A stretch of 56,414 nt of DNA from a virus, in IMG/VR virus record IMGVR_UViG_3300005253_000563, positions 1 through 56,414 of that record, one strand, 5' to 3'. Under the pieces are notes generated by a model, which did not search any database, was not told the origin of the DNA, and worked only from the letters and a program-made list of their open reading frames with translations. Below, in pieces: positions 1-56,414 of the stretch. Every line of letters begins with the position of its first letter. Within the stretch, counting starts at the first letter, position 1. The position numbers and the translations under genes are program-made.

Positions 1-169
1 CCGCTAGCGCGTCCTCACGCGGGCTGGTGCGATCCTGAGCAGGAGCAGTAGGAGGCGGGGGGCCACCACGACGGGCAATCCCTGGCCGATCCATCAAACC
101 AGAACGAATCTTATTGAGTTGTTGCCGTCTCGCCGCTGCATTAGCTAATGTTGAACCTGTGTCCGGCAT
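1..169 (-). CDS. Hypothetical protein, N-terminal part (runs off the left edge)
   Basis: The frame opens with ATG at 169-167, overlapping the stop of the preceding gene as TAATG, with GGAGAG a few bases upstream. About 56 residues are visible: MPDTGSTLANAAARRQQL, then a basic stretch, a run of prolines (GGPPPPTAP) and an acidic end. The frame stays open to base 1, so the gene is cut by the window. I do not recognise it. It is the most distal visible gene of the minus-strand virion operon, after the portal block, and is probably virion-associated by position only. Confidence 0.6.
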   Translation of the reverse strand, partial: MPDTGSTLANAAARRQQLNKIRSGLMDRPGIARRGGPPPPTAPAQDRTSPREDALA

Positions 170-1242
170 TAAACTCTCCTCGCCTGAGCTACGGGGGCAC
201 CAGTAGCAGTCTGCTGACGTCTTGCCCTCTCACCCTTCTTAGACTGAACGAAAGTAGCCAACATTCCCGTATCCCCACCAAACCGCTCTCCTAGAAAATC
301 AGTTGGAGAGAACTTGAAGATAGGTGTGACCTTAGAACGACGGAAAAGTTCCTCTTGCTCTACAAAAATAGACCTTCCTGTTTCGGTACGGGTGATATCC
401 TCTTCGGTTGTACCTGTTTCAGTACGAGTAGTGTCTTCAGTCGCAGAGGTAGTCTGGTCTTGAGTAGTAGCGATACTTTCCCGCTGACGTTGTACGTCAC
501 CGTCAATTACGCTCTTAACATTCTCGTTTGTTACTTCCCTACCTGTCTGTCGTAGAACCTCCTCAGCCTGCGTGCGTGTCATACGTGTTATTGTTTGTTT
601 CGCCTTAGAAACAGTTTTCTTCCCAAACGTAGTATCAGTACGCCTTCCTGCCCGCGTACCTAAGAACTGCTCACCACCACCCAAGCCAGCGATATCGAAG
701 AGGTCTTCTCCCCGAGCGGCTCGTTGAGCTAGATTGCCCATATACTCATTCAGTAACCCGCTCATAAGACCCGAACCAGGGTCAAGTAGGATGTTAAGAT
801 CGGCGGGGCTCATCCCCGCAGCAAGCATATCCTGCCCAAATCCCGCAAAGGCGTTAGAGAAGTCATCAAGGAATTCTTCAGGTGTAGGTACGTCAATGTA
901 TACACGATTTCTCTGAAAGATGAATTCGTCACTACGTATAGTTTCCGTGCCCCGTATACGCTCTGTGGTACTGATCCTCTCAGTGCCGGTACGAGTCTGT
1001 CTAGTGTCACCGCTCCTCGAAACGTCTCCTGTACGTGAGACTTCCTCAGCACGCCCAGCAGCCTCTGCGGTCTCCCTTTCAAAGTAGGCATCGATTAGAT
1101 CATCTATACCCCCTCCTCCACCACGACTGATATCAATAGGGTCAGTGAACATATCTGGCAAGAACCCGCTATCGCCATCCCCCTGCCCCTGCCTATCAGG
1201 AACGAAGATTAGTTGACCTTCAGGTGATAATTTCCAGCCCAT
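169..1242 (-). CDS. Low-complexity Arg/Thr/Glu-rich hypothetical protein (virion operon)
   Basis: 357 residues, not recognised. Residues ~60-105 and ~255-300 are built of degenerate short repeats around R-T-G/T-E (for example TRTETGTTEED and TRTETGR), separated by a more ordinary helical centre with hydrophobic residues (EEFLDDFSNAFAGFGQDMLA). No signal peptide or membrane segment is visible. It overlaps the upstream gene by one base (TAATG at 1242), so translation is probably coupled. Its place directly after the portal genes suggests a head or head-associated protein; that is inference. Confidence 0.6.
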   Translation of the reverse strand: MGWKLSPEGQLIFVPDRQGQGDGDSGFLPDMFTDPIDISRGGGGGIDDLIDAYFERETAEAAGRAEEVSRTGDVSRSGDTRQTRTGTERISTTERIRGTETIRSDEFIFQRNRVYIDVPTPEEFLDDFSNAFAGFGQDMLAAGMSPADLNILLDPGSGLMSGLLNEYMGNLAQRAARGEDLFDIAGLGGGEQFLGTRAGRRTDTTFGKKTVSKAKQTITRMTRTQAEEVLRQTGREVTNENVKSVIDGDVQRQRESIATTQDQTTSATEDTTRTETGTTEEDITRTETGRSIFVEQEELFRRSKVTPIFKFSPTDFLGERFGGDTGMLATFVQSKKGERARRQQTATGAPVAQARRV

Positions 1243-1433
1243 TAGTACAGCCTCAAGTTTCTCATGCGTTGCCTACTCTCTTGCCGTCCTTTACGCTGCT
1301 CTTTAAGTTGAGCATGGACAGACCGTGGGGGGGAGGGTGGTGTCTGCTCCTCAAGCTCCTGAGGAGTGAAATTTCTCTTAGAGCCAAAAACACGTTCGAT
1401 AAGACGGTCAGCTAATTTACTAGGTTTTGTCAT
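1242..1433 (-). CDS. Small basic hypothetical protein
   Basis: 63 residues, charged and Pro-containing (EEQTPPSPPRS), ending in a strongly basic helix-like tail (KEQRKGRQESRQRMRNLRLY). It overlaps the portal stop and the downstream start by one base each, so it sits inside a tightly coupled portal operon. No family recognised. A small head-completion or scaffold role would fit the position but is not shown. Confidence 0.6.
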   Translation of the reverse strand: MTKPSKLADRLIERVFGSKRNFTPQELEEQTPPSPPRSVHAQLKEQRKGRQESRQRMRNLRLY

Positions 1434-3430
1434 TAGACGCCTGCCCTCATACCGGTGGTTCCTGCGGCAGCCATACCCTCGGGGAGGTTATTCTCGGACC
1501 CATCCCTTTGAGTATTGAGACTCAAGGGTCCGACCTCTGGGCTAGGGAGACCAGGTTCCTGCCCTCCTGTATTGCCTGTAATTTGACGCATCTTCTGTTC
1601 TTCCACAAAAGAGGCAACAAACTCCTGATCTCGAATACGGGCAGCCATCTCCATCTCCCCATGTCTCTCTAAGGATTGAGCCATCTGTTCGAGGATAATG
1701 AGAGGGTCTCTGAAGGCTAGGTCTTCCCAGATACGATCCATCTCAGCCGTAGGGTCGTCTACTTGAAGAATCTCCTCTAGGACAGTCATTAGCGACATCA
1801 TCGGGTTGCGTGGGTCAAGAGCCATTCTTGCGGCGGTCATCCGAGCAGTCAGGTCATCCGGCAGAGAAGGCTTTATTACAGGCACAGGCCGGTAATGCCG
1901 CCCTTGATCTAGCTCAGTACGAGGATCAAATTCGAGGGTGAACCAGGATTTCTTGGGCGTAGACGCGTGCAAATCGAAAGCACCAATTATTGGCGCAGCC
2001 TTCTGAAGCTGAGCGAGGACAGATGTCCCCGCCGCTATTCCGAAGTACTTCATACCCCCTAAGAAAGGATCAATCGAACCTAAGGCCGCGTTAGCGACCT
2101 GTTGAGCAAGAACCCCACTAGCGAAATTAGGAGACACGGCTTGAAGAACATTAGCGAGAACCCCCTTCTGTCGCTCCTCCTGAAGGAGTTCCACCAGCCT
2201 ATAGGCGTCTACCGATATTGGGCGCACCCCCAACGTATCTACTGTTTCCTGGGGGGCAAGGACTATGTTACTTCCAATACCACGTTCGTATTTAGGAGGT
2301 TCTGCATTTGATGTTTTGAATACCAGTGTCTCATACGTATTGACAGACAAGTGTTGAAAGATAGTAGCTACAACCTCATTGTACTGTGGTACTTGCTCTT
2401 CAACAGCACTAAGAATAGACCGTCCAATCTCAGCCACTCCAGACGCAGGGCCTTGCCAATTAAGTGCGAGCAGCGCTTGAGGATCAGCACTCTCCTGTAG
2501 TCTGTCGTCTAGGCGGGAAAGTAATGGCTGTTTATACTGATACGAGGCACCATTCACAGCCACACCAACAATGGGGAGTTCATCGTAAGTATACCCATGG
2601 AAATACGGGGGGACGAGCCAACGCCCATCACTTCCTACAGCACTACCAACGGCAGGAATAGAAATACCACTAGCCGACACAGACATACCTACAACCCCTA
2701 ATACCGCCGTGATGCCTTTACGGGGGTTACCCTGACCATCATCCCGGTCATTGCTCCAGAACTCTAGTTTCATTGCCGGAGCACTAGGGTCATAGTCACT
2801 TGTTACGGCAAGGTCAGCATAGACTCCTGGGTAGGTAGCAATCAAATCACCTAAGGTAGTAGGCTTCTCAATAATAATATGATTCAACCCATGCGCATCA
2901 ATATAAGGGTAAACCATACGTGAGTCGAAAATTTCAGGTATTAAAGGCGAGCGACGGTACCTGAGGGCTTCCGTTGTGATATGGAACTTTCCCCAGATCA
3001 TACCCCTCAGGAGTCCTTGGAAACAGACAGTCTCCCAGAAGGGACGTTGTAGACGTTGGACGAAGAGTTCATCCATGTCGTAGACCAGACCCTCCAAAGT
3101 ACGTTCAATCCTCCCCGCCCTACGACGCATCTCCTGGTTCTCGTCTTCAGCCCCTTTAAGGGGTATACGCCAGGTAGTTGGATTACGAGTCATAATAGAC
3201 AGAGCGGCGTCCACAGCAGTACGTGGCTCATTGGATATGAACCTTCGTGACACCCCCAGAGGCTTGCTCTGTTGGAGAATATCTTGGAGTTCGTACATTG
3301 ACGCCCAATAATTTTGTCTTAAATTAAGAGGCTTCCAATATGTAGTCAATTGCCTGTATCTAGTTAGCAACTTATTCTTTAAATCATCTAACTGCTGAGG
3401 TTGGATTAGATCGTGTTCAGGAACAGCCAT
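1433..3430 (-). CDS. Portal protein
   Basis: 665 residues, a usual length for large phage portals. Portals form the dodecameric ring at one capsid vertex through which the terminase pumps DNA. The N-terminus (DLKNKLLTRYRQLTTYWKPLNLRQNYWASMYELQ) and the following SNEPRTAVDAALSIMTRNP segment read like portal N-terminal domains. A long helical C-terminal part (residues ~560-640, FRDPLIILEQMAQSLERHGE) follows a beta-rich middle. It lies two genes downstream of the large terminase on the same strand. The assignment rests on composition, size and context; no single diagnostic motif exists for portals. Confidence 0.75.
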   Translation of the reverse strand: MAVPEHDLIQPQQLDDLKNKLLTRYRQLTTYWKPLNLRQNYWASMYELQDILQQSKPLGVSRRFISNEPRTAVDAALSIMTRNPTTWRIPLKGAEDENQEMRRRAGRIERTLEGLVYDMDELFVQRLQRPFWETVCFQGLLRGMIWGKFHITTEALRYRRSPLIPEIFDSRMVYPYIDAHGLNHIIIEKPTTLGDLIATYPGVYADLAVTSDYDPSAPAMKLEFWSNDRDDGQGNPRKGITAVLGVVGMSVSASGISIPAVGSAVGSDGRWLVPPYFHGYTYDELPIVGVAVNGASYQYKQPLLSRLDDRLQESADPQALLALNWQGPASGVAEIGRSILSAVEEQVPQYNEVVATIFQHLSVNTYETLVFKTSNAEPPKYERGIGSNIVLAPQETVDTLGVRPISVDAYRLVELLQEERQKGVLANVLQAVSPNFASGVLAQQVANAALGSIDPFLGGMKYFGIAAGTSVLAQLQKAAPIIGAFDLHASTPKKSWFTLEFDPRTELDQGRHYRPVPVIKPSLPDDLTARMTAARMALDPRNPMMSLMTVLEEILQVDDPTAEMDRIWEDLAFRDPLIILEQMAQSLERHGEMEMAARIRDQEFVASFVEEQKMRQITGNTGGQEPGLPSPEVGPLSLNTQRDGSENNLPEGMAAAGTTGMRAGV

Positions 3431-3431
3431 T

Positions 3432-4091
3432 TTAGAAATCTATTCCCCGTTTCTTACTCTTAACTCTCCGGCCTAATTTTCTCATTAGACTACGAGCTTT
3501 CCTTCGTTGGGACCGGTTACCTGTTGTAGCAACCGCACTAAGGTGCGGTGTTTGAAATCCCTGAGTGGTTTTAGGTGCTTGACCCCCTTTAAGCATGGAA
3601 ATATCTCTAGTGCGACGGGGCACTGGAGTCAATTCGGTACGAGGAGTTACACCTGTCTTCTTTAGAGGGTTCCCCTTTTCAATAATCTTATGCTCTTGCT
3701 CAAAAGTAAGGTTTTTAGGGGCCAATACTTGGTGTTGAACTTCATGCCGCGCTAATTCCGTTCCACGAGCCCCAACCAACTCACTCAGTCCCCCAAGACC
3801 TCCGCTTGTAACAATTCCTGTTCGAGTAGTTTTGAATCCTTCTGACCCTCTAATCGCAAAAGCTACGAAGTTAGGGGATGTCCTAAAATGCTTAGCCAAA
3901 GAGGTATCAAGGCGTACAGGCTGTGGTCGAGTAGCGAAGCCCGACTTTTTCACTATCTTCTGCTCAGTGGGAGATAGCGCAGCAATAGCAGCTTCTTGCT
4001 TTTTAGCGAAAGCCCGTAGCCTCTGCTCAGGATTTCCTATCATCCGCCGTCGTGCCCTACTCGAAATTACGTGGTCAGGTTTATGGGGCAT
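3432..4091 (-). CDS. HEVQH-motif protein between terminase and portal
   Basis: 219 residues. Residues ~110-120 read TELARHEVQHQ, an HExxH metal-site pattern preceded by Ala-Arg as in zincin peptidases. No clear third ligand can be assigned. The C-terminus is very basic (RSQRRKARSLMRKLGRRVKSKKRG). The gene at 5896-6402 has the matching ARHEVAH motif and a similar basic RRRA/RRKA tail, so the two look like diverged paralogues on either side of the terminase gene. Possible roles are capsid maturation peptidase or structural protein; neither is demonstrated. Confidence 0.6.
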   Translation of the reverse strand: MPHKPDHVISSRARRRMIGNPEQRLRAFAKKQEAAIAALSPTEQKIVKKSGFATRPQPVRLDTSLAKHFRTSPNFVAFAIRGSEGFKTTRTGIVTSGGLGGLSELVGARGTELARHEVQHQVLAPKNLTFEQEHKIIEKGNPLKKTGVTPRTELTPVPRRTRDISMLKGGQAPKTTQGFQTPHLSAVATTGNRSQRRKARSLMRKLGRRVKSKKRGIDF

Positions 4092-5894
4092 TTATCTCAT
4101 CCAGGGCTCAGCGACCCTAGTCCCCTCCTTCTGACGGCTAAGCACCACCCCTGTTGGCCCTACAACTACTGTCTCTCCCGGCTCTATAGGCCTACTCTCT
4201 CCATACTCTTTCGGGGGAGCCATAGCTCTCGCACCTGTTAAAGGAGCAATATAACAAAGACCAGCATAGCACATTACGATATCATCCTTCTGACCTTTAC
4301 CTACCGCCTTGAGGCCATCCCTCTTCTGTGCTACTTTCATCAGAGTGAACGCGCCCATCTGACGCACACCCCAAGCGTCTCGGGTCTTAAATGTACTATC
4401 GAACACCGCCGCACGAAGAGCACCAAGAATGGCCTGTCGCATCTGGTTAGGATGACCCCAGGGGCTTTCTACGGGCTTATCAATCCTCATAGATTTACCT
4501 GGTTCAATGAAATACCAAAGGTTTTTATAGCCAATTTCTTGAATCTTAGCTACACATACCGACCCCAGCGCATCACGCTCGCCTCCCAACAAGGCGTTAT
4601 TGTAAAATCGCGCAATAGCCACTGCCATTGGGGCAACTTCTTGTGGTGCGGCTTTAACACACAACCGAGCCGCAAGTATCATACTGGCGCAATCCAGTAC
4701 ATTGATAGCCGAATAATCAGCAGCGGCATCCAACCCCCCACCAGCACAGTCCACCCACACAGCATAAGGACGGCCTAAATCGGGATGTTGCCAAATATGG
4801 AGACCATCCCCCCCAAAAGTTACTGAGCTACCTAACACCGATTGTACGATTTCCAAAGGCTCCTCAATACCATCCCGGAGTCTCTTCAAGTGATCAATAC
4901 CGTCCAGTGACGCGAAATAGTTACCTCCTTTAGATAGGAAGCAACCCTCTAGCGTCTCAACATACTCTTGTAGGAAGGGAGCATCAGTCCTATCCTGCTC
5001 CTTTTTCCTAACACGCCGCCACATTATCTGGCCCACGTCCAATCCCACTTCTACCATGAGTTTCTCCTCATCAGCAGTGGGGTGAAACTCACGAAGTATT
5101 TGTGCCCACACCTCAGAGGAATACGTGAGATCGCAAGCAGTCGTATCAGAGAGAGTGCCCGCACGATAGCGGGGTTCGATATGCCAGGGATAGAAGTGTG
5201 TAGACCAACTCGACATAGGATCGTACAGTTGAGAGCCCTGCACTAGACTATGAAACTCACCTTCAGCTCCATTGGGGGTGGATTCAATATCCAACCACCC
5301 TACAGGAGCACCAGGCACTGAGGGGAGAATACCCCCCAACAAGGCTTTTGCGCGCTCATTGGGCCAGTGGGCATATTCCGACAAATGAACTATACCGGCA
5401 GAGTACGCACGACCTGCCGTTAATTCATTTCCCGACCCCCAAAGGTAACGAGCACCTGTATCAGTAAAGACCAACTCTTCCTTACTGGAACGATGAGGAT
5501 GGGGAAAGCCTTTCTGCTCTAAGTCCCTCAGGTGATGTTCAATACGAGCGCGAAAAGTCGCAGTGGTTTGGTCATCTTGCGTCATTGTTAGACACGTCAT
5601 ACTGTGCGGCCCCACCATCCTACGGAGGTTCTTAGCTAATATGAAGGAGGATGCGCGAGTTTGACGGCCCTTGATAGTAATATCACGTCCAGTCTTGTTG
5701 TGAGACATCTGTATCTGCTGGGGGTACAGATGAAAGTCTACGACCATACCCCCCTTTTCAGAAGGAATAGTTAAGAGAGTCTCTATCCAATCAATTTCAT
5801 CCTGGGGTTCTTCGCCGAAGAATAACCGCTGGACGTTAGGGTCAGAGTAGTCTCCTTGCTCGAACCTCGTAAGGGCGGTTGTCTTGGGAGGCAT
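4092..5894 (-). CDS. terL: Terminase large subunit (packaging ATPase and nuclease)
   Basis: 600 residues. It powers DNA translocation into the capsid and cuts concatemers. The ATPase region shows an adenine-motif-like FHLYPQQIQM, a deviant P-loop (KGRQTRASS, residues ~76-84, with no obvious GK[ST]), a Walker B variant IVHLSEYAHWP as in many TerL proteins with SE instead of DE, and motif III ESTPNG. The RNase H-like nuclease domain follows, with an acidic strand YAVWVDCAGG near residue 385 and DDIVMCYAGL near residue 545. ATG start at 5894. It lies between the two HEVxH genes. Confidence 0.9.
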   Translation of the reverse strand: MPPKTTALTRFEQGDYSDPNVQRLFFGEEPQDEIDWIETLLTIPSEKGGMVVDFHLYPQQIQMSHNKTGRDITIKGRQTRASSFILAKNLRRMVGPHSMTCLTMTQDDQTTATFRARIEHHLRDLEQKGFPHPHRSSKEELVFTDTGARYLWGSGNELTAGRAYSAGIVHLSEYAHWPNERAKALLGGILPSVPGAPVGWLDIESTPNGAEGEFHSLVQGSQLYDPMSSWSTHFYPWHIEPRYRAGTLSDTTACDLTYSSEVWAQILREFHPTADEEKLMVEVGLDVGQIMWRRVRKKEQDRTDAPFLQEYVETLEGCFLSKGGNYFASLDGIDHLKRLRDGIEEPLEIVQSVLGSSVTFGGDGLHIWQHPDLGRPYAVWVDCAGGGLDAAADYSAINVLDCASMILAARLCVKAAPQEVAPMAVAIARFYNNALLGGERDALGSVCVAKIQEIGYKNLWYFIEPGKSMRIDKPVESPWGHPNQMRQAILGALRAAVFDSTFKTRDAWGVRQMGAFTLMKVAQKRDGLKAVGKGQKDDIVMCYAGLCYIAPLTGARAMAPPKEYGESRPIEPGETVVVGPTGVVLSRQKEGTRVAEPWMR

Positions 5895-5895
5895 T

Positions 5896-6402
5896 TTATC
5901 TTACCGCAGGAAGTTTTGACTTCCCCTTGTTCTTTGCTCCATAATGCAATAAGGCTCGCCGACGTTCTCGGGTATTCTGTTGAAACTTGCCCGCGTGTTG
6001 TGTCTGAACTCCTGACATTAAATCTTGTGAGCCTTGTCCGGCAGCTCTAATTGCAGGATGTTTAGCCTTCCCAGTAGGGAGAATGTGTGCCACTTCATGG
6101 CGGGCAATAGGCAAGAGTTTGGTTTGGGGTGCGACTAAATCGCCTTTCTTATCGGTAAAGAAGTATATTGTAGGTCTCGATGCCTCAGGATCGACACTAG
6201 CAAAAGCAGCAGCCACCTTTGTGCCTCGCCTCAGTCCTTGATCAATTACTGTAGATGTTTTTACAGAAATCTGCGAACGTATATGCTCAGGCAATTCGGA
6301 GAGAGCCTTTCTCACAACCGTAGTTGCTTGGCCTCGTGCTCGACGACGCGTTGAAAGGTGTCGCCTCACATGTTTACGACGAGAGCGATTACTTTGTGGC
6401 AT
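5896..6402 (-). CDS. HEVAH-motif small basic protein upstream of terminase
   Basis: 168 residues. The N-terminus is extremely Arg-rich. Residues ~101-110 contain PIARHEVAHIL, an HExxH pattern in a hydrophobic helix context typical of zinc metallopeptidases. A basic tail (RERRRALLHYGAKNKGKSK) follows. The start overlaps the stop of the upstream small membrane-protein gene (TAATG). It resembles the 3432-4091 product in motif and tail. Function unknown; a virion metallopeptidase-like role is inference. Confidence 0.6.
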   Translation of the reverse strand: MPQSNRSRRKHVRRHLSTRRRARGQATTVVRKALSELPEHIRSQISVKTSTVIDQGLRRGTKVAAAFASVDPEASRPTIYFFTDKKGDLVAPQTKLLPIARHEVAHILPTGKAKHPAIRAAGQGSQDLMSGVQTQHAGKFQQNTRERRRALLHYGAKNKGKSKLPAVR

Positions 6403-6515
6403 TATCTACCTCGCCACCAAGGGAGAAAGCGTCTTCCACCCCACCATAGGAGAACTACCACGCCCAAGAAGGTGTCTATGGAATTTACTAAAGTCCAAAG
6501 GTCGTTGACACCCAC
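6402..6515 (-). CDS. Very small single-span membrane protein
   Basis: 37 residues from GTG at 6515, preceded by GGAGG with 9 bases of spacing (an earlier in-frame GTG lies at 6524). The product has one hydrophobic stretch (TFLGVVVLLWW) followed by a basic, Trp-rich tail (GGRRFLPWWRGR), positive side likely cytoplasmic. Its TAA overlaps the ATG of the next gene, which supports real translation. Function unknown. Confidence 0.5.
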   Translation of the reverse strand: MGVNDLWTLVNSIDTFLGVVVLLWWGGRRFLPWWRGR

Positions 6516-6552
6516 AATTATCACCCTCCGTCACTGTGGTCACCTCTAACTC

Positions 6553-7116
6553 CTAGAAAAAGCCAATACGTGTCTGTAGGCTCTGTACTCTACCTAATTG
6601 AAGTTGTTCTTTGTCCTGTATCCTAGCCGTAGCTTCTGCGCTTGCACGGGTCGTTCCACGCCGACCTCTCGCCGCCTTTTTTACTTTCATCCTCTGTTCC
6701 GCACCAAATCTAGCACGAGTCATTCCTCGGGGAAAAATGCTCTCACGAAATTCCTCCTGCTTTGCACGAACATTAGCCCTACCAATCCTACGCCCACGCG
6801 CTGCCGTACCTGGGGCTCCTCTTGCGCTACGGCGTCTTATTCGCCCGGTAGCGCCTGGAGCCACCATTCCCGGTCCAGGTGCTACTCCTACGGGACCGGG
6901 TATCCCTGTCCCACCACTGCCAACAGGAGGTCGGCGGGGAGGTACTTTTCTACCAGTAGGTGCTCCCCGAGCACCAATAGCCGCAAAGATATCAGTCGGT
7001 GTCATCTGTCCCGACTGAAACCCTTTAGTTATCTTTGCCGTAAATGCGGCATCTGATGCCCCCGCCTTAAACCGCTTTCGGGCACTACGTATAAATGCAG
7101 AATCACCTATAGGCAT
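6553..7116 (-). CDS. Basic Gly/Ala/Arg-rich hypothetical virion-operon protein
   Basis: 187 residues. The N-terminal 45 residues are helical (IRSARKRFKAGASDAAFTAKITKGF), then comes a Pro/Gly linker (RKVPPRRPPVGSGGTG...GPVGVAPGPG) and a strongly basic C-terminal half (RRSARGAPG, KKAARGRRG). Start ATG at 7116 overlaps the previous stop. Not recognised. The composition suggests a DNA- or scaffold-interacting head protein, by inference only. Confidence 0.6.
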   Translation of the reverse strand: MPIGDSAFIRSARKRFKAGASDAAFTAKITKGFQSGQMTPTDIFAAIGARGAPTGRKVPPRRPPVGSGGTGIPGPVGVAPGPGMVAPGATGRIRRRSARGAPGTAARGRRIGRANVRAKQEEFRESIFPRGMTRARFGAEQRMKVKKAARGRRGTTRASAEATARIQDKEQLQLGRVQSLQTRIGFF

Positions 7117-7295
7117 TACTTCCTCTTCTCCTTACATCTAGAAGCAACGAAACGTCGTTGTTTGTCACTATCAAAGTTTCCCTCATGAAGTATCTTACAT
7201 GCCTTATGGGACTTCAATTTACTTTTACTCCGAACAGTAGCACGCTTCTTGCGACTATCCGACACGGACTTACTTGTTCCCAGAGTTTCAGGCAC
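7116..7295 (-). CDS. Small basic protein with a SDKQRRF motif
   Basis: 59 residues starting at GTG 7295, with AGAAGG spaced six bases upstream; its stop overlaps the next ATG. The product is Lys/Arg/Ser-rich (KSVSDSRKKRATVRSKSK) and ends FDSDKQRRFVASRCKEKRK. The last part resembles the short SKAQRRF-type motif found in many small phage structural-operon proteins of unknown function. No annotated domain can be assigned. Confidence 0.55.
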   Translation of the reverse strand: MPETLGTSKSVSDSRKKRATVRSKSKLKSHKACKILHEGNFDSDKQRRFVASRCKEKRK

Positions 7296-7304
7296 TAAGC
7301 CTTC

Positions 7305-7658
7305 TCAAGTCCCTGTGTCTGCTACGAACGGACGTGCTAGAAGGACATGCAACTCCTGTATCTGTCCCTTCAGAGCACCAATCTTCTGATCTAGTATTTG
7401 ATCCTGACGCTTGTACTCCTCTAGTTGCTCATACGGGGGCTTTGTAGGAGGAGCAGCCCTCTCAACCGAAGACGACATAGGGTACATCTTGGCGAATAGT
7501 TCGCTCTGCTCCTGACGAAGACTCTTCAGTTCCTGAATGAGCTTCGTCAGGAACTCAGGTGTCTGTGACACGTGGTCGGCAGGGACAGACTGGCTGGGAG
7601 CGTTGTTATCCTGAGCAGGAGTAACGATTGTGTTCTTGTGGTCTTGGCTACAAGGCAT
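7305..7658 (-). CDS. Coiled-coil hypothetical protein (scaffold-like)
   Basis: 117 residues, with two predicted amphipathic helices (LTKLIQELKSLRQEQSELFAK, and later EYKRQDQILDQKIGALK) separated by a Pro-rich hinge. The N-terminus is Ser/Gln/Pro-rich. It directly follows the two tandem virion proteins in transcription order. Small coiled-coil proteins next to capsid genes are often scaffolds or neck proteins; the sequence shows only the coiled coil. Confidence 0.6.
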   Translation of the reverse strand: MPCSQDHKNTIVTPAQDNNAPSQSVPADHVSQTPEFLTKLIQELKSLRQEQSELFAKMYPMSSSVERAAPPTKPPYEQLEEYKRQDQILDQKIGALKGQIQELHVLLARPFVADTGT

Positions 7659-7668
7659 ACTACGCCTC

Positions 7669-8358
7669 CTAGACGATTATGCCGGTTTCGCCTTCAACCC
7701 ATATCCAAGTGGAAAAGTAATTGAAGGTTGCCTTACCAATAGTGAGTGTTATCTCAGACGGACCAATAACACACGCCATAGGGTCTTTAGCCCGCGCACT
7801 ATAAGCAAGACGTGTGAACATACCCTCTTCACTACTTCCTGCCTCCGGGGCCGCACCAAGAGTAGCATTTGCGCGCCAAATCTCCTGATACCTGTTACCT
7901 GCCGTTGCTGGCGACGTAATTGCCGTAACATCGCTCTGGACAGTAACACCCGAACCCGCAGCCAGGTCATTCTTCATATTGTAGACGGTCTGAGCCGTTC
8001 CGCCTGTAGGTGTGGTGTCCAACGAGTCGGCAAAGGCCAATATTGCTTCCATATCTTGGTCATCCACCAAATCATCAATATTGAGTTCCATATTGACTAG
8101 GAATACAGTGACTCCCTGAGGAACCTGCATATGAACATCAGGCTTGGTGGCATCATAAGCACCCGCAGATGCTACAACTGAAGTGCCCGTTCCAATATTA
8201 ACCATTTTGACGTTGCCCTGCAACAAGTGGTTAAGATACCAGTCTGCGGTAAACTGCACTCCATCAAAAGTCGCACGGGGCGGTGCGGTAGCTGCTCTAT
8301 ATCCTACACCCGTCTGGCTCCGCTCGACCAGGGGTTCCACATCTCGTGTGTTAGTCAT
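7669..8358 (-). CDS. Virion structural protein A (tandem paralogue)
   Basis: 229 residues, beta-rich, low in Cys. It shares a framework with the next gene upstream: VEP..ERSQTG at the N-terminus, then PRAT.DG.QFT.DWY.NHLLQGNVKM.NIG, then a Leu/Ile/Asp stretch (VNMELNIDDLVDD), VYNMKNDL and RYQE.WRA. A high-abundance virion component is plausible because the pair sits behind a strong promoter. I cannot match it to a known capsid fold, so capsid, decoration or tail-tube roles remain open. Confidence 0.6.
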   Translation of the reverse strand: MTNTRDVEPLVERSQTGVGYRAATAPPRATFDGVQFTADWYLNHLLQGNVKMVNIGTGTSVVASAGAYDATKPDVHMQVPQGVTVFLVNMELNIDDLVDDQDMEAILAFADSLDTTPTGGTAQTVYNMKNDLAAGSGVTVQSDVTAITSPATAGNRYQEIWRANATLGAAPEAGSSEEGMFTRLAYSARAKDPMACVIGPSEITLTIGKATFNYFSTWIWVEGETGIIV

Positions 8359-8393
8359 TCGATTCGTTCTCCTTTTGATTTCCTAGTTCGAGC

Positions 8394-9071
8394 TTAGATA
8401 GCCTTATTCGCATTAAGTTCAATCCACACGAGTCTGCCAAAGAATGTGAATGCACCTTTTGCAACGTGAACTGATAATTCGGAGGCACCAACAATACAGG
8501 CCGTAGGGTCATCACGCCGAGCGTCAAAGGATACACGATCAGGCATCCGCCCTTCTTCATTTTGAGCCGCCACAGCCGTCGCACCGAATACGCCATGGGC
8601 TCGCCAGAGTTCCTGATACCTTCCGCTCATAGCAGTAATAGTAGCCGTGTACCCTACCGCCACATTACTACGTGCGGGCAGGTCATTCTTCATATTGTAG
8701 ACAGTTACGCCCGTAGCACTATCCGTAGTATCGAGAGAATTAGAGAAGGCCACTACCAGCTCTAGATCAGTGTCATCAATCGTCAAGTCGATGTTGAGTT
8801 CAAGGGATACAGGGATAACAACAGTTCCACTAGGAATCTGCATGTGTATATCGGGAGTGGTATTCACCCATGCCCCCGCAGAGGTAACAGGGTCGCTAGC
8901 AGAACCAATATTGCACATCTTGACATTACCCTGCAACAGGTGATTCATATACCAGTCAGTTGTGAACTGTGCTCCGTCTAGTGTGGCGCGAGGTAGCGCG
9001 GGCTCGTCGGTGTAGGTTACACCTGTTTGACTGCGCTCGATACGTGGCTCCACACGCGCAGTTTCATACAT
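8394..9071 (-). CDS. Virion structural protein B (tandem paralogue)
   Basis: 225 residues from ATG 9071, chosen because AGGAGG lies nine bases upstream; the longer frame to GTG 9122 would start at the predicted transcription start and lacks a ribosome site. It is a clear paralogue of the 7669-8358 product, with the same ERSQTGV, PRAT.DG.QFT.DWY.NHLLQGNVKM.NIG and VYNMKNDL blocks, so the pair arose by tandem duplication. First gene after the promoter at 9130-9159. Confidence 0.6.
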   Translation of the reverse strand: MYETARVEPRIERSQTGVTYTDEPALPRATLDGAQFTTDWYMNHLLQGNVKMCNIGSASDPVTSAGAWVNTTPDIHMQIPSGTVVIPVSLELNIDLTIDDTDLELVVAFSNSLDTTDSATGVTVYNMKNDLPARSNVAVGYTATITAMSGRYQELWRAHGVFGATAVAAQNEEGRMPDRVSFDARRDDPTACIVGASELSVHVAKGAFTFFGRLVWIELNANKAI

Positions 9072-9129
9072 ATAGTAATTCCTCCTCTTGCAAGAGTAGA
9101 TTGGACAACATGCGTCGCCCACTACTTGT

Positions 9130-9159
9130 ATTGTATAGGGGAGAGGAAAGAAATGTCAA
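9130..9159 (-). promoter_or_regulatory. Sigma70-like promoter for virion proteins A and B
   Basis: On the minus strand, TTGACA (9159-9154) is followed by 18 bases and TACAAT (9135-9130), or 16 bases and the overlapping TATACA. The predicted start near 9123 gives a ~50-base leader containing AGGAGG before ATG 9071. The flanking CTACTTGAC matches the promoter at 11449-11477. Confidence 0.7.
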
Positions 9160-9181
9160 GTAGTAATGTTTATGAATACCA

Positions 9182-9216
9182 CAACGCCCCCTCTCAACTC
9201 ACAGGAGGGGGCGTTG
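9182..9216 (-). terminator. 12-bp perfect hairpin, probable terminator of the upstream minus-strand operon
   Basis: CAACGCCCCCTC at 9182-9193 pairs perfectly with 9205-9216 across an 11-base loop. It lies between the last gene of the 9251-11960 operon and the promoter at 9130-9159, where a terminator is expected. There is no U-tract on either side, so termination may need a factor, or the stem may stabilise the mRNA end. Confidence 0.5.
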
Positions 9217-9250
9217 CCGCGACTCCGGGTTCGACTACCGGCCTAAGATA

Positions 9251-9544
9251 CTAAACTTCAGGCGTAGTCCCCATTATCCCCATGTATCTTTGCATGGTAT
9301 GGGATTCACGCACTTTAGGATTAACTCTAGAAAATCCCTTGTCTACAACTTCAACTATTTCCTTCCAGGTTTCCTCAGTGAAGGTTACAGTTCCTGCAAT
9401 AGGGAAGTTTACACGTAATTCGCCATAATCTTTGACCCTGAACGATACTGCTGTTTCACAGTACGGAATGGGGGCATCCTCCACAGGATCGCTAGGTTGA
9501 ATGTCCTGTAACACTGCTCGTGCTTCTAAATCCATACGAATCAT
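9251..9544 (-). CDS. Hypothetical protein
   Basis: 97 residues with a beta-rich middle (ETAVSFRVKDYGELRVNFPIAG) and a helix (EETWKEIVEVVDKGFSRV). This part resembles residues ~20-60 of the 13278-13868 product (TRLTEQVWDDLVQKVNEAF), suggesting a shared small domain. Last gene before the 9182-9216 hairpin. Function unknown. Confidence 0.55.
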   Translation of the reverse strand: MIRMDLEARAVLQDIQPSDPVEDAPIPYCETAVSFRVKDYGELRVNFPIAGTVTFTEETWKEIVEVVDKGFSRVNPKVRESHTMQRYMGIMGTTPEV

Positions 9545-9559
9545 CCTTCCCTATTTAGT

Positions 9560-9859
9560 CTATAACGAAGCTTTGCCCTGTACAGTAGGACGATCCTTAG
9601 GGGAAAGTAGTTCTATCCAACTATCAGGCACCAACCGGAACAATACACGTTTATCGTCCGTGTATTTACCCATAACAAGACGATCTGGCGCGTAACCTTG
9701 CTTTAAAGTCTTATAGACGACATCGCTCAGTTCCTTTTCAGTGCCTGCACGACGTACATGCTGCACCAAAACGCCAGGGTTGTCAGGAGGCCATGCCTGT
9801 GTCATGTGAGTGCCGACAGGCTCACGGAATATAGCTAGCCATTTTGTTCCAGGTCTCAA
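9560..9859 (-). CDS. Hypothetical protein
   Basis: 99 residues from TTG 9859, with a weak GGGGGT ribosome site six bases upstream; no ATG fits the conserved-looking N-terminus (WLAIFREPVGTHM). Mixed alpha/beta composition with no membrane segment or metal motif. Not recognised. It belongs to the small-gene run between the decoration-like protein and the 9182-9216 hairpin. Confidence 0.45.
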   Translation of the reverse strand: MRPGTKWLAIFREPVGTHMTQAWPPDNPGVLVQHVRRAGTEKELSDVVYKTLKQGYAPDRLVMGKYTDDKRVLFRLVPDSWIELLSPKDRPTVQGKASL

Positions 9860-9924
9860 GACTGTACCCCCTATTAGCTTTAGTGGAGCTGGGGGGTAAC
9901 GATCCCCCGTCCTGCTAGTGCCAT

Positions 9925-10263
9925 CTATACGGTTCTGCTAACAGTCGAACCCTTCGCAGCCCCTAGATATCTTAACACATCATGAGCGTGGGCCACAAGG
10001 GCGACCAACCCGTCTATTACCTGTTGCTCTGGGACACCAAAGAACTTTGCTACTCGGGGGATACCTGCCTCCACCGAAAGATATATCTGCTCCATCACTG
10101 AGACAGAAGCCATACTCCCCTTGAGTCGAGATTTTATAACCGGAACCTTCTCCTTCTCAGGCTGCTCCTTAGGCACTGTCTCTGGCTGTGGCTCAGGTAG
10201 TGTCTTAGGATGAATCCTTGGCTTAGCAGTTTCGACCACGAGGGGCTTCCCTATCTTTCCCAA
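9925..10263 (-). CDS. Hypothetical protein with Pro/Glu-rich N-terminus
   Basis: 112 residues from TTG 10263, with GGAGGAG five bases upstream. The first 45 residues are Pro/Glu/Lys-rich and probably disordered. The rest forms helices (SVMEQIYLSVEAGIPRVAKFF, EQQVIDGLVALVAHAHDVLRY) with a helix-turn-helix-like flavour but no clear family match. Two bases separate it from the upstream gene. Confidence 0.5.
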   Translation of the reverse strand: MGKIGKPLVVETAKPRIHPKTLPEPQPETVPKEQPEKEKVPVIKSRLKGSMASVSVMEQIYLSVEAGIPRVAKFFGVPEQQVIDGLVALVAHAHDVLRYLGAAKGSTVSRTV

Positions 10264-10265
10264 GG

Positions 10266-10496
10266 TTACTCCTCCTCCACAACAAAAGCAAGAGGCACCC
10301 CATCACCCCCGTAATCTCCCGATGCGCCGAGATGAGAATGACAACAAACCGTTTTTTGTGCATGCTCTTCCAACAAAGCGGCGATCAGACGTAGGATAGC
10401 GTTTTTAGTCTGCCCCTTCTGAAGCGTCCAAGACTTGTCACCCTTAGCTTGGGCTTCCCATTCTTTCAATTCTTTGTCAGTCGGATACTTCAGCAT
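10266..10496 (-). CDS. Small hypothetical protein
   Basis: 76 residues with a helical N-terminal half (KELKEWEAQAKGD, AILRLIAALLEEHAQ) and a C-terminal CCHSHLG patch that could bind metal. It overlaps the upstream gene by 20 bases. Not recognised. Confidence 0.5.
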   Translation of the reverse strand: MLKYPTDKELKEWEAQAKGDKSWTLQKGQTKNAILRLIAALLEEHAQKTVCCHSHLGASGDYGGDGVPLAFVVEEE

Positions 10497-11229
10497 CTAG
10501 TGCATCCCCCCAAGCTTCATCTTTCTCATGCTGCTCATATCCCGCGCCAAACCACTCACGCATCATGATTTCGTCGATCTCAATGGGCTTCCTCCAGCCA
10601 TTAACCTCTAGGCAAACCGGACAGCCCTTCAAGTCTCTTCTATCTAGGATAGGTACTCCTAGGGAGGCGGATACTTCTTCAAGCACCTCCATGTATGGAA
10701 GAGCTTCCCCTGGCAACATAAACGGGTAAGCAACACCAAAACCATATCTTAAATTGCCTGCTGGAGTAGAGTAGGCCACATCAGCGTTTTGATCCTGTGC
10801 TTTTACTGTGTCAATAACAGGCACAAACACCTGTATATTAGCTTCTTTGGGTGCAAGGAAATAGTCAACAGAGTATTGAGTTGTACGACCACCATCCTGA
10901 TGTAGTATGGTGCGCTCTAGGCAGGTAACATGCGCCTGCGCATTGGTAGGAGCCTGAGGGGCATCCTCAAGCCGTCTGAAGAAATAGGCCCCGCAGGAAC
11001 AATCCCAATCTGGAGACGGCCCTTCATGGGCTTTCTTCCCGTAATTCTCCTCTAGACGCTTTTGTGCTGTTTCCGTCAACCACAGAGCATGGGAGATACC
11101 TTCACATTCTGCCGCCTTCTGCACTCTGTTATGCAAGTGCTGGCCCGCAGACCCTCTTAGAACAATTTCTTTTGTTCTACTACAACGAGAAAAATTCCAG
11201 ACTCTAAACCCGTGGATGTAACTAGACAC
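10477..11229 (-). CDS. Hypothetical protein with a C-S-C-G zinc-like site
   Basis: 250 residues from GTG 11229 (AGGAGAG upstream). It opens GFRVWNF and later has WDCSCGAYFFRR, a combination that recalls small uncharacterised proteins of actinobacteria and their phages, although I cannot confirm the family. A second Cys pair follows near the C-terminus (GCPVCLEVNGWRKP), so zinc binding is likely. Function unknown. Confidence 0.5.
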   Translation of the reverse strand: MSSYIHGFRVWNFSRCSRTKEIVLRGSAGQHLHNRVQKAAECEGISHALWLTETAQKRLEENYGKKAHEGPSPDWDCSCGAYFFRRLEDAPQAPTNAQAHVTCLERTILHQDGGRTTQYSVDYFLAPKEANIQVFVPVIDTVKAQDQNADVAYSTPAGNLRYGFGVAYPFMLPGEALPYMEVLEEVSASLGVPILDRRDLKGCPVCLEVNGWRKPIEIDEIMMREWFGAGYEQHEKDEAWGDALDAEVSD

Positions 11230-11230
11230 T

Positions 11231-11431
11231 TTACTCTCCTACTGCCCGAAAAGTTTCTACAGGCAGAGCACATCTCCCTTCATCACACTTCAACTCCAGC
11301 CCTCCTAGATGATCATCAAATTGGGTATGTATCCAACCATCGCCATGTTCACAAGGAGTTGGAGGAGTCACACACGCAGGGCAATTAGGATTTCCCCGCT
11401 CGTGGAAGTCAAACCAATCTAGCTTCTTCAT
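11231..11431 (-). CDS. Small Cys-rich protein
   Basis: 66 residues with C-P-A-C, a further Cys-His pair (PCEHGDGW) and a late C-x4-C (KCDEGRC), so it probably binds zinc. Strong ribosome site AGGAGGA before ATG 11431. First gene behind the promoter at 11449-11477, with a leader of only about 11 bases. Confidence 0.55.
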   Translation of the reverse strand: MKKLDWFDFHERGNPNCPACVTPPTPCEHGDGWIHTQFDDHLGGLELKCDEGRCALPVETFRAVGE

Positions 11432-11448
11432 CTTGTCCTCCTACCCCC

Positions 11449-11477
11449 AGTATACGGAGTAGAAGAAAGGAAGTCAA
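11449..11477 (-). promoter_or_regulatory. Sigma70-like promoter
   Basis: Minus strand TTGACT (11477-11472), 17-base spacer, TATACT (11454-11449). The transcript would start near 11442, just ahead of GGAGGA (11441-11436) and ATG 11431. The -35 box overlaps the stop codon of the 11474-11626 gene. Confidence 0.75.
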
Positions 11478-11626
11478 GTAGCCCCTAGCGCCCGCTCCAG
11501 TTCCTTCAATCCAACCTTTATGGACTCGATACTTCCAGTAGGATTCGTCTGTAGTTGCAACCAAGACGGTAAAAGAAATACCGCCAACTCTTTCTTGGTG
11601 GCTTTCTTGGAGGGAACAATAGGCAT
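11474..11626 (-). CDS. Small hypothetical protein
   Basis: 50 residues (N-terminus MPIVPSKKATKKELAVLFLP) from ATG 11626, with GGTGA eight bases upstream inside the end of the preceding gene. Lys-rich start, then helical (SIESIKVGLKELERALGAT). Not recognised; supported only by position, start context and close packing. Confidence 0.4.
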   Translation of the reverse strand: MPIVPSKKATKKELAVFLLPSWLQLQTNPTGSIESIKVGLKELERALGAT

Positions 11627-11630
11627 TTAC

Positions 11631-11960
11631 TTAGTCACCGCTCCAGAGAATACCACGCACACGGGGGGTCTGTCCCGTCGTCACGTTGATAAACGAGATA
11701 TTAGTGCTAACTTCTAGGTCATGCTCATCATACGCGTCACCCTCTTCAAGAAAGAGGTCTGAAGTAGTCGCTGTGGCATCGAAGGCAATGGCGACTTCGC
11801 CTGGGCCTTCGTTGACGAGGGACACCGCACGCCCCTTCTTCAGTGCAGGTACCGAAACCAAATCCTCCGCAGTCGCCGTAACGGCCAGCGTCACGTCGAA
11901 TGGAGTAGAGGTATCAGCGGATGGGAAGTCCTTCTTGGCGACCTTTGGGTTGATAGGCAT
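11631..11960 (-). CDS. Decoration-like small virion protein candidate
   Basis: 109 residues, almost Cys-free and beta-rich, with alternating Thr/Val/Ala strands (FDVTLAVTATAEDLVSVPAL, EVAIAFDATATTSDLFL, NISFINVTTGQ). Such composition is usual for phage decoration or other small surface proteins, but no family is recognised. First gene of the whole minus-strand virion cluster, read from the 12170-12199 promoter through a ~200-base leader; AGAAGGAG precedes ATG 11960. Confidence 0.5.
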   Translation of the reverse strand: MPINPKVAKKDFPSADTSTPFDVTLAVTATAEDLVSVPALKKGRAVSLVNEGPGEVAIAFDATATTSDLFLEEGDAYDEHDLEVSTNISFINVTTGQTPRVRGILWSGD

Positions 11961-12003
11961 AATTCAAACTCCTTCTAACTATATCATAGCGTAAAACAAC
12001 AGC

Positions 12004-12028
12004 GGGAGGGGGTGTCAGCCTCCCTCCC
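12004..12028 (-). promoter_or_regulatory. Terminator-like hairpin in the virion-operon leader (possible attenuator)
   Basis: GGGAGGG (12004-12010) pairs with CCCTCCC (12022-12028). Read on the minus strand, the stem is followed by GCTGTTGTTTTAC, a U-rich tail. It lies inside the leader between the 12170-12199 promoter and the first virion gene at 11960, so it could modulate read-through. The rest of 11961-12165 is non-coding and contains another stem (GCACGG with CCGTGC, around 12113-12142). Confidence 0.4.
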
Positions 12029-12169
12029 ACGTTAGCCTAGGGTTGCCTCTCGACCACTCCTAGGGTAGCGTGCGCGACCCGCTTACTCTCCACGTTCCCA
12101 CCAATCTATCGCACGGCAGTTCGTGGCTGTGATACCGTGCCCACTCCACTCAGCGGGCCGCGCCTATGT

Positions 12170-12199
12170 ATTATAACCTCCTTGCCAAAGAGAAGTCAA
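12170..12199 (-). promoter_or_regulatory. Minus-strand promoter for the virion operon
   Basis: TTGACT (12199-12194), 18-base spacer, TATAAT (12175-12170) on the minus strand. It overlaps the opposing promoter at 12182-12210, so only one direction can be occupied by polymerase at a time. Confidence 0.7.
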
Positions 12200-12210
12200 G
12201 GGGGTATACT
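12182..12210 (+). promoter_or_regulatory. Plus-strand promoter for the accessory/early genes
   Basis: TTGCCA (12182-12187), exactly 17 bases, TATACT (12205-12210), followed by a leader with GGAGAGG before GTG 12234. It faces and overlaps the minus-strand promoter at 12170-12199. Confidence 0.7.
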
Positions 12211-12233
12211 AAGAGGAGAAGGAGAGGTGTGTC

Positions 12234-12425
12234 GTGCCCGCTACCCAAACATTCAAATGCTCGGTATGTGACCATATCTTCGAGACGCAGGAACCTGCTG
12301 GCAGTACTCCCCCTAGATATATCCTCTGTTCAAAATGTGGAGGTAGATCATATTGGCAACCACCCACAGGAACCAGTTTCATCATAAAGGATGGTGGAAC
12401 TGGTGCTCAGAAAGGAAGTAGATGA
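12234..12425 (+). CDS. FmdB-like zinc-ribbon protein
   Basis: 63 residues from GTG 12234 (GGAGAGG upstream). FKCSVCDHIFE near the N-terminus and LCSKCGG later make a four-Cys zinc ribbon like the FmdB/YgiT-type small regulators. First gene of the plus-strand cluster. Target unknown. Confidence 0.6.
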   Translation: MPATQTFKCSVCDHIFETQEPAGSTPPRYILCSKCGGRSYWQPPTGTSFIIKDGGTGAQKGSR

Positions 12426-12727
12426 TTGACCTAATACTCACCATTGCGATAGCCATTATCACTGTTGCGTTGATTCCAACGGTTATCAACCAGTTTCGAG
12501 CAAAGGCATCCACAGTACCCCTAACCACTTCAATACCCTCTGTAATCGCTCTTGTACTGATTCTAGGCGCCTACATCAGCCAAGAGTGGTGGCTCTCAGC
12601 AGGAATCATTGTTTTCAACTGGTTACTCTGGGTAATTCTGATGTGTCAACGATGGGCGTATAGGCCTAAGCCATTACCCACTGACCTCTGGGATAACGAG
12701 GAGGACGCTGTATACGACGACCTCTAG
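12422..12727 (+). CDS. Three-span membrane protein, PQ-loop-like
   Basis: 101 residues with three hydrophobic spans (residues ~3-22, ~38-55, ~60-78) and an acidic C-terminal tail. The first span ends LIPTVINQFRAK, and the following loop and SIPS segment are reminiscent of PQ-loop/SemiSWEET half-transporters; this is a weak resemblance. Start overlaps the previous stop (ATGA). Confidence 0.5.
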   Translation: MIDLILTIAIAIITVALIPTVINQFRAKASTVPLTTSIPSVIALVLILGAYISQEWWLSAGIIVFNWLLWVILMCQRWAYRPKPLPTDLWDNEEDAVYDDL

Positions 12728-12728
12728 C

Positions 12729-12757
12729 TTGACAGCCACCGATTCTTTCCCTATACT
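12729..12757 (+). promoter_or_regulatory. Sigma70-like promoter
   Basis: TTGACA (12729-12734), exactly 17 bases, TATACT (12752-12757): the best consensus match in the window. It lies just after the 12727 stop and serves the 12810 gene onward. Confidence 0.8.
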
Positions 12758-12809
12758 ACATATAGGCCCGGAGCCAATGAGCCCGAGAGCTAATTGAAAG
12801 GAAAAAGAT

Positions 12810-13232
12810 ATGGTAACACCGATAAAAGAAATGAGACCAAAGCACCTTTTGTGCCGAATTGTCTCCATACGCCGTACTACAGATAACCGTCCAGAGCCCC
12901 AAGAACCTACCCCCCAAACATGGGAGGTTCGTGCAGTAACAGAGGGAGGAGTAGGAGACGGACCAACTTCCATTTTCTATACCGAAAGCGATCCACGTAA
13001 CCTTCCCCCTCTGGAGTCTCTCATTCATATTACTATCGATAATAAGCTCACCTGCGACACACTATCAGACACGGTTCCTGAGGTGACAGACTCCAAGAGG
13101 ATACCCCTACCAGACACTATAAGTTATCGGTTTCGGGAACAGGCAGACGCAGACTTTGGTGCCGGTACGGTGAAAAGCCAAGAAGAGTACCAACGCTTTG
13201 ACGCCAAATGGCAGGAAGAACACCAGGAATAA
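12810..13232 (+). CDS. Hypothetical protein
   Basis: 140 residues from ATG 12810 (GAAAGG upstream). Beta-rich centre (HLLCRIVSIRRTT, TWEVRAVTEGG, SIFYTESDP) and a charged helical tail (QEEYQRFDAKWQEEHQE). No metal motif or membrane span. Not recognised. Confidence 0.55.
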   Translation: MVTPIKEMRPKHLLCRIVSIRRTTDNRPEPQEPTPQTWEVRAVTEGGVGDGPTSIFYTESDPRNLPPLESLIHITIDNKLTCDTLSDTVPEVTDSKRIPLPDTISYRFREQADADFGAGTVKSQEEYQRFDAKWQEEHQE

Positions 13233-13277
13233 CCAATAGAGGCCCTGGCTCCGGGCCAATTACAGGAGGTGAGACAG

Positions 13278-13868
13278 ATGAAGCCAACCAGAGTAGAAGT
13301 ATACCCCAGTGAACAGAAGCCTGACACTATAATTAGTCCCTTGACTTTTGAAGTGGATAGAAGCAACGGCACAGTGAACATCGTAGGGTACCCCGTAGGG
13401 TACACTCGCCTGACGGAACAGGTCTGGGATGATCTAGTTCAGAAAGTCAACGAGGCGTTTGTAGAGGAGCCCAAGATAGAACTAGAGACAGACTCCCTTT
13501 TTAACACCTATCACGCCCCAGAGGAGATGGTAGACGCCCTAAAAGACTTGCCTGTCCAAGAGCTACGGACACAAGTAGAACCAGCCGATACCCGAGACAG
13601 GTGTTGGGAGTGTGGGCGGATCGAGGAAGATACGTGCAGCAACTGCGACCAGTATCCCAGTGAAGGACACGACAGTAACTGCATGGCACAGGCCCTCACA
13701 GAACTACCAACAGAAACTTATAAGACGCACTACTGTAAAGGGTGTCAGTCCTATCTTGAAGGTATTCACTTCCCCCACTGCCCGTTGTATAACCGCCAAC
13801 TATGTTCCAATTGCGGTCTCAACCCTATCGAGGGACACGACAGTAACTGCATGGCGGGGCCACCCTAA
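13278..13868 (+). CDS. Zinc-ribbon protein with two CSNC...EGHDSNC repeats
   Basis: 196 residues from ATG 13278, chosen because AGGAGG lies eight bases upstream. N-terminal ~60 residues resemble the 9251-9544 product. The C-terminal half holds three Cys clusters: CWECG, then CSNCDQYPSEGHDSNCMA, then CKGC...CPLY and a second CSNCGLNPIEGHDSNCMA. The repeated EGHD-x2-C unit recurs in the 27228-27704 product. Zinc binding is very likely; function unknown. Confidence 0.6.
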   Translation: MKPTRVEVYPSEQKPDTIISPLTFEVDRSNGTVNIVGYPVGYTRLTEQVWDDLVQKVNEAFVEEPKIELETDSLFNTYHAPEEMVDALKDLPVQELRTQVEPADTRDRCWECGRIEEDTCSNCDQYPSEGHDSNCMAQALTELPTETYKTHYCKGCQSYLEGIHFPHCPLYNRQLCSNCGLNPIEGHDSNCMAGPP

Positions 13869-14329
13869 GTTAAGAAAACACCCTTCCGGCGAAATAAGAG
13901 TGGCGGCTCGTCAATCTTATTTCAGTTTGTAAAGATAGAGGTGGTTTTCTAGGAAATCACTAGAAAAAGGGCCTTCCAATACAACTTTTTTTTTCAAATT
14001 TACTCTCGGTAATCATGGGGTCTAACCACCACATCACACCACACCCAAAACAACGTCACCGTCCGCAAATACAACACACCACAATATAACATCCCGTAAC
14101 CGTACCAACACTAGCCAGCCTATACCAACTCTTGCATACATACATAGCAGCTTAAGCACGGGCCATCACCGCGACCCATGTGCAATCTGCATCAATCGAG
14201 GGGCAACAGTGCATCAGCTGGGCCAGTATACCATGGTTAGTATGCATCAACTGACTGATACCTTACTGCATCAGGCCACACATCCTCCGCACTTCCCCAA
14301 GATCGATAGATATACCCACATTTAGCCCC
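13869..14329 (+). other. Gene-free 460-bp stretch, candidate replication origin
   Basis: No credible reading frame on either strand. Contents in order: a 9-bp inverted repeat GAAATAAGA/TCTTATTTC (13891-13923), a perfect TTTTCTAG/CTAGAAAA stem (13945-13967), a T9 tract (13986-13994), about 125 bases of strongly A/C-rich, G-poor strand (~14026-14150), and four copies of TGCATCA at 14188, 14210, 14243 and 14267. Iteron-like repeats, AT-rich dyads and strand bias are typical of origins. Function is inferred. Confidence 0.4.
14188..14273 (+). repeat. Four TGCATCA iteron-like repeats
   Basis: Exact TGCATCA at 14188-14194, 14210-14216, 14243-14249 and 14267-14273, all in the same orientation with start-to-start spacing of 22, 33 and 24 bases. 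Flanking bases also partly agree (CATCAactg, CATCAgctg). Confidence 0.6.
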
Positions 14330-14376
14330 TTGACGGCCCTTCAGACCTATGCTACGCTGCCGATACTGAGAGTGAA
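14330..14376 (+). promoter_or_regulatory. Promoter with conserved downstream element (copy 1)
   Basis: TTGACG (14330-14335), 17 bases, TACGCT (14353-14358) with an extended -10 TG at 14350-14351. It contains CCCTTCAGA (14337-14345), 15 bases, then CGATACTGAGAGTGAA (14361-14376), which spans the expected start site. The same gapped block recurs at 15620-15659, pointing to co-regulation. Confidence 0.5.
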
Positions 14377-14448
14377 AGGGCCGTTAGGATGGCCCACGGA
14401 CCTTGTAAACAACCGAATAGCTACCAGACAGCAGGATAGGAGCAACAC

Positions 14449-14625
14449 ATGTGCAACTGTTACGTAAGCACTCTGACCGAAGAACAGCGATTACACCTCA
14501 GATCAGGCTCTCACGCCGACTCATGCCCGGTCTATCACGAGTCACTGGACCCAGTAGACCGCCTACATGACCTTGAGGCGAGATTTCACCTTGCAGGTAT
14601 TGGATACTGCCCGTACTGCCACTAG
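14449..14625 (+). CDS. Small Cys/His zinc-finger-like protein
   Basis: 58 residues from ATG 14449 (AGGAGC upstream). CNC at the start, SHADSCPVYH in the middle and CPYCH at the end give a set of potential zinc ligands. The H-x3-C-P pattern resembles the EGHDxxC units of 13278-13868. First gene after the promoter at 14330. Function unknown. Confidence 0.5.
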   Translation: MCNCYVSTLTEEQRLHLRSGSHADSCPVYHESLDPVDRLHDLEARFHLAGIGYCPYCH

Positions 14626-14642
14626 AAGGAGGAATTGAGAGA

Positions 14643-14795
14643 ATGATCAACTGTAAAGGATGCAACGAGCGACATATCAAGGAAAACATGTACTACTATG
14701 GTGCACCCCCCAACCCAGGATGGTACTGCATACTATGCAGTTATGGAATTGCGCGCCGACTGAAACGACTCGCCGCCGAACATCTGGACACCTAG
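14643..14795 (+). CDS. Small zinc-ribbon protein
   Basis: 50 residues from ATG 14643, with AAGGAGG upstream. NCKGCNE and YCILCSY form a two-knuckle zinc ribbon; the rest is basic (ARRLKRLAAEH). Function unknown. Confidence 0.5.
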   Translation: MINCKGCNERHIKENMYYYGAPPNPGWYCILCSYGIARRLKRLAAEHLDT

Positions 14796-14822
14796 ACACC
14801 CGCATCACACGCCCAACTGTAG

Positions 14823-14848
14823 CCTTACCCCCCTATAGGGGGGTAAGG
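14823..14848. terminator. 11-bp perfect hairpin with tetraloop
   Basis: CCTTACCCCCC (14823-14833), loop TATA, GGGGGGTAAGG (14838-14848). Perfectly symmetrical and without a U-tract, so it may work as a factor-dependent terminator, an RNA-stabilising stem or a protein site between two small genes. Confidence 0.45.
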
Positions 14849-14870
14849 TGGGAAGTGAGAGGGAATGATC

Positions 14871-15047
14871 ATGTATCAATGCCATATTGAGGGGTGCGAG
14901 CGGGAAGCCTCAATCACTCAGGTAGTGGAGTCACCCAAGATCGTAAGCATATCGGTCCAGCTATGCAGTAAGTGCTACTTTGACTGGCAGCATGCTCCGT
15001 TGAAAATGCGTCAAAGGGTCGATTTCAGGCGGTACGAGGTAGGATGA
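14871..15047 (+). CDS. Small zinc-ribbon protein
   Basis: 58 residues from ATG 14871 (GAGAGGGA upstream; an in-frame ATG at 14865 is the alternative). YQCHIEGCERE and LCSKCYFDW supply four Cys for a zinc ribbon. Basic C-terminus. Function unknown. The 150 bases downstream (15048-15201) hold no gene; I see only a short GTAGT/ACTAC dyad there. Confidence 0.5.
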   Translation: MYQCHIEGCEREASITQVVESPKIVSISVQLCSKCYFDWQHAPLKMRQRVDFRRYEVG

Positions 15048-15201
15048 CACCATTTGGGGGTGTAAACGCTCAGAATCGCACGAGGTGACGTCTGGTGGGG
15101 CGCTGGGTGGGTAGCGATGCGAGCGGTGAGCGGGTAGTCAGACTCGCCAACTACCAACTAATACTGAATGTAACGTATCATACATAGAAAGGAGCCGGAC
15201 A

Positions 15202-15390
15202 ATGGCTAACTACCACAAGAAGGACGAAATGTCAGAGGCCAACGCCAAGCTAATTGCCCAAGCGCCGGACATGCATCACCTACTCACCACCATCCTCAAG
15301 CGGCTCGACCTAGAGGCCAAGGAACGCGATGTGTTTCCTTGTGCTGCCCTACGTAACGCCATCCGTCGGACTCTTGCTGCTACACAATAA
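15202..15390 (+). CDS. Short paralogue of the HTPGPW/NAKLIAQAP family
   Basis: 62 residues from ATG 15202 (AAGGAG upstream). It carries SEANAKLIAQAPDM, the conserved core of a small phage family whose full-length member here is 15853-16164. The usual N-terminal HTPGPW part is missing, so this is a shortened copy that keeps the core and the C-terminal helix. Function of the family is unknown. Confidence 0.55.
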   Translation: MANYHKKDEMSEANAKLIAQAPDMHHLLTTILKRLDLEAKERDVFPCAALRNAIRRTLAATQ

Positions 15391-15395
15391 GAAAA

Positions 15396-15437
15396 GCCGC
15401 AAGGGTCGTAGCATAAGTGCCCGTTTACCCTTGCGGC
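15396..15437. terminator. 11-bp hairpin after the 15202 gene
   Basis: GCCGCAAGGGT (15396-15406) pairs perfectly with ACCCTTGCGGC (15427-15437) across 20 bases, six bases after a stop codon. No U-tract. The remaining gap up to 15619 has no gene; GGTAGA/TCTACC form a smaller stem near 15545. Confidence 0.5.
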
Positions 15438-15619
15438 GATTGGGGTGGCCCGACTAATATGCCGGACATAATCACCCCTCCCCTAGCGGCTAGCAGGGCT
15501 TAGGGGGATGACCTACCGGACAACGACCCGCAACGGCTGCTTTGGTAGACCCACACTTACTCTACCAGACACATAATCTCATGTCAAGCAGCAATCTCGC
15601 CAGATTTGCCTAGGTATTA

Positions 15620-15659
15620 CCCTTCAGAGTGTGATAAGATGGTCGATACTGAGAGTGAA
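15620..15659 (+). promoter_or_regulatory. Conserved promoter element (copy 2)
   Basis: CCCTTCAGA (15620-15628), 15 bases including an extended -10 TGATAAGAT (15632-15640), then CGATACTGAGAGTGAA (15644-15659). Spacing and both blocks are identical to copy 1 at 14337-14376. No good -35 box here, so the shared blocks may bind an activator or repressor. Confidence 0.5.
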
Positions 15660-15676
15660 CAGGAGGTACATAGAGA

Positions 15677-15838
15677 ATGAAAGACATCACCTACGTTACA
15701 CTAGGAATCACGATTAAGAACGGCACAATCGCCATATGTACCAAATGCGGAGCGAAAGCGGCAGAGACACAACCTAACCTTGTTTGGTTGTGTCCCCCCT
15801 GCGGCAAGGATCCCGTATACTGTATCTGCAAGGATTAG
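15677..15838 (+). CDS. Small zinc-ribbon protein
   Basis: 53 residues from ATG 15677, with AGGAGG upstream, directly behind regulatory copy 2. ICTKCGA and LCPPCG form a zinc ribbon; CIC follows at the end. Function unknown. Confidence 0.55.
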   Translation: MKDITYVTLGITIKNGTIAICTKCGAKAAETQPNLVWLCPPCGKDPVYCICKD

Positions 15839-15852
15839 CAAGGAGAGACACG

Positions 15853-16164
15853 ATGGCAGAGACAAAGCACACACCAGGACCGTGGCGAATAGAGGATCGC
15901 TACATACTCGGCGCGCGGTACGTTGGCAGGGTAGACGATTGGAGTGGATCGGTGAACGGCGCCTATGACAAGGAAAACGCCGCACTTAAGGCTGAGTCAG
16001 AGGCCAACGCCAAGCTCATCGCGCAGGCCCCAGCACTCTTGACCTCCCTGGCAGACATCTGTTGCGGTCACTGCTTCGACCAGATCGGCTTGCCGCCAAG
16101 TCACGACACGGACTGTAGGTTCTGCCGACCCGCACGAGACGCTATCGCGGCAGCCGCCACCTAG
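15853..16164 (+). CDS. HTPGPW/NAKLIAQAP small phage protein with Cys cluster
   Basis: 103 residues from ATG 15853 (AGGAGAG upstream). It has the family hallmarks KHTPGPWRIED and NAKLIAQAPALL, common in phage genomes with no known function. The C-terminus adds CCGHCFDQ and HDTDCRFC, a zinc-type cluster. The 15202 gene is a truncated relative. Confidence 0.65.
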   Translation: MAETKHTPGPWRIEDRYILGARYVGRVDDWSGSVNGAYDKENAALKAESEANAKLIAQAPALLTSLADICCGHCFDQIGLPPSHDTDCRFCRPARDAIAAAAT

Positions 16165-16192
16165 CCCCTACCGCTAGCAAGGAGAGACAGCG

Positions 16193-16318
16193 ATGAAGAC
16201 CTGCGACTACACCATAACCAACAAGTATGGAGTGTTCCATTGCATCAGGAAAGGCGATGCAAGGGGATTCCATGGCGGCTGTCACAAGTGGGAGCAACGT
16301 GCGTTAGTGAAGGGATAG
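16193..16318 (+). CDS. Micro-protein, 41 residues
   Basis: Starts at ATG 16193 with AAGGAGAG upstream. The product has scattered Cys/His (KTCDYT, FHCIRK, GGCHKW) and may bind a metal. Not recognised; supported by start context and packing between genes. Confidence 0.4.
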   Translation: MKTCDYTITNKYGVFHCIRKGDARGFHGGCHKWEQRALVKG

Positions 16319-16322
16319 GATC

Positions 16323-16610
16323 ATGAAAGGTATTCGATTCTACGAAGAGTACGACAGTCCACGGGATAAGCGGTACCGTCAAGGTGACGGCAACGTATTC
16401 GCCCTGTCCACCGATACGCCCGCATTCCTAGGCGGTCAAGGGGAATGGTGTACGGAAGGCTTGGGTGCCCTGTTCCATGAGCCTAACAGCGTCGTATGTA
16501 GTTTCGTTTATGCTGTGGAGCGATTGCGTACACACTGCCGCCACATCAGTGAGCAACGAGCGCGGGAGATTCACCCTGCGTTGTTTGAGCGGCTAGATAC
16601 GGAGGATTGA
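16323..16610 (+). CDS. Hypothetical protein
   Basis: 95 residues from ATG 16323. Mixed composition with an early acidic/basic stretch (YEEYDSPRDKRYRQGDGNV) and a helix at the C-terminus (SEQRAREIHPALFERL). Not recognised. Confidence 0.5.
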   Translation: MKGIRFYEEYDSPRDKRYRQGDGNVFALSTDTPAFLGGQGEWCTEGLGALFHEPNSVVCSFVYAVERLRTHCRHISEQRAREIHPALFERLDTED

Positions 16611-16614
16611 GGTT

Positions 16615-16941
16615 ATGTATGAGATATACCTACATAAGCCAGGATGCTACGTTGACAATACACATGGCATCTACATGGTAGACCGAATCGTCGAGATCGC
16701 CGAATCATGGGGTATGTCTGAGCCTGAAGTATGCGGGGAAGACTCTGGATGCGCGCGTTGTGAAGGTGGGGACCATGAAGCAGGGGACGGCTCTTACACA
16801 GAATGGTCGTTTTGTATGTCCAGCCAAGAGGTCATTGACGAAGCTACAGAGTACATGAACGCTAACTTCGGTCTCGATGACTGCTACTGGGGCTTCTCTA
16901 GTCAAGGTGATTGGGGTCTATGGCCCTGTGACGAAGGATAG
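16615..16941 (+). CDS. Acidic Cys-containing hypothetical protein
   Basis: 108 residues, ATG 16615 just after the previous stop. Acidic, with CGEDSGCARCEGGDHE in the middle and Trp-rich C-terminus (DCYWGFSSQGDWGLWPC). A metal site is possible. Not recognised. Confidence 0.5.
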   Translation: MYEIYLHKPGCYVDNTHGIYMVDRIVEIAESWGMSEPEVCGEDSGCARCEGGDHEAGDGSYTEWSFCMSSQEVIDEATEYMNANFGLDDCYWGFSSQGDWGLWPCDEG

Positions 16942-16955
16942 GAAGGATTGATACA

Positions 16956-17276
16956 GTGACAAGAGCGATTGATCGGGAAGAGTTCGCGCATCTCATGGGT
17001 AAGGAAGCCCCAAGGATGTCATTCCATGAGGTAAGGCATCTTATGATGCTAGCGAGGAAGCTCCAACGGTTAGCCGAGGAAGACTGTAACCGAGGTCTGA
17101 CAGACAAAGAACATACCTTATGGGATCGTGCCACGGCTCATATCACAGGAATGTGTGTACTTGCCGACTGTGCTGCGCTCATTGGTGGCGACCCTAGAGG
17201 GGCTATCGTCAAGATCGTGGTGCCTAGTGGCCGTACAAATGACTGGGGCCAAGAAGGCATCTGTGTACCCGCCTAG
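16956..17276 (+). CDS. Hypothetical helical protein
   Basis: 106 residues from GTG 16956 (AGGAAGGA upstream). Mostly helical and charged (SFHEVRHLMMLARKLQRLAEED). HEVRH fits HExxH by chance in an amphipathic helix, so I do not call a peptidase. A small CTACCC/GGGTAG stem lies in the 87-bp gap downstream. Confidence 0.5.
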   Translation: MTRAIDREEFAHLMGKEAPRMSFHEVRHLMMLARKLQRLAEEDCNRGLTDKEHTLWDRATAHITGMCVLADCAALIGGDPRGAIVKIVVPSGRTNDWGQEGICVPA

Positions 17277-17363
17277 CAGCCCCCACGCTCTGCACTACCC
17301 GGCGGGGTAGGCGCAGGGCGCGAGTGCTGGTAGAGGACCAGTCAAGAGTAGATAGGAGATACA

Positions 17364-17534
17364 ATGTCACGAGTACGACCCATTGCTACCGCACAGGACA
17401 TCGTAGATGTAGTGCAAGACGGGATCGCCGCTATAGCGGACGGGAAATACAGACAGTTCGCAGTCGAAGAGCTTGAGTCTATCCTAGAGTTCTTTGGGGC
17501 AGACTATGAGGCAAGAGAGATTGAAGAGGATTAA
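17364..17534 (+). CDS. Small acidic helical protein
   Basis: 56 residues from ATG 17364 (AGGAG upstream). Two helices with DIVDVVQDGIAAIADGK and VEELESILEFFG. The next gene encodes a related protein with DIYDVV and AELESVLQFL, so they look like tandem duplicates. Confidence 0.5.
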   Translation: MSRVRPIATAQDIVDVVQDGIAAIADGKYRQFAVEELESILEFFGADYEAREIEED

Positions 17535-17538
17535 CACG

Positions 17539-17733
17539 ATGATAACAAAGACAGCAACCGCAGACCTTGTGAAGGTCAACCCAATCGAGACTACTACAGA
17601 CATCTACGACGTGGTGGCTCACGCGATCCACAAGGTTGAGGAATTGGAAGACATCGCTGCAACGTTACGTAAGGACAGTACGTTAGTGCTTGCGGAGTTG
17701 GAGTCTGTACTCCAATTCCTAGACCCTCAGTAG
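17539..17733 (+). CDS. Small acidic helical protein, paralogue of the preceding gene
   Basis: 64 residues from ATG 17539, with AGAGGA eight bases upstream. Shares DI.DVV and ELES.L.F with the 17364 product. Function unknown. Confidence 0.5.
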   Translation: MITKTATADLVKVNPIETTTDIYDVVAHAIHKVEELEDIAATLRKDSTLVLAELESVLQFLDPQ

Positions 17734-17800
17734 CCTAACGACTCTGACACCTGGCCGGTTACGACTGGGCTAGGTGCTAGGGCCGATGGGAAGCCCACAA

Positions 17801-17854
17801 GGGAAGGGCCGAACAGGCCGGGATTAGTGTACTTGTTTGATACCGGCCCTTCCC
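17801..17854. terminator. 11-bp perfect hairpin
   Basis: GGGAAGGGCCG (17801-17811) pairs with CGGCCCTTCCC (17844-17854); the 32-base loop holds a further GGCCGG/CCGG pairing. It lies in a 170-bp gap between genes and is probably a terminator or RNA-processing stem; no U-tract follows. Confidence 0.45.
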
Positions 17855-17905
17855 CCCCTTCAGAATCTAAGCGACGTGTCGATAGTAGTGAGGAGAGGTA
17901 CGATT

Positions 17906-18043
17906 ATGGATCGGCGTTCATGTGATACCTGCTTTAGATGGCGACAATTAGTAGCCACTAGGAGAAAATCGGTACGCTACGCATTACGATTAGTAGCCCA
18001 GCGCATCGAGATAGAAAAACGCCGGGAAGGATTGAATCCATGA
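17906..18043 (+). CDS. Small basic protein with CDTC
   Basis: 45 residues from ATG 17906, with GAGGAGAGG upstream. One CxxC (SCDTCFRW) followed by a strongly basic helix (ATRRKSVRYALRLVAQRIEIEKRRE). Could bind nucleic acid. Function unknown. Confidence 0.45.
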   Translation: MDRRSCDTCFRWRQLVATRRKSVRYALRLVAQRIEIEKRREGLNP

Positions 18044-18144
18044 ACAACAGATGTCACGCATGCGGGCGGCAGACCGGCCGGACGAACCCGGCAGTACACA
18101 CAATCAAGCGTCTGGTGATAGCTTGCCAGACTTGTAGCAGCTAG
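18040..18144 (+). CDS. 34-residue zinc-ribbon micro-protein
   Basis: Starts at ATG 18040, overlapping the previous stop (ATGA), with GGGAAGG upstream. RCHACGRQ and ACQTCSS are two knuckles separated by a basic 18-residue spacer: a minimal zinc ribbon. Function unknown. Confidence 0.5.
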   Translation: MNNRCHACGRQTGRTNPAVHTIKRLVIACQTCSS

Positions 18145-18156
18145 GAGGATTGTAGG

Positions 18157-18447
18157 ATGGACGAACATGTACAGATTGGGGTCTACGAATTTCCAAGCGA
18201 GACCTCCAGATACTATTGCCCCGACCTAACCTGTGAGGCTACGGAATACGTCCACTACTGCTTCGCTGGGGTAGTAGAGAACGACGAAGAGCTTGGCGTC
18301 TTGGTGAACGTACAGGGTGAGCCTACGAATCGCTGGGAAGACGGAATAGTCGGCGTACCCGAAGAGGTGATAGGCTGGATTGAGATGGATGATTGCGCCC
18401 CCTACTGTCCCATACACCACGAGGAAACAGTATGGATTACCTTATGA
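18157..18447 (+). CDS. Acidic hypothetical protein with Cys/His
   Basis: 96 residues from ATG 18157 (AGGAGG upstream). Acidic and beta-rich, with YYCPDLTCEA, HYCF and DDCAPYCPIHH giving potential zinc ligands at both ends. Not recognised. Confidence 0.55.
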   Translation: MDEHVQIGVYEFPSETSRYYCPDLTCEATEYVHYCFAGVVENDEELGVLVNVQGEPTNRWEDGIVGVPEEVIGWIEMDDCAPYCPIHHEETVWITL

Positions 18448-18542
18448 AGCGTCTAGGCGAAGCACTAGGCTCCTGTGCCGTTCTAGGGGCCGCGTTCGGA
18501 ATAACGTTTGGACTGGGCGTACTGGTCCGACATGTGGCCTGA
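18432..18542 (+). CDS. 36-residue membrane micro-protein
   Basis: ATG 18432 lies inside the end of the previous gene. One hydrophobic span (residues ~15-32, AVLGAAFGITFGLGVLV) after a short amphipathic start. Function unknown. An in-frame ATG at 18444 is the alternative start. Confidence 0.4.
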   Translation: MDYLMKRLGEALGSCAVLGAAFGITFGLGVLVRHVA

Positions 18543-18555
18543 GAGGAACTAGATC

Positions 18556-18717
18556 ATGACCAACACAAGATGCGATAGATGCAGTCAAGGCACGATGCCG
18601 TACGTTACGCGACAGGGCACAATAGCCATGGAAGGAGAGAAGAGGGAGAAAATATCCGTCTGTGTGTCCTGTGCTTCATTCCTACTGGACCACACAACCT
18701 GGCAGCTAGGAAAATAG
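18556..18717 (+). CDS. Small zinc-ribbon protein
   Basis: 53 residues from ATG 18556 (GAGAGGA upstream). RCDRCSQG and VCVSCASF form a zinc ribbon around a basic linker. Function unknown. Confidence 0.5.
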   Translation: MTNTRCDRCSQGTMPYVTRQGTIAMEGEKREKISVCVSCASFLLDHTTWQLGK

Positions 18718-18767
18718 TACCATTGACGACGATTGAGCAGCACAAGCGAATCTGAGGGAGGTGTAAT

Positions 18768-18962
18768 ATGAAACCCTTATGGCGTACAACAATTCACATC
18801 TGGACAGAAGATGATCCACAGAAGGCAGAACTAGAGACATTAGCATATGAGGCGACAGAGGGAAGCGCCTTCTGTAGCAAACAGGACTCTGAGTACATCC
18901 GCGATCCTATCGCTGCTGGGCTACAAACTGAGTTCTTTGACGGCCCAGACGACGAGGTGTAA
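18768..18962 (+). CDS. Small acidic hypothetical protein
   Basis: 64 residues from ATG 18768 (GGGAGG upstream). Opens with a strand (WRTTIHIWTEDDPQ), then acidic helices. Similar in style to small phage proteins opening with a T.HIWTE strand. Not recognised. Confidence 0.5.
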   Translation: MKPLWRTTIHIWTEDDPQKAELETLAYEATEGSAFCSKQDSEYIRDPIAAGLQTEFFDGPDDEV

Positions 18963-18963
18963 C

Positions 18964-19173
18964 ATGCCAGAACACCAGAAACAACCAACGTGCCAGATTT
19001 GCGGCGGTCTGATCAAAGGCAAGCCCTACTACTGGGATGATAACTCTCTACTGCCTATGCATGCGAATATGACACGATGCCAAGGTAACGGCAACGTACT
19101 ATTTGTTGCCTTCATGAATCGGAACGTTGAGTACATTAACAGACGCGGGGAGCCCGTTCTGTTGGAGGTGTAA
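18964..19173 (+). CDS. Small zinc-binding hypothetical protein
   Basis: 69 residues from ATG 18964, after GAGGTGTAAC. TCQICGGLIKGKPYYWDD resembles the first knuckle of LIM-type zinc folds; HANMTRCQG supplies further ligands. Function unknown. Confidence 0.5.
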   Translation: MPEHQKQPTCQICGGLIKGKPYYWDDNSLLPMHANMTRCQGNGNVLFVAFMNRNVEYINRRGEPVLLEV

Positions 19174-19174
19174 C

Positions 19175-19402
19175 ATGCCGATACTGAGAGACGTTACGGA
19201 TCAAGAGGTGCCCGCCGCATTCATAGAGGCGATCAGGCACCCAAGAAGCGGGCGCTGCCTCCTCTGCGGGTATCCCTTGGTAGGCGAGAGCTGCCTAGGT
19301 CGGTGCTTATCAGGAGATTGTGTCTGCTGCAAGACAGGGGGCAATAGTGTGCTCCCACACGAGGAACCTTCACAAGAAGGAAGACTAAACGATGATGCTT
19401 GA
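19175..19402 (+). CDS. Cys-rich hypothetical protein
   Basis: 75 residues from ATG 19175, with GGAGGTG upstream. Eight Cys in the middle (CLLCGYP, SCLGRCLSGDCVCC). The first 15 bases of the gene match TGCCGATACTGAGAG of the promoter element at 14359-14373, which may be chance or a cryptic site. Function unknown. Confidence 0.5.
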   Translation: MPILRDVTDQEVPAAFIEAIRHPRSGRCLLCGYPLVGESCLGRCLSGDCVCCKTGGNSVLPHEEPSQEGRLNDDA

Positions 19403-19583
19403 GTCCATCCGAATGGCGATACTCCTCAGGAGATGGCAAATCCATTGTCGTCAACAGGATCACCCAAACACAGCTACGTACCGCCTACACAACAACACGT
19501 GTATCATCGAGTGTACGCAAGAAGGACTCTACCTATGTGGATGGATGGCTGTGGCTCCTTCCTTCAGGCCTGCACCCGAATAG
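19392..19583 (+). CDS. Small hypothetical protein
   Basis: 63 residues from ATG 19392 (AAGGAAG upstream), overlapping the previous gene by 11 bases. Basic start (MAILLRRWQIHCRQQ), then NNTCIIECTQEGLYLCGW with three Cys. Not recognised. Confidence 0.4.
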   Translation: MMLESIRMAILLRRWQIHCRQQDHPNTATYRLHNNTCIIECTQEGLYLCGWMAVAPSFRPAPE

Positions 19584-19599
19584 TAGAAAGGACTAGACG

Positions 19600-19800
19600 A
19601 TGAACACACGACACTGTTCGAACGATCCATGTGAGGCTGAGGCTGTAAAGGTAACGGTCACAGACGCACTCTTGTGTTGGACATGCGCTGAAGCATACCA
19701 GTGGGGACAGGCGTCGCCAGATAATCCCCTAAGAGAACTAGACAATGACAGTTGGAAGTCAGTCAAAAACAGTCCTTATCTCAAGGGCATGACGTTCTAG
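19600..19800 (+). CDS. Small zinc-binding protein
   Basis: 66 residues from ATG 19600. HCSNDPCEAEA and LLCWTCAEAYQWG form a four-Cys site typical of the small zinc proteins in this cluster. Acidic helical tail. Function unknown. Confidence 0.5.
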   Translation: MNTRHCSNDPCEAEAVKVTVTDALLCWTCAEAYQWGQASPDNPLRELDNDSWKSVKNSPYLKGMTF

Positions 19801-19803
19801 GTA

Positions 19804-19989
19804 ATGAGAGACCTAGCATACGTGTACCGTGACCTGTGCGAGGCTCAGACTCAATTAGAGGAAGCCGTTTCTGACGCGGAGTTCCTAACGGCACAGGCAC
19901 GATTTGAGCAGGTCGAAGCTGAATGGTTAGAGCTTGGGAAGGCATTGGATTGGAAATGGGGAAAGACGAACAATGAGAGCAGAGATTGA
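19804..19989 (+). CDS. Small coiled-coil protein
   Basis: 61 residues, entirely helical and acidic (AQTQLEEAVSDAEFLTAQ, RFEQVEAEWLELGKAL). ATG 19804 follows the previous stop by three bases. Function unknown. Confidence 0.45.
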   Translation: MRDLAYVYRDLCEAQTQLEEAVSDAEFLTAQARFEQVEAEWLELGKALDWKWGKTNNESRD

Positions 19990-20209
19990 ACAGCAACGGA
20001 GGATACTACTCGCCCGCCTATGGACCGACGCCACGGGTATACCGGACACAGACAGGTCACCACTGACTCAATGCCTCTTTGATTTGTGCATAGAGTCTAG
20101 TGCGCCAGACTCCTCACCTCATGTGATGGCTCAAATGATAGACGTACTAGTTGAAGACTATCAAGAGTTTTCAAAACTGCTATGGGCAGAGGAGGGACAA
20201 GATGAGTGA
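19973..20209 (+). CDS. Hypothetical helical protein
   Basis: 78 residues from ATG 19973, overlapping the previous gene by 17 bases. Helical (IEQQRRILLARLWTDAT, MAQMIDVLVEDYQEFSKLL). Not recognised. Confidence 0.45.
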   Translation: MRAEIEQQRRILLARLWTDATGIPDTDRSPLTQCLFDLCIESSAPDSSPHVMAQMIDVLVEDYQEFSKLLWAEEGQDE

Positions 20210-20606
20210 GCACACAACCGTCCGAGCCGTCACCGCTGCGAAAGAGGCCTACTTTAAGGCCAGCCAGGACTGGGCTCACTCCTGGGGCATTCTGTCGCGA
20301 GCCCTCAGCAACGGGCATTCTGGCACTCACGAACGCAAGAATGCTGACGTTGCGGAACTGGCACGGAGGGCGGCGTTTACCTCCCTGGCAGCAGCGAACT
20401 GTGCTGCCAACACCGAACGCGACCGCCGTGCCGACTGCTACGAACCTCTGCTGGCCGCGCTGGAGGAGATCGCGGACGTATCACACAAAGCCGCCAACAG
20501 TGGCACAAAACAAGCAGGCAGTCGTGTCACCATTGGACAACTCAAGACCATATTACGAGAGATCAGAGGCATAGCACGAACCGCCAAGGGTCAAGAAGAT
20601 GGGTAA
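20202..20606 (+). CDS. Ala-rich helical hypothetical protein
   Basis: 134 residues from ATG 20202 (GGAGGGA upstream). Ala-rich helices (AAKEAYFKASQDWAHSWG, RRAAFTSLAAANCAANT) and a basic C-terminus. No metal cluster or membrane span. GC-richer in codon choice than its neighbours. Not recognised. Confidence 0.5.
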   Translation: MSEHTTVRAVTAAKEAYFKASQDWAHSWGILSRALSNGHSGTHERKNADVAELARRAAFTSLAAANCAANTERDRRADCYEPLLAALEEIADVSHKAANSGTKQAGSRVTIGQLKTILREIRGIARTAKGQEDG

Positions 20607-21051
20607 GATTTGGATTGATCCTTTCAAGCAGTACAAGTCCATAGGCAACGTACAGGTACGTCTTGGCAACACCGCAAAGAGTGAAGTATTGCACAATCAC
20701 GACGGAACTCCTAACATTAGGTATGCGGGCTACAGTGAGAAGCTACCAGATCATCACCTGTGGCGCTGTGACGGCCATAGCGAGCCCCCAAGGAACAAAG
20801 CAGTGTCTCTGGTACCCTTTGGCAGGCATCGCTTCTCAACAGAGTCTAAGGCAGGACGTGGGGGCTGCTCGATGCGTGAGTGTCTCGGTGACGCTGTACA
20901 GATGAACGAGGATGGAACACTGGCTTACTGTGAGACCTGCGCATCACGGAGCCTAGGCGTGGTACCCTGTCCTTGGACCATGGTAATGCCTTGCCGTGAA
21001 CCCTGCTCAGTGTGTGCTGGGCCTGAAGAGGAGGAAGATCATGTCTTATGA
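20599..21051 (+). CDS. Cys-rich hypothetical protein
   Basis: 150 residues from ATG 20599. The N-terminal half is basic and beta-rich. The C-terminal half has nine Cys (GGCSMRECLGD, YCETCASR, VPCPW, PCREPCSVCAG), so several zinc sites are likely. Function unknown. Confidence 0.5.
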   Translation: MGKIWIDPFKQYKSIGNVQVRLGNTAKSEVLHNHDGTPNIRYAGYSEKLPDHHLWRCDGHSEPPRNKAVSLVPFGRHRFSTESKAGRGGCSMRECLGDAVQMNEDGTLAYCETCASRSLGVVPCPWTMVMPCREPCSVCAGPEEEEDHVL

Positions 21052-21148
21052 GGTACTGATGAACTTCTTTGCATACTGGATACACATGTGGGAGCTGGAG
21101 TGGATAGGCGGAGCCGAGTTGCTGCGTATCCTTGGTCTTTTGGGGTGA
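21041..21148 (+). CDS. 35-residue hydrophobic micro-protein
   Basis: ATG 21041 with GAGGAGG upstream, overlapping the previous gene. Aromatic and hydrophobic (LMNFFAYWIHMWELEWIGG, LLRILGLLG); possibly membrane-peripheral. Function unknown. Confidence 0.4.
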   Translation: MSYEVLMNFFAYWIHMWELEWIGGAELLRILGLLG

Positions 21149-21249
21149 TTGACATAGGCGTCCACGAGGTAACCATTGCTATCATGGCGCTTGGCTGTCA
21201 GGTTGTAGCAGTGGGAATTCTATTCTACCTAGGGAGGTACAGAAGATGA
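21145..21249 (+). CDS. 34-residue membrane micro-protein
   Basis: GTG 21145 overlaps the previous stop (GTGA) and the product ends four bases inside the next gene. One span (TIAIMALGCQVVAVGILFYL) and a basic tail (GRYRR). No clear ribosome site, so it would rely on coupling. Confidence 0.35.
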   Translation: MIDIGVHEVTIAIMALGCQVVAVGILFYLGRYRR

Positions 21250-21509
21250 CTGAAGAAACTACCGTAGAAGCGATACCGGACTGCGTACTAGATGTCTTGG
21301 AAGAAGTGCGAGCTAGCGGCGAAACAAATATGTTAGCCTTTAATACCGTACTCTCCATCATCAGCCGAGACAAGATCAGTTTCGAGGTCAGGCAAGGCAG
21401 TGTTGCAGTACCTAGCAATAGCCATAGCCGTGCGTTCATGTGGCTAGCAGGCAATGAAGGCCGCTACATGGAAGCCCTGATCGCGATGGGGGAACGACGC
21501 AGCGAGTGA
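21246..21509 (+). CDS. Hypothetical protein, DUF5049-like
   Basis: 87 residues from ATG 21246 (GGGAGG upstream). VLDVLEEVRASGETNML, then AFMWLAGNEGRYMEALI, fit the small phage family with a VR..G.TNM core and a C-terminal helix ending in Y..ALI (DUF5049-like). Role unknown. Confidence 0.45.
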   Translation: MTEETTVEAIPDCVLDVLEEVRASGETNMLAFNTVLSIISRDKISFEVRQGSVAVPSNSHSRAFMWLAGNEGRYMEALIAMGERRSE

Positions 21510-21802
21510 TCATCGAAGAGCTGAGTGACGACGCGCTAGTCGAGCCTCCTGCCTTACCAGCAGACAAACTCACACTCAGAGAACACTACAAGAAAGTGCA
21601 GATTATTGTCGCTTGTAATAACTATGAGGACATGAAGTGGCGTTGTACTTGGTGCCTCACTCTTGACAGACATGTACCAGTAGCCTACAGCAGAGGAGGG
21701 GGACGATTCTGCTCAGAGGAGTGCAGGGACGGGTTCGCGGCACATCAAGCCACCCTATCGCACGAGGTAACAGGCAAAGAGATCATAGAGGACGAGGAGT
21801 AA
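21506..21802 (+). CDS. Zinc-finger hypothetical protein
   Basis: 98 residues from GTG 21506, overlapping the previous stop. RCTWCLTLDRHVPV and RFCSEECRDGFAAHQ form a treble-clef-like zinc knuckle as in MYM or TRASH-type fingers. Function unknown. Confidence 0.5.
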   Translation: MIIEELSDDALVEPPALPADKLTLREHYKKVQIIVACNNYEDMKWRCTWCLTLDRHVPVAYSRGGGRFCSEECRDGFAAHQATLSHEVTGKEIIEDEE

Positions 21803-21833
21803 CACCCTACGCTCTGTTGCGTTAAGGTATGCA

Positions 21834-22241
21834 ATGGCTAAGAAGAAGACAGACGCCCAGCGGGTAGCTAAGATCAAGAAGGCTATCTACCCACTGCTGA
21901 AGTTCTTTGGGGTCAGTACGCAATACCGTGTAGTAGTCTCCTTCACAAACCGAATAGGAGAATATCACAGTGGTGCAGTGGCGCAGGTGGTTGCTAACTT
22001 TCCCTACCGAAACATCGCAATTGAATATCTACGCAGCTTCGTAGATGGGGCTGATGCAGAGAGTTTGGAAGAAGTCACGATCCACGAGTTGCTGCATGCC
22101 TTGGTCTTCACCCCTTATCGTGGTATGCTGGGGCTAGACAAGGTTCCCCTCCAAGTGAGCCACACCGAAGAGAGTATTGTGGATATGCTCACCGTCTGGC
22201 TCATGCGCCTACGCCCAAAGAAAGGGTTTATTCTTAGATAG
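21834..22241 (+). CDS. Zincin-like metallopeptidase domain protein
   Basis: 135 residues from ATG 21834. TIHELLHALVF (residues ~87-97) is a textbook HExxH zinc site in an active-site helix with surrounding hydrophobics. A downstream Glu (HTEESIVDMLTVWLMRL) could be the third ligand. Length and layout resemble small SprT-like or other gluzincin phage proteins. Substrate unknown. Catalysis is predicted, not shown. Confidence 0.6.
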   Translation: MAKKKTDAQRVAKIKKAIYPLLKFFGVSTQYRVVVSFTNRIGEYHSGAVAQVVANFPYRNIAIEYLRSFVDGADAESLEEVTIHELLHALVFTPYRGMLGLDKVPLQVSHTEESIVDMLTVWLMRLRPKKGFILR

Positions 22242-22253
22242 GAGAGAAACATC

Positions 22254-22640
22254 ATGACCAAGATTGTTTGGAAGGTTGTTCGGAGAATTGGGGGTAAGAG
22301 GTTCTCTGCTGTAATCAACCAGGAATGGGGAGGGGTGCGGTATAGTTCACCAGGGGAAATTACCTCGGCTCCAGAAAGCACTAAGTTACTGGCTTTTAAA
22401 ACTAAGGAAACAGCAGTCCGTTTCGGTACGAGTCTGGGTGATGGTTTCGGTTGCAAATATGAAGTATGGAAGGCGAAAGCTAAGAACGTGACGAATACGA
22501 GAACCCTTTCTACGTCTGGGGACGGATATCCTGGGTTTGTTGCGTTTTGGAAGGGTAAGAGGAATGGAGTTTGGCGGGGAGAAGCACCAGATGGCACAGT
22601 CTCCTGCTCTGAGCTGACCCTTATCAAAAAGGTGAACTAG
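22254..22640 (+). CDS. Hypothetical protein, paralogue of 28682-29056
   Basis: 128 residues. KIVWKVVRRIGGKRFSAV, KLLAF, YEVWKAKAK, GFVAFW and TVSCSELTL are shared, in the same order, with the 28682 product, so the two genes are duplicates 6 kb apart. Beta-rich and basic. Function unknown. Confidence 0.6.
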   Translation: MTKIVWKVVRRIGGKRFSAVINQEWGGVRYSSPGEITSAPESTKLLAFKTKETAVRFGTSLGDGFGCKYEVWKAKAKNVTNTRTLSTSGDGYPGFVAFWKGKRNGVWRGEAPDGTVSCSELTLIKKVN

Positions 22641-22810
22641 TGTCCCCAATAGCATACAAACTCATCACCTACCTACAGGGACTAGACCACGGTAGAAACG
22701 TGGTCATGGAAGAACTGGTACTTACCCTCGGCACGTCCAAGACAGGGATTAGGGCTGCTCTGACAGAACTAGAAGCTGAGAAATACTTGACAGTAGATCA
22801 GGAGGTGTAA
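22640..22810 (+). CDS. Small winged-helix DNA-binding protein candidate
   Basis: 56 residues from GTG 22640, overlapping the previous TAG, with AGGTGA upstream. NVVMEELVLTLGTSKTGIRA followed by ALTELEAEKYLTV matches the helix-turn-helix and wing start of MarR/GntR-like regulators. It is the only clear transcription-regulator-like fold I see in the window, so it is a candidate phage regulator. Confidence 0.45.
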   Translation: MSPIAYKLITYLQGLDHGRNVVMEELVLTLGTSKTGIRAALTELEAEKYLTVDQEV

Positions 22811-22811
22811 T

Positions 22812-23255
22812 ATGGAATATATACACGACGATGAGGCGCAATTCGCAATAGACAACGCACCCCCTATCCCCGAAGGACAGAGGTGTGAGAGTGACAATCA
22901 CATGGAGATGTGCTTTGATTCCTACTTAGTCTACCACGCCTGTCAATGCGAGGAATGTGGTAAGGTCTTTAGTGCGGAGGAAGAGGACGATCTACTAGAG
23001 CAGGGGGACACCTGCCCTAACTGCGAAGGCGAGCATACTCTCAATGATGATGGCTTATTCTGGACCGAAGAAGAGCCTCTTGCTGAAGTACCTATTTTCC
23101 AGATAGACAAAGAGAAAGGTCAGGTCTGTGTGACCTTCTTCTGCGAATTCTGTGGCGCAGAAACCGAGGGACTAAGAGATTACATATCAGAAGAAGGTGG
23201 TTGGCCTACTCAAGACGGAGAGCTGATCAGACCAAACAGGTGTTCGGAGTTGTAG
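22812..23255 (+). CDS. Multi-zinc-ribbon acidic protein
   Basis: 147 residues from ATG 22812 (AGGAGGTG upstream). CQCEECGKVF with CPNCEGEH, and later CEFCGAE with a C-terminal Cys, give two zinc ribbons in a very acidic chain. Function unknown. Confidence 0.55.
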   Translation: MEYIHDDEAQFAIDNAPPIPEGQRCESDNHMEMCFDSYLVYHACQCEECGKVFSAEEEDDLLEQGDTCPNCEGEHTLNDDGLFWTEEEPLAEVPIFQIDKEKGQVCVTFFCEFCGAETEGLRDYISEEGGWPTQDGELIRPNRCSEL

Positions 23256-23257
23256 TC

Positions 23258-23461
23258 ATGACACGGAGTGTATGTGCGTCACTTCTATTATGCGACAGCA
23301 AGGTGACTCTGCTCTGTTATGGGTGTAACAAGACCTTCTGCAAGGAGCACTCATCCATACGCCTGTGGCTGTCCTATCGGGTAAGTGGGGGCTGGAACGA
23401 GCGCAAGCACCGTATCTGTGACGATTGTTGGATTGGAAAGTACCCAGGAGAACTACAATAG
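23258..23461 (+). CDS. Zinc-finger protein with CYGC...CDDC
   Basis: 67 residues from ATG 23258. LCYGCNKTFCKEHSS, then CDDCW, resemble cross-brace zinc fingers (B-box or AN1-like C-x2-C...C-x2-H). Function unknown. Confidence 0.5.
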   Translation: MTRSVCASLLLCDSKVTLLCYGCNKTFCKEHSSIRLWLSYRVSGGWNERKHRICDDCWIGKYPGELQ

Positions 23462-23605
23462 ATGACAGACGAACGCCGCCTGGGACCATTCCGCTGGCGT
23501 GGCTCCCTGAATTGGAAGGACGTAACTGAGCGCATCATAGCGGGCGCAGTAGTGGGTGTGACTGCTGGTGTAACCATGTGGCTATTGGAACGTTTACCTG
23601 TATAA
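23462..23605 (+). CDS. 47-residue membrane protein
   Basis: ATG 23462 overlaps the previous TAG. Basic N-terminus and one span (IIAGAVVGVTAGVTMWLL). Function unknown. Confidence 0.5.
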   Translation: MTDERRLGPFRWRGSLNWKDVTERIIAGAVVGVTAGVTMWLLERLPV

Positions 23606-23615
23606 GGAGGAATCT

Positions 23616-23939
23616 ATGATCACAACACTAACCATCATAGGGATCGTCATCATTGCAACCGTAGCTTGGGGGGCATGTGGCAGACTTGCGTACCTCGGCA
23701 TATACACGGCCTGCCAGAAAGAGTTTCCGCTCATAGCGGAGGAGAATCAGAACAAGGGGGCCAAACAGGACTTTCTCCTCTCCCTCTTTGGCCCCTTCGC
23801 CCTTCTGGTAGGATTCGGGGTCTATTGCCACTACAAACATGGCTTTACGAGGCTCTCTATCGAAGAGGTACGGCGGTTCAAGAGAGAAAAGTATCCGCAG
23901 TGGACCGAGCTATTTGATGAAGATGAAGAGGAGGCTTAA
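23616..23939 (+). CDS. Two-span membrane protein
   Basis: 107 residues from ATG 23616 (AAGGAGG upstream). Spans at residues ~3-25 (TLTIIGIVIIATVAWGACG) and ~52-72 (DFLLSLFGPFALLVGFGVY), with a charged C-terminal tail. Function unknown. Confidence 0.55.
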   Translation: MITTLTIIGIVIIATVAWGACGRLAYLGIYTACQKEFPLIAEENQNKGAKQDFLLSLFGPFALLVGFGVYCHYKHGFTRLSIEEVRRFKREKYPQWTELFDEDEEEA

Positions 23940-23941
23940 TC

Positions 23942-25351
23942 CTGAACCATAACTCGATCACGTTCAACAACGTTGTCGCTCAGTTTGACGGCCCCAACAT
24001 CTTCCAAGCCAAGGAAGTGCTGCGCTATAGGCAGAAGGGGTACATCTTCACGCAGGCCCATAAGAGGGGCGGTTGGGACGGCTGGCGGTCAGTGATGACA
24101 GCAAAAGGCAACTTCTCTGCTGGGTTGATTCCTTGGTTGGTAGAACGATTGGCCAAGGAGGGCATCAGCGTGGAACTGAGGGACCAACGTCCTGAGCCTC
24201 TGCCTGTGGACAACAAGTTAGCTTTTTTACACAACAACGTGAAATTGCGCACATATCAGCACACGGCTATTGAGGCTGCGACTGCATATGGAGGAGGCAC
24301 TATCTGGTTGCCTACTGGGTCTGGAAAAACAGAGGTAATGATAGAAATCGCTAGGCGTATCGGTTGTCCTGGCTTGATACTCGTGCACAGGAAAGACCTT
24401 TTGCACCAGACGGTAGCCCGTTTTGCCGAGAATCTAGGCAATCAGGAGATCGTAGGAATCATTGGTGATGGTCACTGGAAGCCCAGCGTCCTCACTGTGG
24501 CCACCTTTCAGACTCTCTACAATAGACTCAAAGAGCGGGATACCCGTGTTCGGACTTGGTTACGCGAGAGAATAGGGCAAGTACATGTTGATGAGTGTCA
24601 GCACTTGCCCAGTAGAACATATGATAAAGTGATGTCTCAGCTCCGGTCTGCTCGTTGGAGATTCGGATACTCAGCCACACCAGACAAGGGAGGGGACTTG
24701 GAGACGTTCTTCCGTGTGACCGCCCATCTTGGCCCTACTGTGTGTCAGATAGCGGCTGAGGAGTTAGCGGATGAAGGGTATCTTGTGCCTGTTGATGTCT
24801 TCATAATACGAGTACCTCCCCCGCTTGACAAGTATAAGGACTGGCAGAAAGCCGTCAAATACGGTATTGTGGAGAACGCGGGGCGCAATCACATGATAGT
24901 AGAGTTAGCCAAACACCTAGACCAGACGGGGAGTGGTCCTGTCGTTATCTTAGTGGAGCGTATAGCCCATGGGGAGTCTCTCGCCAAGGCTCTCGGTACT
25001 CAATTCCTGGCCGGTGATGCTCCCACCAGCCAACGTCAGGCAGCATGGGCAGGTCTAAAGGACGGGAGCTTGAACGTAGTTGTGGTCTCGAAGATTGGGG
25101 AGGAGGGGTTGGACATACCGCCTCTTGCCTACCTGATCATAACTGGTGGCGGAAAAGCCCCACATCTCACGATCCAGAAGGTTGGACGTGGTATGAGAAC
25201 ATCAGAGGGAAAGGATAGGCTTTTCGTGTTTGATTTTCTAGATCAGGGTCGCTACTTGAGTGCACACGCCAAGCGACGCCTGAAAACTTATAAGGAACAG
25301 CCCGCGTATTCTTGCAGCACTGTAGATTTCATGGAGGTAGTACCACAATGA
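23942..25351 (+). CDS. UvsW-like SF2 DNA helicase, probable non-ATG start
   Basis: About 469 residues. SF2 helicases of this type act in fork reversal and recombination. N-terminal domain with GGWDG and FSAGLIPWLVERL as in UvsW, then Q-like RTYQHTA, Walker A LPTGSGKTE (~residue 122), DECQH box (~217), motif III FGYSATP, and motif VI QKVGRGMRT. The first GTG (24017) has no usable ribosome site and would cut into the N-terminal domain. The frame is open back to TGA 23924, and AGAGGAGG (23927-23934) sits seven bases before CTG 23942 and four before ATC 23939, so one of these is the likely start. Confidence 0.85.
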   Translation: MNHNSITFNNVVAQFDGPNIFQAKEVLRYRQKGYIFTQAHKRGGWDGWRSVMTAKGNFSAGLIPWLVERLAKEGISVELRDQRPEPLPVDNKLAFLHNNVKLRTYQHTAIEAATAYGGGTIWLPTGSGKTEVMIEIARRIGCPGLILVHRKDLLHQTVARFAENLGNQEIVGIIGDGHWKPSVLTVATFQTLYNRLKERDTRVRTWLRERIGQVHVDECQHLPSRTYDKVMSQLRSARWRFGYSATPDKGGDLETFFRVTAHLGPTVCQIAAEELADEGYLVPVDVFIIRVPPPLDKYKDWQKAVKYGIVENAGRNHMIVELAKHLDQTGSGPVVILVERIAHGESLAKALGTQFLAGDAPTSQRQAAWAGLKDGSLNVVVVSKIGEEGLDIPPLAYLIITGGGKAPHLTIQKVGRGMRTSEGKDRLFVFDFLDQGRYLSAHAKRRLKTYKEQPAYSCSTVDFMEVVPQ

Positions 25352-25584
25352 ACATTCAAGAAGAAGTCTTCGATATGATATCAGCAGAACGAGAGCACCA
25401 AGATAATAAGTGGGGATCACAACGTGCCCTGTATCCTAACGAATGGTACCTCATCTTAGGTGAGGAGATAGGAGAGGTAGCAAACGCCATACTTGAGAGC
25501 AAGACAGACGCAGAGATTGAAGAAGAGCTTGTGCAGGTAGCGGCTGTTGCTGTCTGTTGGTTAGAGGCCCTAAGACATGACTGA
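25348..25584 (+). CDS. MazG-like NTP pyrophosphohydrolase family protein
   Basis: 78 residues from ATG 25348, overlapping the helicase stop. AEREHQDNKWG, then EEIGEVANAILE and EELVQVAAVAVCWLE, fit the small all-alpha MazG-like family that cleaves NTPs to NMP and pyrophosphate. The first EExxE metal motif is intact; the second acidic motif is partly changed (EELVQV). Nucleotide-pool role is inferred. Confidence 0.65.
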   Translation: MNIQEEVFDMISAEREHQDNKWGSQRALYPNEWYLILGEEIGEVANAILESKTDAEIEEELVQVAAVAVCWLEALRHD

Positions 25585-25945
25585 CCTACTAACCACATCC
25601 CTTGTAGCCACCTTCGCTCTGGGCCTAGCCACTTGGCACCTTGCCCGTGTCATCAGTGACGGCGCGCTGTTTGAGCCCCTGCGTCAGCGGGTTAGGTTGA
25701 ACTGGTACGGATCAAGATTGAACGCCCTACATGTAAGCCTCAATAACTGTCGTCTCTGCCTCAACACACAGGTGGCTATCCTCCTAACGTGGGGGGCACT
25801 GGTAACAGGGCTCGTCGTTGAATGGTACGAGCCTAGCAGCTACCCGCTGGCTGTTTGGGCCTTCGCCTTCGTAGTGGGACCGTTCCTTACTGCTGGCTGG
25901 GCAGAGATAATCCGTAGAGTAGAATGTTGCGAGGTGAAAGGGTGA
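25577..25945 (+). CDS. Membrane protein, DUF1360-like
   Basis: 122 residues with spans at ~6-24, ~65-82 and ~88-110. The NNCRLCLNTQVA segment before the second span recalls the C-x2-C of DUF1360 membrane proteins, a weak match. Overlaps the previous gene by eight bases. Confidence 0.5.
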   Translation: MTDLLTTSLVATFALGLATWHLARVISDGALFEPLRQRVRLNWYGSRLNALHVSLNNCRLCLNTQVAILLTWGALVTGLVVEWYEPSSYPLAVWAFAFVVGPFLTAGWAEIIRRVECCEVKG

Positions 25946-26208
25946 AACACATCGATATCGTAAGCCAACACCTGAGCTTAGAGATAGGCTTCACTGGCGA
26001 CCTTCACCCCGCAGGGCTCACTGAGGCTATCATAGAGGCACTAGAGAAGGGGGGGGTGCTAGAAGCAGCGGGTATTGTCTACCTCAAAGCTGAGGCTCCT
26101 GGGCACAAGCTAGTAGCTATCAACCTCTGGGCACCCGATCCAGTTGAAGAGATAGAACCACCCACGATACCAGAGGAAGAAGAGAAAGGACTAACCCCTA
26201 ATGTGTGA
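25942..26208 (+). CDS. Hypothetical protein
   Basis: 88 residues from GTG 25942 (AGGTGA upstream, GTGA overlap; ATG 25924 is the alternative). Mixed alpha/beta (GLTEAIIEALEKGGVLEAA, KLVAINLWAP) and an acidic Pro-rich tail. Not recognised. Confidence 0.5.
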   Translation: MKHIDIVSQHLSLEIGFTGDLHPAGLTEAIIEALEKGGVLEAAGIVYLKAEAPGHKLVAINLWAPDPVEEIEPPTIPEEEEKGLTPNV

Positions 26209-26623
26209 ACCAATTACGGCGGAGGACACAGCCCGAGAAGCCCGCCGCGCTGTCATGCACCTAAGAGCACAGCATGGCATGTGGAATCTGGATGAGGTGG
26301 TGGACTGGTTGTTCAACGCGCAGGAAGACAAAGCCCGCCTGGAGCAGGAGCTAACGCCTTGGAAGCAGGAGTTTCCTAACTGGGACACGCTAGAGGTTGC
26401 GAAGCGCATCCAAGACCTAGAGGCCGAGGTGCGAATGGCCTGCCAAGATCGCGATGACCGTGAGACCAAGCCGGGCGAGGCCAGGGAGGCGCTGCAACCT
26501 TTCATCGAGCACGCCGAGAAGCGCCCTATGGAGTCTCATTGGACTACCTGGGCTAGCTTCGATGATTTCGCCAAGGCCCGCGCCGCCTGTCGAAGCGAGC
26601 CTGAAAGCGAAAAAGGTGAGTAA
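26201..26623 (+). CDS. Coiled-coil hypothetical protein
   Basis: 140 residues from ATG 26201. Helical throughout (EDKARLEQELTPWKQEF, AKRIQDLEAEVRMACQDRDD). Its stop codon lies inside the left arm of the 24-bp inverted repeat at 26618. Function unknown. Confidence 0.5.
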   Translation: MCEPITAEDTAREARRAVMHLRAQHGMWNLDEVVDWLFNAQEDKARLEQELTPWKQEFPNWDTLEVAKRIQDLEAEVRMACQDRDDRETKPGEAREALQPFIEHAEKRPMESHWTTWASFDDFAKARAACRSEPESEKGE

Positions 26624-26677
26624 CCTACCTATAAGTTTATTCAGGTATACAACAATAAACTTATAGGTAGGTTACTC
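26618..26677. repeat. 24-bp perfect inverted repeat with 12-base loop
   Basis: Arms 26618-26641 and 26654-26677 are perfect complements (left arm begins GAGTAACCTACCTATAAG). The RNA would form a very stable long stem directly at the end of the 26201 gene. Possible bidirectional terminator, RNase III site or recombination site. The right arm plus loop is repeated at 26812. Confidence 0.8.
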
Positions 26678-26843
26678 TTCATTAGTACTGCAATAACATA
26701 AGAGAATAATAGTAAATACAGATACAGAAAAGCCGAAAAGGGTGAGTAGCCTACCCAGGGTTTTCACCCACAAAAAGAAAAGGGTGAGTAGCCTACTGCC
26801 GGTGGTTCGTTTATACAACAATAAACTTATAGGTAGGTTACTC
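26646..26843 (+). repeat. 32-bp exact direct repeat (26646-26677 and 26812-26843) plus three GTGAGTA-CCTAC units
   Basis: The 32 bases at 26646-26677 recur exactly at 26812-26843. A second family, GAAAAGG(G)TGAGTA(A/G)CCTAC, occurs at 26609, 26735 and 26777. Its GAGTAnCCTAC part is near-complementary to the GTAGGTTACTC end of the 32-bp repeat, so several alternative stems are possible. The whole gap 26624-26871 has no convincing gene. Confidence 0.75.
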
Positions 26844-26871
26844 AGGGTTAAAGTGAGAAAGGAAAACACCC

Positions 26872-27231
26872 ATGTCTAAGACAATCACCATCCAAGAAGC
26901 AAGAGAAACTCTAGTTGCCGTCATTAGGCGCAGTCCTGATAGTGTAAACATCGACTATGAGCGATTTCTGAAAGCACAGAAGTCCCTCCAAGCAGGAAAC
27001 GGTGCTTACTTAGAATTTGAATCCTCTCTTTGGGGAGGTTCCGCCACTGTTATTCTGTACGAGAGTTTCTCTAAGCCCACCTTCTCCGTTGAAGTCAGTT
27101 GGTTTGCTATGCGCCATACAGTAGCAGCAACTCACGTAGCTATAGAGACCTATCAACAGGCTCTCAGATTAGCTGCGCTCTTAGAAGCCACCATTCAAGG
27201 CTTCCCTGAGATAGTAGAGGAGGAGTCATGA
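26872..27231 (+). CDS. Hypothetical protein
   Basis: 119 residues from ATG 26872 (AAAGGAA upstream), first gene after the repeat region. Alpha/beta (GAYLEFESSLWGGSATVILY, AIETYQQALRLAALLEAT). Not recognised. Confidence 0.5.
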   Translation: MSKTITIQEARETLVAVIRRSPDSVNIDYERFLKAQKSLQAGNGAYLEFESSLWGGSATVILYESFSKPTFSVEVSWFAMRHTVAATHVAIETYQQALRLAALLEATIQGFPEIVEEES

Positions 27232-27704
27232 GCGCTATAACAGACGCGTGCCGACGGGTGAGGGAACTTAGTGAGCAGGACGCGATCTCTCGCAGCGATG
27301 TAGTCTATGCTGAGGGGGGTCGCGCCAAGGTTTATCATGCTCTCGCTGAAGGGAAGGACTGGTGTGCCGCTTGCACTGGCGAGAGGGCAAAGACAATGGC
27401 CCACATACGGCGTGCAGTGATCAAGCTCAAGTTGCGGCCTTGTCGGAAGTGTTACCCGTCCTTCGGCGGTGAGAGCCCACCTTCGCTCTTTGAGGCTAGG
27501 CGCTGGCTCGAAGATGCCGCCCCGGTGCTGCGTGACCTCGCCTGCAAGGCGCTGCTGATGCTGGAGGAACTAGGCTGGAACGGTGCGCCAGTGGCGGGCC
27601 AAGCCCGGTGCGACTTCTGCGGCAACGGGCAACGAGAAGGCCACGATCAGGACTGTGAACTAGGCCGCTTCCTCCGCCGTGCAGCCAAGGAACTAGGAGC
27701 ATGA
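27228..27704 (+). CDS. Zinc-binding protein with CDFC...EGHDQDC unit
   Basis: 158 residues from ATG 27228 (GAGGAG upstream). CAACTGER and CRKCYP in the middle, and CDFCGNGQREGHDQDCELG at the end. The last unit matches the repeated CSNC...EGHDSNC units of the 13278 protein. Function unknown. Confidence 0.5.
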   Translation: MSAITDACRRVRELSEQDAISRSDVVYAEGGRAKVYHALAEGKDWCAACTGERAKTMAHIRRAVIKLKLRPCRKCYPSFGGESPPSLFEARRWLEDAAPVLRDLACKALLMLEELGWNGAPVAGQARCDFCGNGQREGHDQDCELGRFLRRAAKELGA

Positions 27705-27707
27705 CTC

Positions 27708-28139
27708 ATGGATACAACCATTGTCAAGAGATACTGCTCCAATGGGCACAAGTTTCAGGTTAAGCCCACCTTCATACCCTGCTGCCTTCAGGCATCTAAG
27801 CACATTAAGAGGAGAAGGCGCTACAGACAGCCCTCTAATGGCCGTTCAGCACAGAAACGGCGTCAGAGAGCACATGCCTTCCTTAAACTCCGTGACAGGG
27901 GCCTCTGTCGTTACTGTGGGGAGCCTGGGGTGGAGGTAGACCATGTAATGCCCCGCTGTAGTAATGGTTCAGAGAGTGCGTTTGGAAATATGGTTTGGTG
28001 TTGCAGGCGGTGTAATGGTGTGAAGGGAGCTAAGGAAGGGTTCAACATGAAGAATAGCAGGCTCTACTACGAAGGGCAGCTTATTGCTCCTAGTCATTTG
28101 TTTGGGGCAGAGTTGTTGCAGAGGTTGCAAACCGGCTAA
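27708..28139 (+). CDS. HNH endonuclease
   Basis: 143 residues from ATG 27708. The HNH core is intact: CRYCGEPGVEVDHVMPRCSNG (first Cys pair, then DH with the catalytic His), N of FGNMVWCC, and RRCNGVKG (second Cys pair, residues ~65-110). A basic N-terminal region (HIKRRRRYRQPSNGRSAQKRRQ) probably contacts DNA. In line with its neighbours, so it may be a phage nicking or packaging nuclease or a mobile HNH. Confidence 0.8.
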   Translation: MDTTIVKRYCSNGHKFQVKPTFIPCCLQASKHIKRRRRYRQPSNGRSAQKRRQRAHAFLKLRDRGLCRYCGEPGVEVDHVMPRCSNGSESAFGNMVWCCRRCNGVKGAKEGFNMKNSRLYYEGQLIAPSHLFGAELLQRLQTG

Positions 28140-28170
28140 CGGTACGGTAGAATTCAAGAGGAGGTATCTC

Positions 28171-28581
28171 ATGAAATTATTTAATTGTGACGAGAAGAAG
28201 ACTAAGGGAGGCGTCTGTACTCGATGTCATGGTGTGTTCATAGTAGAAGGATTGGTTCCCTACCAGATCATAACACTAAGTTCGGCGCATCCTGAGGAGT
28301 CAGCGTTCATAGATATTCTATACTACTGTCGAACGTGTCGAGATATGCTGCCTGGCTCATACCGAATTCAATTTACATTAGGAGCACTACCTCCCGGGGC
28401 ATCCTTAGTTGAGTCGCGCTTCTTTGAGGAGAGGGTTGAGGTCCAATTTAACGAAGACGGTCGTCACCCTTATCGAGTAAACCAGTTTCAAGAAGTAGAC
28501 TATCAAGGAAATCCTCTATTCCCTGTCACACAGGAGCAGAAGGACTTTCTCACTAAGAAGGCAGCAGAGAAAAGTAAGTAG
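28171..28581 (+). CDS. Zinc-knuckle hypothetical protein
   Basis: 136 residues from ATG 28171 (AGAGGAGG upstream). VCTRCHGVFIVEG and YYCRTCRDM bracket a beta-hairpin. The same layout (CDKCYGTFQEKG and YYCTACA) occurs in the 42984 product, so they are probably related. Function unknown. Confidence 0.55.
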   Translation: MKLFNCDEKKTKGGVCTRCHGVFIVEGLVPYQIITLSSAHPEESAFIDILYYCRTCRDMLPGSYRIQFTLGALPPGASLVESRFFEERVEVQFNEDGRHPYRVNQFQEVDYQGNPLFPVTQEQKDFLTKKAAEKSK

Positions 28582-28593
28582 AGGAGGTGTAGT

Positions 28594-28695
28594 ATGGCTG
28601 GTAATTTCATTCTAGCAGTAGCTATTTACATTTGCGGGCTTCGCATTCTTCGTAAGATTTCACTAGAGGAGGTGCATCACAATGGCAAAGACTAA
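28594..28695 (+). CDS. 33-residue membrane micro-protein
   Basis: ATG 28594 with GAGGAGGTG upstream; overlaps the next gene by 14 bases. One span (FILAVAIYICGLRIL). Function unknown. Confidence 0.45.
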   Translation: MAGNFILAVAIYICGLRILRKISLEEVHHNGKD

Positions 28696-29056
28696 GATTG
28701 TCTGGAAAGTCGTTCGGAGACGGGGAGGTAAGAGAATTTCCGCTATCGTTTCTCGGGGACAGGGAGGTATTGAGTACAGTGAGCCTGGTACCCCTACTAT
28801 AGCCCCCATAGACACCAAACTGTTAGCCTTTGCTAGACGTAAAGACGCATTACAGTTCCGTGTTACAAGGCCTTACGAAGTATGGAGGGCAGAGGCCAAA
28901 GACACCAAATTTGTACAATACTTGTATAATCCATTTCGTCCTAGTAGGTTTGTTGCTTTTTGGCAGAATACACTTTCTCCTGTTCAGTTTCTAACGCCTG
29001 CCCCTTCCAGCACTGTCTCTTGTTCAGAGCTGACTCTACTTGAGAAGGTGGGATGA
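28682..29056 (+). CDS. Hypothetical protein, paralogue of 22254-22640
   Basis: 124 residues from ATG 28682 (GAGGAGG upstream). Shares KIVWKVVRR.GGKR.SA, KLLAF, YEVW.AEAK, RFVAFW and TVSCSELTL with the 22254 product. Function unknown. Confidence 0.6.
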   Translation: MAKTKIVWKVVRRRGGKRISAIVSRGQGGIEYSEPGTPTIAPIDTKLLAFARRKDALQFRVTRPYEVWRAEAKDTKFVQYLYNPFRPSRFVAFWQNTLSPVQFLTPAPSSTVSCSELTLLEKVG

Positions 29057-29406
29057 AGAGCATCACTATCTCTGATGGTGGTAATAGGTTCACCCTCCTC
29101 ATTCGGGAGGATGTTGACCTACCTCCCCTGCCGATACAAGAGCAGCCAGCTCACATACGCTTCCTGAACTGGTGGAAGGATGAGTGTAGGAAGCGGGGTA
29201 TTGAGTACGTTTACAGAGTGGCAGAGCCTCAAGGCCATAAGATCATTCAGTCCCTACTTAAGAAGCACTCCATAGAGGAGCTTCAGGAGTTGGCAAACCA
29301 CTTCTTTTTAGATCATGGCGACAAACTGCGGGAGTTTCCGCATCACTTCGCTATGTTTGCTGCCCTGATAACACGTATGAAACAGGAGTTGAAGAGAGAT
29401 GGATAA
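29053..29406 (+). CDS. Possible helicase loader / replisome-organiser C-terminal domain
   Basis: 117 residues from ATG 29053 (ATGA overlap). RFLNWWKDECRKRG and HKIIQSLLKKHSIEELQELA followed by NHFFLDHGDKLREFPHHF look like the helical C-terminal part of small phage replication proteins encoded near DnaB. Context supports it: the DnaB-like helicase is two genes downstream. Low certainty. Confidence 0.45.
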   Translation: MKSITISDGGNRFTLLIREDVDLPPLPIQEQPAHIRFLNWWKDECRKRGIEYVYRVAEPQGHKIIQSLLKKHSIEELQELANHFFLDHGDKLREFPHHFAMFAALITRMKQELKRDG

Positions 29407-29608
29407 GCCACGTAAGCAGTACGCAGTGTTAGCTGTGGAGGAATGGAGCGCTTTAACAGAAGATGGACGCCCCATCCAGATAAACTTTAAGCCGGGTATG
29501 CCAGTAGGATTCCTGCCTGTATTTGATGTTAGGGAGGATGCAGAGACTTGGGCTGAGAAATGTGGGGCGGTAGTTATCGAGACTCAGGGGATTAGGTGTG
29601 AAGCGTAA
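29399..29608 (+). CDS. Small hypothetical protein
   Basis: 69 residues from ATG 29399, overlapping the previous gene. Alpha/beta (KQYAVLAVEEWSALTE, REDAETWAEKCGAVVIE). Not recognised. Confidence 0.45.
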   Translation: MDKPRKQYAVLAVEEWSALTEDGRPIQINFKPGMPVGFLPVFDVREDAETWAEKCGAVVIETQGIRCEA

Positions 29609-29843
29609 GCACGAAGGTTGCACACATGGGCCGGGGGGGTCGTGGACAAAAGACTCCACCCGTTATTGGTGTAAACGATGTGACACCTGTGATCGTTTTG
29701 GGCTCCGAGCAGAGTATTATGAGGTTTATTCTTATGAGGGCAGTTGGTGGTTTGAGTGTGTATGGTGTTGGGGAGAGACCGTTGCTAACTCTAATGGGGT
29801 ACGCCGGGGTTGGGGACATTCGAAATCTCAGTACCATCTGTAA
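29598..29843 (+). CDS. Trp/Cys-rich zinc-binding protein
   Basis: 81 residues from GTG 29598. YWCKRCDTCDRFG and WWFECVWCWGE give a zinc-ribbon arrangement in a Trp-rich chain. Its TAA overlaps the helicase ATG. Function unknown. Confidence 0.45.
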   Translation: MKRKHEGCTHGPGGSWTKDSTRYWCKRCDTCDRFGLRAEYYEVYSYEGSWWFECVWCWGETVANSNGVRRGWGHSKSQYHL

Positions 29844-31138
29844 TGACTAATCTCTTCTGGGCCATGGCCCTCGTCCTTGGTGACGCTACCTTCCTTGAGA
29901 AGTGGCGTCACGCTCTGAAGCCAGAGGCCTTACCTAAGGGACCAACACGATTCATGCTGGCAGCCGCACTGGAGCACTGGGACGCCCACCACCAGCTCAT
30001 GGACTACTCAGCCTATCTCTATTGGGTTGGCCAAGCTGTTGAGGATGAAGACTTGTATGAGAACTATACACAAATCTTTACAGACATCACTAGTGCCTAC
30101 GAACTCACTGACTCCAACCGTCCTATAGCATGGATAGCAGCAGAGTCGTGGGTGCAGAACTATCATGTAGGTATGGCCCTTGACCGTGCTCGTGCTCGCC
30201 TCGTTGCTGGTGACCGCAACAGTGCCTTCTCCGAGCTACTGGGCCTACGTGAGGTCACTGGAGAGCAGCGAGAGGAGCCTATAGAGATCAGCACTGGTGA
30301 TGGACTAGAGGAAATCATACGAAGGCGGCAGAAAGGCTTTAGGGACGCCCCTATCCCACTAGGAATTGACTTGTTCGATGAGGCACTGGAGGGAGGCGTA
30401 GAGGCGGGGGACTTAGCCGTCATTGCGGGGCCTACAAACTTAGGCAAGTCTCAATTTATGTGCTACTTGGCGGTGTCCGCATATAAAGCTAACAAAAGAG
30501 TTTTATATTTAACCTACGAACTAGGTAGGGAGATAATTGGGGAGCGTATTCTCACAGGTCTCTTGGAAATACCAAAGCAAGACCTTGACCCCGACACCGT
30601 AGTGGGCGATCTGATGAAGAAGCGAAAACAGTGGGGTGTCACTGATAAGGGGAGTATCATCATTGAGGATGGGCAACCTACCGTCGTTGCCCTACAACGA
30701 CGTATGGAAGAGGGGGATTTTGACCTGTTGCTGCTGGATAGTGCGGACGACATTACTCCCCGGCAGTCGTACCCTAGTTTGTATCTATCCCAAGCGGAAG
30801 TATACACAGACATTATGAGAGATATTTGTCATGCTATGCGCATACCTACTTGGAGTACAGCACAACTTAATCGGGAAGGGGTAGAACGTGCGCGTGTCAG
30901 TCTCAAGCATATAGGGGATTCATTCAAGAAAGCCCAAAGGGCTGTTCTTGTCGTTGCGATGTCTCAAACTGTGGAAGAGAAGGACTTTTACCTGGGTCCG
31001 CTTATGAAACTACATGCAATCAAAGAAACGAAGCATGGGGCACAGGGTGTATGGTGGCGCTACCTAACGAAGTTCGGAAGAGGGCCTAGAGGTTGGCCAG
31101 GATACGATTACTACCCTGAGAAAGGATCGCTTGAATGA
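29843..31138 (+). CDS. DnaB-like replicative DNA helicase
   Basis: 431 residues from ATG 29843 (TAATG). The N-terminal ~160 residues are helical, as in the DnaB primase-interacting domain. The RecA-like motor has Walker A AGPTNLGKSQ (~195-204), H1a-like YLTYELGREI, Walker B FDLLLLDSADD (~290-300) and the DnaB-type H3 segment WSTAQLNREG. It unwinds the fork and pairs with the TOPRIM primase two genes downstream. No inteins or frameshifts seen. Confidence 0.85.
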   Translation: MTNLFWAMALVLGDATFLEKWRHALKPEALPKGPTRFMLAAALEHWDAHHQLMDYSAYLYWVGQAVEDEDLYENYTQIFTDITSAYELTDSNRPIAWIAAESWVQNYHVGMALDRARARLVAGDRNSAFSELLGLREVTGEQREEPIEISTGDGLEEIIRRRQKGFRDAPIPLGIDLFDEALEGGVEAGDLAVIAGPTNLGKSQFMCYLAVSAYKANKRVLYLTYELGREIIGERILTGLLEIPKQDLDPDTVVGDLMKKRKQWGVTDKGSIIIEDGQPTVVALQRRMEEGDFDLLLLDSADDITPRQSYPSLYLSQAEVYTDIMRDICHAMRIPTWSTAQLNREGVERARVSLKHIGDSFKKAQRAVLVVAMSQTVEEKDFYLGPLMKLHAIKETKHGAQGVWWRYLTKFGRGPRGWPGYDYYPEKGSLE

Positions 31139-31281
31139 CACACGATGGGGAACTTTATTGTATCTGGTGCAAAGAGTGTACTCTCTGCGATGATGACCAT
31201 TACTGTATGGAGTGTGAGTGCTGTTGGTCCATATGTATGTGTGACGACTCAAAGTATGAGGTAGACTCGGGCTGGAGATGA
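31135..31281 (+). CDS. 48-residue protein with ten cysteines
   Basis: ATG 31135 overlaps the helicase stop, and the product ends inside the primase start. Ten of 48 residues are Cys (CIWCKECTLCDD, YCMECECCWSICMC), with Asp/Glu between, so it could bind two or more zinc ions or another metal cluster. Its place between helicase and primase suggests a replication accessory role. Not recognised. Confidence 0.5.
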   Translation: MTHDGELYCIWCKECTLCDDDHYCMECECCWSICMCDDSKYEVDSGWR

Positions 31282-32249
31282 ACACACAACTTCTCATTGA
31301 GACCCTAGAAGGCCACAACCATAAGGTCAGGTTGGTAGAAGGAGACACAGAGCTGGTCATCGCCTGCCCCTTGTGCTTTTCCGAGAAGCAGAAGCTCTAC
31401 GTGGAAGCAGCTACAGGACTATGGACTTGTTTCCTGTGCGATGAGAAAGGTGGCTTAAACAGGCTGCTTAGAAAAGTGTGCGACCTCTCCTACCAAGAGG
31501 CTATCATACTGGAGCAGGAGATCAGAGGGGGAGATGAGAAGAAGCCTACTATGGTTGTCTCTCGTCCCCCTCCTCCCTCTTCCGTAGAGTTACCACCGGG
31601 GTTCCAGTTGGAATGCGATACGGGGGCTAACATAGCCAGCGATTACCTAGTGTCTCGGAAACTTAATGGGGGTTGGGTTGCTGATATGGGTATTGGCTAT
31701 TGTTTGGTAGGAAAGTATCATCATCGTGTGATTGTTCCAATCTGGACGCAAGGGTTCTTACGTACCTTTGTTGCTCGTACTTGGCTCCCCAACGAAAAAA
31801 AGAAGGTACTAATGCCGGAAGGTAGCCAGGCAGAGCGAGCTTTGTACGGATATGACTGGCTCATGGAGGAGAATCATGTCTCGCCTCCAGAGAATCTTAT
31901 TCTTGTTGAAGGTGTCTTTGATGCTATCAGGATGTGGCAACTTCAATATCCGGACACACTAGCTACTCTAGGCGCACACCTCACAGAGCTTCAGAGAGCC
32001 TTGGTGAAACAACTCAAGCCCAAGTCCGTTGTGCTTTTAAGAGACGGGGATACTGCTGGACGTAAGGCTGCCATTGAGAAGGAGGGTAGGGAGCTGGCCT
32101 ACGATATGCTGAATGTGTCTATCGCTTCCCTCCCTGCGGGGACAGACCCCTGTTCAGTAGAACCAAAGGATATTAGGCGGGCACTTGACGAGGCCCGTCC
32201 TATTACGGTAGACTATGGTATCGAGACTCAGAAAGAGGTGCATCAATGA
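31278..32249 (+). CDS. TOPRIM DNA primase
   Basis: 323 residues from ATG 31278. An N-terminal zinc ribbon (ACPLCFSEKQK, WTCFLCDEKGG, residues ~29-55) reads template DNA. The TOPRIM fold follows, with ILVEGVFDAIRMW (~208-220) and the metal-binding LLRDGDTAGRKAA (~253-265). It makes RNA primers for the PolA fusion. Shorter than DnaG, a usual size for stand-alone phage primases. Starts by ATGA overlap with the 31135 gene. Confidence 0.85.
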   Translation: MNTQLLIETLEGHNHKVRLVEGDTELVIACPLCFSEKQKLYVEAATGLWTCFLCDEKGGLNRLLRKVCDLSYQEAIILEQEIRGGDEKKPTMVVSRPPPPSSVELPPGFQLECDTGANIASDYLVSRKLNGGWVADMGIGYCLVGKYHHRVIVPIWTQGFLRTFVARTWLPNEKKKVLMPEGSQAERALYGYDWLMEENHVSPPENLILVEGVFDAIRMWQLQYPDTLATLGAHLTELQRALVKQLKPKSVVLLRDGDTAGRKAAIEKEGRELAYDMLNVSIASLPAGTDPCSVEPKDIRRALDEARPITVDYGIETQKEVHQ

Positions 32250-33196
32250 GTAAGAGCGATATGAAGAAGTGGGCGTCAGAGGTTGACACTAGTCAAACTG
32301 ATGCTCTTATTGAAGAGCTTCAAAAGGACTACGCATCAGAGAAAAAGCCTTGGGATGAAATAGAGGGCACTAAGGATAAGTACGCCCCTAACTATCGACG
32401 TATCTGTCCAAAGCGTCCTGCGTGGGAGACTCCGTATCTTGTCAGGCCCTGCCATTACCTTGGTCCACACAATCAGATGGTACTCTGTTTGAAGGAAGCA
32501 GGTATCTGTGAGTGCCCTGCCTGCCAACTACGACTTGATCTTGAGAAGGGGGGCGACAAGAAGGGGGCGGCAATGCTCAGGCCGTCTGTACGTACCTTCC
32601 TAAATGTGGTTCATCTGAATGAGGAGGGTGGTCTGGCAGAGGAGAAGATTTACCTATTGGGACTCAACAAACTCCAATTCCTCGGTAAGCAAGGTACGGA
32701 GTACGACATGGATGAGGAGAGTGACCTCCCCTTGTACTACTTCTTCAAGCAGTACGGTGATCTATCTCATGTCGAGCATGGTCGCGATCTACGTATTCGG
32801 GCAAAACAAGAGGATTGGGATGGAAACAAATTCTTCACTATGAAGTTCAAGGTAAGTGAGCCCAGTCCCTTCCCTGGTAGTAGCGACCTTTTAGATGAAG
32901 AGCTGATAGATTTGATGTCTGTCGCTCCTGCCTTGGAGCCCAGCGAGATGATGGCTCTTATCGAAGGTCGGGCTAGCGGGGCTGTGTCCTTATCCGCTCC
33001 AGTAGAGACGCCTGCTCTTGCTGCACCAGCAGAGGAAGCACCAAGGAGCCGCTGGGGTGATGATGACGATGCTGGTGAGGCTACTTCATCTGTTGAACCT
33101 GTGACTGAAGAGGGGAAGGCAGAACCTAAGAGTCCGCCTCAGACTAACCCAAAGGCAGCTATGGAGCGGTTAAATAAGCACTTGGAGAAGAAGTAA
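32246..33196 (+). CDS. gp32-like single-stranded DNA-binding protein
   Basis: 316 residues. CHYLGPHNQMVLCLKEAG then CECPAC forms the Cys/His zinc site seen inside the OB-fold of T4 gp32-type proteins. The OB-like beta region follows (RTFLNVVHLN, KIYLLGLNKLQFLG). A Pro/Ala linker, a very acidic patch (RWGDDDDAGEA) and a helical tail end the chain, as expected for a partner-binding C-terminus. It coats ssDNA and recruits replication proteins. Confidence 0.75.
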   Translation: MSKSDMKKWASEVDTSQTDALIEELQKDYASEKKPWDEIEGTKDKYAPNYRRICPKRPAWETPYLVRPCHYLGPHNQMVLCLKEAGICECPACQLRLDLEKGGDKKGAAMLRPSVRTFLNVVHLNEEGGLAEEKIYLLGLNKLQFLGKQGTEYDMDEESDLPLYYFFKQYGDLSHVEHGRDLRIRAKQEDWDGNKFFTMKFKVSEPSPFPGSSDLLDEELIDLMSVAPALEPSEMMALIEGRASGAVSLSAPVETPALAAPAEEAPRSRWGDDDDAGEATSSVEPVTEEGKAEPKSPPQTNPKAAMERLNKHLEKK

Positions 33197-33197
33197 G

Positions 33198-33314
33198 ATG
33201 GTAGAATTGGTGCTAGGGTTACAAGGGTTATCGATCATATTAGGAGTGAGTGCTCTATTCATAGGGCTAGCCGTTGTAACATTGAACATATATCTACTTA
33301 CTCATTATGACTGA
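33198..33314 (+). CDS. 38-residue membrane micro-protein
   Basis: ATG 33198 directly after the SSB stop (GGAGAAG upstream); ends eight bases inside recA. Almost fully hydrophobic (LSIILGVSALFIGLAVV). Function unknown. Confidence 0.45.
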   Translation: MVELVLGLQGLSIILGVSALFIGLAVVTLNIYLLTHYD

Positions 33315-34368
33315 CCCAAAGGAAGTCATTGAGCGCCTGCAAAAGAGCGACGGCGACCTAACGGTACAGTTAGGGCGTGAGGGGGACATTATTGCGGAGC
33401 CCACAGGGTATGTCAGCACTCGTTGCCCCGTTCTGGACTTTCTTATTGGGCGTCCTGGTGTTCCTCTTGGGGGTATTAGTCTCTGGATTGGTGCCTATGG
33501 TTCAGGAAAAAGTACTATTTGTTTGAACATCTTGGCTGAGATACAAACTAGAGGCGGACTAGCTGTAGTGTTTGATACTGAGGGCAGGTTTTCCTTCTCA
33601 AGAGCAGAGAAGTTTGGTATTGACCTAGATAAGCTTATCATTGCTCAACCTGATACCTTAGAGGAACTATTCAAGGGCTTGAAGAGAATGATTGAGGCCA
33701 TACGAGACGGTTCTTTTGATCAGGATGTGGTTATTGTAGTAGACGGTATTGCTGGGGCTCCCCTAGAGAAGGAAGCGAAGGGAGAGAAGACCGCCTTAGG
33801 CGCACAGTCCCTCCTCATCAGGAAAGAGTTGAGAGTTCTGACCATGCTGGTCAATCGGCAGCGTATTGGGCTGGTCATCACCACGCAGCCTAGGCAGAAG
33901 ATCAACCTTGGAGGGTTTACGCCATCAAGGACAAGTTGGATGGGGGAAGACCCTTTAGGTCACGCCGCCTTGACCACCATCCTACTAGAGAAGAAATCTA
34001 AGATCGGCGATGACCCTGCTAGTCCTATAGGGCATGTCCACCTTGCCACCCTGATTGACACCCGTATTGCTGGTTGCACTGACCCCGAGTGTAAAACCTG
34101 CTGCCGTAAGGACTTCAAGAGGACGTTTGATTTCTACAGTGCTACAGGGCCAGACTTCTATGGCTCTGCTCTGGACGTATTGATGGAGGCGGGAGAGATA
34201 ACCCACACAAGTGGTTGGTACCGCTTCCGTGACCCTGAGAAGAAGGAGAAGGGGTTCCGTCGTGACGACTTTGAGAAGGTGCTGATGGATAAGCCTGAGA
34301 TTCTAGAGGCTCTATCGGTTATACTACAGGGGGGCCATCCTCCTGTTGAGGAAGAGGAGAAAGAGTAA
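33307..34368 (+). CDS. RecA/UvsX-like recombinase
   Basis: 353 residues from ATG 33307. Walker A GAYGSGKST (~63-71), the following LAVVFDTEGRFS strand with the catalytic Glu, and Walker B VVIVVDGIAG. It forms filaments on ssDNA for strand exchange and replication restart. It carries an unusual Cys cluster near residue 258 (GCTDPECKTCC) not present in typical RecA, perhaps a zinc knuckle. It is flanked by SSB upstream and split SbcC/SbcD downstream, a recombination module. Confidence 0.85.
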   Translation: MTDPKEVIERLQKSDGDLTVQLGREGDIIAEPTGYVSTRCPVLDFLIGRPGVPLGGISLWIGAYGSGKSTICLNILAEIQTRGGLAVVFDTEGRFSFSRAEKFGIDLDKLIIAQPDTLEELFKGLKRMIEAIRDGSFDQDVVIVVDGIAGAPLEKEAKGEKTALGAQSLLIRKELRVLTMLVNRQRIGLVITTQPRQKINLGGFTPSRTSWMGEDPLGHAALTTILLEKKSKIGDDPASPIGHVHLATLIDTRIAGCTDPECKTCCRKDFKRTFDFYSATGPDFYGSALDVLMEAGEITHTSGWYRFRDPEKKEKGFRRDDFEKVLMDKPEILEALSVILQGGHPPVEEEEKE

Positions 34369-34374
34369 TAAACA

Positions 34375-34656
34375 ATGAATAATGAATATAACACAGAGTT
34401 AATAAAGGGCAAGTATATGGATGCCAGTGCGGTTCCTATCCAACATATCTTTCAAGAGTATGCTTGGTGGGGAGATGCCGTGGCCACTCCACCCGGATGC
34501 GCTTATGAAATAAAACTCATTGCTGGGGGTACTGATATAGATAATCTCTCTTCAGCTGTACGAACGAAGATCAAGAAGCACTCACTGAGCGGCCACTTAC
34601 GTGTCGCACGACGCCGTGACCGCCTCTTCATTATAAATGCTGCCTCTGTGGAGTAG
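34375..34656 (+). CDS. Small hypothetical protein, tandem paralogue 1
   Basis: 93 residues from ATG 34375. Shares YAW, ATPPGCAYE and an R-x-R-x-F-I/V-N end with the next gene, so the pair arose by duplication. Basic C-terminal half (RVARRRDRLFIINA). Function unknown. Confidence 0.55.
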   Translation: MNNEYNTELIKGKYMDASAVPIQHIFQEYAWWGDAVATPPGCAYEIKLIAGGTDIDNLSSAVRTKIKKHSLSGHLRVARRRDRLFIINAASVE

Positions 34657-34661
34657 TAATA

Positions 34662-34925
34662 ATGCCTGAATACATAAGTATCAACGAGATTCCTGAACAC
34701 GGGAACGAGTCGGGTAAAAAGTATGCTTGGATCGAAGAGGTCTTGGCTACCCCGCCTGGGTGTGCTTATGAGGTAATAAGTGAAAAAGGGCACAAGACCG
34801 TAGCGAGTTCGGTACGGTATTTTCTTAGGAAACGGCAACCACAGGGACCTTTACGTATGGTATGTCGTGGTTCGCGTGTCTTCGTCGTAAATGATTCGCC
34901 AGTTATGGGAGAGGATCAAGCTTGA
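34662..34925 (+). CDS. Small hypothetical protein, tandem paralogue 2
   Basis: 87 residues. Same ATPPGCAYE core as the preceding product, then RYFLRKRQPQGPLRMVCRGSR. Its stop lies inside the palindrome TCAAGCTTGA shared with the stop of the antisense HNH gene. Function unknown. Confidence 0.55.
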   Translation: MPEYISINEIPEHGNESGKKYAWIEEVLATPPGCAYEVISEKGHKTVASSVRYFLRKRQPQGPLRMVCRGSRVFVVNDSPVMGEDQA

Positions 34926-35434
34926 TGAGGGCAGGTACCGCATTGGTATTTAGCACTGTTGCAGTTGAAACAGAGAACTTGAATGTTTTCTGTAGGGTAC
35001 CCCTTGGCCTTCAAGGTGCTATAGAGTGAGGTACCTAGGGTTTTCGAGCTACTGGGCTGTTCTCGCCCGTCAATGTGGTCGATTGTAAGAAATTGTATTG
35101 TATGTTCACCACAACAAGCACATTTGCCGCCGTAAGCGTTCATCGTTTCCTCCTTCAGGCGTTGTCGCCAAGTTTTATTATTTGTTTTGGCTTTACCCGA
35201 GCAATTATCGCACCTCGTTGTGGTGGTGGAGGGACAAAGACCACATTGAGTACAAGTTCCCTCTTGAAGACGTTTCTTTCGGCGTTGGGCTGTTTTTACC
35301 CCATCCCGAGCGTGACAGCTATTGCAGGTGGTTACCTTCATTCTTTCACGGGGATGGCCGCATTGCGAGCACAGTCCTTGATCAACTCGGGTTCTGTAAT
35401 ACTTTTGCATATACGGTTGTGTATTCTTAGGCAT
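34916..35434 (-). CDS. Free-standing HNH endonuclease, antisense to the replication operon
   Basis: 172 residues from ATG 35434. Three Cys knuckles at the N-terminus (LCSQCGHPR, TTCNSCHARDG, TCTQCGLCPS...RCDNCSG), then the HNH core: CACCGEHTIQFLTIDHIDG, and VLCFNCNSAKYQCGTC. This is the layout of phage HNH homing endonucleases. It is the only minus-strand gene between 12.2 and 52.8 kb and has its own promoter, so it is probably a mobile insertion. Six bases separate the -10 box from ATG and no ribosome site is present, pointing to leaderless translation. Confidence 0.8.
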   Translation of the reverse strand: MPKNTQPYMQKYYRTRVDQGLCSQCGHPRERMKVTTCNSCHARDGVKTAQRRKKRLQEGTCTQCGLCPSTTTTRCDNCSGKAKTNNKTWRQRLKEETMNAYGGKCACCGEHTIQFLTIDHIDGREQPSSSKTLGTSLYSTLKAKGYPTENIQVLCFNCNSAKYQCGTCPHQA

Positions 35435-35440
35435 ATTCAC

Positions 35441-35469
35441 AGTATATCACTAAAAGGAGGTGTTGTCAA
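35441..35469 (-). promoter_or_regulatory. Sigma70-like promoter of the HNH gene
   Basis: Minus strand TTGACA (35469-35464), exactly 17 bases, TATACT (35446-35441). The expected start falls on or next to ATG 35434. The site overlaps the ribosome site of the plus-strand gene starting at 35470. Confidence 0.8.
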
Positions 35470-36441
35470 GTGCCTACTACCTACGCTCGCTTGAGCCGTA
35501 TCCACATAAAAAACTTTCAAAGCGTGGAGGATGCTACTCTAGAATTGGGCAATCTAACCTGCTTGGTGGGTGCGGGCGATTGTGGTAAGTCAGCCTTCCT
35601 CCGAGCAATACGTGCTGTCTGCCTCAACGATGCTGTAGATGAAGACATTCGTCACGGCACTAAGCAGACTGAGGTGACCTTAACCTTCGAGGATGGTACC
35701 GAGATTATATGGAGCAAAGCCCTCAAGAAGGGTGGCTGCTACCGTATGGGGGACACTGAGTACAATAAATGTAATGGCCAAGTTCCAGAAGCCATAGCTG
35801 AGTATCTAGGTATTGGTAGTATTGAGGTAGACTCAACTACTACCTTGACTCCCCAACTTAGCGATCAACATGACCTGCCTTTCATCATCATGGAAACGGG
35901 CTCCAAGAGGGCGCGTATCCTGGGGAAGGCCACCCGTCTAGACCTTGTAATCACTGCCCAGATGCAGTGTAAGAAGGAACTAGACCAGACTAGACGGGCA
36001 GCGACAGAAGCAGCCACCAGCCTTACTATAGTTGAGGAACAGCTTGAAGCTATCCCCGATTATAAAGACATAGAGAACGACCTGAATGGGGTAGAGGGGG
36101 ATATCAAGACCCTTCAGGAGAGCCTTGAGCGTGCTGATCAGGCTGAGAATTTGGTAGATAGGATTGAAGAGGCACACTCAAGAGCAACAGCCTTGGATGT
36201 GGCTCCTCTCTATGCTAAGCTGGATGTAGCGGCTGAGTCTCTTGATAGGGCTGAGTGTCTTCAATGTCTAGCTAAGAGAATCCCCGAGCTGACGAAGGAG
36301 ATGGAAGATAGGGGTAAGAGGGTGGGTGACCACAAGGAAGCCTTGGAGAGTTTTCAAGAACAGTTGACTGCGACGTGTATAGAGGCCGGAATTTGCGAGG
36401 CCTGCAATGGCCTCCTGTCCCATGAGGAGTGTACAGGATGA
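35470..36441 (+). CDS. SbcC/Rad50-like ATPase, N-terminal half (Walker A lobe, coiled coil, zinc hook)
   Basis: 323 residues from GTG 35470 (AGGAGG upstream). IHIKNFQSVEDATLELGNLTCLV and GAGDCGKSAFLRAI (Walker A, ~34-41) are the start of an SMC-family ATPase. From ~170 on it is coiled coil (ELDQTRRAATEAATSLTIVE...). It ends ICEACNGLLSHEE, a CxxC like the Rad50 zinc hook. Signature and Walker B are absent; they are found in the separate gene at 38041. With the SbcD-like nuclease in between, it should process DNA ends for recombination. Confidence 0.75.
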   Translation: MPTTYARLSRIHIKNFQSVEDATLELGNLTCLVGAGDCGKSAFLRAIRAVCLNDAVDEDIRHGTKQTEVTLTFEDGTEIIWSKALKKGGCYRMGDTEYNKCNGQVPEAIAEYLGIGSIEVDSTTTLTPQLSDQHDLPFIIMETGSKRARILGKATRLDLVITAQMQCKKELDQTRRAATEAATSLTIVEEQLEAIPDYKDIENDLNGVEGDIKTLQESLERADQAENLVDRIEEAHSRATALDVAPLYAKLDVAAESLDRAECLQCLAKRIPELTKEMEDRGKRVGDHKEALESFQEQLTATCIEAGICEACNGLLSHEECTG

Positions 36442-36629
36442 GACGTATTATCGTCGGGCGTACGACTAGCAAACATCTATTCATACGGCTCACCGCCGCA
36501 TCAGGCTATAGCATTATAAAGGGGGAGTTAGTCTTCTCGTTGATCCCTGGAGATGCTAAATACCTAAGGGATGAGCTCGATACTTGTCTCCGTCTAGCTA
36601 ACGAGGAGGCAACGCCATCAAACTTCTAA
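36438..36629 (+). CDS. Small hypothetical protein
   Basis: 63 residues from ATG 36438 (ATGA overlap with the Walker A half gene). Beta-rich start (MRRIIVGRTTSKHLFIRL), then helix. Its end overlaps the probable start of the SbcD-like gene by 13 bases. Not recognised. Confidence 0.5.
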   Translation: MRRIIVGRTTSKHLFIRLTAASGYSIIKGELVFSLIPGDAKYLRDELDTCLRLANEEATPSNF

Positions 36630-37609
36630 TCTTCGGTGACCTACACATCGCAGACAAGCCTCCTGGTGGTCGTGTGGATGACTACGCCCAAACCATGCTA
36701 GGTAAGCTGGAGCAGATTGGCAGACTCTGTGAGAAGTACAAGGTGAAGTCTATTATAGGGCTGGGGGATATCTTCCATTTGAAGCAGCCTAATAGAGTTA
36801 GTCATGCTCTTACGCAAGCCCTTATTGTGGCTTTTAATAACTTCCCCACTACTCCTCTCATTGTCCCTGGTAACCATGACCTTGGCCCCGATGGGTTAGA
36901 CAGTCTACCTCGGCAGCCATTAGGGACACTTGTTCGGGCTTCGGCGGTAAAGCTTTTGCTCTCTATCAAAGACAGCAGAACAGGGGTCTGGCTTATCCCC
37001 CGTCCCTACAACGCTGCTGCTGAAGGAGTACACGATGACCAGGCTGACCCATCCTACTATAGTCTTACCGAAGAAGAGGAGGCACTCATTGCGAAGAATC
37101 CAGTTCCCCTTATTGGATTGGCCCACGGTTCTATCGTTGGTCCGGGAGACAGCCGTCCTTATCCCTACGTTAACGTGGACAAGATTCCCGGCATCGACCA
37201 GTACGATGCTTTTATCGCTGGACATCTGCATGAATGCTTGGGAGTCACAGAGGTAGGCAAAACCATTTTTGCTAACCCAGGCTCCATAGGCAGAACACGC
37301 AGGGACATGGCTAGCTACGCCCGTACAGTGGAGGTGTTGATAGTGACAGTTGATTCGGATGGACTGAAGGTAGAAGAGGTACCTCTCCCTGGTGTGGCTC
37401 CTGCCCTTGAGGTGTTTGGAGCGAGAGAAGTGGAGGAGGGGCCTGAGCTACAGGATGATGAGATCAGTAAGTTTGTTGAGATGTTAGGTGAGGGGTTGCC
37501 TGCTGAGAAGATGTCTCTCGCTGAACTGATGGCTCAGGATGAATTTAAAGACATAGAAGCGCCTGTGAAGGCAAAGGTTCAAGAACTTTTGGGAGGAGCT
37601 GAGTCGTGA
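36617..37609 (+). CDS. SbcD/Mre11-like nuclease, probable ATC start
   Basis: 330 residues. Metallophosphoesterase motifs in order: LLIFGDLHI (D-x-H, residues ~3-11), GLGDIFHL, VPGNHDLG, LAHGS and AGHLHE, with an acidic C-terminal domain. The D-x-H motif lies upstream of the first GTG (36674), so the gene must begin earlier. The frame is closed by TAA 36599, and the only well-placed candidate is ATC 36617, seven bases after GAGGAGG (36603-36609). It is the nuclease partner of the split ATPase genes around it. Confidence 0.8.
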   Translation: MKLLIFGDLHIADKPPGGRVDDYAQTMLGKLEQIGRLCEKYKVKSIIGLGDIFHLKQPNRVSHALTQALIVAFNNFPTTPLIVPGNHDLGPDGLDSLPRQPLGTLVRASAVKLLLSIKDSRTGVWLIPRPYNAAAEGVHDDQADPSYYSLTEEEEALIAKNPVPLIGLAHGSIVGPGDSRPYPYVNVDKIPGIDQYDAFIAGHLHECLGVTEVGKTIFANPGSIGRTRRDMASYARTVEVLIVTVDSDGLKVEEVPLPGVAPALEVFGAREVEEGPELQDDEISKFVEMLGEGLPAEKMSLAELMAQDEFKDIEAPVKAKVQELLGGAES

Positions 37610-37821
37610 TTAAAATGTTATACGCCTATCGTTATTTCCCTGCGGGCTGCATTGAGGAACGCTTGAATGAAGCCTATCAACGTGGCTGGAAGCTTCATAC
37701 CTTTTGCGATGTTACCAATCTTGAGGGTGTAATAGCTTCGGTAGTGTTCCAATGGGCTGGTACTCCGAGCACTGTTTGGCAGTCGCCTTTTGCAGACGAT
37801 GAAGAAGAGGGAGAAGAATGA
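37606..37821 (+). CDS. Small hypothetical protein
   Basis: 71 residues from GTG 37606 (GTGA overlap). YAYRYFPAGCIEERLNEAYQ, then a short beta segment and an acidic end (DDEEEGEE). This looks like small phage proteins opening with a strand and RLNEAYQRGWKL helix. Not recognised. Confidence 0.5.
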   Translation: MIKMLYAYRYFPAGCIEERLNEAYQRGWKLHTFCDVTNLEGVIASVVFQWAGTPSTVWQSPFADDEEEGEE

Positions 37822-38072
37822 TACCAACTAACATCGCTCAACTGAGGAAGGACATGGACTCCTGTCGCTCTGACCTGGCTAAGATTGAGGGACAGCAGGA
37901 GGGTGCAGAGACAGAGATTGCTGCTCTGAATAAGGAAGCCAAAGAGCTTGGTATTGAGCCAGACGACCTCCGTGAGGCGGCTGAGCGTATTATTGATGAC
38001 GTGCAGGAGGCGCTTGGTGTGGTGAGGGGAGAGGTGACTAATGTTACAGGACGAATTGACAGCGGAGATTAA
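37818..38072 (+). CDS. Small coiled-coil protein next to the split ATPase
   Basis: 84 residues from ATG 37818 (ATGA). One heptad-rich chain (IAQLRKDMDSCRSDLAKIEG, AEIAALNKEAKELG). It overlaps the 38041 gene by 32 bases. It could be part of the Rad50-type coiled-coil arm encoded as a separate piece; that is inference. Confidence 0.5.
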   Translation: MIPTNIAQLRKDMDSCRSDLAKIEGQQEGAETEIAALNKEAKELGIEPDDLREAAERIIDDVQEALGVVRGEVTNVTGRIDSGD

Positions 38073-38709
38073 CAACCTCCTCAGGCAGACAGGGACCAGT
38101 CGCCAACGTTGTCATGCTATGCGAGGTCAATGGGAAATGTTATCGTCCCAGAGTCAGACCTTAGTAGAGAAGCAGGCAGTCGCTGAAGACGAGGAGACTC
38201 TGCTAGCAAAGGCACAGGAGGTGCTGTATAGGTTAGAAGAAAGTTGGAGAGGTCACTACCAGGCGGGTCTGGCTGGGCTGGGTAGCCGTGGTCTAAATGC
38301 TGTCTTCACTGACGACGAGTATGAGGTGCTCCTAGAGTCCACCACCAAGCGAGGTGCTACTAGTCTAGACATCGTTCTGTCTAAGAATGGGCAGAGGGTA
38401 CGTCTCAAGGGTGGCTCAGGTGGTTCAATCATTCAGGTATTGGCGTACATCCTACGGCACATCACAACGACCACCCACCGCCCTGCGTTGCGTTCGTTTG
38501 AGGCCCTAGACGAACCCTTCTCTCAGGTTGCGGAGGAGCAGAGACCGGCTCTATGTGCTATGGTGAAGGACATAACACAACGTCTAGGATTTCAATCTCT
38601 CATCTCGTCCCATGAGACTGAGCTACTGGACGCTGCTGACGTGGCCTATCGTGTTCGTTCCGGTGGGAAGTTGGAACTGTTGAAGTCTGTTGGGGAGGAT
38701 AGGTCATGA
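38041..38709 (+). CDS. SbcC/Rad50-like ATPase, C-terminal half (signature and Walker B lobe)
   Basis: 222 residues from ATG 38041. A coiled-coil start (SQSQTLVEKQAVAEDEET) is followed by the ABC-type signature region RLKGGSGGSIIQVLAYILR (~120-138), Walker B SFEALDEPFSQ (~151-161) and the H-loop ISSHETE. No Walker A, so it can only complete an ATP site together with the 35470 product. Not a frameshift product, since four genes lie between the halves. Confidence 0.75.
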   Translation: MLQDELTAEINNLLRQTGTSRQRCHAMRGQWEMLSSQSQTLVEKQAVAEDEETLLAKAQEVLYRLEESWRGHYQAGLAGLGSRGLNAVFTDDEYEVLLESTTKRGATSLDIVLSKNGQRVRLKGGSGGSIIQVLAYILRHITTTTHRPALRSFEALDEPFSQVAEEQRPALCAMVKDITQRLGFQSLISSHETELLDAADVAYRVRSGGKLELLKSVGEDRS

Positions 38710-38840
38710 TACGCTTTAGTTATGATGCTCCCAGACAAGTAGACAGCTTCTTGTATTGGCTCTTCTTTACATGGGGTTTAGATTCTACTGGGTGGAGAGG
38801 ATTTCGTATTTTAGGATTGGTGATAGAATACCATGAGTAG
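38706..38840 (+). CDS. Small aromatic protein
   Basis: 44 residues from ATG 38706 (ATGA overlap). Aromatic and hydrophobic (SFLYWLFFTWGLD), with a basic middle. It overlaps the following nuclease gene by eight bases. Function unknown. Confidence 0.4.
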   Translation: MIRFSYDAPRQVDSFLYWLFFTWGLDSTGWRGFRILGLVIEYHE

Positions 38841-39195
38841 ACGCTCCACAGTAAACCAGAGTAAGGACGCAGAACGGGAGGTTGCTCGCCAGCTAGGCGG
38901 TAGGCGTCTCCACTCAGGTGAGTGGAAGCGTAAGAGTGGTGATGTCGATGTAATAGGAACTTTCTTCCTTGCTCAGGTCAAGCACCGTTCGGGGGTGCCT
39001 AACTACATTATTGAGGGAATGAATCAGATTCAGGAGGCAGCCACAGAACGAGAAGAACTACGGCGTTTGGAGCCAGGTATTGTTGCCCACCCCGATGCAC
39101 TTCTAGTCCTACGAACAAAGCCAGGACAAGGGAAGCCGTCTAGGACTTTCGTGATTCAAGAGATTGAGGACTGGCTACGTGAACCGAGTCCGTGA
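38833..39195 (+). CDS. PD-(D/E)XK nuclease, Holliday-junction-resolvase-like
   Basis: 120 residues from ATG 38833. AEREVARQLGGRRLHSGEWK, then SGDVDVIGTFFLAQVKHRSG: the D...QVK arrangement fits the PD-(D/E)XK core with Gln in the third position. The size fits phage resolvases or VRR-NUC-like nucleases. It sits between the recombination genes and the polymerase and probably resolves branched DNA before packaging. Confidence 0.6.
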   Translation: MSRRSTVNQSKDAEREVARQLGGRRLHSGEWKRKSGDVDVIGTFFLAQVKHRSGVPNYIIEGMNQIQEAATEREELRRLEPGIVAHPDALLVLRTKPGQGKPSRTFVIQEIEDWLREPSP

Positions 39196-41818
39196 GTGTG
39201 ACCGCTGTCCTGCGTTAGTTAAATGCCGCAAGAACATAGTGTCTGGGGCGGGTATTGACGACGCTGGAATAGCCTTTGTCGGTGAAGGGCCAGGCCAAGT
39301 AGAGAACGATAAGAACCGCCCGTTCGTGGGCAAGGCTGGACGAGTCTTGAAGACGATTGAGTGGGCTGCTGGTATCAACCAATTTAAAGCATATCACTGT
39401 AATGCTACGCGTTGTTGGGGCAAGCGTAACCCTAAGGCTGAGGAGATAGACGCCTGCCACGACTACCTCATTGAGGAGCTGAAGGAACTCAACCCGAAAG
39501 TAATCGTAGCTCTTGGGGGTGCGGCTCTCCGTAGCTTATACAAGCCAGGGACTACCGTAGGTTCGGTGATGGGGTTCACTCTATACAATGATGAACTTCC
39601 AGGTATACCGATAATTGGTACCTATCATCCTTCATACATAATGAGAGGACACTGGGGTGAAGTGGCTCTGGTACTCTCCCACTTCCGCAAGGCTAAGCGC
39701 ATTGCTGAGTCTGACGAGTGGAAGGAAGAGTTGGGCTCCTATCTTGGGATCACCACCCTTGAGGAGTTACGTGCTTTGAGGGACTACCTGCTGGGGCCAG
39801 AGGTTGATTTGTTGGCCTTAGACACGGAGACTTGCGGACTCTCATGGATGGATGATGAGCTTCTTTGTGTTTCCCTGTCAGGGGAGCGAGGTACGGGCTA
39901 CAGTGTGCCCATCCTCCATCGAGGTGAGCGGACGGTGACGACAGCGAAGGGAAAGAGCAAGAAGGAGTGGTGGCCTGTCCCCTACTGGAAATTGGATAAG
40001 GAGATGCCTGAAGTCCTCACCATTCTTGGTGAAATTCTTAGTTCAGATGTACCAAAAGCAGGGCAGAATATAGGATTTGATCTCCGAATGTTGGAGCGTC
40101 GCTCTGATGAGCAGGTCGTAACAGCTAAGACTGCATTCGGTTTCGAGGTCAATAATATGGTGCATGACACGAAAATGCTGAGTTCGTTAGTATCTGAGGT
40201 GAGCCCTGCTAACCTCACGGCCCTATGTGCCTACTGGACTGACCTGCCTTTTTACGAAGAGGAAGTCAAAGATTTTAAGTCAAAAATGTGGCACGTCCCT
40301 GATGAAACACTCTGGATATATGGCGCGGCGGATGTAGACGTTGTGCAGGAGCTTGTACCTGTCCTTCATCCTAAGGTACAAGAAGAGAATGCGGATTGGG
40401 TTTACGAGAATATCTCTATTCCCCTCATCCGCTGTGCTACGAAGATGGAAGAGCGAGGAGTCTACATCGACCGAGAATACTTCGACCGGCTCTGTCTCTA
40501 CTACAGAGACCGTCTAGTGGAGCAGAAAGCAGAACTAACAGAGGCGCTTGGTCGAGAGGTGGAGAAGCCCTCCTACTACAAAACAGTGCAGAAGGTTCTA
40601 TTTGAGGACTTAGGCCTGCCTTTAACGAGTAAGCCAGCCAAGGGAGCACTCAAGGACTGTGAGGCTTGTAAGAAGACTTGGAGCCCTTGCTCTCCGAAGC
40701 ACGCCTCTACTAGTGCTGCTGACTTAGAGGAGTTGAACGAACGCTCTCCTCATCCAGTACTGCCTCTCTTCATCGACATCCGTCATACTGAAAAATTCAG
40801 CAGCACCTACATGGACGGCGGTGAAGGTGGGGGGATGAAGGCTTACATCCGAGAGGATGGGCGTATCCATCCTAGCTGGAACGCAGCACGGGCAGCCTCA
40901 GGGCGCTTCACTTGCACCGACCCGAGCCTCATGACCATGCCTAAGGAGGTAGTCATTGATAGTGATAAGTACGACATCCACTCTAAAGACGCTATTCGTT
41001 CTATGCTCATTGCTCCTCCTGGCTATGGCCTGTTTAATGCGGACTGGAGTCAGGCGGAAGTTTTTGTCATGGCTTATGAGAGTGGAGACGAAACTCTTCT
41101 CAACCTTCTCTTAGAGGGGGTTGATGTGCATGCCTATGTAGCTCGTGAGCTTTGTAAGCTAGGGGCCTCCAGTAAGTTCCCTCGCGAGGCTGTAGACGAA
41201 ACTCTTTCTCTTGTGGACTGGCAGGAGGCACATCCCGATCTTAGAGGACGAGGTAAACCATTCGTTTTTGGTATGAACTACGGTCTGACTATAGAAGGCG
41301 CGGCGGAGAGGCTAAATTGTTCTAAGGAAGAAGCGGCTCCTCTCTTGACTCACTACACTGGCCATATCTTCCCTAAGATGGCCCCGTATCAGTTACGTAT
41401 TCGAGAAGACATGTTCGAGTACGGATCGACAAGCAACAAGTTTGGGCGTAGGGGACACTACCCCGAAGTGCCTATCCTTGCTGCGCTCAAATTCAAGGGA
41501 GACTTGGAGGGGGTCATTCGCCAAGGGTACAACCGACCTATCCAGAGTGGGGCTCACGACCTCCACAGCTTAGCCCACATCGCTACCGAAAGGGAATTGT
41601 CGAGCTTCGTTTTTCCCTGCCTCGAAATGCACGACAGCCTCATGGGCTACTACCCAGAGGGCAGGCAGGAGGAAGCGAAAAATGCTATACTTAACCTCTG
41701 GGGCGACGTGGCACGTAACACTGTCCTATCCTCAGGGGAGAAACTAGGCTGGAAAATCCCTGTTGATGTGCAAACGGGGCACAGTTTTGGGGAGCTAGAG
41801 GTGAAAGAAGATGGCTAA
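39179..41818 (+). CDS. Uracil-DNA glycosylase fused to family A DNA polymerase
   Basis: 879 residues from GTG 39179, chosen because GAGGA lies eight bases upstream. Residues 1-~190 are a family 4-type UDG: ECDRCP, FVGEGPGQVE, RPFVGKAG, four Cys placed as Fe-S ligands (CDRC, TRC, DAC) and GTYHPSYIMRG. A 3'-5' exonuclease follows (ALDTETCGL, QNIGFDLRML, YGAADVD). Polymerase motifs: A NADWSQAEV (~620), B RGRGKPFVFGMNYG (~690, Phe at the 762-type position) and C EMHDSLMG (~815, Ser instead of the usual Glu). Replicative polymerase. UDG fusion is known from SPO1-type phages. Confidence 0.9.
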   Translation: MNRVRECDRCPALVKCRKNIVSGAGIDDAGIAFVGEGPGQVENDKNRPFVGKAGRVLKTIEWAAGINQFKAYHCNATRCWGKRNPKAEEIDACHDYLIEELKELNPKVIVALGGAALRSLYKPGTTVGSVMGFTLYNDELPGIPIIGTYHPSYIMRGHWGEVALVLSHFRKAKRIAESDEWKEELGSYLGITTLEELRALRDYLLGPEVDLLALDTETCGLSWMDDELLCVSLSGERGTGYSVPILHRGERTVTTAKGKSKKEWWPVPYWKLDKEMPEVLTILGEILSSDVPKAGQNIGFDLRMLERRSDEQVVTAKTAFGFEVNNMVHDTKMLSSLVSEVSPANLTALCAYWTDLPFYEEEVKDFKSKMWHVPDETLWIYGAADVDVVQELVPVLHPKVQEENADWVYENISIPLIRCATKMEERGVYIDREYFDRLCLYYRDRLVEQKAELTEALGREVEKPSYYKTVQKVLFEDLGLPLTSKPAKGALKDCEACKKTWSPCSPKHASTSAADLEELNERSPHPVLPLFIDIRHTEKFSSTYMDGGEGGGMKAYIREDGRIHPSWNAARAASGRFTCTDPSLMTMPKEVVIDSDKYDIHSKDAIRSMLIAPPGYGLFNADWSQAEVFVMAYESGDETLLNLLLEGVDVHAYVARELCKLGASSKFPREAVDETLSLVDWQEAHPDLRGRGKPFVFGMNYGLTIEGAAERLNCSKEEAAPLLTHYTGHIFPKMAPYQLRIREDMFEYGSTSNKFGRRGHYPEVPILAALKFKGDLEGVIRQGYNRPIQSGAHDLHSLAHIATERELSSFVFPCLEMHDSLMGYYPEGRQEEAKNAILNLWGDVARNTVLSSGEKLGWKIPVDVQTGHSFGELEVKEDG

Positions 41819-42401
41819 TAAGGTTTATATGCCACCATCGAAGTCTGTCGAGTATCCGACCCCCGACGATCTATTTGATCAATTGAATGGGGAGTTCGGT
41901 CCCTTCACCCTTGACCCTTGTTGTCGTCCTGCCCACTACACGGCTAAGCGAGTGCTTGATGCTGGGGGTACAATTTATATTCCCCCCGATGTATCGGGTG
42001 AGTGGAAAGACGCCTATGAAGATGTTAAGGTAGACGGGTTAGCTCAAGACTGGCATGGACGTGTGTTTATGAACCCGCCTTATGGTCGCGAAATTGTGAA
42101 ATGGATAGAAAAAGCGGTTGAAGAGGTTTATGTTGAAGAACGAGTTGAAATTGTGGTAGCTCTATTGCCGGTGAGAACGGATACTGCTTGGTGGCAAGGT
42201 TATATCAATCGGGGTAACTCTATGGCTCCGCAACTAGGGCAGAAACTTCTAAATATACACCTTGCTAATCGTAACATCAAACTACCCTATGCGACGGCTT
42301 CTGGCGTCAGGTATCTGCCTGGCCGCCTAAAGTTTGGTGGGGAGAAGAATTCTGCGCAATTCGCAAGTGCTGTGGTGGTATGGAGCCGATATGATGACTA
42401 A
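41811..42401 (+). CDS. Phage DNA N6-adenine methyltransferase (Dam family)
   Basis: 196 residues from ATG 41811. EYPTPDDLFDQLNGEFGPFTLDPCC is the family's hallmark start, and VFMNPPYGREIVKW holds the catalytic NPPY. VVALLPVRTDTAWW follows. It probably methylates adenine in phage DNA, either against host restriction or for regulation. Overlaps the polymerase by eight bases. Confidence 0.85.
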   Translation: MANKVYMPPSKSVEYPTPDDLFDQLNGEFGPFTLDPCCRPAHYTAKRVLDAGGTIYIPPDVSGEWKDAYEDVKVDGLAQDWHGRVFMNPPYGREIVKWIEKAVEEVYVEERVEIVVALLPVRTDTAWWQGYINRGNSMAPQLGQKLLNIHLANRNIKLPYATASGVRYLPGRLKFGGEKNSAQFASAVVVWSRYDD

Positions 42402-42969
42402 GGGCAGCCAGCTCGTGGCCCGTGGCGATGACGGGCTCATGGATGACCAGCGTAGATACATTCAGAAGTATGCTGAGACTGGTTCTGAAGCCCAAGCACA
42501 GGAGAACTTAGACTTCCCCCGTAGGAGGGTACGAAACTGGCATAATAACGACCAAGCCTTTCGTACCGCGTTTAATACGGTAGTGGAGGGTATTCACGAG
42601 GGGGTAGTTCAACGTCTCAAGGTAGTGGAGGAGAAACTACCTGACGCTATTGAGGAGTTGCTATCGGCCACGAAATCTGTTAGAGTGGAGTGTCCGAAGT
42701 GTAAGTTGAAGTTCTCTGTGGATATAGATAATACTGCAATACAAGCCAAAATGGTGGATATGCTGATGAAGTCGCAGGGGCATCTCAAGGAAGTGACTCG
42801 TCATGAGGTTGGGGTGGATGAGGAGGTGCTATCTAGCGCCCTAAGAATGGCTCTATCCATGGTGCAAAAGGGCGCACAGATTGGAGTGGATAGTGCGCAA
42901 GAACTTATTCGTAGAGGGAAAATTGAAGAGACTTCAGTTGAAGGGGAATATCGAATACTTGAGGAATAA
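42391..42969 (+). CDS. Candidate terminase small subunit
   Basis: 192 residues from ATG 42391 (42394 also possible). An N-terminal helix-turn-helix (QRRYIQKYAETGSEAQAQEN, then FPRRRVRNWHNNDQAFRTAF) resembles small terminases that bind packaging sites. A zinc knuckle (VECPKCKLKFS) and helical C-terminus follow. It lies on the opposite strand and about 37 kb from the large subunit, unusual for a terminase pair, so a different DNA-binding role is possible. Confidence 0.5.
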   Translation: MMTKGSQLVARGDDGLMDDQRRYIQKYAETGSEAQAQENLDFPRRRVRNWHNNDQAFRTAFNTVVEGIHEGVVQRLKVVEEKLPDAIEELLSATKSVRVECPKCKLKFSVDIDNTAIQAKMVDMLMKSQGHLKEVTRHEVGVDEEVLSSALRMALSMVQKGAQIGVDSAQELIRRGKIEETSVEGEYRILEE

Positions 42970-42983
42970 GGAGGAGAAAGATC

Positions 42984-43469
42984 ATGTGGCCGTGTAAGAA
43001 GAAGGAAGAATCTAATCAAATAGCGGACCGAGTTGTCCATGATGCTATGTCTCTTGGTATAGCTATTGACGATCCACCCATAGAACCCCCCGAGTACATC
43101 TGCGACAAATGCTACGGGACATTTCAAGAGAAGGGTATAACGATGGTACCCATAGTAGCCCTATGCTTTACCCCTGGTACAACGGCTAAATTCTCGGTAC
43201 TAGTCGAAGATGAGTATTATTGCACTGCCTGTGCTCCTGGGTCCGAGTTTATACTCAAGTTGGCAGACAAGGATGGTGACCTAGAGACGAGAGGCTTCAT
43301 CATCTCTGAAGGTTGGTTACAAGACAGAGACATCGAAACACGGAAGAATAGGTATGTTATGGACGAAGAACTGTACATGCGTATGCACTGTGATTTCTGT
43401 GGCCTTCCAGTAGAAGTCAAGGGAGACAATTGCGGGGATTGCACGAAGAGGGAGAAGAAAGACAAGTAG
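42984..43469 (+). CDS. Zinc-binding hypothetical protein
   Basis: 161 residues from ATG 42984 (AAGGAGG upstream). Three knuckles: ICDKCYGTFQEKG, YYCTACAPG, then HCDFCGLP with CGDC at the end. The first two match the 28171 product in spacing and flanks. Function unknown. Confidence 0.5.
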   Translation: MWPCKKKEESNQIADRVVHDAMSLGIAIDDPPIEPPEYICDKCYGTFQEKGITMVPIVALCFTPGTTAKFSVLVEDEYYCTACAPGSEFILKLADKDGDLETRGFIISEGWLQDRDIETRKNRYVMDEELYMRMHCDFCGLPVEVKGDNCGDCTKREKKDK

Positions 43470-43649
43470 ATGGCAACAGACGAAGAATTCCGAGAACTTG
43501 CCGAAGAGCAATACATAGCAGCGGACGGTATTACTTTTGATCCAAAATCAGCCGTATTGCATGAGGATGTAGGTAAGAGTGGTGACTGTTATGGGGCATA
43601 CGTTCAAGCATGGGTGTGGGTAGAAGTACCCTGGTCTAAGGAGGATTAA
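43470..43649 (+). CDS. Small acidic hypothetical protein
   Basis: 59 residues from ATG 43470 (ATG overlaps the previous TAG; GGGAGAAG upstream). Acidic helix (DEEFRELAEEQYIAADG), then a Trp-rich strand (VQAWVWVEVPW). Not recognised. Confidence 0.5.
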   Translation: MATDEEFRELAEEQYIAADGITFDPKSAVLHEDVGKSGDCYGAYVQAWVWVEVPWSKED

Positions 43650-43650
43650 C

Positions 43651-43797
43651 ATGAGCTTTGGACCAATGCCACGATTGCCGTGCAACTGTGATGATTATTG
43701 CCAGAGGAGGATTAGATGGATAGAGTTACACTTCTACGTGCGGGGGATGTGGTCGAAATTAGGAATAGTATGCCTGCGGAAAATAGACCAAACATAG
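43651..43797 (+). CDS. Possible small Cys-containing protein
   Basis: 48 residues from ATG 43651 with a strong AAGGAGG ribosome site. PCNCDDYCQRRIRW near the start looks like the local zinc micro-proteins, but the frame runs 82 bases into the next gene, so it may be translated poorly or not at all. Confidence 0.3.
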   Translation: MSFGPMPRLPCNCDDYCQRRIRWIELHFYVRGMWSKLGIVCLRKIDQT

Positions 43798-43946
43798 AGG
43801 GGTATCTAGATTCAGCTTGGCGGGCTGGTTTTAAGCATGCTTGTAGTGAAGCAGGGATTCCAGTTCCTGAATGGGCCGCATCGCATCCTAGAGAAAGAGA
43901 GCCCGAATGGAAGAAGGTTGCGAATATGGAGAAGTATCGTGGCTAA
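43716..43946 (+). CDS. Small hypothetical protein
   Basis: 76 residues from ATG 43716 (GAGGAGG upstream). Acidic/basic mix (LDSAWRAGFKHACSEAG) and a Pro/Glu-rich tail. Not recognised. Confidence 0.45.
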   Translation: MDRVTLLRAGDVVEIRNSMPAENRPNIEGYLDSAWRAGFKHACSEAGIPVPEWAASHPREREPEWKKVANMEKYRG

Positions 43947-44175
43947 ATTCGTACCAGTCGTGTCGCAAGCAATGACGGCGGTGAAGTATGATAGGGAGAA
44001 CTCCCTTCTGGTGGTTCAGTTTGGGGAGGATAGCTTCTATGAGTACGCTGAGGTAGGGCCAGAGACGGTGGTGGACTTCATGTTTGCCGATTCTCAGGGT
44101 TCTGCCTTCTCGGACTTGGTTAAGAAGGGGGGGTTTGACTTCAAGCCTATTCCAGCGAGTGAGGCACTTGTTTAA
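43939..44175 (+). CDS. KTSC-domain protein
   Basis: 78 residues from GTG 43939 (GGAGAAG upstream). SQAMTAVKYDRENSLLVVQF, YEYAEVGPETV and ADSQGSAFSDLVKKG follow the KTSC domain pattern (S..I..I.Y.....L.V.F...Y.Y..V...S.G..F...I). The domain occurs alone in many phages and is thought to bind nucleic acid or tRNA-like partners; its job here is unknown. Confidence 0.7.
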   Translation: MAKFVPVVSQAMTAVKYDRENSLLVVQFGEDSFYEYAEVGPETVVDFMFADSQGSAFSDLVKKGGFDFKPIPASEALV

Positions 44176-44186
44176 GAGAGGTACAA

Positions 44187-44471
44187 ATGACATGGGAGAC
44201 GGACAAAGAGTGGCCAACAGTAGGAGTACGGCTAAACTGGGCAAGAAAGAACTATAAAAAGAAAGACTTTGAATGGCTACTAAAGAAGTTCCTGGTGACG
44301 ACAACGAACCTGATAGCAATGAGCGACTTGATCGAGGAGCTGAGCGGGGAAGCCTTGCTGACGGAGAAGTTGAAGAAGGAATGGAAGGGGTTATTCCAGG
44401 CGTACCATCCAACAAGACCACAAGGGAGACCACAGAACGGAGGCTCGGGGGGGAGTATCCCTACAGAATAG
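44187..44471 (+). CDS. Hypothetical helical protein overlapping the PolA-like gene
   Basis: 94 residues from ATG 44187 (AGAGAGG upstream). Basic helices (RLNWARKNYKKKDFEWLLKK, EALLTEKLKKEWKGLF) and a Gly-rich tail. At least 91 bases overlap the next gene in another frame. Not recognised. Confidence 0.45.
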   Translation: MTWETDKEWPTVGVRLNWARKNYKKKDFEWLLKKFLVTTTNLIAMSDLIEELSGEALLTEKLKKEWKGLFQAYHPTRPQGRPQNGGSGGSIPTE

Positions 44472-45658
44472 TAGAGGACTCTGACGATCTTATTGCTCTG
44501 GCTGAATGGCTTCAGGTCTTAGGAGGTCAGATCGATAAGATTCCTCTAGGTATTGCTGCTACTGACCAGGAGCTGGCCTTTGCGACCAAGGAGCAAGGAT
44601 GGCTTGTCCCTACTGGTAGTTGGCCTACTCACTCCCCTCTTCTCCATGGGGTTTTAAGTCAGGCCCTTCTAACAGAGCGAATATCCCCCCTACTAATTAC
44701 TCGTGATACAGGGGCTCTTGTGATGGGATTAAATCGGTGGTTAGGTGAAGCCTACGATCCGGGGAAACTACTGCCTAACGTCGTGGATGATATGACGGTA
44801 TTATCCTATGCTACAGGACACGACATTGCCCACGACCTGTCGCCCCTCAAGGATGCTCTAGATTGTGTTGTCGTGGGGCCGGGGATGATGATAGACACTC
44901 CTAATTTCTACCGTCAGGTAGGGATGCCTTTGGCTAGGTTTAATTCTAAGAGGTTCAGATTGGAAACACCTGGGATCGACTCGGAGACGGGGGATATTGT
45001 AGGGGAAAATCTGGCTCGCTGGACTCTCACCTATGATTGGTTGATCTTCAAGGTACTAGCCCACTACACCCAAGACCCTACACTCATCCGTTGGTTGCAG
45101 GATGGGGATAACCCACTAGAGAAGTTTGGAGAAGTGTTGGATGTGGGACAGAAGGAAGCTACAGCCTTTCTTCTATGGCTGATCTGTGGCCAAGAAGAAG
45201 GGATAGTGAGCAGGCTTTATCCTGACTGGTCCTCCCATCTACCTGATGCCCCTCAGCTCCTGACAGCTACACATATCGACAAACACATGTCGGCACTCAA
45301 ATTAGGTCTTATTCGTTTAGTAGACCAACACGCCACTGCCCGTAGGGTGAGGACGCTATACGGGCGCTACTCCCCTTGGGGCTGGGGCCTAGCGGCATCT
45401 GAGCGATTACATTTCGTTATTATGGGGTCGGTGGATGACCTGTTGGATGTAACTGTGGCCTCTCTTGCCGATCTAGGGAGTGAGGTTCATTGGTTAGAGC
45501 CAGAAGGTAGCACACGCTACAACCGTTGGCTCAGAGCGAAGGTGGTAGGTTATACGAAGGAGGAATCAATGGATTGGCAGCGCACATTGGAGGAGTTGGG
45601 GACACTCAATGGCCCCTTGAATATGGTACCGTTGAGGCCGATTGTGAGTGTTGAATAG
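44273..45658 (+). CDS. Degenerate, catalytically dead family A polymerase-like protein
   Basis: 461 residues from ATG 44273 (ATG 44381 with AAGAAGG is the better-supported shorter start). The chain follows PolA but lacks catalytic residues. Exonuclease-like part: IAATDQELAF, then VDDMTVLSYATG in place of exo motif III. Polymerase-like part: YDWLIFKVLAHYTQDPTLIR aligns with motif A (DYSQIE lost), then LEKFGEVLDV, a changed O-helix (EATAFLLWLICG lacks R and K), TLYGRYSP, GSVDDLLDVTVASL (GS-x2-D of motif 5) and VHWLE where VHDE should be. Probably a structural polymerase partner. Confidence 0.6.
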   Translation: MATKEVPGDDNEPDSNERLDRGAERGSLADGEVEEGMEGVIPGVPSNKTTRETTERRLGGEYPYRIVEDSDDLIALAEWLQVLGGQIDKIPLGIAATDQELAFATKEQGWLVPTGSWPTHSPLLHGVLSQALLTERISPLLITRDTGALVMGLNRWLGEAYDPGKLLPNVVDDMTVLSYATGHDIAHDLSPLKDALDCVVVGPGMMIDTPNFYRQVGMPLARFNSKRFRLETPGIDSETGDIVGENLARWTLTYDWLIFKVLAHYTQDPTLIRWLQDGDNPLEKFGEVLDVGQKEATAFLLWLICGQEEGIVSRLYPDWSSHLPDAPQLLTATHIDKHMSALKLGLIRLVDQHATARRVRTLYGRYSPWGWGLAASERLHFVIMGSVDDLLDVTVASLADLGSEVHWLEPEGSTRYNRWLRAKVVGYTKEESMDWQRTLEELGTLNGPLNMVPLRPIVSVE

Positions 45659-46026
45659 TGGAGTGGCAAATAGGCCGCTGGTTCCTTTCGGTAGGCACGA
45701 AAAACTACGACAACGCCGTGACGCTCGGTGGCACTATGGGGCTTTTACATATCCACTTTGGCCACTTTCAGTTTCTTGTCATGTGGAACGGAGGAAAGCT
45801 CCGTTGGCCGCGTTTCTACGACTGGTGCATCTTTCGGCATGTGCTTGGCCCTGAAAACAAACGTTGGACCGATCATGCCATGGGCGTTCAGTTCTGGCCG
45901 GTCGCAGTTGGTATCTACTGGCATACGACCTGCTATGAGTGTGTAGCGGAGTATAGTCGAGACATGGACGCACACTATTCACGGCTACAGGCTAAGCCTA
46001 ATACTTCTAAAAAGGAAGTAGAGTGA
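45658..46026 (+). CDS. Hypothetical protein rich in aromatic residues
   Basis: 122 residues from GTG 45658, overlapping the previous TAG. Trp/Phe/His-rich (LHIHFGHFQFLVMWNGGKL, IYWHTTCYECVAEYS). Composition suggests a compact beta protein. Not recognised. Confidence 0.5.
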   Translation: MEWQIGRWFLSVGTKNYDNAVTLGGTMGLLHIHFGHFQFLVMWNGGKLRWPRFYDWCIFRHVLGPENKRWTDHAMGVQFWPVAVGIYWHTTCYECVAEYSRDMDAHYSRLQAKPNTSKKEVE

Positions 46027-46148
46027 TGCCACGTCTACGTATTTTCTTTGCTTGGTACGACTTTTGGGTAGGAGTTTATTGGGATCGTAAGACACACTCT
46101 TTATATCTCTGTCCCTTACCAATGTTGGTGTTATGCTTACAGTTTTGA
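46026..46148 (+). CDS. Small phage protein of the WYD-W-VG-YWDR type
   Basis: 40 residues from ATG 46026 (GGAAG upstream). IFFAWYDFWVGVYWDRKTHS followed by LYLCPLPML matches a widespread tiny phage protein pattern of unknown function. Its stop lies 20 bases before the probable start of the next gene. Confidence 0.6.
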   Translation: MPRLRIFFAWYDFWVGVYWDRKTHSLYLCPLPMLVLCLQF

Positions 46149-46167
46149 TAGTAAGGAGTTTGTAGCC

Positions 46168-46659
46168 ATCAGTTGCCATCCTTGTCACCCAGACGGTCCA
46201 CCAGCGCCAGGCGTCTCTGACGAACAAGTAGAGAAAAATTGGGCTACTTTCTTCAAAGAGAACGCCGTTGACCCAAGAGCGATCAAGAGGCATCATAAGT
46301 GGAAGCCCGGGCATGAGCCTGACTATGACGAGCCTGAAAGTGGCTGGCGAACTCTGAACATCAAGTGGGAAGGCGAGAAAGCGCCTCCTGACCAGCGCCA
46401 TCTCTTGAAAGGTGGGCCTGAGAGTGGCATTCCGTGTGAGCAATGTAACGAAATGACTCGAATTGTGGGCGAGATGGATCGCTGGAGTTACATGAACCAG
46501 CACGATCCGGCTCAAGGTATAGACGTAAGACCTGTCAACATTGATCAGATTAGTGAGGAGCGCAAGAAAGAATTGCGGGAGCAGAAGATTGTGATATTAG
46601 CCTGCCCCACTTGTAAAAAGAAGTATCAATGGTTAAGGGAAGCCCTTCCAAAGAATTAG
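46168..46659 (+). CDS. Zinc-binding hypothetical protein, probable ATC start
   Basis: 163 residues. The frame has coding character (ISCHPCHPDGPPAPG, WKPGHEPDYDEPESGW, CEQC, CPTCKKKYQW) from about 46150, but no ATG, GTG or TTG occurs between the in-frame TAG 46069 and TTG 46405. AAGGAG (46153-46158) stands nine bases before ATC 46168, which I take as the start. A start at TTG 46405 would lose the first zinc pair (CHPCH). Function unknown. Confidence 0.45.
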   Translation: MSCHPCHPDGPPAPGVSDEQVEKNWATFFKENAVDPRAIKRHHKWKPGHEPDYDEPESGWRTLNIKWEGEKAPPDQRHLLKGGPESGIPCEQCNEMTRIVGEMDRWSYMNQHDPAQGIDVRPVNIDQISEERKKELREQKIVILACPTCKKKYQWLREALPKN

Positions 46660-46660
46660 T

Positions 46661-47455
46661 ATGGATGAACTAACAGGAGGTAGTCTCTTCTCTGGTATAG
46701 GGGGTCTTGACCTTGGCCTAGAACGAGCAGGCATCAAGATTGTTTGGCAGTGCGAGATTAGTGACTTCTGTCGGCGTGTGCTGAAGAAGAACTGGCCTGA
46801 CGTTCCCTGCTATGAGGACATTAAGGAGATTGACCGTGACACTCCGAAAATCGACATTCTCTTCGGTGGGTTCCCCTGCCAACCAGTTTCGACAGCGGGT
46901 AGACGGAAAGCTGAGGAAGATTCGCGTTGGCTCTGGCCAGAATTTGCCCGCGTCATCGGTCTACTTCGACCGCGCTACGTCCTTGTGGAGAACGTCCCAG
47001 GACTCCTCACAAAGGGGATGGGATTCGTCCTCTCTGACCTTTCCTCGTTCGGGTACGATGCTGAATGGCATTGTATCCCCGCAGTCGCCTTTGGTGCGCC
47101 CCATCGACGTGAAAGGGTTATCTTGGTTGCCTACAATGACCGAGCATCCCGGCCCCAACAAGAACGCAAATGCCAAGTTATGGGGGCCAGCGAAGAGTTT
47201 GCAGGAGATGGCAAGGACGGGGTTATGGCCAACCCCAACAGCGAGAGATTACAAGGATACAGGCAAGAATACCAATTACGAGAAGTTGTCAAAGAAACGG
47301 CGATTAGTAGGGGTGGTTGGTGGGCAGTTGAACCCAATGTGGATCGAGTGGCTGATGGGGTTCCCTCTCGGGTGGACAGACTTAGAGGACTAGGTAATGC
47401 TGTAACGCCCCAGCAAGCAGAGTTTGTAGGAAGGTTAGTAGTTGCTCGTGGATAA
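46661..47455 (+). CDS. DNA (cytosine-5) methyltransferase
   Basis: 264 residues from ATG 46661. Motif I LFSGIGGLDLGL, motif IV GGFPCQPVSTAG with the catalytic Cys (~residue 73), motif VI VLVENVPGL, motif VIII APHRRERVILV, and motif X LGNAVTPQQAE. The target-recognition region is short. Probably protects phage DNA from host restriction, together with the Dam-type enzyme. Confidence 0.9.
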   Translation: MDELTGGSLFSGIGGLDLGLERAGIKIVWQCEISDFCRRVLKKNWPDVPCYEDIKEIDRDTPKIDILFGGFPCQPVSTAGRRKAEEDSRWLWPEFARVIGLLRPRYVLVENVPGLLTKGMGFVLSDLSSFGYDAEWHCIPAVAFGAPHRRERVILVAYNDRASRPQQERKCQVMGASEEFAGDGKDGVMANPNSERLQGYRQEYQLREVVKETAISRGGWWAVEPNVDRVADGVPSRVDRLRGLGNAVTPQQAEFVGRLVVARG

Positions 47456-47735
47456 ACTAAAGTCTCGCTTCGAGGAACTCTACCCCCCACACAGATGCGA
47501 TAAGTGCTCGCTTGAACATGCTGTTATCCCAACCATTATGGTAGAGATAAAGTTTGAGGATGATGTCGCACAGGTGCCCCTTATGCCCTGGGAGATCGTT
47601 GGTATTATGGGGGGAGCAGCACGTCCAGGACAAGACGAGCCTAATATGGATACGCCTGCCAACATACGCATACTATTCTGGGGGCCACCAGGAACCCAGG
47701 CTACCGCCCAACCTCGATTCTTATACATGAACTGA
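47442..47735 (+). CDS. Hypothetical protein with Cys pair
   Basis: 97 residues from TTG 47442 (GGAAGG seven bases upstream; GTG 47448 is the alternative). RCDKCSLEHAVI near the N-terminus, then beta-rich (IMVEIKFEDDVAQVPLMP). Overlaps the methyltransferase gene by 14 bases. Not recognised. Confidence 0.45.
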   Translation: MLVDKLKSRFEELYPPHRCDKCSLEHAVIPTIMVEIKFEDDVAQVPLMPWEIVGIMGGAARPGQDEPNMDTPANIRILFWGPPGTQATAQPRFLYMN

Positions 47736-48037
47736 TGGAAGGTAGGATGATAGACCCGAATAGTGTTGTAGTTCAGAATCTGCCTGAGGCAGAGGGCATT
47801 ATTGCTATCGGAACGGAACAGATAGAACTAACCTCAGCGAAATATGGAGTGTGGTTTCCTCGTACACGAATTATTCGTTCATATACACACTACCAACGAG
47901 CAGCGGTACGTCTAGCCCGTCGCTGGAGGATACCCGGTACAGTGCCAGGCATTCCGATAGCTGCATGGGCGACAATTGATCGCATATACGGGAGAATATA
48001 TGTGTTCGCTTGGTTTTGGCAGGTAAAAAGAAATTAG
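47735..48037 (+). CDS. Hypothetical protein
   Basis: 100 residues from ATG 47735 (ATG 47747 also possible). Beta-rich start (EGIIAIGTEQIELTSAKYG), basic middle (HYQRAAVRLARRWR), hydrophobic end. Not recognised. Confidence 0.45.
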   Translation: MEGRMIDPNSVVVQNLPEAEGIIAIGTEQIELTSAKYGVWFPRTRIIRSYTHYQRAAVRLARRWRIPGTVPGIPIAAWATIDRIYGRIYVFAWFWQVKRN

Positions 48038-48250
48038 GTGGGTGCTATAATAAGAGTACGAGTGAAAGGCTCTCCTTACGCAGCAGTGAAAGAGGGAGCT
48101 GTAGGGGAGATAATTGAACGGAAGTTTGTTAACTCCCCCCATGAGGTACTGAAGGTACGTCTCAAGGGTGGGGCTATTTGGACGTTCTTCCCTGATGAGG
48201 TGACTGAGACTGGATTGGAGCGTATAGATGGCCGAAAAATGCGAGCATAA
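48038..48250 (+). CDS. Small beta-rich hypothetical protein
   Basis: 70 residues from GTG 48038. IIRVRVKGSPYAAVKEGAVG and LKVRLKGGAIWTFFPDEV read like a small SH3-like fold of phage proteins. GTG 48038 lacks a ribosome site. The extended -10 TGCTATAAT (48043-48051) lies inside its first codons, and GTG 48062 could be a leaderless start from it. Confidence 0.5.
   Translation: MGAIIRVRVKGSPYAAVKEGAVGEIIERKFVNSPHEVLKVRLKGGAIWTFFPDEVTETGLERIDGRKMRA
48043..48051 (+). promoter_or_regulatory. Extended -10 promoter TGCTATAAT
   Basis: TG, one base and a perfect TATAAT. No -35 box is obvious. Expected start near 48058, just before GTG 48062. Confidence 0.45.
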
Positions 48251-48656
48251 GACTCCTACATTCCGTTTGAAGATGCACACCCCTGCAACTTCGTGGCACC
48301 CTCACGAGGACAAGGTGATAGAGTCAAAGAAGGATACAGAGTGGGAAGCATGGGCTTGCATGGTGCGTGACTCCCTTGCAATTCTGGCCCACAATCAGCC
48401 CCAACTGATGGTTGGCTACTGGCTGGACGCATTGAACGCCTTACCTCCTGAATTGAGACGGACGCTTGCTATAGGTATTGCTCAAGGATTGGGCCTTCAG
48501 ATTAAGACAATAGAGGATGGTATCGAAGTAGGACTGGTACCCCGGTACCCGCCCCTAGTACCCGAGAAGAGTAAGTCAGGCCTCGTGACTCCTCAGGGTG
48601 GGGGTTCCAAACTAATACTTCCCAACGACCCGAGATTCGCAGAGAAGAGGAGCTAA
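48228..48656 (+). CDS. Hypothetical protein
   Basis: 142 residues from ATG 48228, overlapping the previous gene by 23 bases. Helical centre (WACMVRDSLAILAHNQPQLM, LDALNALPPELRRTLAIG) and a Pro-rich C-terminus. Not recognised. Confidence 0.5.
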   Translation: MAEKCEHKTPTFRLKMHTPATSWHPHEDKVIESKKDTEWEAWACMVRDSLAILAHNQPQLMVGYWLDALNALPPELRRTLAIGIAQGLGLQIKTIEDGIEVGLVPRYPPLVPEKSKSGLVTPQGGGSKLILPNDPRFAEKRS

Positions 48657-48657
48657 C

Positions 48658-49866
48658 ATGCCCGGTAAATTTGTTATATGCACCATAGAGGGCTGCAATG
48701 AGGATGTAGCCAAAGGTCGGCTCAAATACTGCTCCGATTCTTGTCGCAAGAAGTTTGCTCGTCGCCGACACGAGGACGGGGTTAATATCAAAACAACAGA
48801 CGAGCGGGTTGAACGTGAGCGACAGAAGATGCGTGCTGAAGAGGACAAGAAGCTCCTCAAGAGCCTAGCTCGAAGTGAGGCTAAGCGTGAACTGTACGTC
48901 AGCGCCGTTCAGGAGGCGCTCAGCGCGTTTAAACCTAGTACCCCTCGTCCCTGGCTAATCAAACAGGATAGAACGACTGACGTGGACTGGGAGATTGATA
49001 TATCCGATTGGCATGTGGGCCAGAGTACACCACAGGAGACTACAGGGGGCATGTACGAGCAGACCACCGAAATCGTGCAGAAGCAAGTGGATAGCCTCCT
49101 ACATGCTATGTCTCTTATCTATCATGAAGCCAATGGTAAGCGGGTGAAGCGCCTCTGGGTTAACATCATGGGCGATCTGATTGAGAATGATAACATGCGT
49201 CCCTCTCAACTTAGAGAGATTGACCTTCCTGTAGTGAAGCAGACTATTGTAGCTTACGACCTTGTGAGTTATTTTTTACGTACTTGTTTGGAGATGCCTG
49301 GTCTTGAAGAATTGGTTGTGGATATTTCGGGGGGTAACCATGATCGCACCACACAGAAAGCAGGGAATGCAGGCCTAGGCGAATCAGATTATGTCGATTG
49401 TTTCTCCTTTATCATAGGGGAGTTTATCAAACGGGGGTTCGAGGATGATCCCCGAGTCAGTGTTACTAACTGGGAGACTTTCTTTGGTACCCGAGAGTTT
49501 GGGGGTATTCGCCATGTCTTTGAGCATGGGTCCAGCATTAGAGGTAGTGGAGGTTCCTACGGGGGCATCCCCTTCTACCCAATCATCAGGGCGGCACAGC
49601 AGTACGAGTCCATGTTGGGTGGGGTCGATATGGTACACTTTGGACACCTACACACTCCGTACCTACTACCCCTCGGTCAGGATGGTTGGGTGGTGGGGAA
49701 CGGGGCACTACCCGCTACGTCCACGTTCGTACAATCCCGCTACAAGAAGATACGCCGCCCACAACAGTGGCTTATCGAGTTTCACCACAGTGTAGGAGCC
49801 ACCAAATTTGAGCCGCTCTACGCAGACCTAGGTCTACCAAAGCCTGGGGATGTGTGGAAGAAGTAA
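48658..49866 (+). CDS. Calcineurin-like metallophosphoesterase with N-terminal zinc finger
   Basis: 402 residues from ATG 48658. CTIEGCNEDVAK and YCSDSCRKKFARRR form an N-terminal zinc knuckle, followed by a charged helix. The phosphoesterase core shows DISDWHVGQ (D-x-H, ~116), NIMGDLIEN (~171), ISGGNHDR (~228), VFEHGSS and VHFGHLHTP (~330), a complete two-metal site. Probable phosphodiesterase or nuclease; substrate unknown. Distinct from the SbcD-like protein in lacking its capping domain. Confidence 0.8.
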   Translation: MPGKFVICTIEGCNEDVAKGRLKYCSDSCRKKFARRRHEDGVNIKTTDERVERERQKMRAEEDKKLLKSLARSEAKRELYVSAVQEALSAFKPSTPRPWLIKQDRTTDVDWEIDISDWHVGQSTPQETTGGMYEQTTEIVQKQVDSLLHAMSLIYHEANGKRVKRLWVNIMGDLIENDNMRPSQLREIDLPVVKQTIVAYDLVSYFLRTCLEMPGLEELVVDISGGNHDRTTQKAGNAGLGESDYVDCFSFIIGEFIKRGFEDDPRVSVTNWETFFGTREFGGIRHVFEHGSSIRGSGGSYGGIPFYPIIRAAQQYESMLGGVDMVHFGHLHTPYLLPLGQDGWVVGNGALPATSTFVQSRYKKIRRPQQWLIEFHHSVGATKFEPLYADLGLPKPGDVWKK

Positions 49867-49869
49867 ATC

Positions 49870-49878
49870 TGGTATAAT
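49870..49878 (+). promoter_or_regulatory. Extended -10 promoter TGGTATAAT
   Basis: TG, one base and a perfect TATAAT four bases after the phosphoesterase stop. No -35 box is visible. Start expected near 49885, ahead of ATG 49897; GGAGGTG lies between. Confidence 0.6.
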
Positions 49879-49896
49879 GTCCTTGGAGGTGCAAGA

Positions 49897-50394
49897 ATGA
49901 AAACCTTACCAGTGGTCTACTTAGCCGGTCCTATGGCTGGCTGTACCTATGATGAGGCTGATGGTTGGAGGCAATACGTAAGGAACCTTCTTCCTGAGTG
50001 TGATGTCCGATCACCAATGCGAGGAAAAAACTTCCTTCAGGACTTGAAGACCATCCCTACAGGTATTGGGGTTCAGTCGCATGAGCTGGCAGTCAATGCT
50101 GTAGATGCGGCCATATCTAGTCCCCACGCTATTGTCATACGAGATCATGCGGATGTAACTGAGGCTGATGCTGTTATTGTTAATCTCAGCAAGGCTACTA
50201 GTGTTAGTATTGGTACTTGCTTTGAGTTGGCCTGGTGTTGGGAACAACAGAAGCCCGCTGTTGTTGTAATGCCTAAGGATTCTCCACATGAGCATCCCTT
50301 CATTCGGGAGGCTGCTTATGCTGTCGTACCCTCGATAAATGATGCGGTTATGGTAGCCAGAACATATCTCAACTTGGAGGTATATGCAGAATGA
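49897..50394 (+). CDS. Nucleoside 2-deoxyribosyltransferase-like protein
   Basis: 165 residues. VVYLAGPMAGCTYDEADGWR at the N-terminus, then EADAVIVNLSKATSVSIGTCFELAW with the catalytic Glu of the family, and KPAVVVMPKDSP. The family exchanges or removes bases from deoxyribonucleosides. In a phage it would adjust nucleotide pools, possibly beside the DUF5664 hydrolase at 51834. Behind the 49870 promoter. Confidence 0.75.
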   Translation: MKTLPVVYLAGPMAGCTYDEADGWRQYVRNLLPECDVRSPMRGKNFLQDLKTIPTGIGVQSHELAVNAVDAAISSPHAIVIRDHADVTEADAVIVNLSKATSVSIGTCFELAWCWEQQKPAVVVMPKDSPHEHPFIREAAYAVVPSINDAVMVARTYLNLEVYAE

Positions 50395-50603
50395 AAGGAT
50401 GGGGACGTTACAATCGTACAACTCCGGCCTGCGACCACCTCATCAGCTTACGCGAGTTCTTAGTACGTAATCGTATGAGTGTATATTCAGAACACGGTGA
50501 AGAACCAGACGGATGGATCAATTGGATCAATATCCATTGTAAGCAGTGCCACCGTGTATATGAGGAAGTGTTACAAGCACCTTGGTATGGGGAGGTTTAC
50601 TGA
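50391..50603 (+). CDS. Small zinc-binding hypothetical protein
   Basis: 70 residues from ATG 50391 (ATGA). ACDHLISL and HCKQCHRVYEEV provide Cys/His ligands. Not recognised. Confidence 0.5.
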   Translation: MKGWGRYNRTTPACDHLISLREFLVRNRMSVYSEHGEEPDGWINWINIHCKQCHRVYEEVLQAPWYGEVY

Positions 50604-50893
50604 TGCCATATATTACACCAGAAGACCGTGCTCTAATATCTCTTCGGTATGGTACCCAACGTTGTCACCCATGTACTGCGGGTGAATTGAATTTTGTTTT
50701 TACCGAACTGATTTTAGAGTACCTTGAAGTATGTGGGCTTTCGTATCAAACATGTAATGATATCATTGGTGCTCTCGAACAGGCCAAGGATGAATTCCGC
50801 AGACGTGTGGTGCACCGTTATGAAGACATAAAAATAGAAGAGAATGGGGACGTTTATGACCCCCAGTATACCGGGGAGGGACAAGTATGGTAA
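50603..50893 (+). CDS. DUF6899-like hypothetical protein
   Basis: 96 residues from ATG 50603 (TGATG). MPYITPEDRALI, then GELNFVFTELILEYLEV, LSYQTCNDIIGALEQAK, EFRRRVVHRYEDIKIEENG and DVY follow a conserved small phage family (DUF6899). Function unknown. Confidence 0.7.
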   Translation: MPYITPEDRALISLRYGTQRCHPCTAGELNFVFTELILEYLEVCGLSYQTCNDIIGALEQAKDEFRRRVVHRYEDIKIEENGDVYDPQYTGEGQVW

Positions 50894-51834
50894 TGCTCCA
50901 CGGAATTGACTGTTCTTACGACCCGCTTACCGACTCAGAAGCTGCTGCCCTAAAACAACACGATATCAAAATTTTTGGTGCTTGTCTCTGGACAGCCGCT
51001 GAAGCTCCCAGCGTTCGTATCTCTAACTTGCGAGTAGCAGAGAGAGCAGGGTTGCACACTTGGGGGTACCTCTCTCTAAATGGGATGGGAAATGGAGCCT
51101 ATCATGTCGACCAAGCTCTTAGGAACTTTCCCCGAGACCTCTGGGATCATTTCTTGTTTGTAGCTGTAGATGTAGAGCTTCCAGGTATTTACGAAACAGA
51201 TATCCTTGAGGCCTGTCACGCTGTAGGGTTGGCTGGCCAGAAGGCAGTCATCTACACCAACTATAATAGCTGGCAGAACTACGTGACGCCTAGCAACACT
51301 TCTGCCTTAGCACAATTAGACGTACCCCTACTCAACGCCTTCTGGGACGGAGACCCTGACGTAGACTTCTCTAAGTACCCCTTCGGTGGTTGGCGTCCCG
51401 ATCAGGTTATTGGGGAGCAATACACAGGCGGGCAGTACGTCCAAGGTCAGTACGCAGACAACGCGATGTTCTATGAAGATCGACTCAATATCAATAAGGA
51501 GGATGACACCATGGGAATGACGCCAAATGAGACAGCGGATTTCAGAACTATCCAACGGAAATTGAAAACTCAAGCTAATAAGATAGCTATGCTAGAGCGG
51601 CTCATGTCCTGCCAACTAGACTTCAGTCGCTCCCTTGCTGACCGTGTGAACGCTATTCGCTGTACTGTGGACGGACTGCTTACTATCTTGAAGCAGACTG
51701 GTCTTATTAGTAGCAACACTATTCTTGATGGCTATCAAACAGAAGTAAATAAGATGCAACTACGCTTCGAGATGAAGTTCAAGGCCCTTACGCACTTCAT
51801 GCGTAACGTCCGGAAGTCGGGGTATGGGGAGTAA
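50887..51834 (+). CDS. Endolysin: glycoside hydrolase-like (DUF1906/GH25-like) domain plus coiled coil
   Basis: 315 residues from ATG 50887. LHGIDCSYDPLT, the central VAVDVELPGIYE (acidic catalytic pair of this TIM-barrel group) and KAVIYTNYNSW fit DUF1906/GH25-like muramidases. The barrel covers ~1-205; the rest (FRTIQRKLKTQANKIAMLER...) is helical and may be an oligomerisation or wall-attachment stalk. No signal peptide, so release would need a holin. It lies just before the membrane-protein genes at 52842-53285 on the other strand. Confidence 0.7.
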   Translation: MVMLHGIDCSYDPLTDSEAAALKQHDIKIFGACLWTAAEAPSVRISNLRVAERAGLHTWGYLSLNGMGNGAYHVDQALRNFPRDLWDHFLFVAVDVELPGIYETDILEACHAVGLAGQKAVIYTNYNSWQNYVTPSNTSALAQLDVPLLNAFWDGDPDVDFSKYPFGGWRPDQVIGEQYTGGQYVQGQYADNAMFYEDRLNINKEDDTMGMTPNETADFRTIQRKLKTQANKIAMLERLMSCQLDFSRSLADRVNAIRCTVDGLLTILKQTGLISSNTILDGYQTEVNKMQLRFEMKFKALTHFMRNVRKSGYGE

Positions 51835-52382
51835 TGGCGCATTGCGCATACTGCGGTCCTAATAACCCCTGTCGAGGTCACACAGGAGAGCACGACCCCG
51901 AGAAGGCTCTCCACTACTCAGAGGGGAAGCCTGGTGTAGACCAAATACCTGTAGAGGTGCTACTTGAATGGGGTGAGGTCTTTAGCTATGGAGAGAAGAA
52001 GTATGATCGGGCCAACTGGCTGAAGGGTAATGATTGGCACCAGTTTCAGGGGAGCGCCTTACGTCACATCTACGCCTTCTGGAGGGGAGAAGACATTGAT
52101 CCCGAATCGGGCCTACCTCACCTTTCTCATGCTCTGTGGAACATCGGAGCACTCCGCTACTACCAGATACATGGAATAGGGAATGACGATAGGCCGATAC
52201 ATCATCTTGACCTTTCTGGCCTCTGTGATGACGATAGTCCTCAGTACATTTGTGTTGACTGCAATCACACTACTTGTAGGGCAATTCGGAATCTCCGTGA
52301 GGACATAGAAGTATTGGACGATTTGAAGGCCGTGATCTTAGCTAACATACAGGAGGGTAACAGTGAACAAGAAACCGAATAG
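51834..52382 (+). CDS. DUF5664 protein (MazZ-like dATP/dGTP diphosphohydrolase family)
   Basis: 182 residues from ATG 51834 (TAATG). After a short Cys segment (CAYCGPNNPCRG), GKPGVDQIPVEVLLEWGEVF, YGEKKYDRANWLKG, SALRHIYAFWRGEDIDPESG and HLSHALWNIGALRYY match the DUF5664 domain, which includes the MazZ enzymes of phages with 2-aminoadenine DNA. A CVDCNHTTC knuckle and helix end the protein. In other phages the domain is only loosely tied to DNA modification, so the role is open. Confidence 0.7.
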   Translation: MAHCAYCGPNNPCRGHTGEHDPEKALHYSEGKPGVDQIPVEVLLEWGEVFSYGEKKYDRANWLKGNDWHQFQGSALRHIYAFWRGEDIDPESGLPHLSHALWNIGALRYYQIHGIGNDDRPIHHLDLSGLCDDDSPQYICVDCNHTTCRAIRNLREDIEVLDDLKAVILANIQEGNSEQETE

Positions 52383-52845
52383 TGATCGATCCAGCCGAGC
52401 ACAGAAACGACGGGCCGAACGTGAAGAGACCAAAAGTCCTGCCCAGCCACAAGGAGGAATCCCAGCTAAGGAGGTATTTTCCCAGCTAGGGGAATTGCAG
52501 TTCCGCTACAATACTCTTGTTGAGGCGAATGCCCGCCTTGGGCAGGAGTTGGCTGGGAAGGAGGCCGCTATTGAGAACCTCAACGCTCTGATAGAGAAGT
52601 TGACTCCAAAGTCCGAACCACAGACGCCAGATACCCTGCCTGAGATGATGGAGAAGAGACAGGAACCTACCGATCTGGAGTTGATAGAAGAGCATCTAGC
52701 TAACCAGAGGCCCAGCGAAGAAGAGGTCACTCAGGCAATACAGGCAAAGCAAGAGTCAGAAGAAGAGGAAAGACCTCTGGCGGATATTATAGGTCAGCTT
52801 CCGCGTGATGCGTCAGATGAGAAGGCGAAACCATTAGAGGACTAG
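52363..52845 (+). CDS. Acidic coiled-coil hypothetical protein
   Basis: 160 residues from GTG 52363. Basic N-terminal 25 residues, then coiled coil (ELQFRYNTLVEANARLGQEL) and an acidic C-terminal half. Last plus-strand gene; its TAG shares CTAG with the stop of the convergent minus-strand gene, leaving no room for a terminator. Confidence 0.5.
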   Translation: MNKKPNSDRSSRAQKRRAEREETKSPAQPQGGIPAKEVFSQLGELQFRYNTLVEANARLGQELAGKEAAIENLNALIEKLTPKSEPQTPDTLPEMMEKRQEPTDLELIEEHLANQRPSEEEVTQAIQAKQESEEEERPLADIIGQLPRDASDEKAKPLED

Positions 52846-53081
52846 ACTAAGAACTGTCGTACTATCTCAGCAATAGCCGCCAACAGGCCGATGAGCCCTA
52901 CGGGTATCACGGCCTGTTTTGCTTGTGAGAGCCTACCATGATGATTATCTGTGTGTACTTTTATGCTATCAAGGACACGCCCGAGCATGGCAGCATCGTC
53001 TCCATGTTTTTCTTCATGGCGTTCCTGCCACCGTTTAATAGCAGCGACATCCTTCTCAATGCGATCTAGTTTATCAGGCAT
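52842..53081 (-). CDS. XhlA/holin-like lysis protein candidate
   Basis: 79 residues from ATG 53081. An N-terminal amphipathic coil (LDRIEKDVAAIKRWQERHEEK) is followed by a C-terminal span (AVIPVGLIGLLAAIAEIV). This is the XhlA/hemolysin-type layout common in phage lysis cassettes next to endolysins. Probable membrane partner in lysis. Confidence 0.6.
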   Translation of the reverse strand: MPDKLDRIEKDVAAIKRWQERHEEKHGDDAAMLGRVLDSIKVHTDNHHGRLSQAKQAVIPVGLIGLLAAIAEIVRQFLV

Positions 53082-53084
53082 AGT

Positions 53085-53285
53085 CTATTCCTCTATCAGA
53101 CGGAGTTGTTCCCACACTTTGAGGGTCTCTGCTACAGTTAGTATGCCCATGATGCTGACCCCTAGCATATAGGCTACTGTCTCCCACTCATCTTTAGTCT
53201 TTCCTATACGCTCCAGGAAGTGAGAGCCTATAGAGGCACAAGACATAGCTGCTACGACGGAGAAGGGGGCTTTCCATGCATACAT
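53085..53285 (-). CDS. Small membrane protein, holin candidate, probably leaderless
   Basis: 66 residues from ATG 53285. Two hydrophobic stretches (APFSVVAAMSCASIGSHFL and VAYMLGVSIMGILTVAETL) separated by a charged loop, compatible with a two-span holin. Nine bases separate the -10 box from ATG and there is no ribosome site, so the message would have at most a few leader bases. Followed by the XhlA-like gene. Confidence 0.55.
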   Translation of the reverse strand: MYAWKAPFSVVAAMSCASIGSHFLERIGKTKDEWETVAYMLGVSIMGILTVAETLKVWEQLRLIEE

Positions 53286-53311
53286 AACATGTTTATTATA
53301 ACACATGTTAT
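53284..53311 (-). promoter_or_regulatory. Extended -10 promoter centred in a 9-bp perfect inverted repeat (operator)
   Basis: ATAACATGT (53284-53292), 10 bases, ACATGTTAT (53303-53311). On the minus strand the spacer holds TATAAT (53300-53295), and TGT precedes it, giving TGTTATAAT. A protein bound to the dyad would block polymerase directly. It drives the lysis-candidate genes and overlaps the end of the tail-fibre gene. Confidence 0.6.
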
Positions 53312-56300
53312 TGTGCTAGACCCAGAGCTTGTAGGTCGTCAATGACTGCGTTGATTACTTGTTTGACATCAGCCACGTCAGCTACCAGTTTATCAATAGC
53401 ATCGTGAACCTTGTCTGCGTTAGCCTCACTAGAATACCCCCAACCCCCATTAGTAGCTACAAGGTCTCCCACGGCTGTAGCGGTAGGATTAGCATGTGTC
53501 TTGTCTGCTGTTGCGTAGGTCTGCGTATAGGCACCAGGTTGAACAATGGCTGTTACGCCAAAAAAGCCGAGTTTTGCGTTTAGGTAGTCCACGTAGAAGA
53601 CATCAGGGTCTTGCAGAAGAATGTCCGGCCCCGCCGCCCCTGTGTTGGCATCCCAAAGGAACGTCGGCTGGCTAACGGTGGGGAGGACAGAGCGATTAGG
53701 GGCCGTGTTGCCGCAGGCATTGATAAGCCTAGCGTCAGCGTCCGTCAGCGTACCTTTACCGACAGCTAACCAGAGAACGTCCCCGTTAAATGGGTTACTA
53801 GCAGTGCCATCACTACCTATGTCAAAGGTACTGTCAGGAATTGTAGGAATGTCAGTATTACCCGTGGAGGAAAAAGCAGCCCCCTTGACAGAGAGCGCAA
53901 TGTCTGTAGCTGTCCACGTAGCGATTATGGTTATCTCATCTTCTGCGCTAAAAGTATCAAGCACCCCCAAAGTCCCACCCCCGGCTATGTGCCTTCCTAT
54001 AGTCCACCGTCCATTGGAAGCCCAATATACCCCTATCCAGTCCGAAGCGAAACTTCCCCATTCAAAAAGACGATTATTGGCAGGAGCATCAGACGGATTA
54101 GCCGACGACCTTGATGGACGGCATCGAACAGCAACCCACCCTTGAGTTTCACCCAATTCTGCATCTGGGGCTGGGGCCTGCACGCGGTCTATACCACGTG
54201 ACACCGTACCACCATCCGTCTCGACGTAGGGTGTAGCGTTGGCCGGAGCTTCCGACTGAAATCCGTCAGCCTGCCACGTAATGCCCTGAGCTGTGTTAGT
54301 CTTGATATAAAGGCGGAACGTCGTTGAACCGCCACCTGTAGTAGCCGTCACGGACAAACGTGTCCACTCAGTAGTTAGTGTATGAGTCGAGCCTACCTGG
54401 AAGCCAGATACGTTATCCCAGAGAGCTACGTGAATTGTACCTCCACCGGTACCTCGCACCCAAACGGAGACCGTATATTCAGTGCCCGCCGAGGCAGCGA
54501 AAGCATGGTACACCCCTTCGTTCGCCGTCGAACCATTGGCCACAACCTCTAGGGACGCTGAACCGAACTTGAATTGTGATGTAATGCGCGAGAGAGCAGC
54601 GTCCCCAGAAACCACGAAGCCGGTAGTGTTTGTCTCGATTCCGCCATTAGTTACGAGATTGGTCGTTGGTTCCCAAATACCGAAGGAGGAGTCGGGGAAC
54701 ACACGGCCGTCACCCTCCAGGGCCAGAGCACGGGTCTTGTCCGTAATCTCGTTGCCAGAAAGCGTCAGTTCAATCTGGTCGCCGATGCCCAACTCGGGAT
54801 GAAGCGTCTGCCCCCATATCAAGCCATCTCGAATAACGGCGCCTTCTAGCTCAACTCCTGCCACGGCCGTACGTTCGTTGATGATATCCACCGCGAGCAG
54901 GCCATCGAATGAAGAATTGCCTGTTATATGTAATGTTCCATTGACTTCAAGTTTAGAGTCAGGTGCTACTTCTCCTATGCCGACCTTCTGAAAAGCGTCG
55001 ATAAAGATAGCACTGATGTTGTTGGTCCTAATGTCTAGGGGGTCGTCTGTGATGGTCCCCATAATTCCACCAACAGAGGAGGCGAAAAGAAATGTCTCAA
55101 CGTCATTTGTGCTGTCTCTAACCGATAGATTACTTGGGCCAGCTCTTGTTACCAGTAGGTCAGTTGCCGATATATCAGACCCGTCTATTCCTGCTCCCAC
55201 ATGCAACAATTCTTGAGGGGTGGTGGTGCCGATACCGACATTTCCATCGACAATCAAGGTGTTGATGTTCAGATTCCCACTCTCATCCCACTCGTACACT
55301 ATCACGTCTGCGATCTGCACCTTGTCCTCAATAGGAGAGGTGATGCTTCCTCCCCTGGTGCGGGTGATGCGGATACGGTAGTTGCCACTATGAACGACCC
55401 ATGCAGGACTGACTACATCGTCTGCTTCCCAGGCCATCACTCCAGTGTTCTGCATCCCGTTTGTGCCGTCCGCAGGGGAGAACGGTTCCCACAGCCCGCC
55501 CGCCTTAGAGTATTCAAACGTTGGCTTGACATCCTTGCTTGCTACGGTAGCTAAGAGAAACTCGATCTCAAAGAACTGGCCCGCGTCGCCTATGGTGATG
55601 GTGTCATTATCCGCGACGAAGAACACGATGTTGTTGCCCGCTGTGGTAAACTCTGTCAGTCTATCGACGGCTTTTACCAGCGCCACATCCATGTTCATGA
55701 ACGTACCTGAGAACTGAAGCATGGGCCCCACCAAAATACCGGCCTCAACGGCATGGACATCGGCTGAGCCCTCTGTGGCCAACACCTCTAGCGCGACAAC
55801 ATTTCCGCCCCCAGCTGCCGATTCGTCAATGTTTACGAGGATAGCTTCCTCGTCATCACCCGCGCCTATCGCACCCGTAGTCAAGACGATATCTTGTGCG
55901 TGGACATTACCTTGTCCAGCAGCGTCAACAATCAGTTCTAGTGCGTGCTCACCCGGGGCGGCGGCGGTGTGGAAGATATCCACGGCGCCATCATGGCCGA
56001 TGGTCATTAACTCCGTGCCAGCAGCATCGAAGTGGATTATGTCTTCGTCGGCGGACTCCTCGACCTGGACTTGGGTGTCGCCGTCAGCATCTACAAGAAG
56101 GTCGTTACCCCTCCAAGAGGGAGTAGTTTCGCCATTATCAATTCCTAGTACATTACGCGAGCCCGCGCTTGGGGCCGAAATGACTAGTTCATCCCATAAG
56201 CGGCCACTAGTCCCGACAATAAGAGAGCCCGCGTCCGGAATGTCAGATGTAGTGTCGGTGTGGAAGGCGCCGTCTAGTATGGCGTGCCCAATGGCTGTGG

Positions 56301-56414
56301 CCGGGGATACCCATTTAAGCCCCGTGGCCTGAGCACTATCGGCGACGAGGAGTGTATCGTTAGCCCCTACCCCCAACTCGGCTGGCGTAGAGGCTCCTGA
56401 GGCCCCGTAAATAC
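53308..56414 (-). CDS. Tail-fibre-like protein with carbohydrate-binding and LamG-like domains (N-terminus outside the window)
   Basis: At least 1035 residues; the frame is open to the right edge, so the start is missing. Parts in order: GASTPAELGVGANDTLL and ATGLKW, a common fibre/collar repeat; repeated VGIG..TP and SKLEVNG units typical of tail fibres and their trimer assembly; a galactose-binding/CBM-like domain (LVTNGGIETNTTGFVVSGDA...YTVSVWVRG); a LamG/concanavalin-like domain (WVAVRCRP...WIGVYWASNGRWTIG...ALSVKG); and a C-terminal coiled coil (KLVADVADVKQVINAVIDDL). Probable receptor-binding protein. No visible intramolecular chaperone. Confidence 0.8.
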   Translation of the reverse strand, partial: IYGASGASTPAELGVGANDTLLVADSAQATGLKWVSPATAIGHAILDGAFHTDTTSDIPDAGSLIVGTSGRLWDELVISAPSAGSRNVLGIDNGETTPSWRGNDLLVDADGDTQVQVEESADEDIIHFDAAGTELMTIGHDGAVDIFHTAAAPGEHALELIVDAAGQGNVHAQDIVLTTGAIGAGDDEEAILVNIDESAAGGGNVVALEVLATEGSADVHAVEAGILVGPMLQFSGTFMNMDVALVKAVDRLTEFTTAGNNIVFFVADNDTITIGDAGQFFEIEFLLATVASKDVKPTFEYSKAGGLWEPFSPADGTNGMQNTGVMAWEADDVVSPAWVVHSGNYRIRITRTRGGSITSPIEDKVQIADVIVYEWDESGNLNINTLIVDGNVGIGTTTPQELLHVGAGIDGSDISATDLLVTRAGPSNLSVRDSTNDVETFLFASSVGGIMGTITDDPLDIRTNNISAIFIDAFQKVGIGEVAPDSKLEVNGTLHITGNSSFDGLLAVDIINERTAVAGVELEGAVIRDGLIWGQTLHPELGIGDQIELTLSGNEITDKTRALALEGDGRVFPDSSFGIWEPTTNLVTNGGIETNTTGFVVSGDAALSRITSQFKFGSASLEVVANGSTANEGVYHAFAASAGTEYTVSVWVRGTGGGTIHVALWDNVSGFQVGSTHTLTTEWTRLSVTATTGGGSTTFRLYIKTNTAQGITWQADGFQSEAPANATPYVETDGGTVSRGIDRVQAPAPDAELGETQGWVAVRCRPSRSSANPSDAPANNRLFEWGSFASDWIGVYWASNGRWTIGRHIAGGGTLGVLDTFSAEDEITIIATWTATDIALSVKGAAFSSTGNTDIPTIPDSTFDIGSDGTASNPFNGDVLWLAVGKGTLTDADARLINACGNTAPNRSVLPTVSQPTFLWDANTGAAGPDILLQDPDVFYVDYLNAKLGFFGVTAIVQPGAYTQTYATADKTHANPTATAVGDLVATNGGWGYSSEANADKVHDAIDKLVADVADVKQVINAVIDDLQALGLAQ

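Follow-up and report, generated by a model that had tools for sequence, protein, structure and literature searches.

Within a 56.4-kb virus contig (56,414 nucleotides, analysed whole and referred to here as the window), six consecutive ORFs on one strand, spanning positions 35470-38709, very probably encode a naturally split SbcCD (Mre11-Rad50) complex, in which the two halves of the SbcC ATPase would associate without a covalent link. The genes run in the order N-half, 63-aa ORF, SbcD, 71-aa ORF, 84-aa coil and C-half, and a purine-rich stretch lies upstream of each of the six.

35470..36441, + strand: SbcC/Rad50 N-half (N-lobe, helical arm, hook); Pfam, PHROG, PDB profile, motifs and AF2 model
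36438..36629, + strand: small ORF, 63 aa, between N-half and SbcD; no significant family match
36617..37609, + strand: SbcD/Mre11-type nuclease, 330 aa; Metallophos_2, Metallophos and metal-ligand motifs
37606..37821, + strand: small ORF, 71 aa; no significant family match
37818..38072, + strand: candidate separate arm (coiled-coil) subunit, 84 aa; homologue adjoins an SbcC half in nearly all relatives
38041..38709, + strand: SbcC/Rad50 C-half, 222 aa; PHROG_15167, Rad50 profile match, AF2 model and motifs

The ORFs named in a first-pass annotation of this DNA are all present where it had placed them. A family profile search gave no significant match for the 63-aa or the 71-aa ORF, and these are probably a filler and a passenger, respectively. 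An HNH endonuclease-like gene (34916-35440) is found just upstream of the N-half.

The annotation had also held that the four genes between the halves speak against a frameshift, and this is borne out: the intervening genes themselves rule out a frameshift or an assembly error, as do a near-identical second contig (L001) and a relative (L002) that keeps the order N-half, SbcD, coil, C-half with a C-half 36% identical to that of the window. Nor is the split a product of chance, since profiles of the two halves pick out Rad50 in the PDB and the gene set recurs in many unrelated genomes. A second, full-length SbcC, the prospect of which the annotation had raised, was not found in the window record, possibly a fragment, in which PF13476 detects one N-lobe only.

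Motifs and folds of the two SbcC halves

The N-half product is 323 aa long and begins at a GTG codon preceded by a strong RBS, AAAGGAGGTG. As first annotated, it has a Walker A (GAGDCGKS), an arm and a terminal CxxC hook (CEAC, residues 309-312, 11 residues from the C-terminus). Walker A together with Q133, which is probably the Q-loop, gives it the make-up of an SbcC/Rad50 N-lobe, and its CxxC is that of the SbcC/Rad50 zinc hook, for which zinc binding is predicted. Residues G34, G39, K40, Q133, C309 and C312 are invariant in a 14-row alignment. The product matches AAA_15 (5.7e-11) and AAA_23 (2.4e-10) in Pfam, both above the cut-off, as well as PHROG_16465 (exonuclease; 2.8e-28), and a profile built from the window and its first relatives matches Rad50 in the PDB (1.5e-9). 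The AF2 model, of middling confidence (pLDDT 70, with residues 117-154 poor), comprises an N-lobe and long helices, and its structural matches are the N-lobes of SMC, RecF and Rad50. The ABC signature, Walker B and H-loop are absent from the N-half, which therefore cannot form a complete ABC site alone.

These three elements are found in the C-half, in the form that defines an SbcC/Rad50 C-lobe, as the signature GGSGGS, the Walker B EALDEPF with its catalytic Glu, and the H-loop SHE, and its sequence holds neither a Walker A nor a CxxC, in keeping with what had been annotated. G127, G128, D157, E158 and H191 are invariant in a 16-row alignment, where the signature reads GGSGGS or xGGG as opposed to LSGGQ. 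The C-half matches PHROG_15167 (ATPase, 211 aa) at 6e-10, and for a profile of the window and its first relatives the top PDB match is Rad50 chain B (2.5e-9). In the library PHROG_16465 and PHROG_15167 are separate entries, and nothing there links them as parts of a single enzyme. In the AlphaFold model of the C-half (pLDDT 80) a single long helix leads into a lobe whose best VIA match is Rad50 1f2u_B (Z 9.2, 133 residues, rmsd 4.1), although such structural Z-scores are middling, and the sequence motifs and profile matches carry the argument.

For both halves the best matches in the PDB are to Rad50 or related SMC heads, and neither Foldseek nor VIA scores tell these two kinds of head apart. 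SMC heads share their fold with the window halves. We considered an SMC protein and rejected it, as the N-half ends 11 residues after the CxxC and no hinge-sized domain is found in the N-half, the coil or the C-half. An anti-phage ABC ATPase (OLD/GajA, LmuB and others) was likewise rejected, the PADLOC matches listed for the N-half covering about its first 100 residues, the shared P-loop region; PADLOC gave no match for the C-half or SbcD and one weak LmuB coil match for the coil protein.

The SbcD gene

The SbcD product matches Metallophos_2 (2.1e-9) and Metallophos (3.5e-8), and H10, D51, N86, H87, H170, H203 and H205 are invariant in a four-row alignment. Its reading frame offers no ATG, GTG or TTG before 36674, and the codon at 36617 is an ATC behind GAGGAGG. 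If translation begins at 36617 all the metallophosphoesterase ligands are present (DxH, GD, GNHD, H and GHxH), whereas a GTG start at 36674 would remove the DLH motif with its invariant His; SbcD probably starts at the ATC codon. In relatives the SbcD gene adjoins the N-half or is fused to it.

The split layout in phages and prophages

At least 30 further loci of viruses or prophages, as well as giant plasmids, contain the same parts, and the N-half, coil, C-half and SbcD co-occur in about 40 loci. In Bacillus phage vB_BboS-125 the N-half is gp32, the coil gp34 and the C-half gp35, and SbcD, left unannotated, is found at L004:8256-9236. A search with the C-half of this phage recovered 27 IMG/VR loci (L009-L035, several of them near-duplicates), all 27 of which hold the four genes. 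Microcystis phage Mvi-JY20 and locus L044 share the order N-half, SbcD, coil, C-half, and a 485-kb phage has all four genes inside 9 kb. The parts can also lie far from one another: in Tunturi_5 the N-half (126949-128406, minus strand) and the C-half (19071-19736, plus strand) are separated by about 107 kb, with the coil and SbcD beside the N-half, and in Magritte all four genes are dispersed. The C-half family also has matches in 8 of 14 control genomes. A C-half search of genome contigs yielded ordinary ABC transporters alone (L040 and L041), and viral searches with the C-halves of Mvi-JY20 and Tunturi_5 gave no matches. Existing records label the coil and C-half subunits as hypothetical protein, ParA or ATPase.

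In every N-half that has a CxxC the break falls a short way behind it. The N-halves of Magritte and L052 have no CxxC, so pairing through zinc would not be universal. No second Rad50-type N-lobe was detected, PF13476 finding at most one in each of the 14 relatives tested; in Tunturi_5 it missed the N-half, which was found by alignment A6. The search for relatives that had been suggested with the first-pass annotation turned up split relatives, SbcD-N-half fusions and permuted fusions, but no single-chain homologue running from N-lobe through hook to C-lobe in any locus of the split family seen.

These comparisons bear on whether the halves might be nonfunctional, decayed remains of a single-chain sbcC split by insertion. 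Insertions often break phage genes and the HNH endonuclease-like gene lies close at hand; nevertheless, we judge decay to be extremely unlikely, as no ATPase or nuclease motif is damaged, every piece is preceded by a purine-rich stretch, the split is kept across phages and plasmids whose proteins share about 20-36% identity, and both halves are retained even where they lie far from each other, as in Tunturi_5. Instead the split SbcC is, to judge from its sequences, a variant of long standing that works, not a broken gene, because the design with its break at the hook recurs in distant phages and giant plasmids, and some copies have been re-joined in reverse.

Re-fused forms on plasmids

Two kinds of fusion were found. 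Five Bacillales plasmids of 127-722 kb (two from Paenibacillus and one each from Aneurinibacillus, Geobacillus and Brevibacillus) encode a protein of 801-937 aa in which SbcD precedes the N-half and a CPVC or CPIC lies close to the end; separate genes for the coil (88-96 aa) and the C-half (212-216 aa) come next. In proteobacterial megaplasmids the fusion is permuted, with the C-lobe first, then the N-lobe, the arm and a CxxC near the C-terminus, an order that we checked in seven of them (Pseudomonas pMPPla107, Vibrio, Variovorax, Bosea, Alteromonas, Aeromonas and Acidiphilium). The pMPPla107 protein (L071) is matched by 21 plasmid records, and library HMMs give its permuted order independently, positions 143-215 of SMC_N aligning at residues 136-212 and positions 2-176 of AAA_23 at residues 239-516. 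By its domain order the permuted protein is a natural circular permutant with the hook at its C-terminus.

A small coil-like gene lies directly upstream in the permuted loci, with a short ORF between in Aeromonas; its profile match is clear in Acidiphilium (1.2e-8) and weak in Bosea, and in the other five loci it is assigned by position and a similar turn. SbcD lies downstream; Variovorax, Bosea and Acidiphilium retain its motifs intact, and in the four gammaproteobacterial plasmids these motifs are degenerate. Fusions of SbcD to the N-half and of the C-lobe to the N-half are what would be expected if all the parts form one machine, and the two types of re-fusion point to such a machine.

The fusions also help to weigh two further explanations. 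In one, the N-half alone would act with SbcD as a homodimeric ATPase, the C-half and coil serving another role. The Bacillales plasmids, which fuse SbcD to the N-half only, are in line with this; we nonetheless consider it very unlikely, given that the signature, Walker B and H-loop missing from the N-half are supplied by the C-half, that the C-half gene lies close behind the fusion gene in those same plasmids, and that the C-lobe is fused to the N-half in the permuted forms. In the other, the single chain would be restored by RNA trans-splicing or by a split intein. Split inteins and interrupted genes do occur in phages, yet here such a restoration is barely credible: the N-half ends with an ordinary hook and short tail, the C-half opens with a start codon and a helix, inspection of the ORF ends by eye showed nothing resembling an intein, and an Rfam search of the window found no catalytic intron. 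Moreover, the permuted proteins carry the two halves fused the other way round, which makes restoration of a canonical chain unnecessary.

The coil subunit

The coil product has two helical stretches flanking an LGIEPDD turn, and the coil profile finds it at an E-value of 2.8e-18, a value for which the window row is itself part of the profile. Its homologue adjoins the C-half or the N-half in nearly all relatives. The first-pass annotation had suggested a natural multi-piece SbcC with the coil at 37818 as a possible third piece, and this is strongly supported by the co-occurrence of the four genes, by the fusions, by the half-to-half profile matches to Rad50 and by the finding of no second Rad50-type N-lobe in the window or in the other records tested. 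It is likely that the coil is a piece of the returning arm strand, in view of its coil character, its usual place by an SbcC half and the match in lengths within the window, where the N-half of 323 aa faces 306 aa of coil plus C-half; the single-chain SbcC of Twort has 636 aa, with the hook at 323.

Alternatively, the coil protein may be a regulator or loader in the split complex and not a structural piece of the arm. Its gene is separate in all layouts seen, even where other parts are fused, and the arm lengths are unbalanced in many relatives, in which the N-side is far longer (hook at about 435-507) than the coil plus the C-half helix. The features that fit an arm piece count against this alternative, and we regard it as somewhat unlikely. 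The unequal lengths mean that a simple paired hairpin cannot extend over the whole arm in those relatives, and the pairing of the arm must differ there.

Proposed assembly

From these sequences we infer a physical assembly with nuclease and ATPase activity. The N-lobe, with its Walker A and Q-loop, and the C-lobe, with its signature, Walker B and H-loop, would come together noncovalently as one ABC-type ATPase head, and a pair of these heads would close around an SbcD dimer on binding ATP, in the manner of ordinary SbcCD. The N-half would provide the rising arm and the terminal CxxC, through which two N-halves could pair via zinc at the tip, and the returning strand would be made of the N-terminal helix of the C-half and, most likely, the 84-aa coil protein. 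A junction of the two halves at the zinc hook, as the annotation had proposed, does not hold up: a CxxC is absent from the coil and the C-half in every row examined, so the hook could pair only two N-halves and not an N-half with a C-half. The halves would instead have to meet through the head lobes and the pairing of the arm. Once assembled, the complex would process DNA ends by trimming or opening them, in support of recombination and replication of the phage genome; most likely the function is that of SbcCD and it is the chain layout that differs.

Comparison with known systems

SbcCD of E. coli, gp46/gp47 of T4, D13/D12 of T5 and RncB/RncA of Twort share with the window locus the ATPase motifs, the arm, the CxxC hook and a metallophosphoesterase partner. 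Canonical SbcC is, however, a single polypeptide that has its hook midway along, whereas the window version is interrupted behind the hook and consists of N-half, coil and C-half; the single-chain arrangement of SbcC/Rad50 (N-lobe, arm, hook, arm, C-lobe) is absent. In the P. furiosus Rad50 structures (1f2t, 1f2u, 1ii8 and 3qkr) the N- and C-lobes are two polypeptides, as in the window, and the window profiles distinguish them, that of the N-half matching chain A and that of the C-half chain B (1f2t, 1ii8, 3qkr). We take these structures to be of truncated constructs made for crystallography; they are without the hook, whereas the natural split keeps both arm and hook.

Among open-licence papers (subscription journals and preprints being mostly outside the search) we found no description of a split or permuted SbcC. 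The closest published hint, in the passages concerned, is an account of Mre11/Rad50 (SbcDC) fusions in Mimivirus, plasmids and Bacillus phage 0305phi8-36, two cases of which have a missing SbcC P-loop segment (PMC3175470). As described in those passages, SbcD is joined to SbcC on plasmids and a phage, but a separate C-half, a coil gene and a permuted order do not appear in them (PMC3175470). Phage 0305phi8-36 would be a predicted case of the SbcD-N-half form.

Descent and implications

In a tree of the joined N- and C-lobes (36 rows, 332 columns), the split, SbcD-N-half and permuted forms separate from four canonical SbcC proteins with support of 100/100, and each fusion type is a clade nested among split forms; the tree has only these four canonical outgroups, long branches and an assumed root. 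Its simplest reading would be one split followed by two re-fusions.

In the accepted picture each Rad50, SbcC or SMC protein is a single, folded-back chain, and models for the holding and release of DNA rely on an unbroken arm. We tentatively suggest that the family described here may be a separate Mre11-Rad50 branch, which in mobile elements underwent an ancient split behind the hook, acquired an arm subunit of its own and was later re-fused in new orders, including a circular permutant; the open apex might let the arm be dismantled and rebuilt, for instance for DNA release or loading. A lineage without an unbroken chain, together with a permutant that ends at the hook, provides a ready test of which connections matter, and the coil and C-half constitute two unrecognised subunits in many phages and megaplasmids.

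Genes of the window

The SbcD nuclease gene of the window seems to start with ATC (36617-36619), a codon preceded by GAGGAGG, and no ATG, GTG or TTG could be found in the SbcD frame upstream of the DLH motif in the window, whereas the SbcD gene of L002, a relative with the same gene order, starts with ATG. Three other genes are listed below.

Other genes in the window
34916-35440, minus strand: HNH endonuclease-like gene, upstream of the SbcC N-half
39164-41818: DNA polymerase (PHROG_17)
48658-49866: second exonuclease-like gene (PHROG_284, 8.4e-39; weakly PHROG_704, DNA repair exonuclease)

By eye only, the first ~180 residues of the polymerase resemble a uracil-DNA glycosylase-type domain.

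The HNH gene is missing from the near-identical contig L001 (corresponding stretch L001:3162-3471), and identity between the two ends at window position 34340 and restarts at 35512, within the first codons of the N-half; together, these observations make it look as if the intervening stretch had been replaced by a homing event.

SbcD and the zinc hook in relatives

The SbcD of L002 (L002:4608-5573) reads AHCLH where other SbcDs read GDLH, so that a Cys stands in place of the Asp that serves as one of the metal ligands. The SbcD gene of Bacillus phage vB_BboS-125 (L004:8256-9236) is absent from the phage's annotation. Of the SbcD-position genes beside the permuted SbcC, those on alpha- and betaproteobacterial megaplasmids retain the nuclease motifs, whereas in those on gammaproteobacterial megaplasmids the motifs have been lost.

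SbcD-position genes without nuclease motifs (no GNHD), gammaproteobacterial megaplasmids
L071:4823-5731 (pMPPla107)
L073:5944-6816
L076:5635-6411
L077:5857-6630

CxxC is wholly absent from the N-halves of Magritte (L047:1504-2556) and its relative L052 (1138-2199, minus strand), but CPTC is present in that of another relative, L054; the hook was thus probably lost in part of the group.

Bacillales plasmids with an SbcD+N-half fusion

Five fusion-bearing plasmids (L065, L066, L067, L068 and L072) have several neighbour genes in common, in varying subsets, which suggests one related plasmid group.

Neighbours of the fusion
helix-turn-helix gene
ATP-binding protein
A24 peptidase
SAF-domain gene
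T2SS/T4P ATPase
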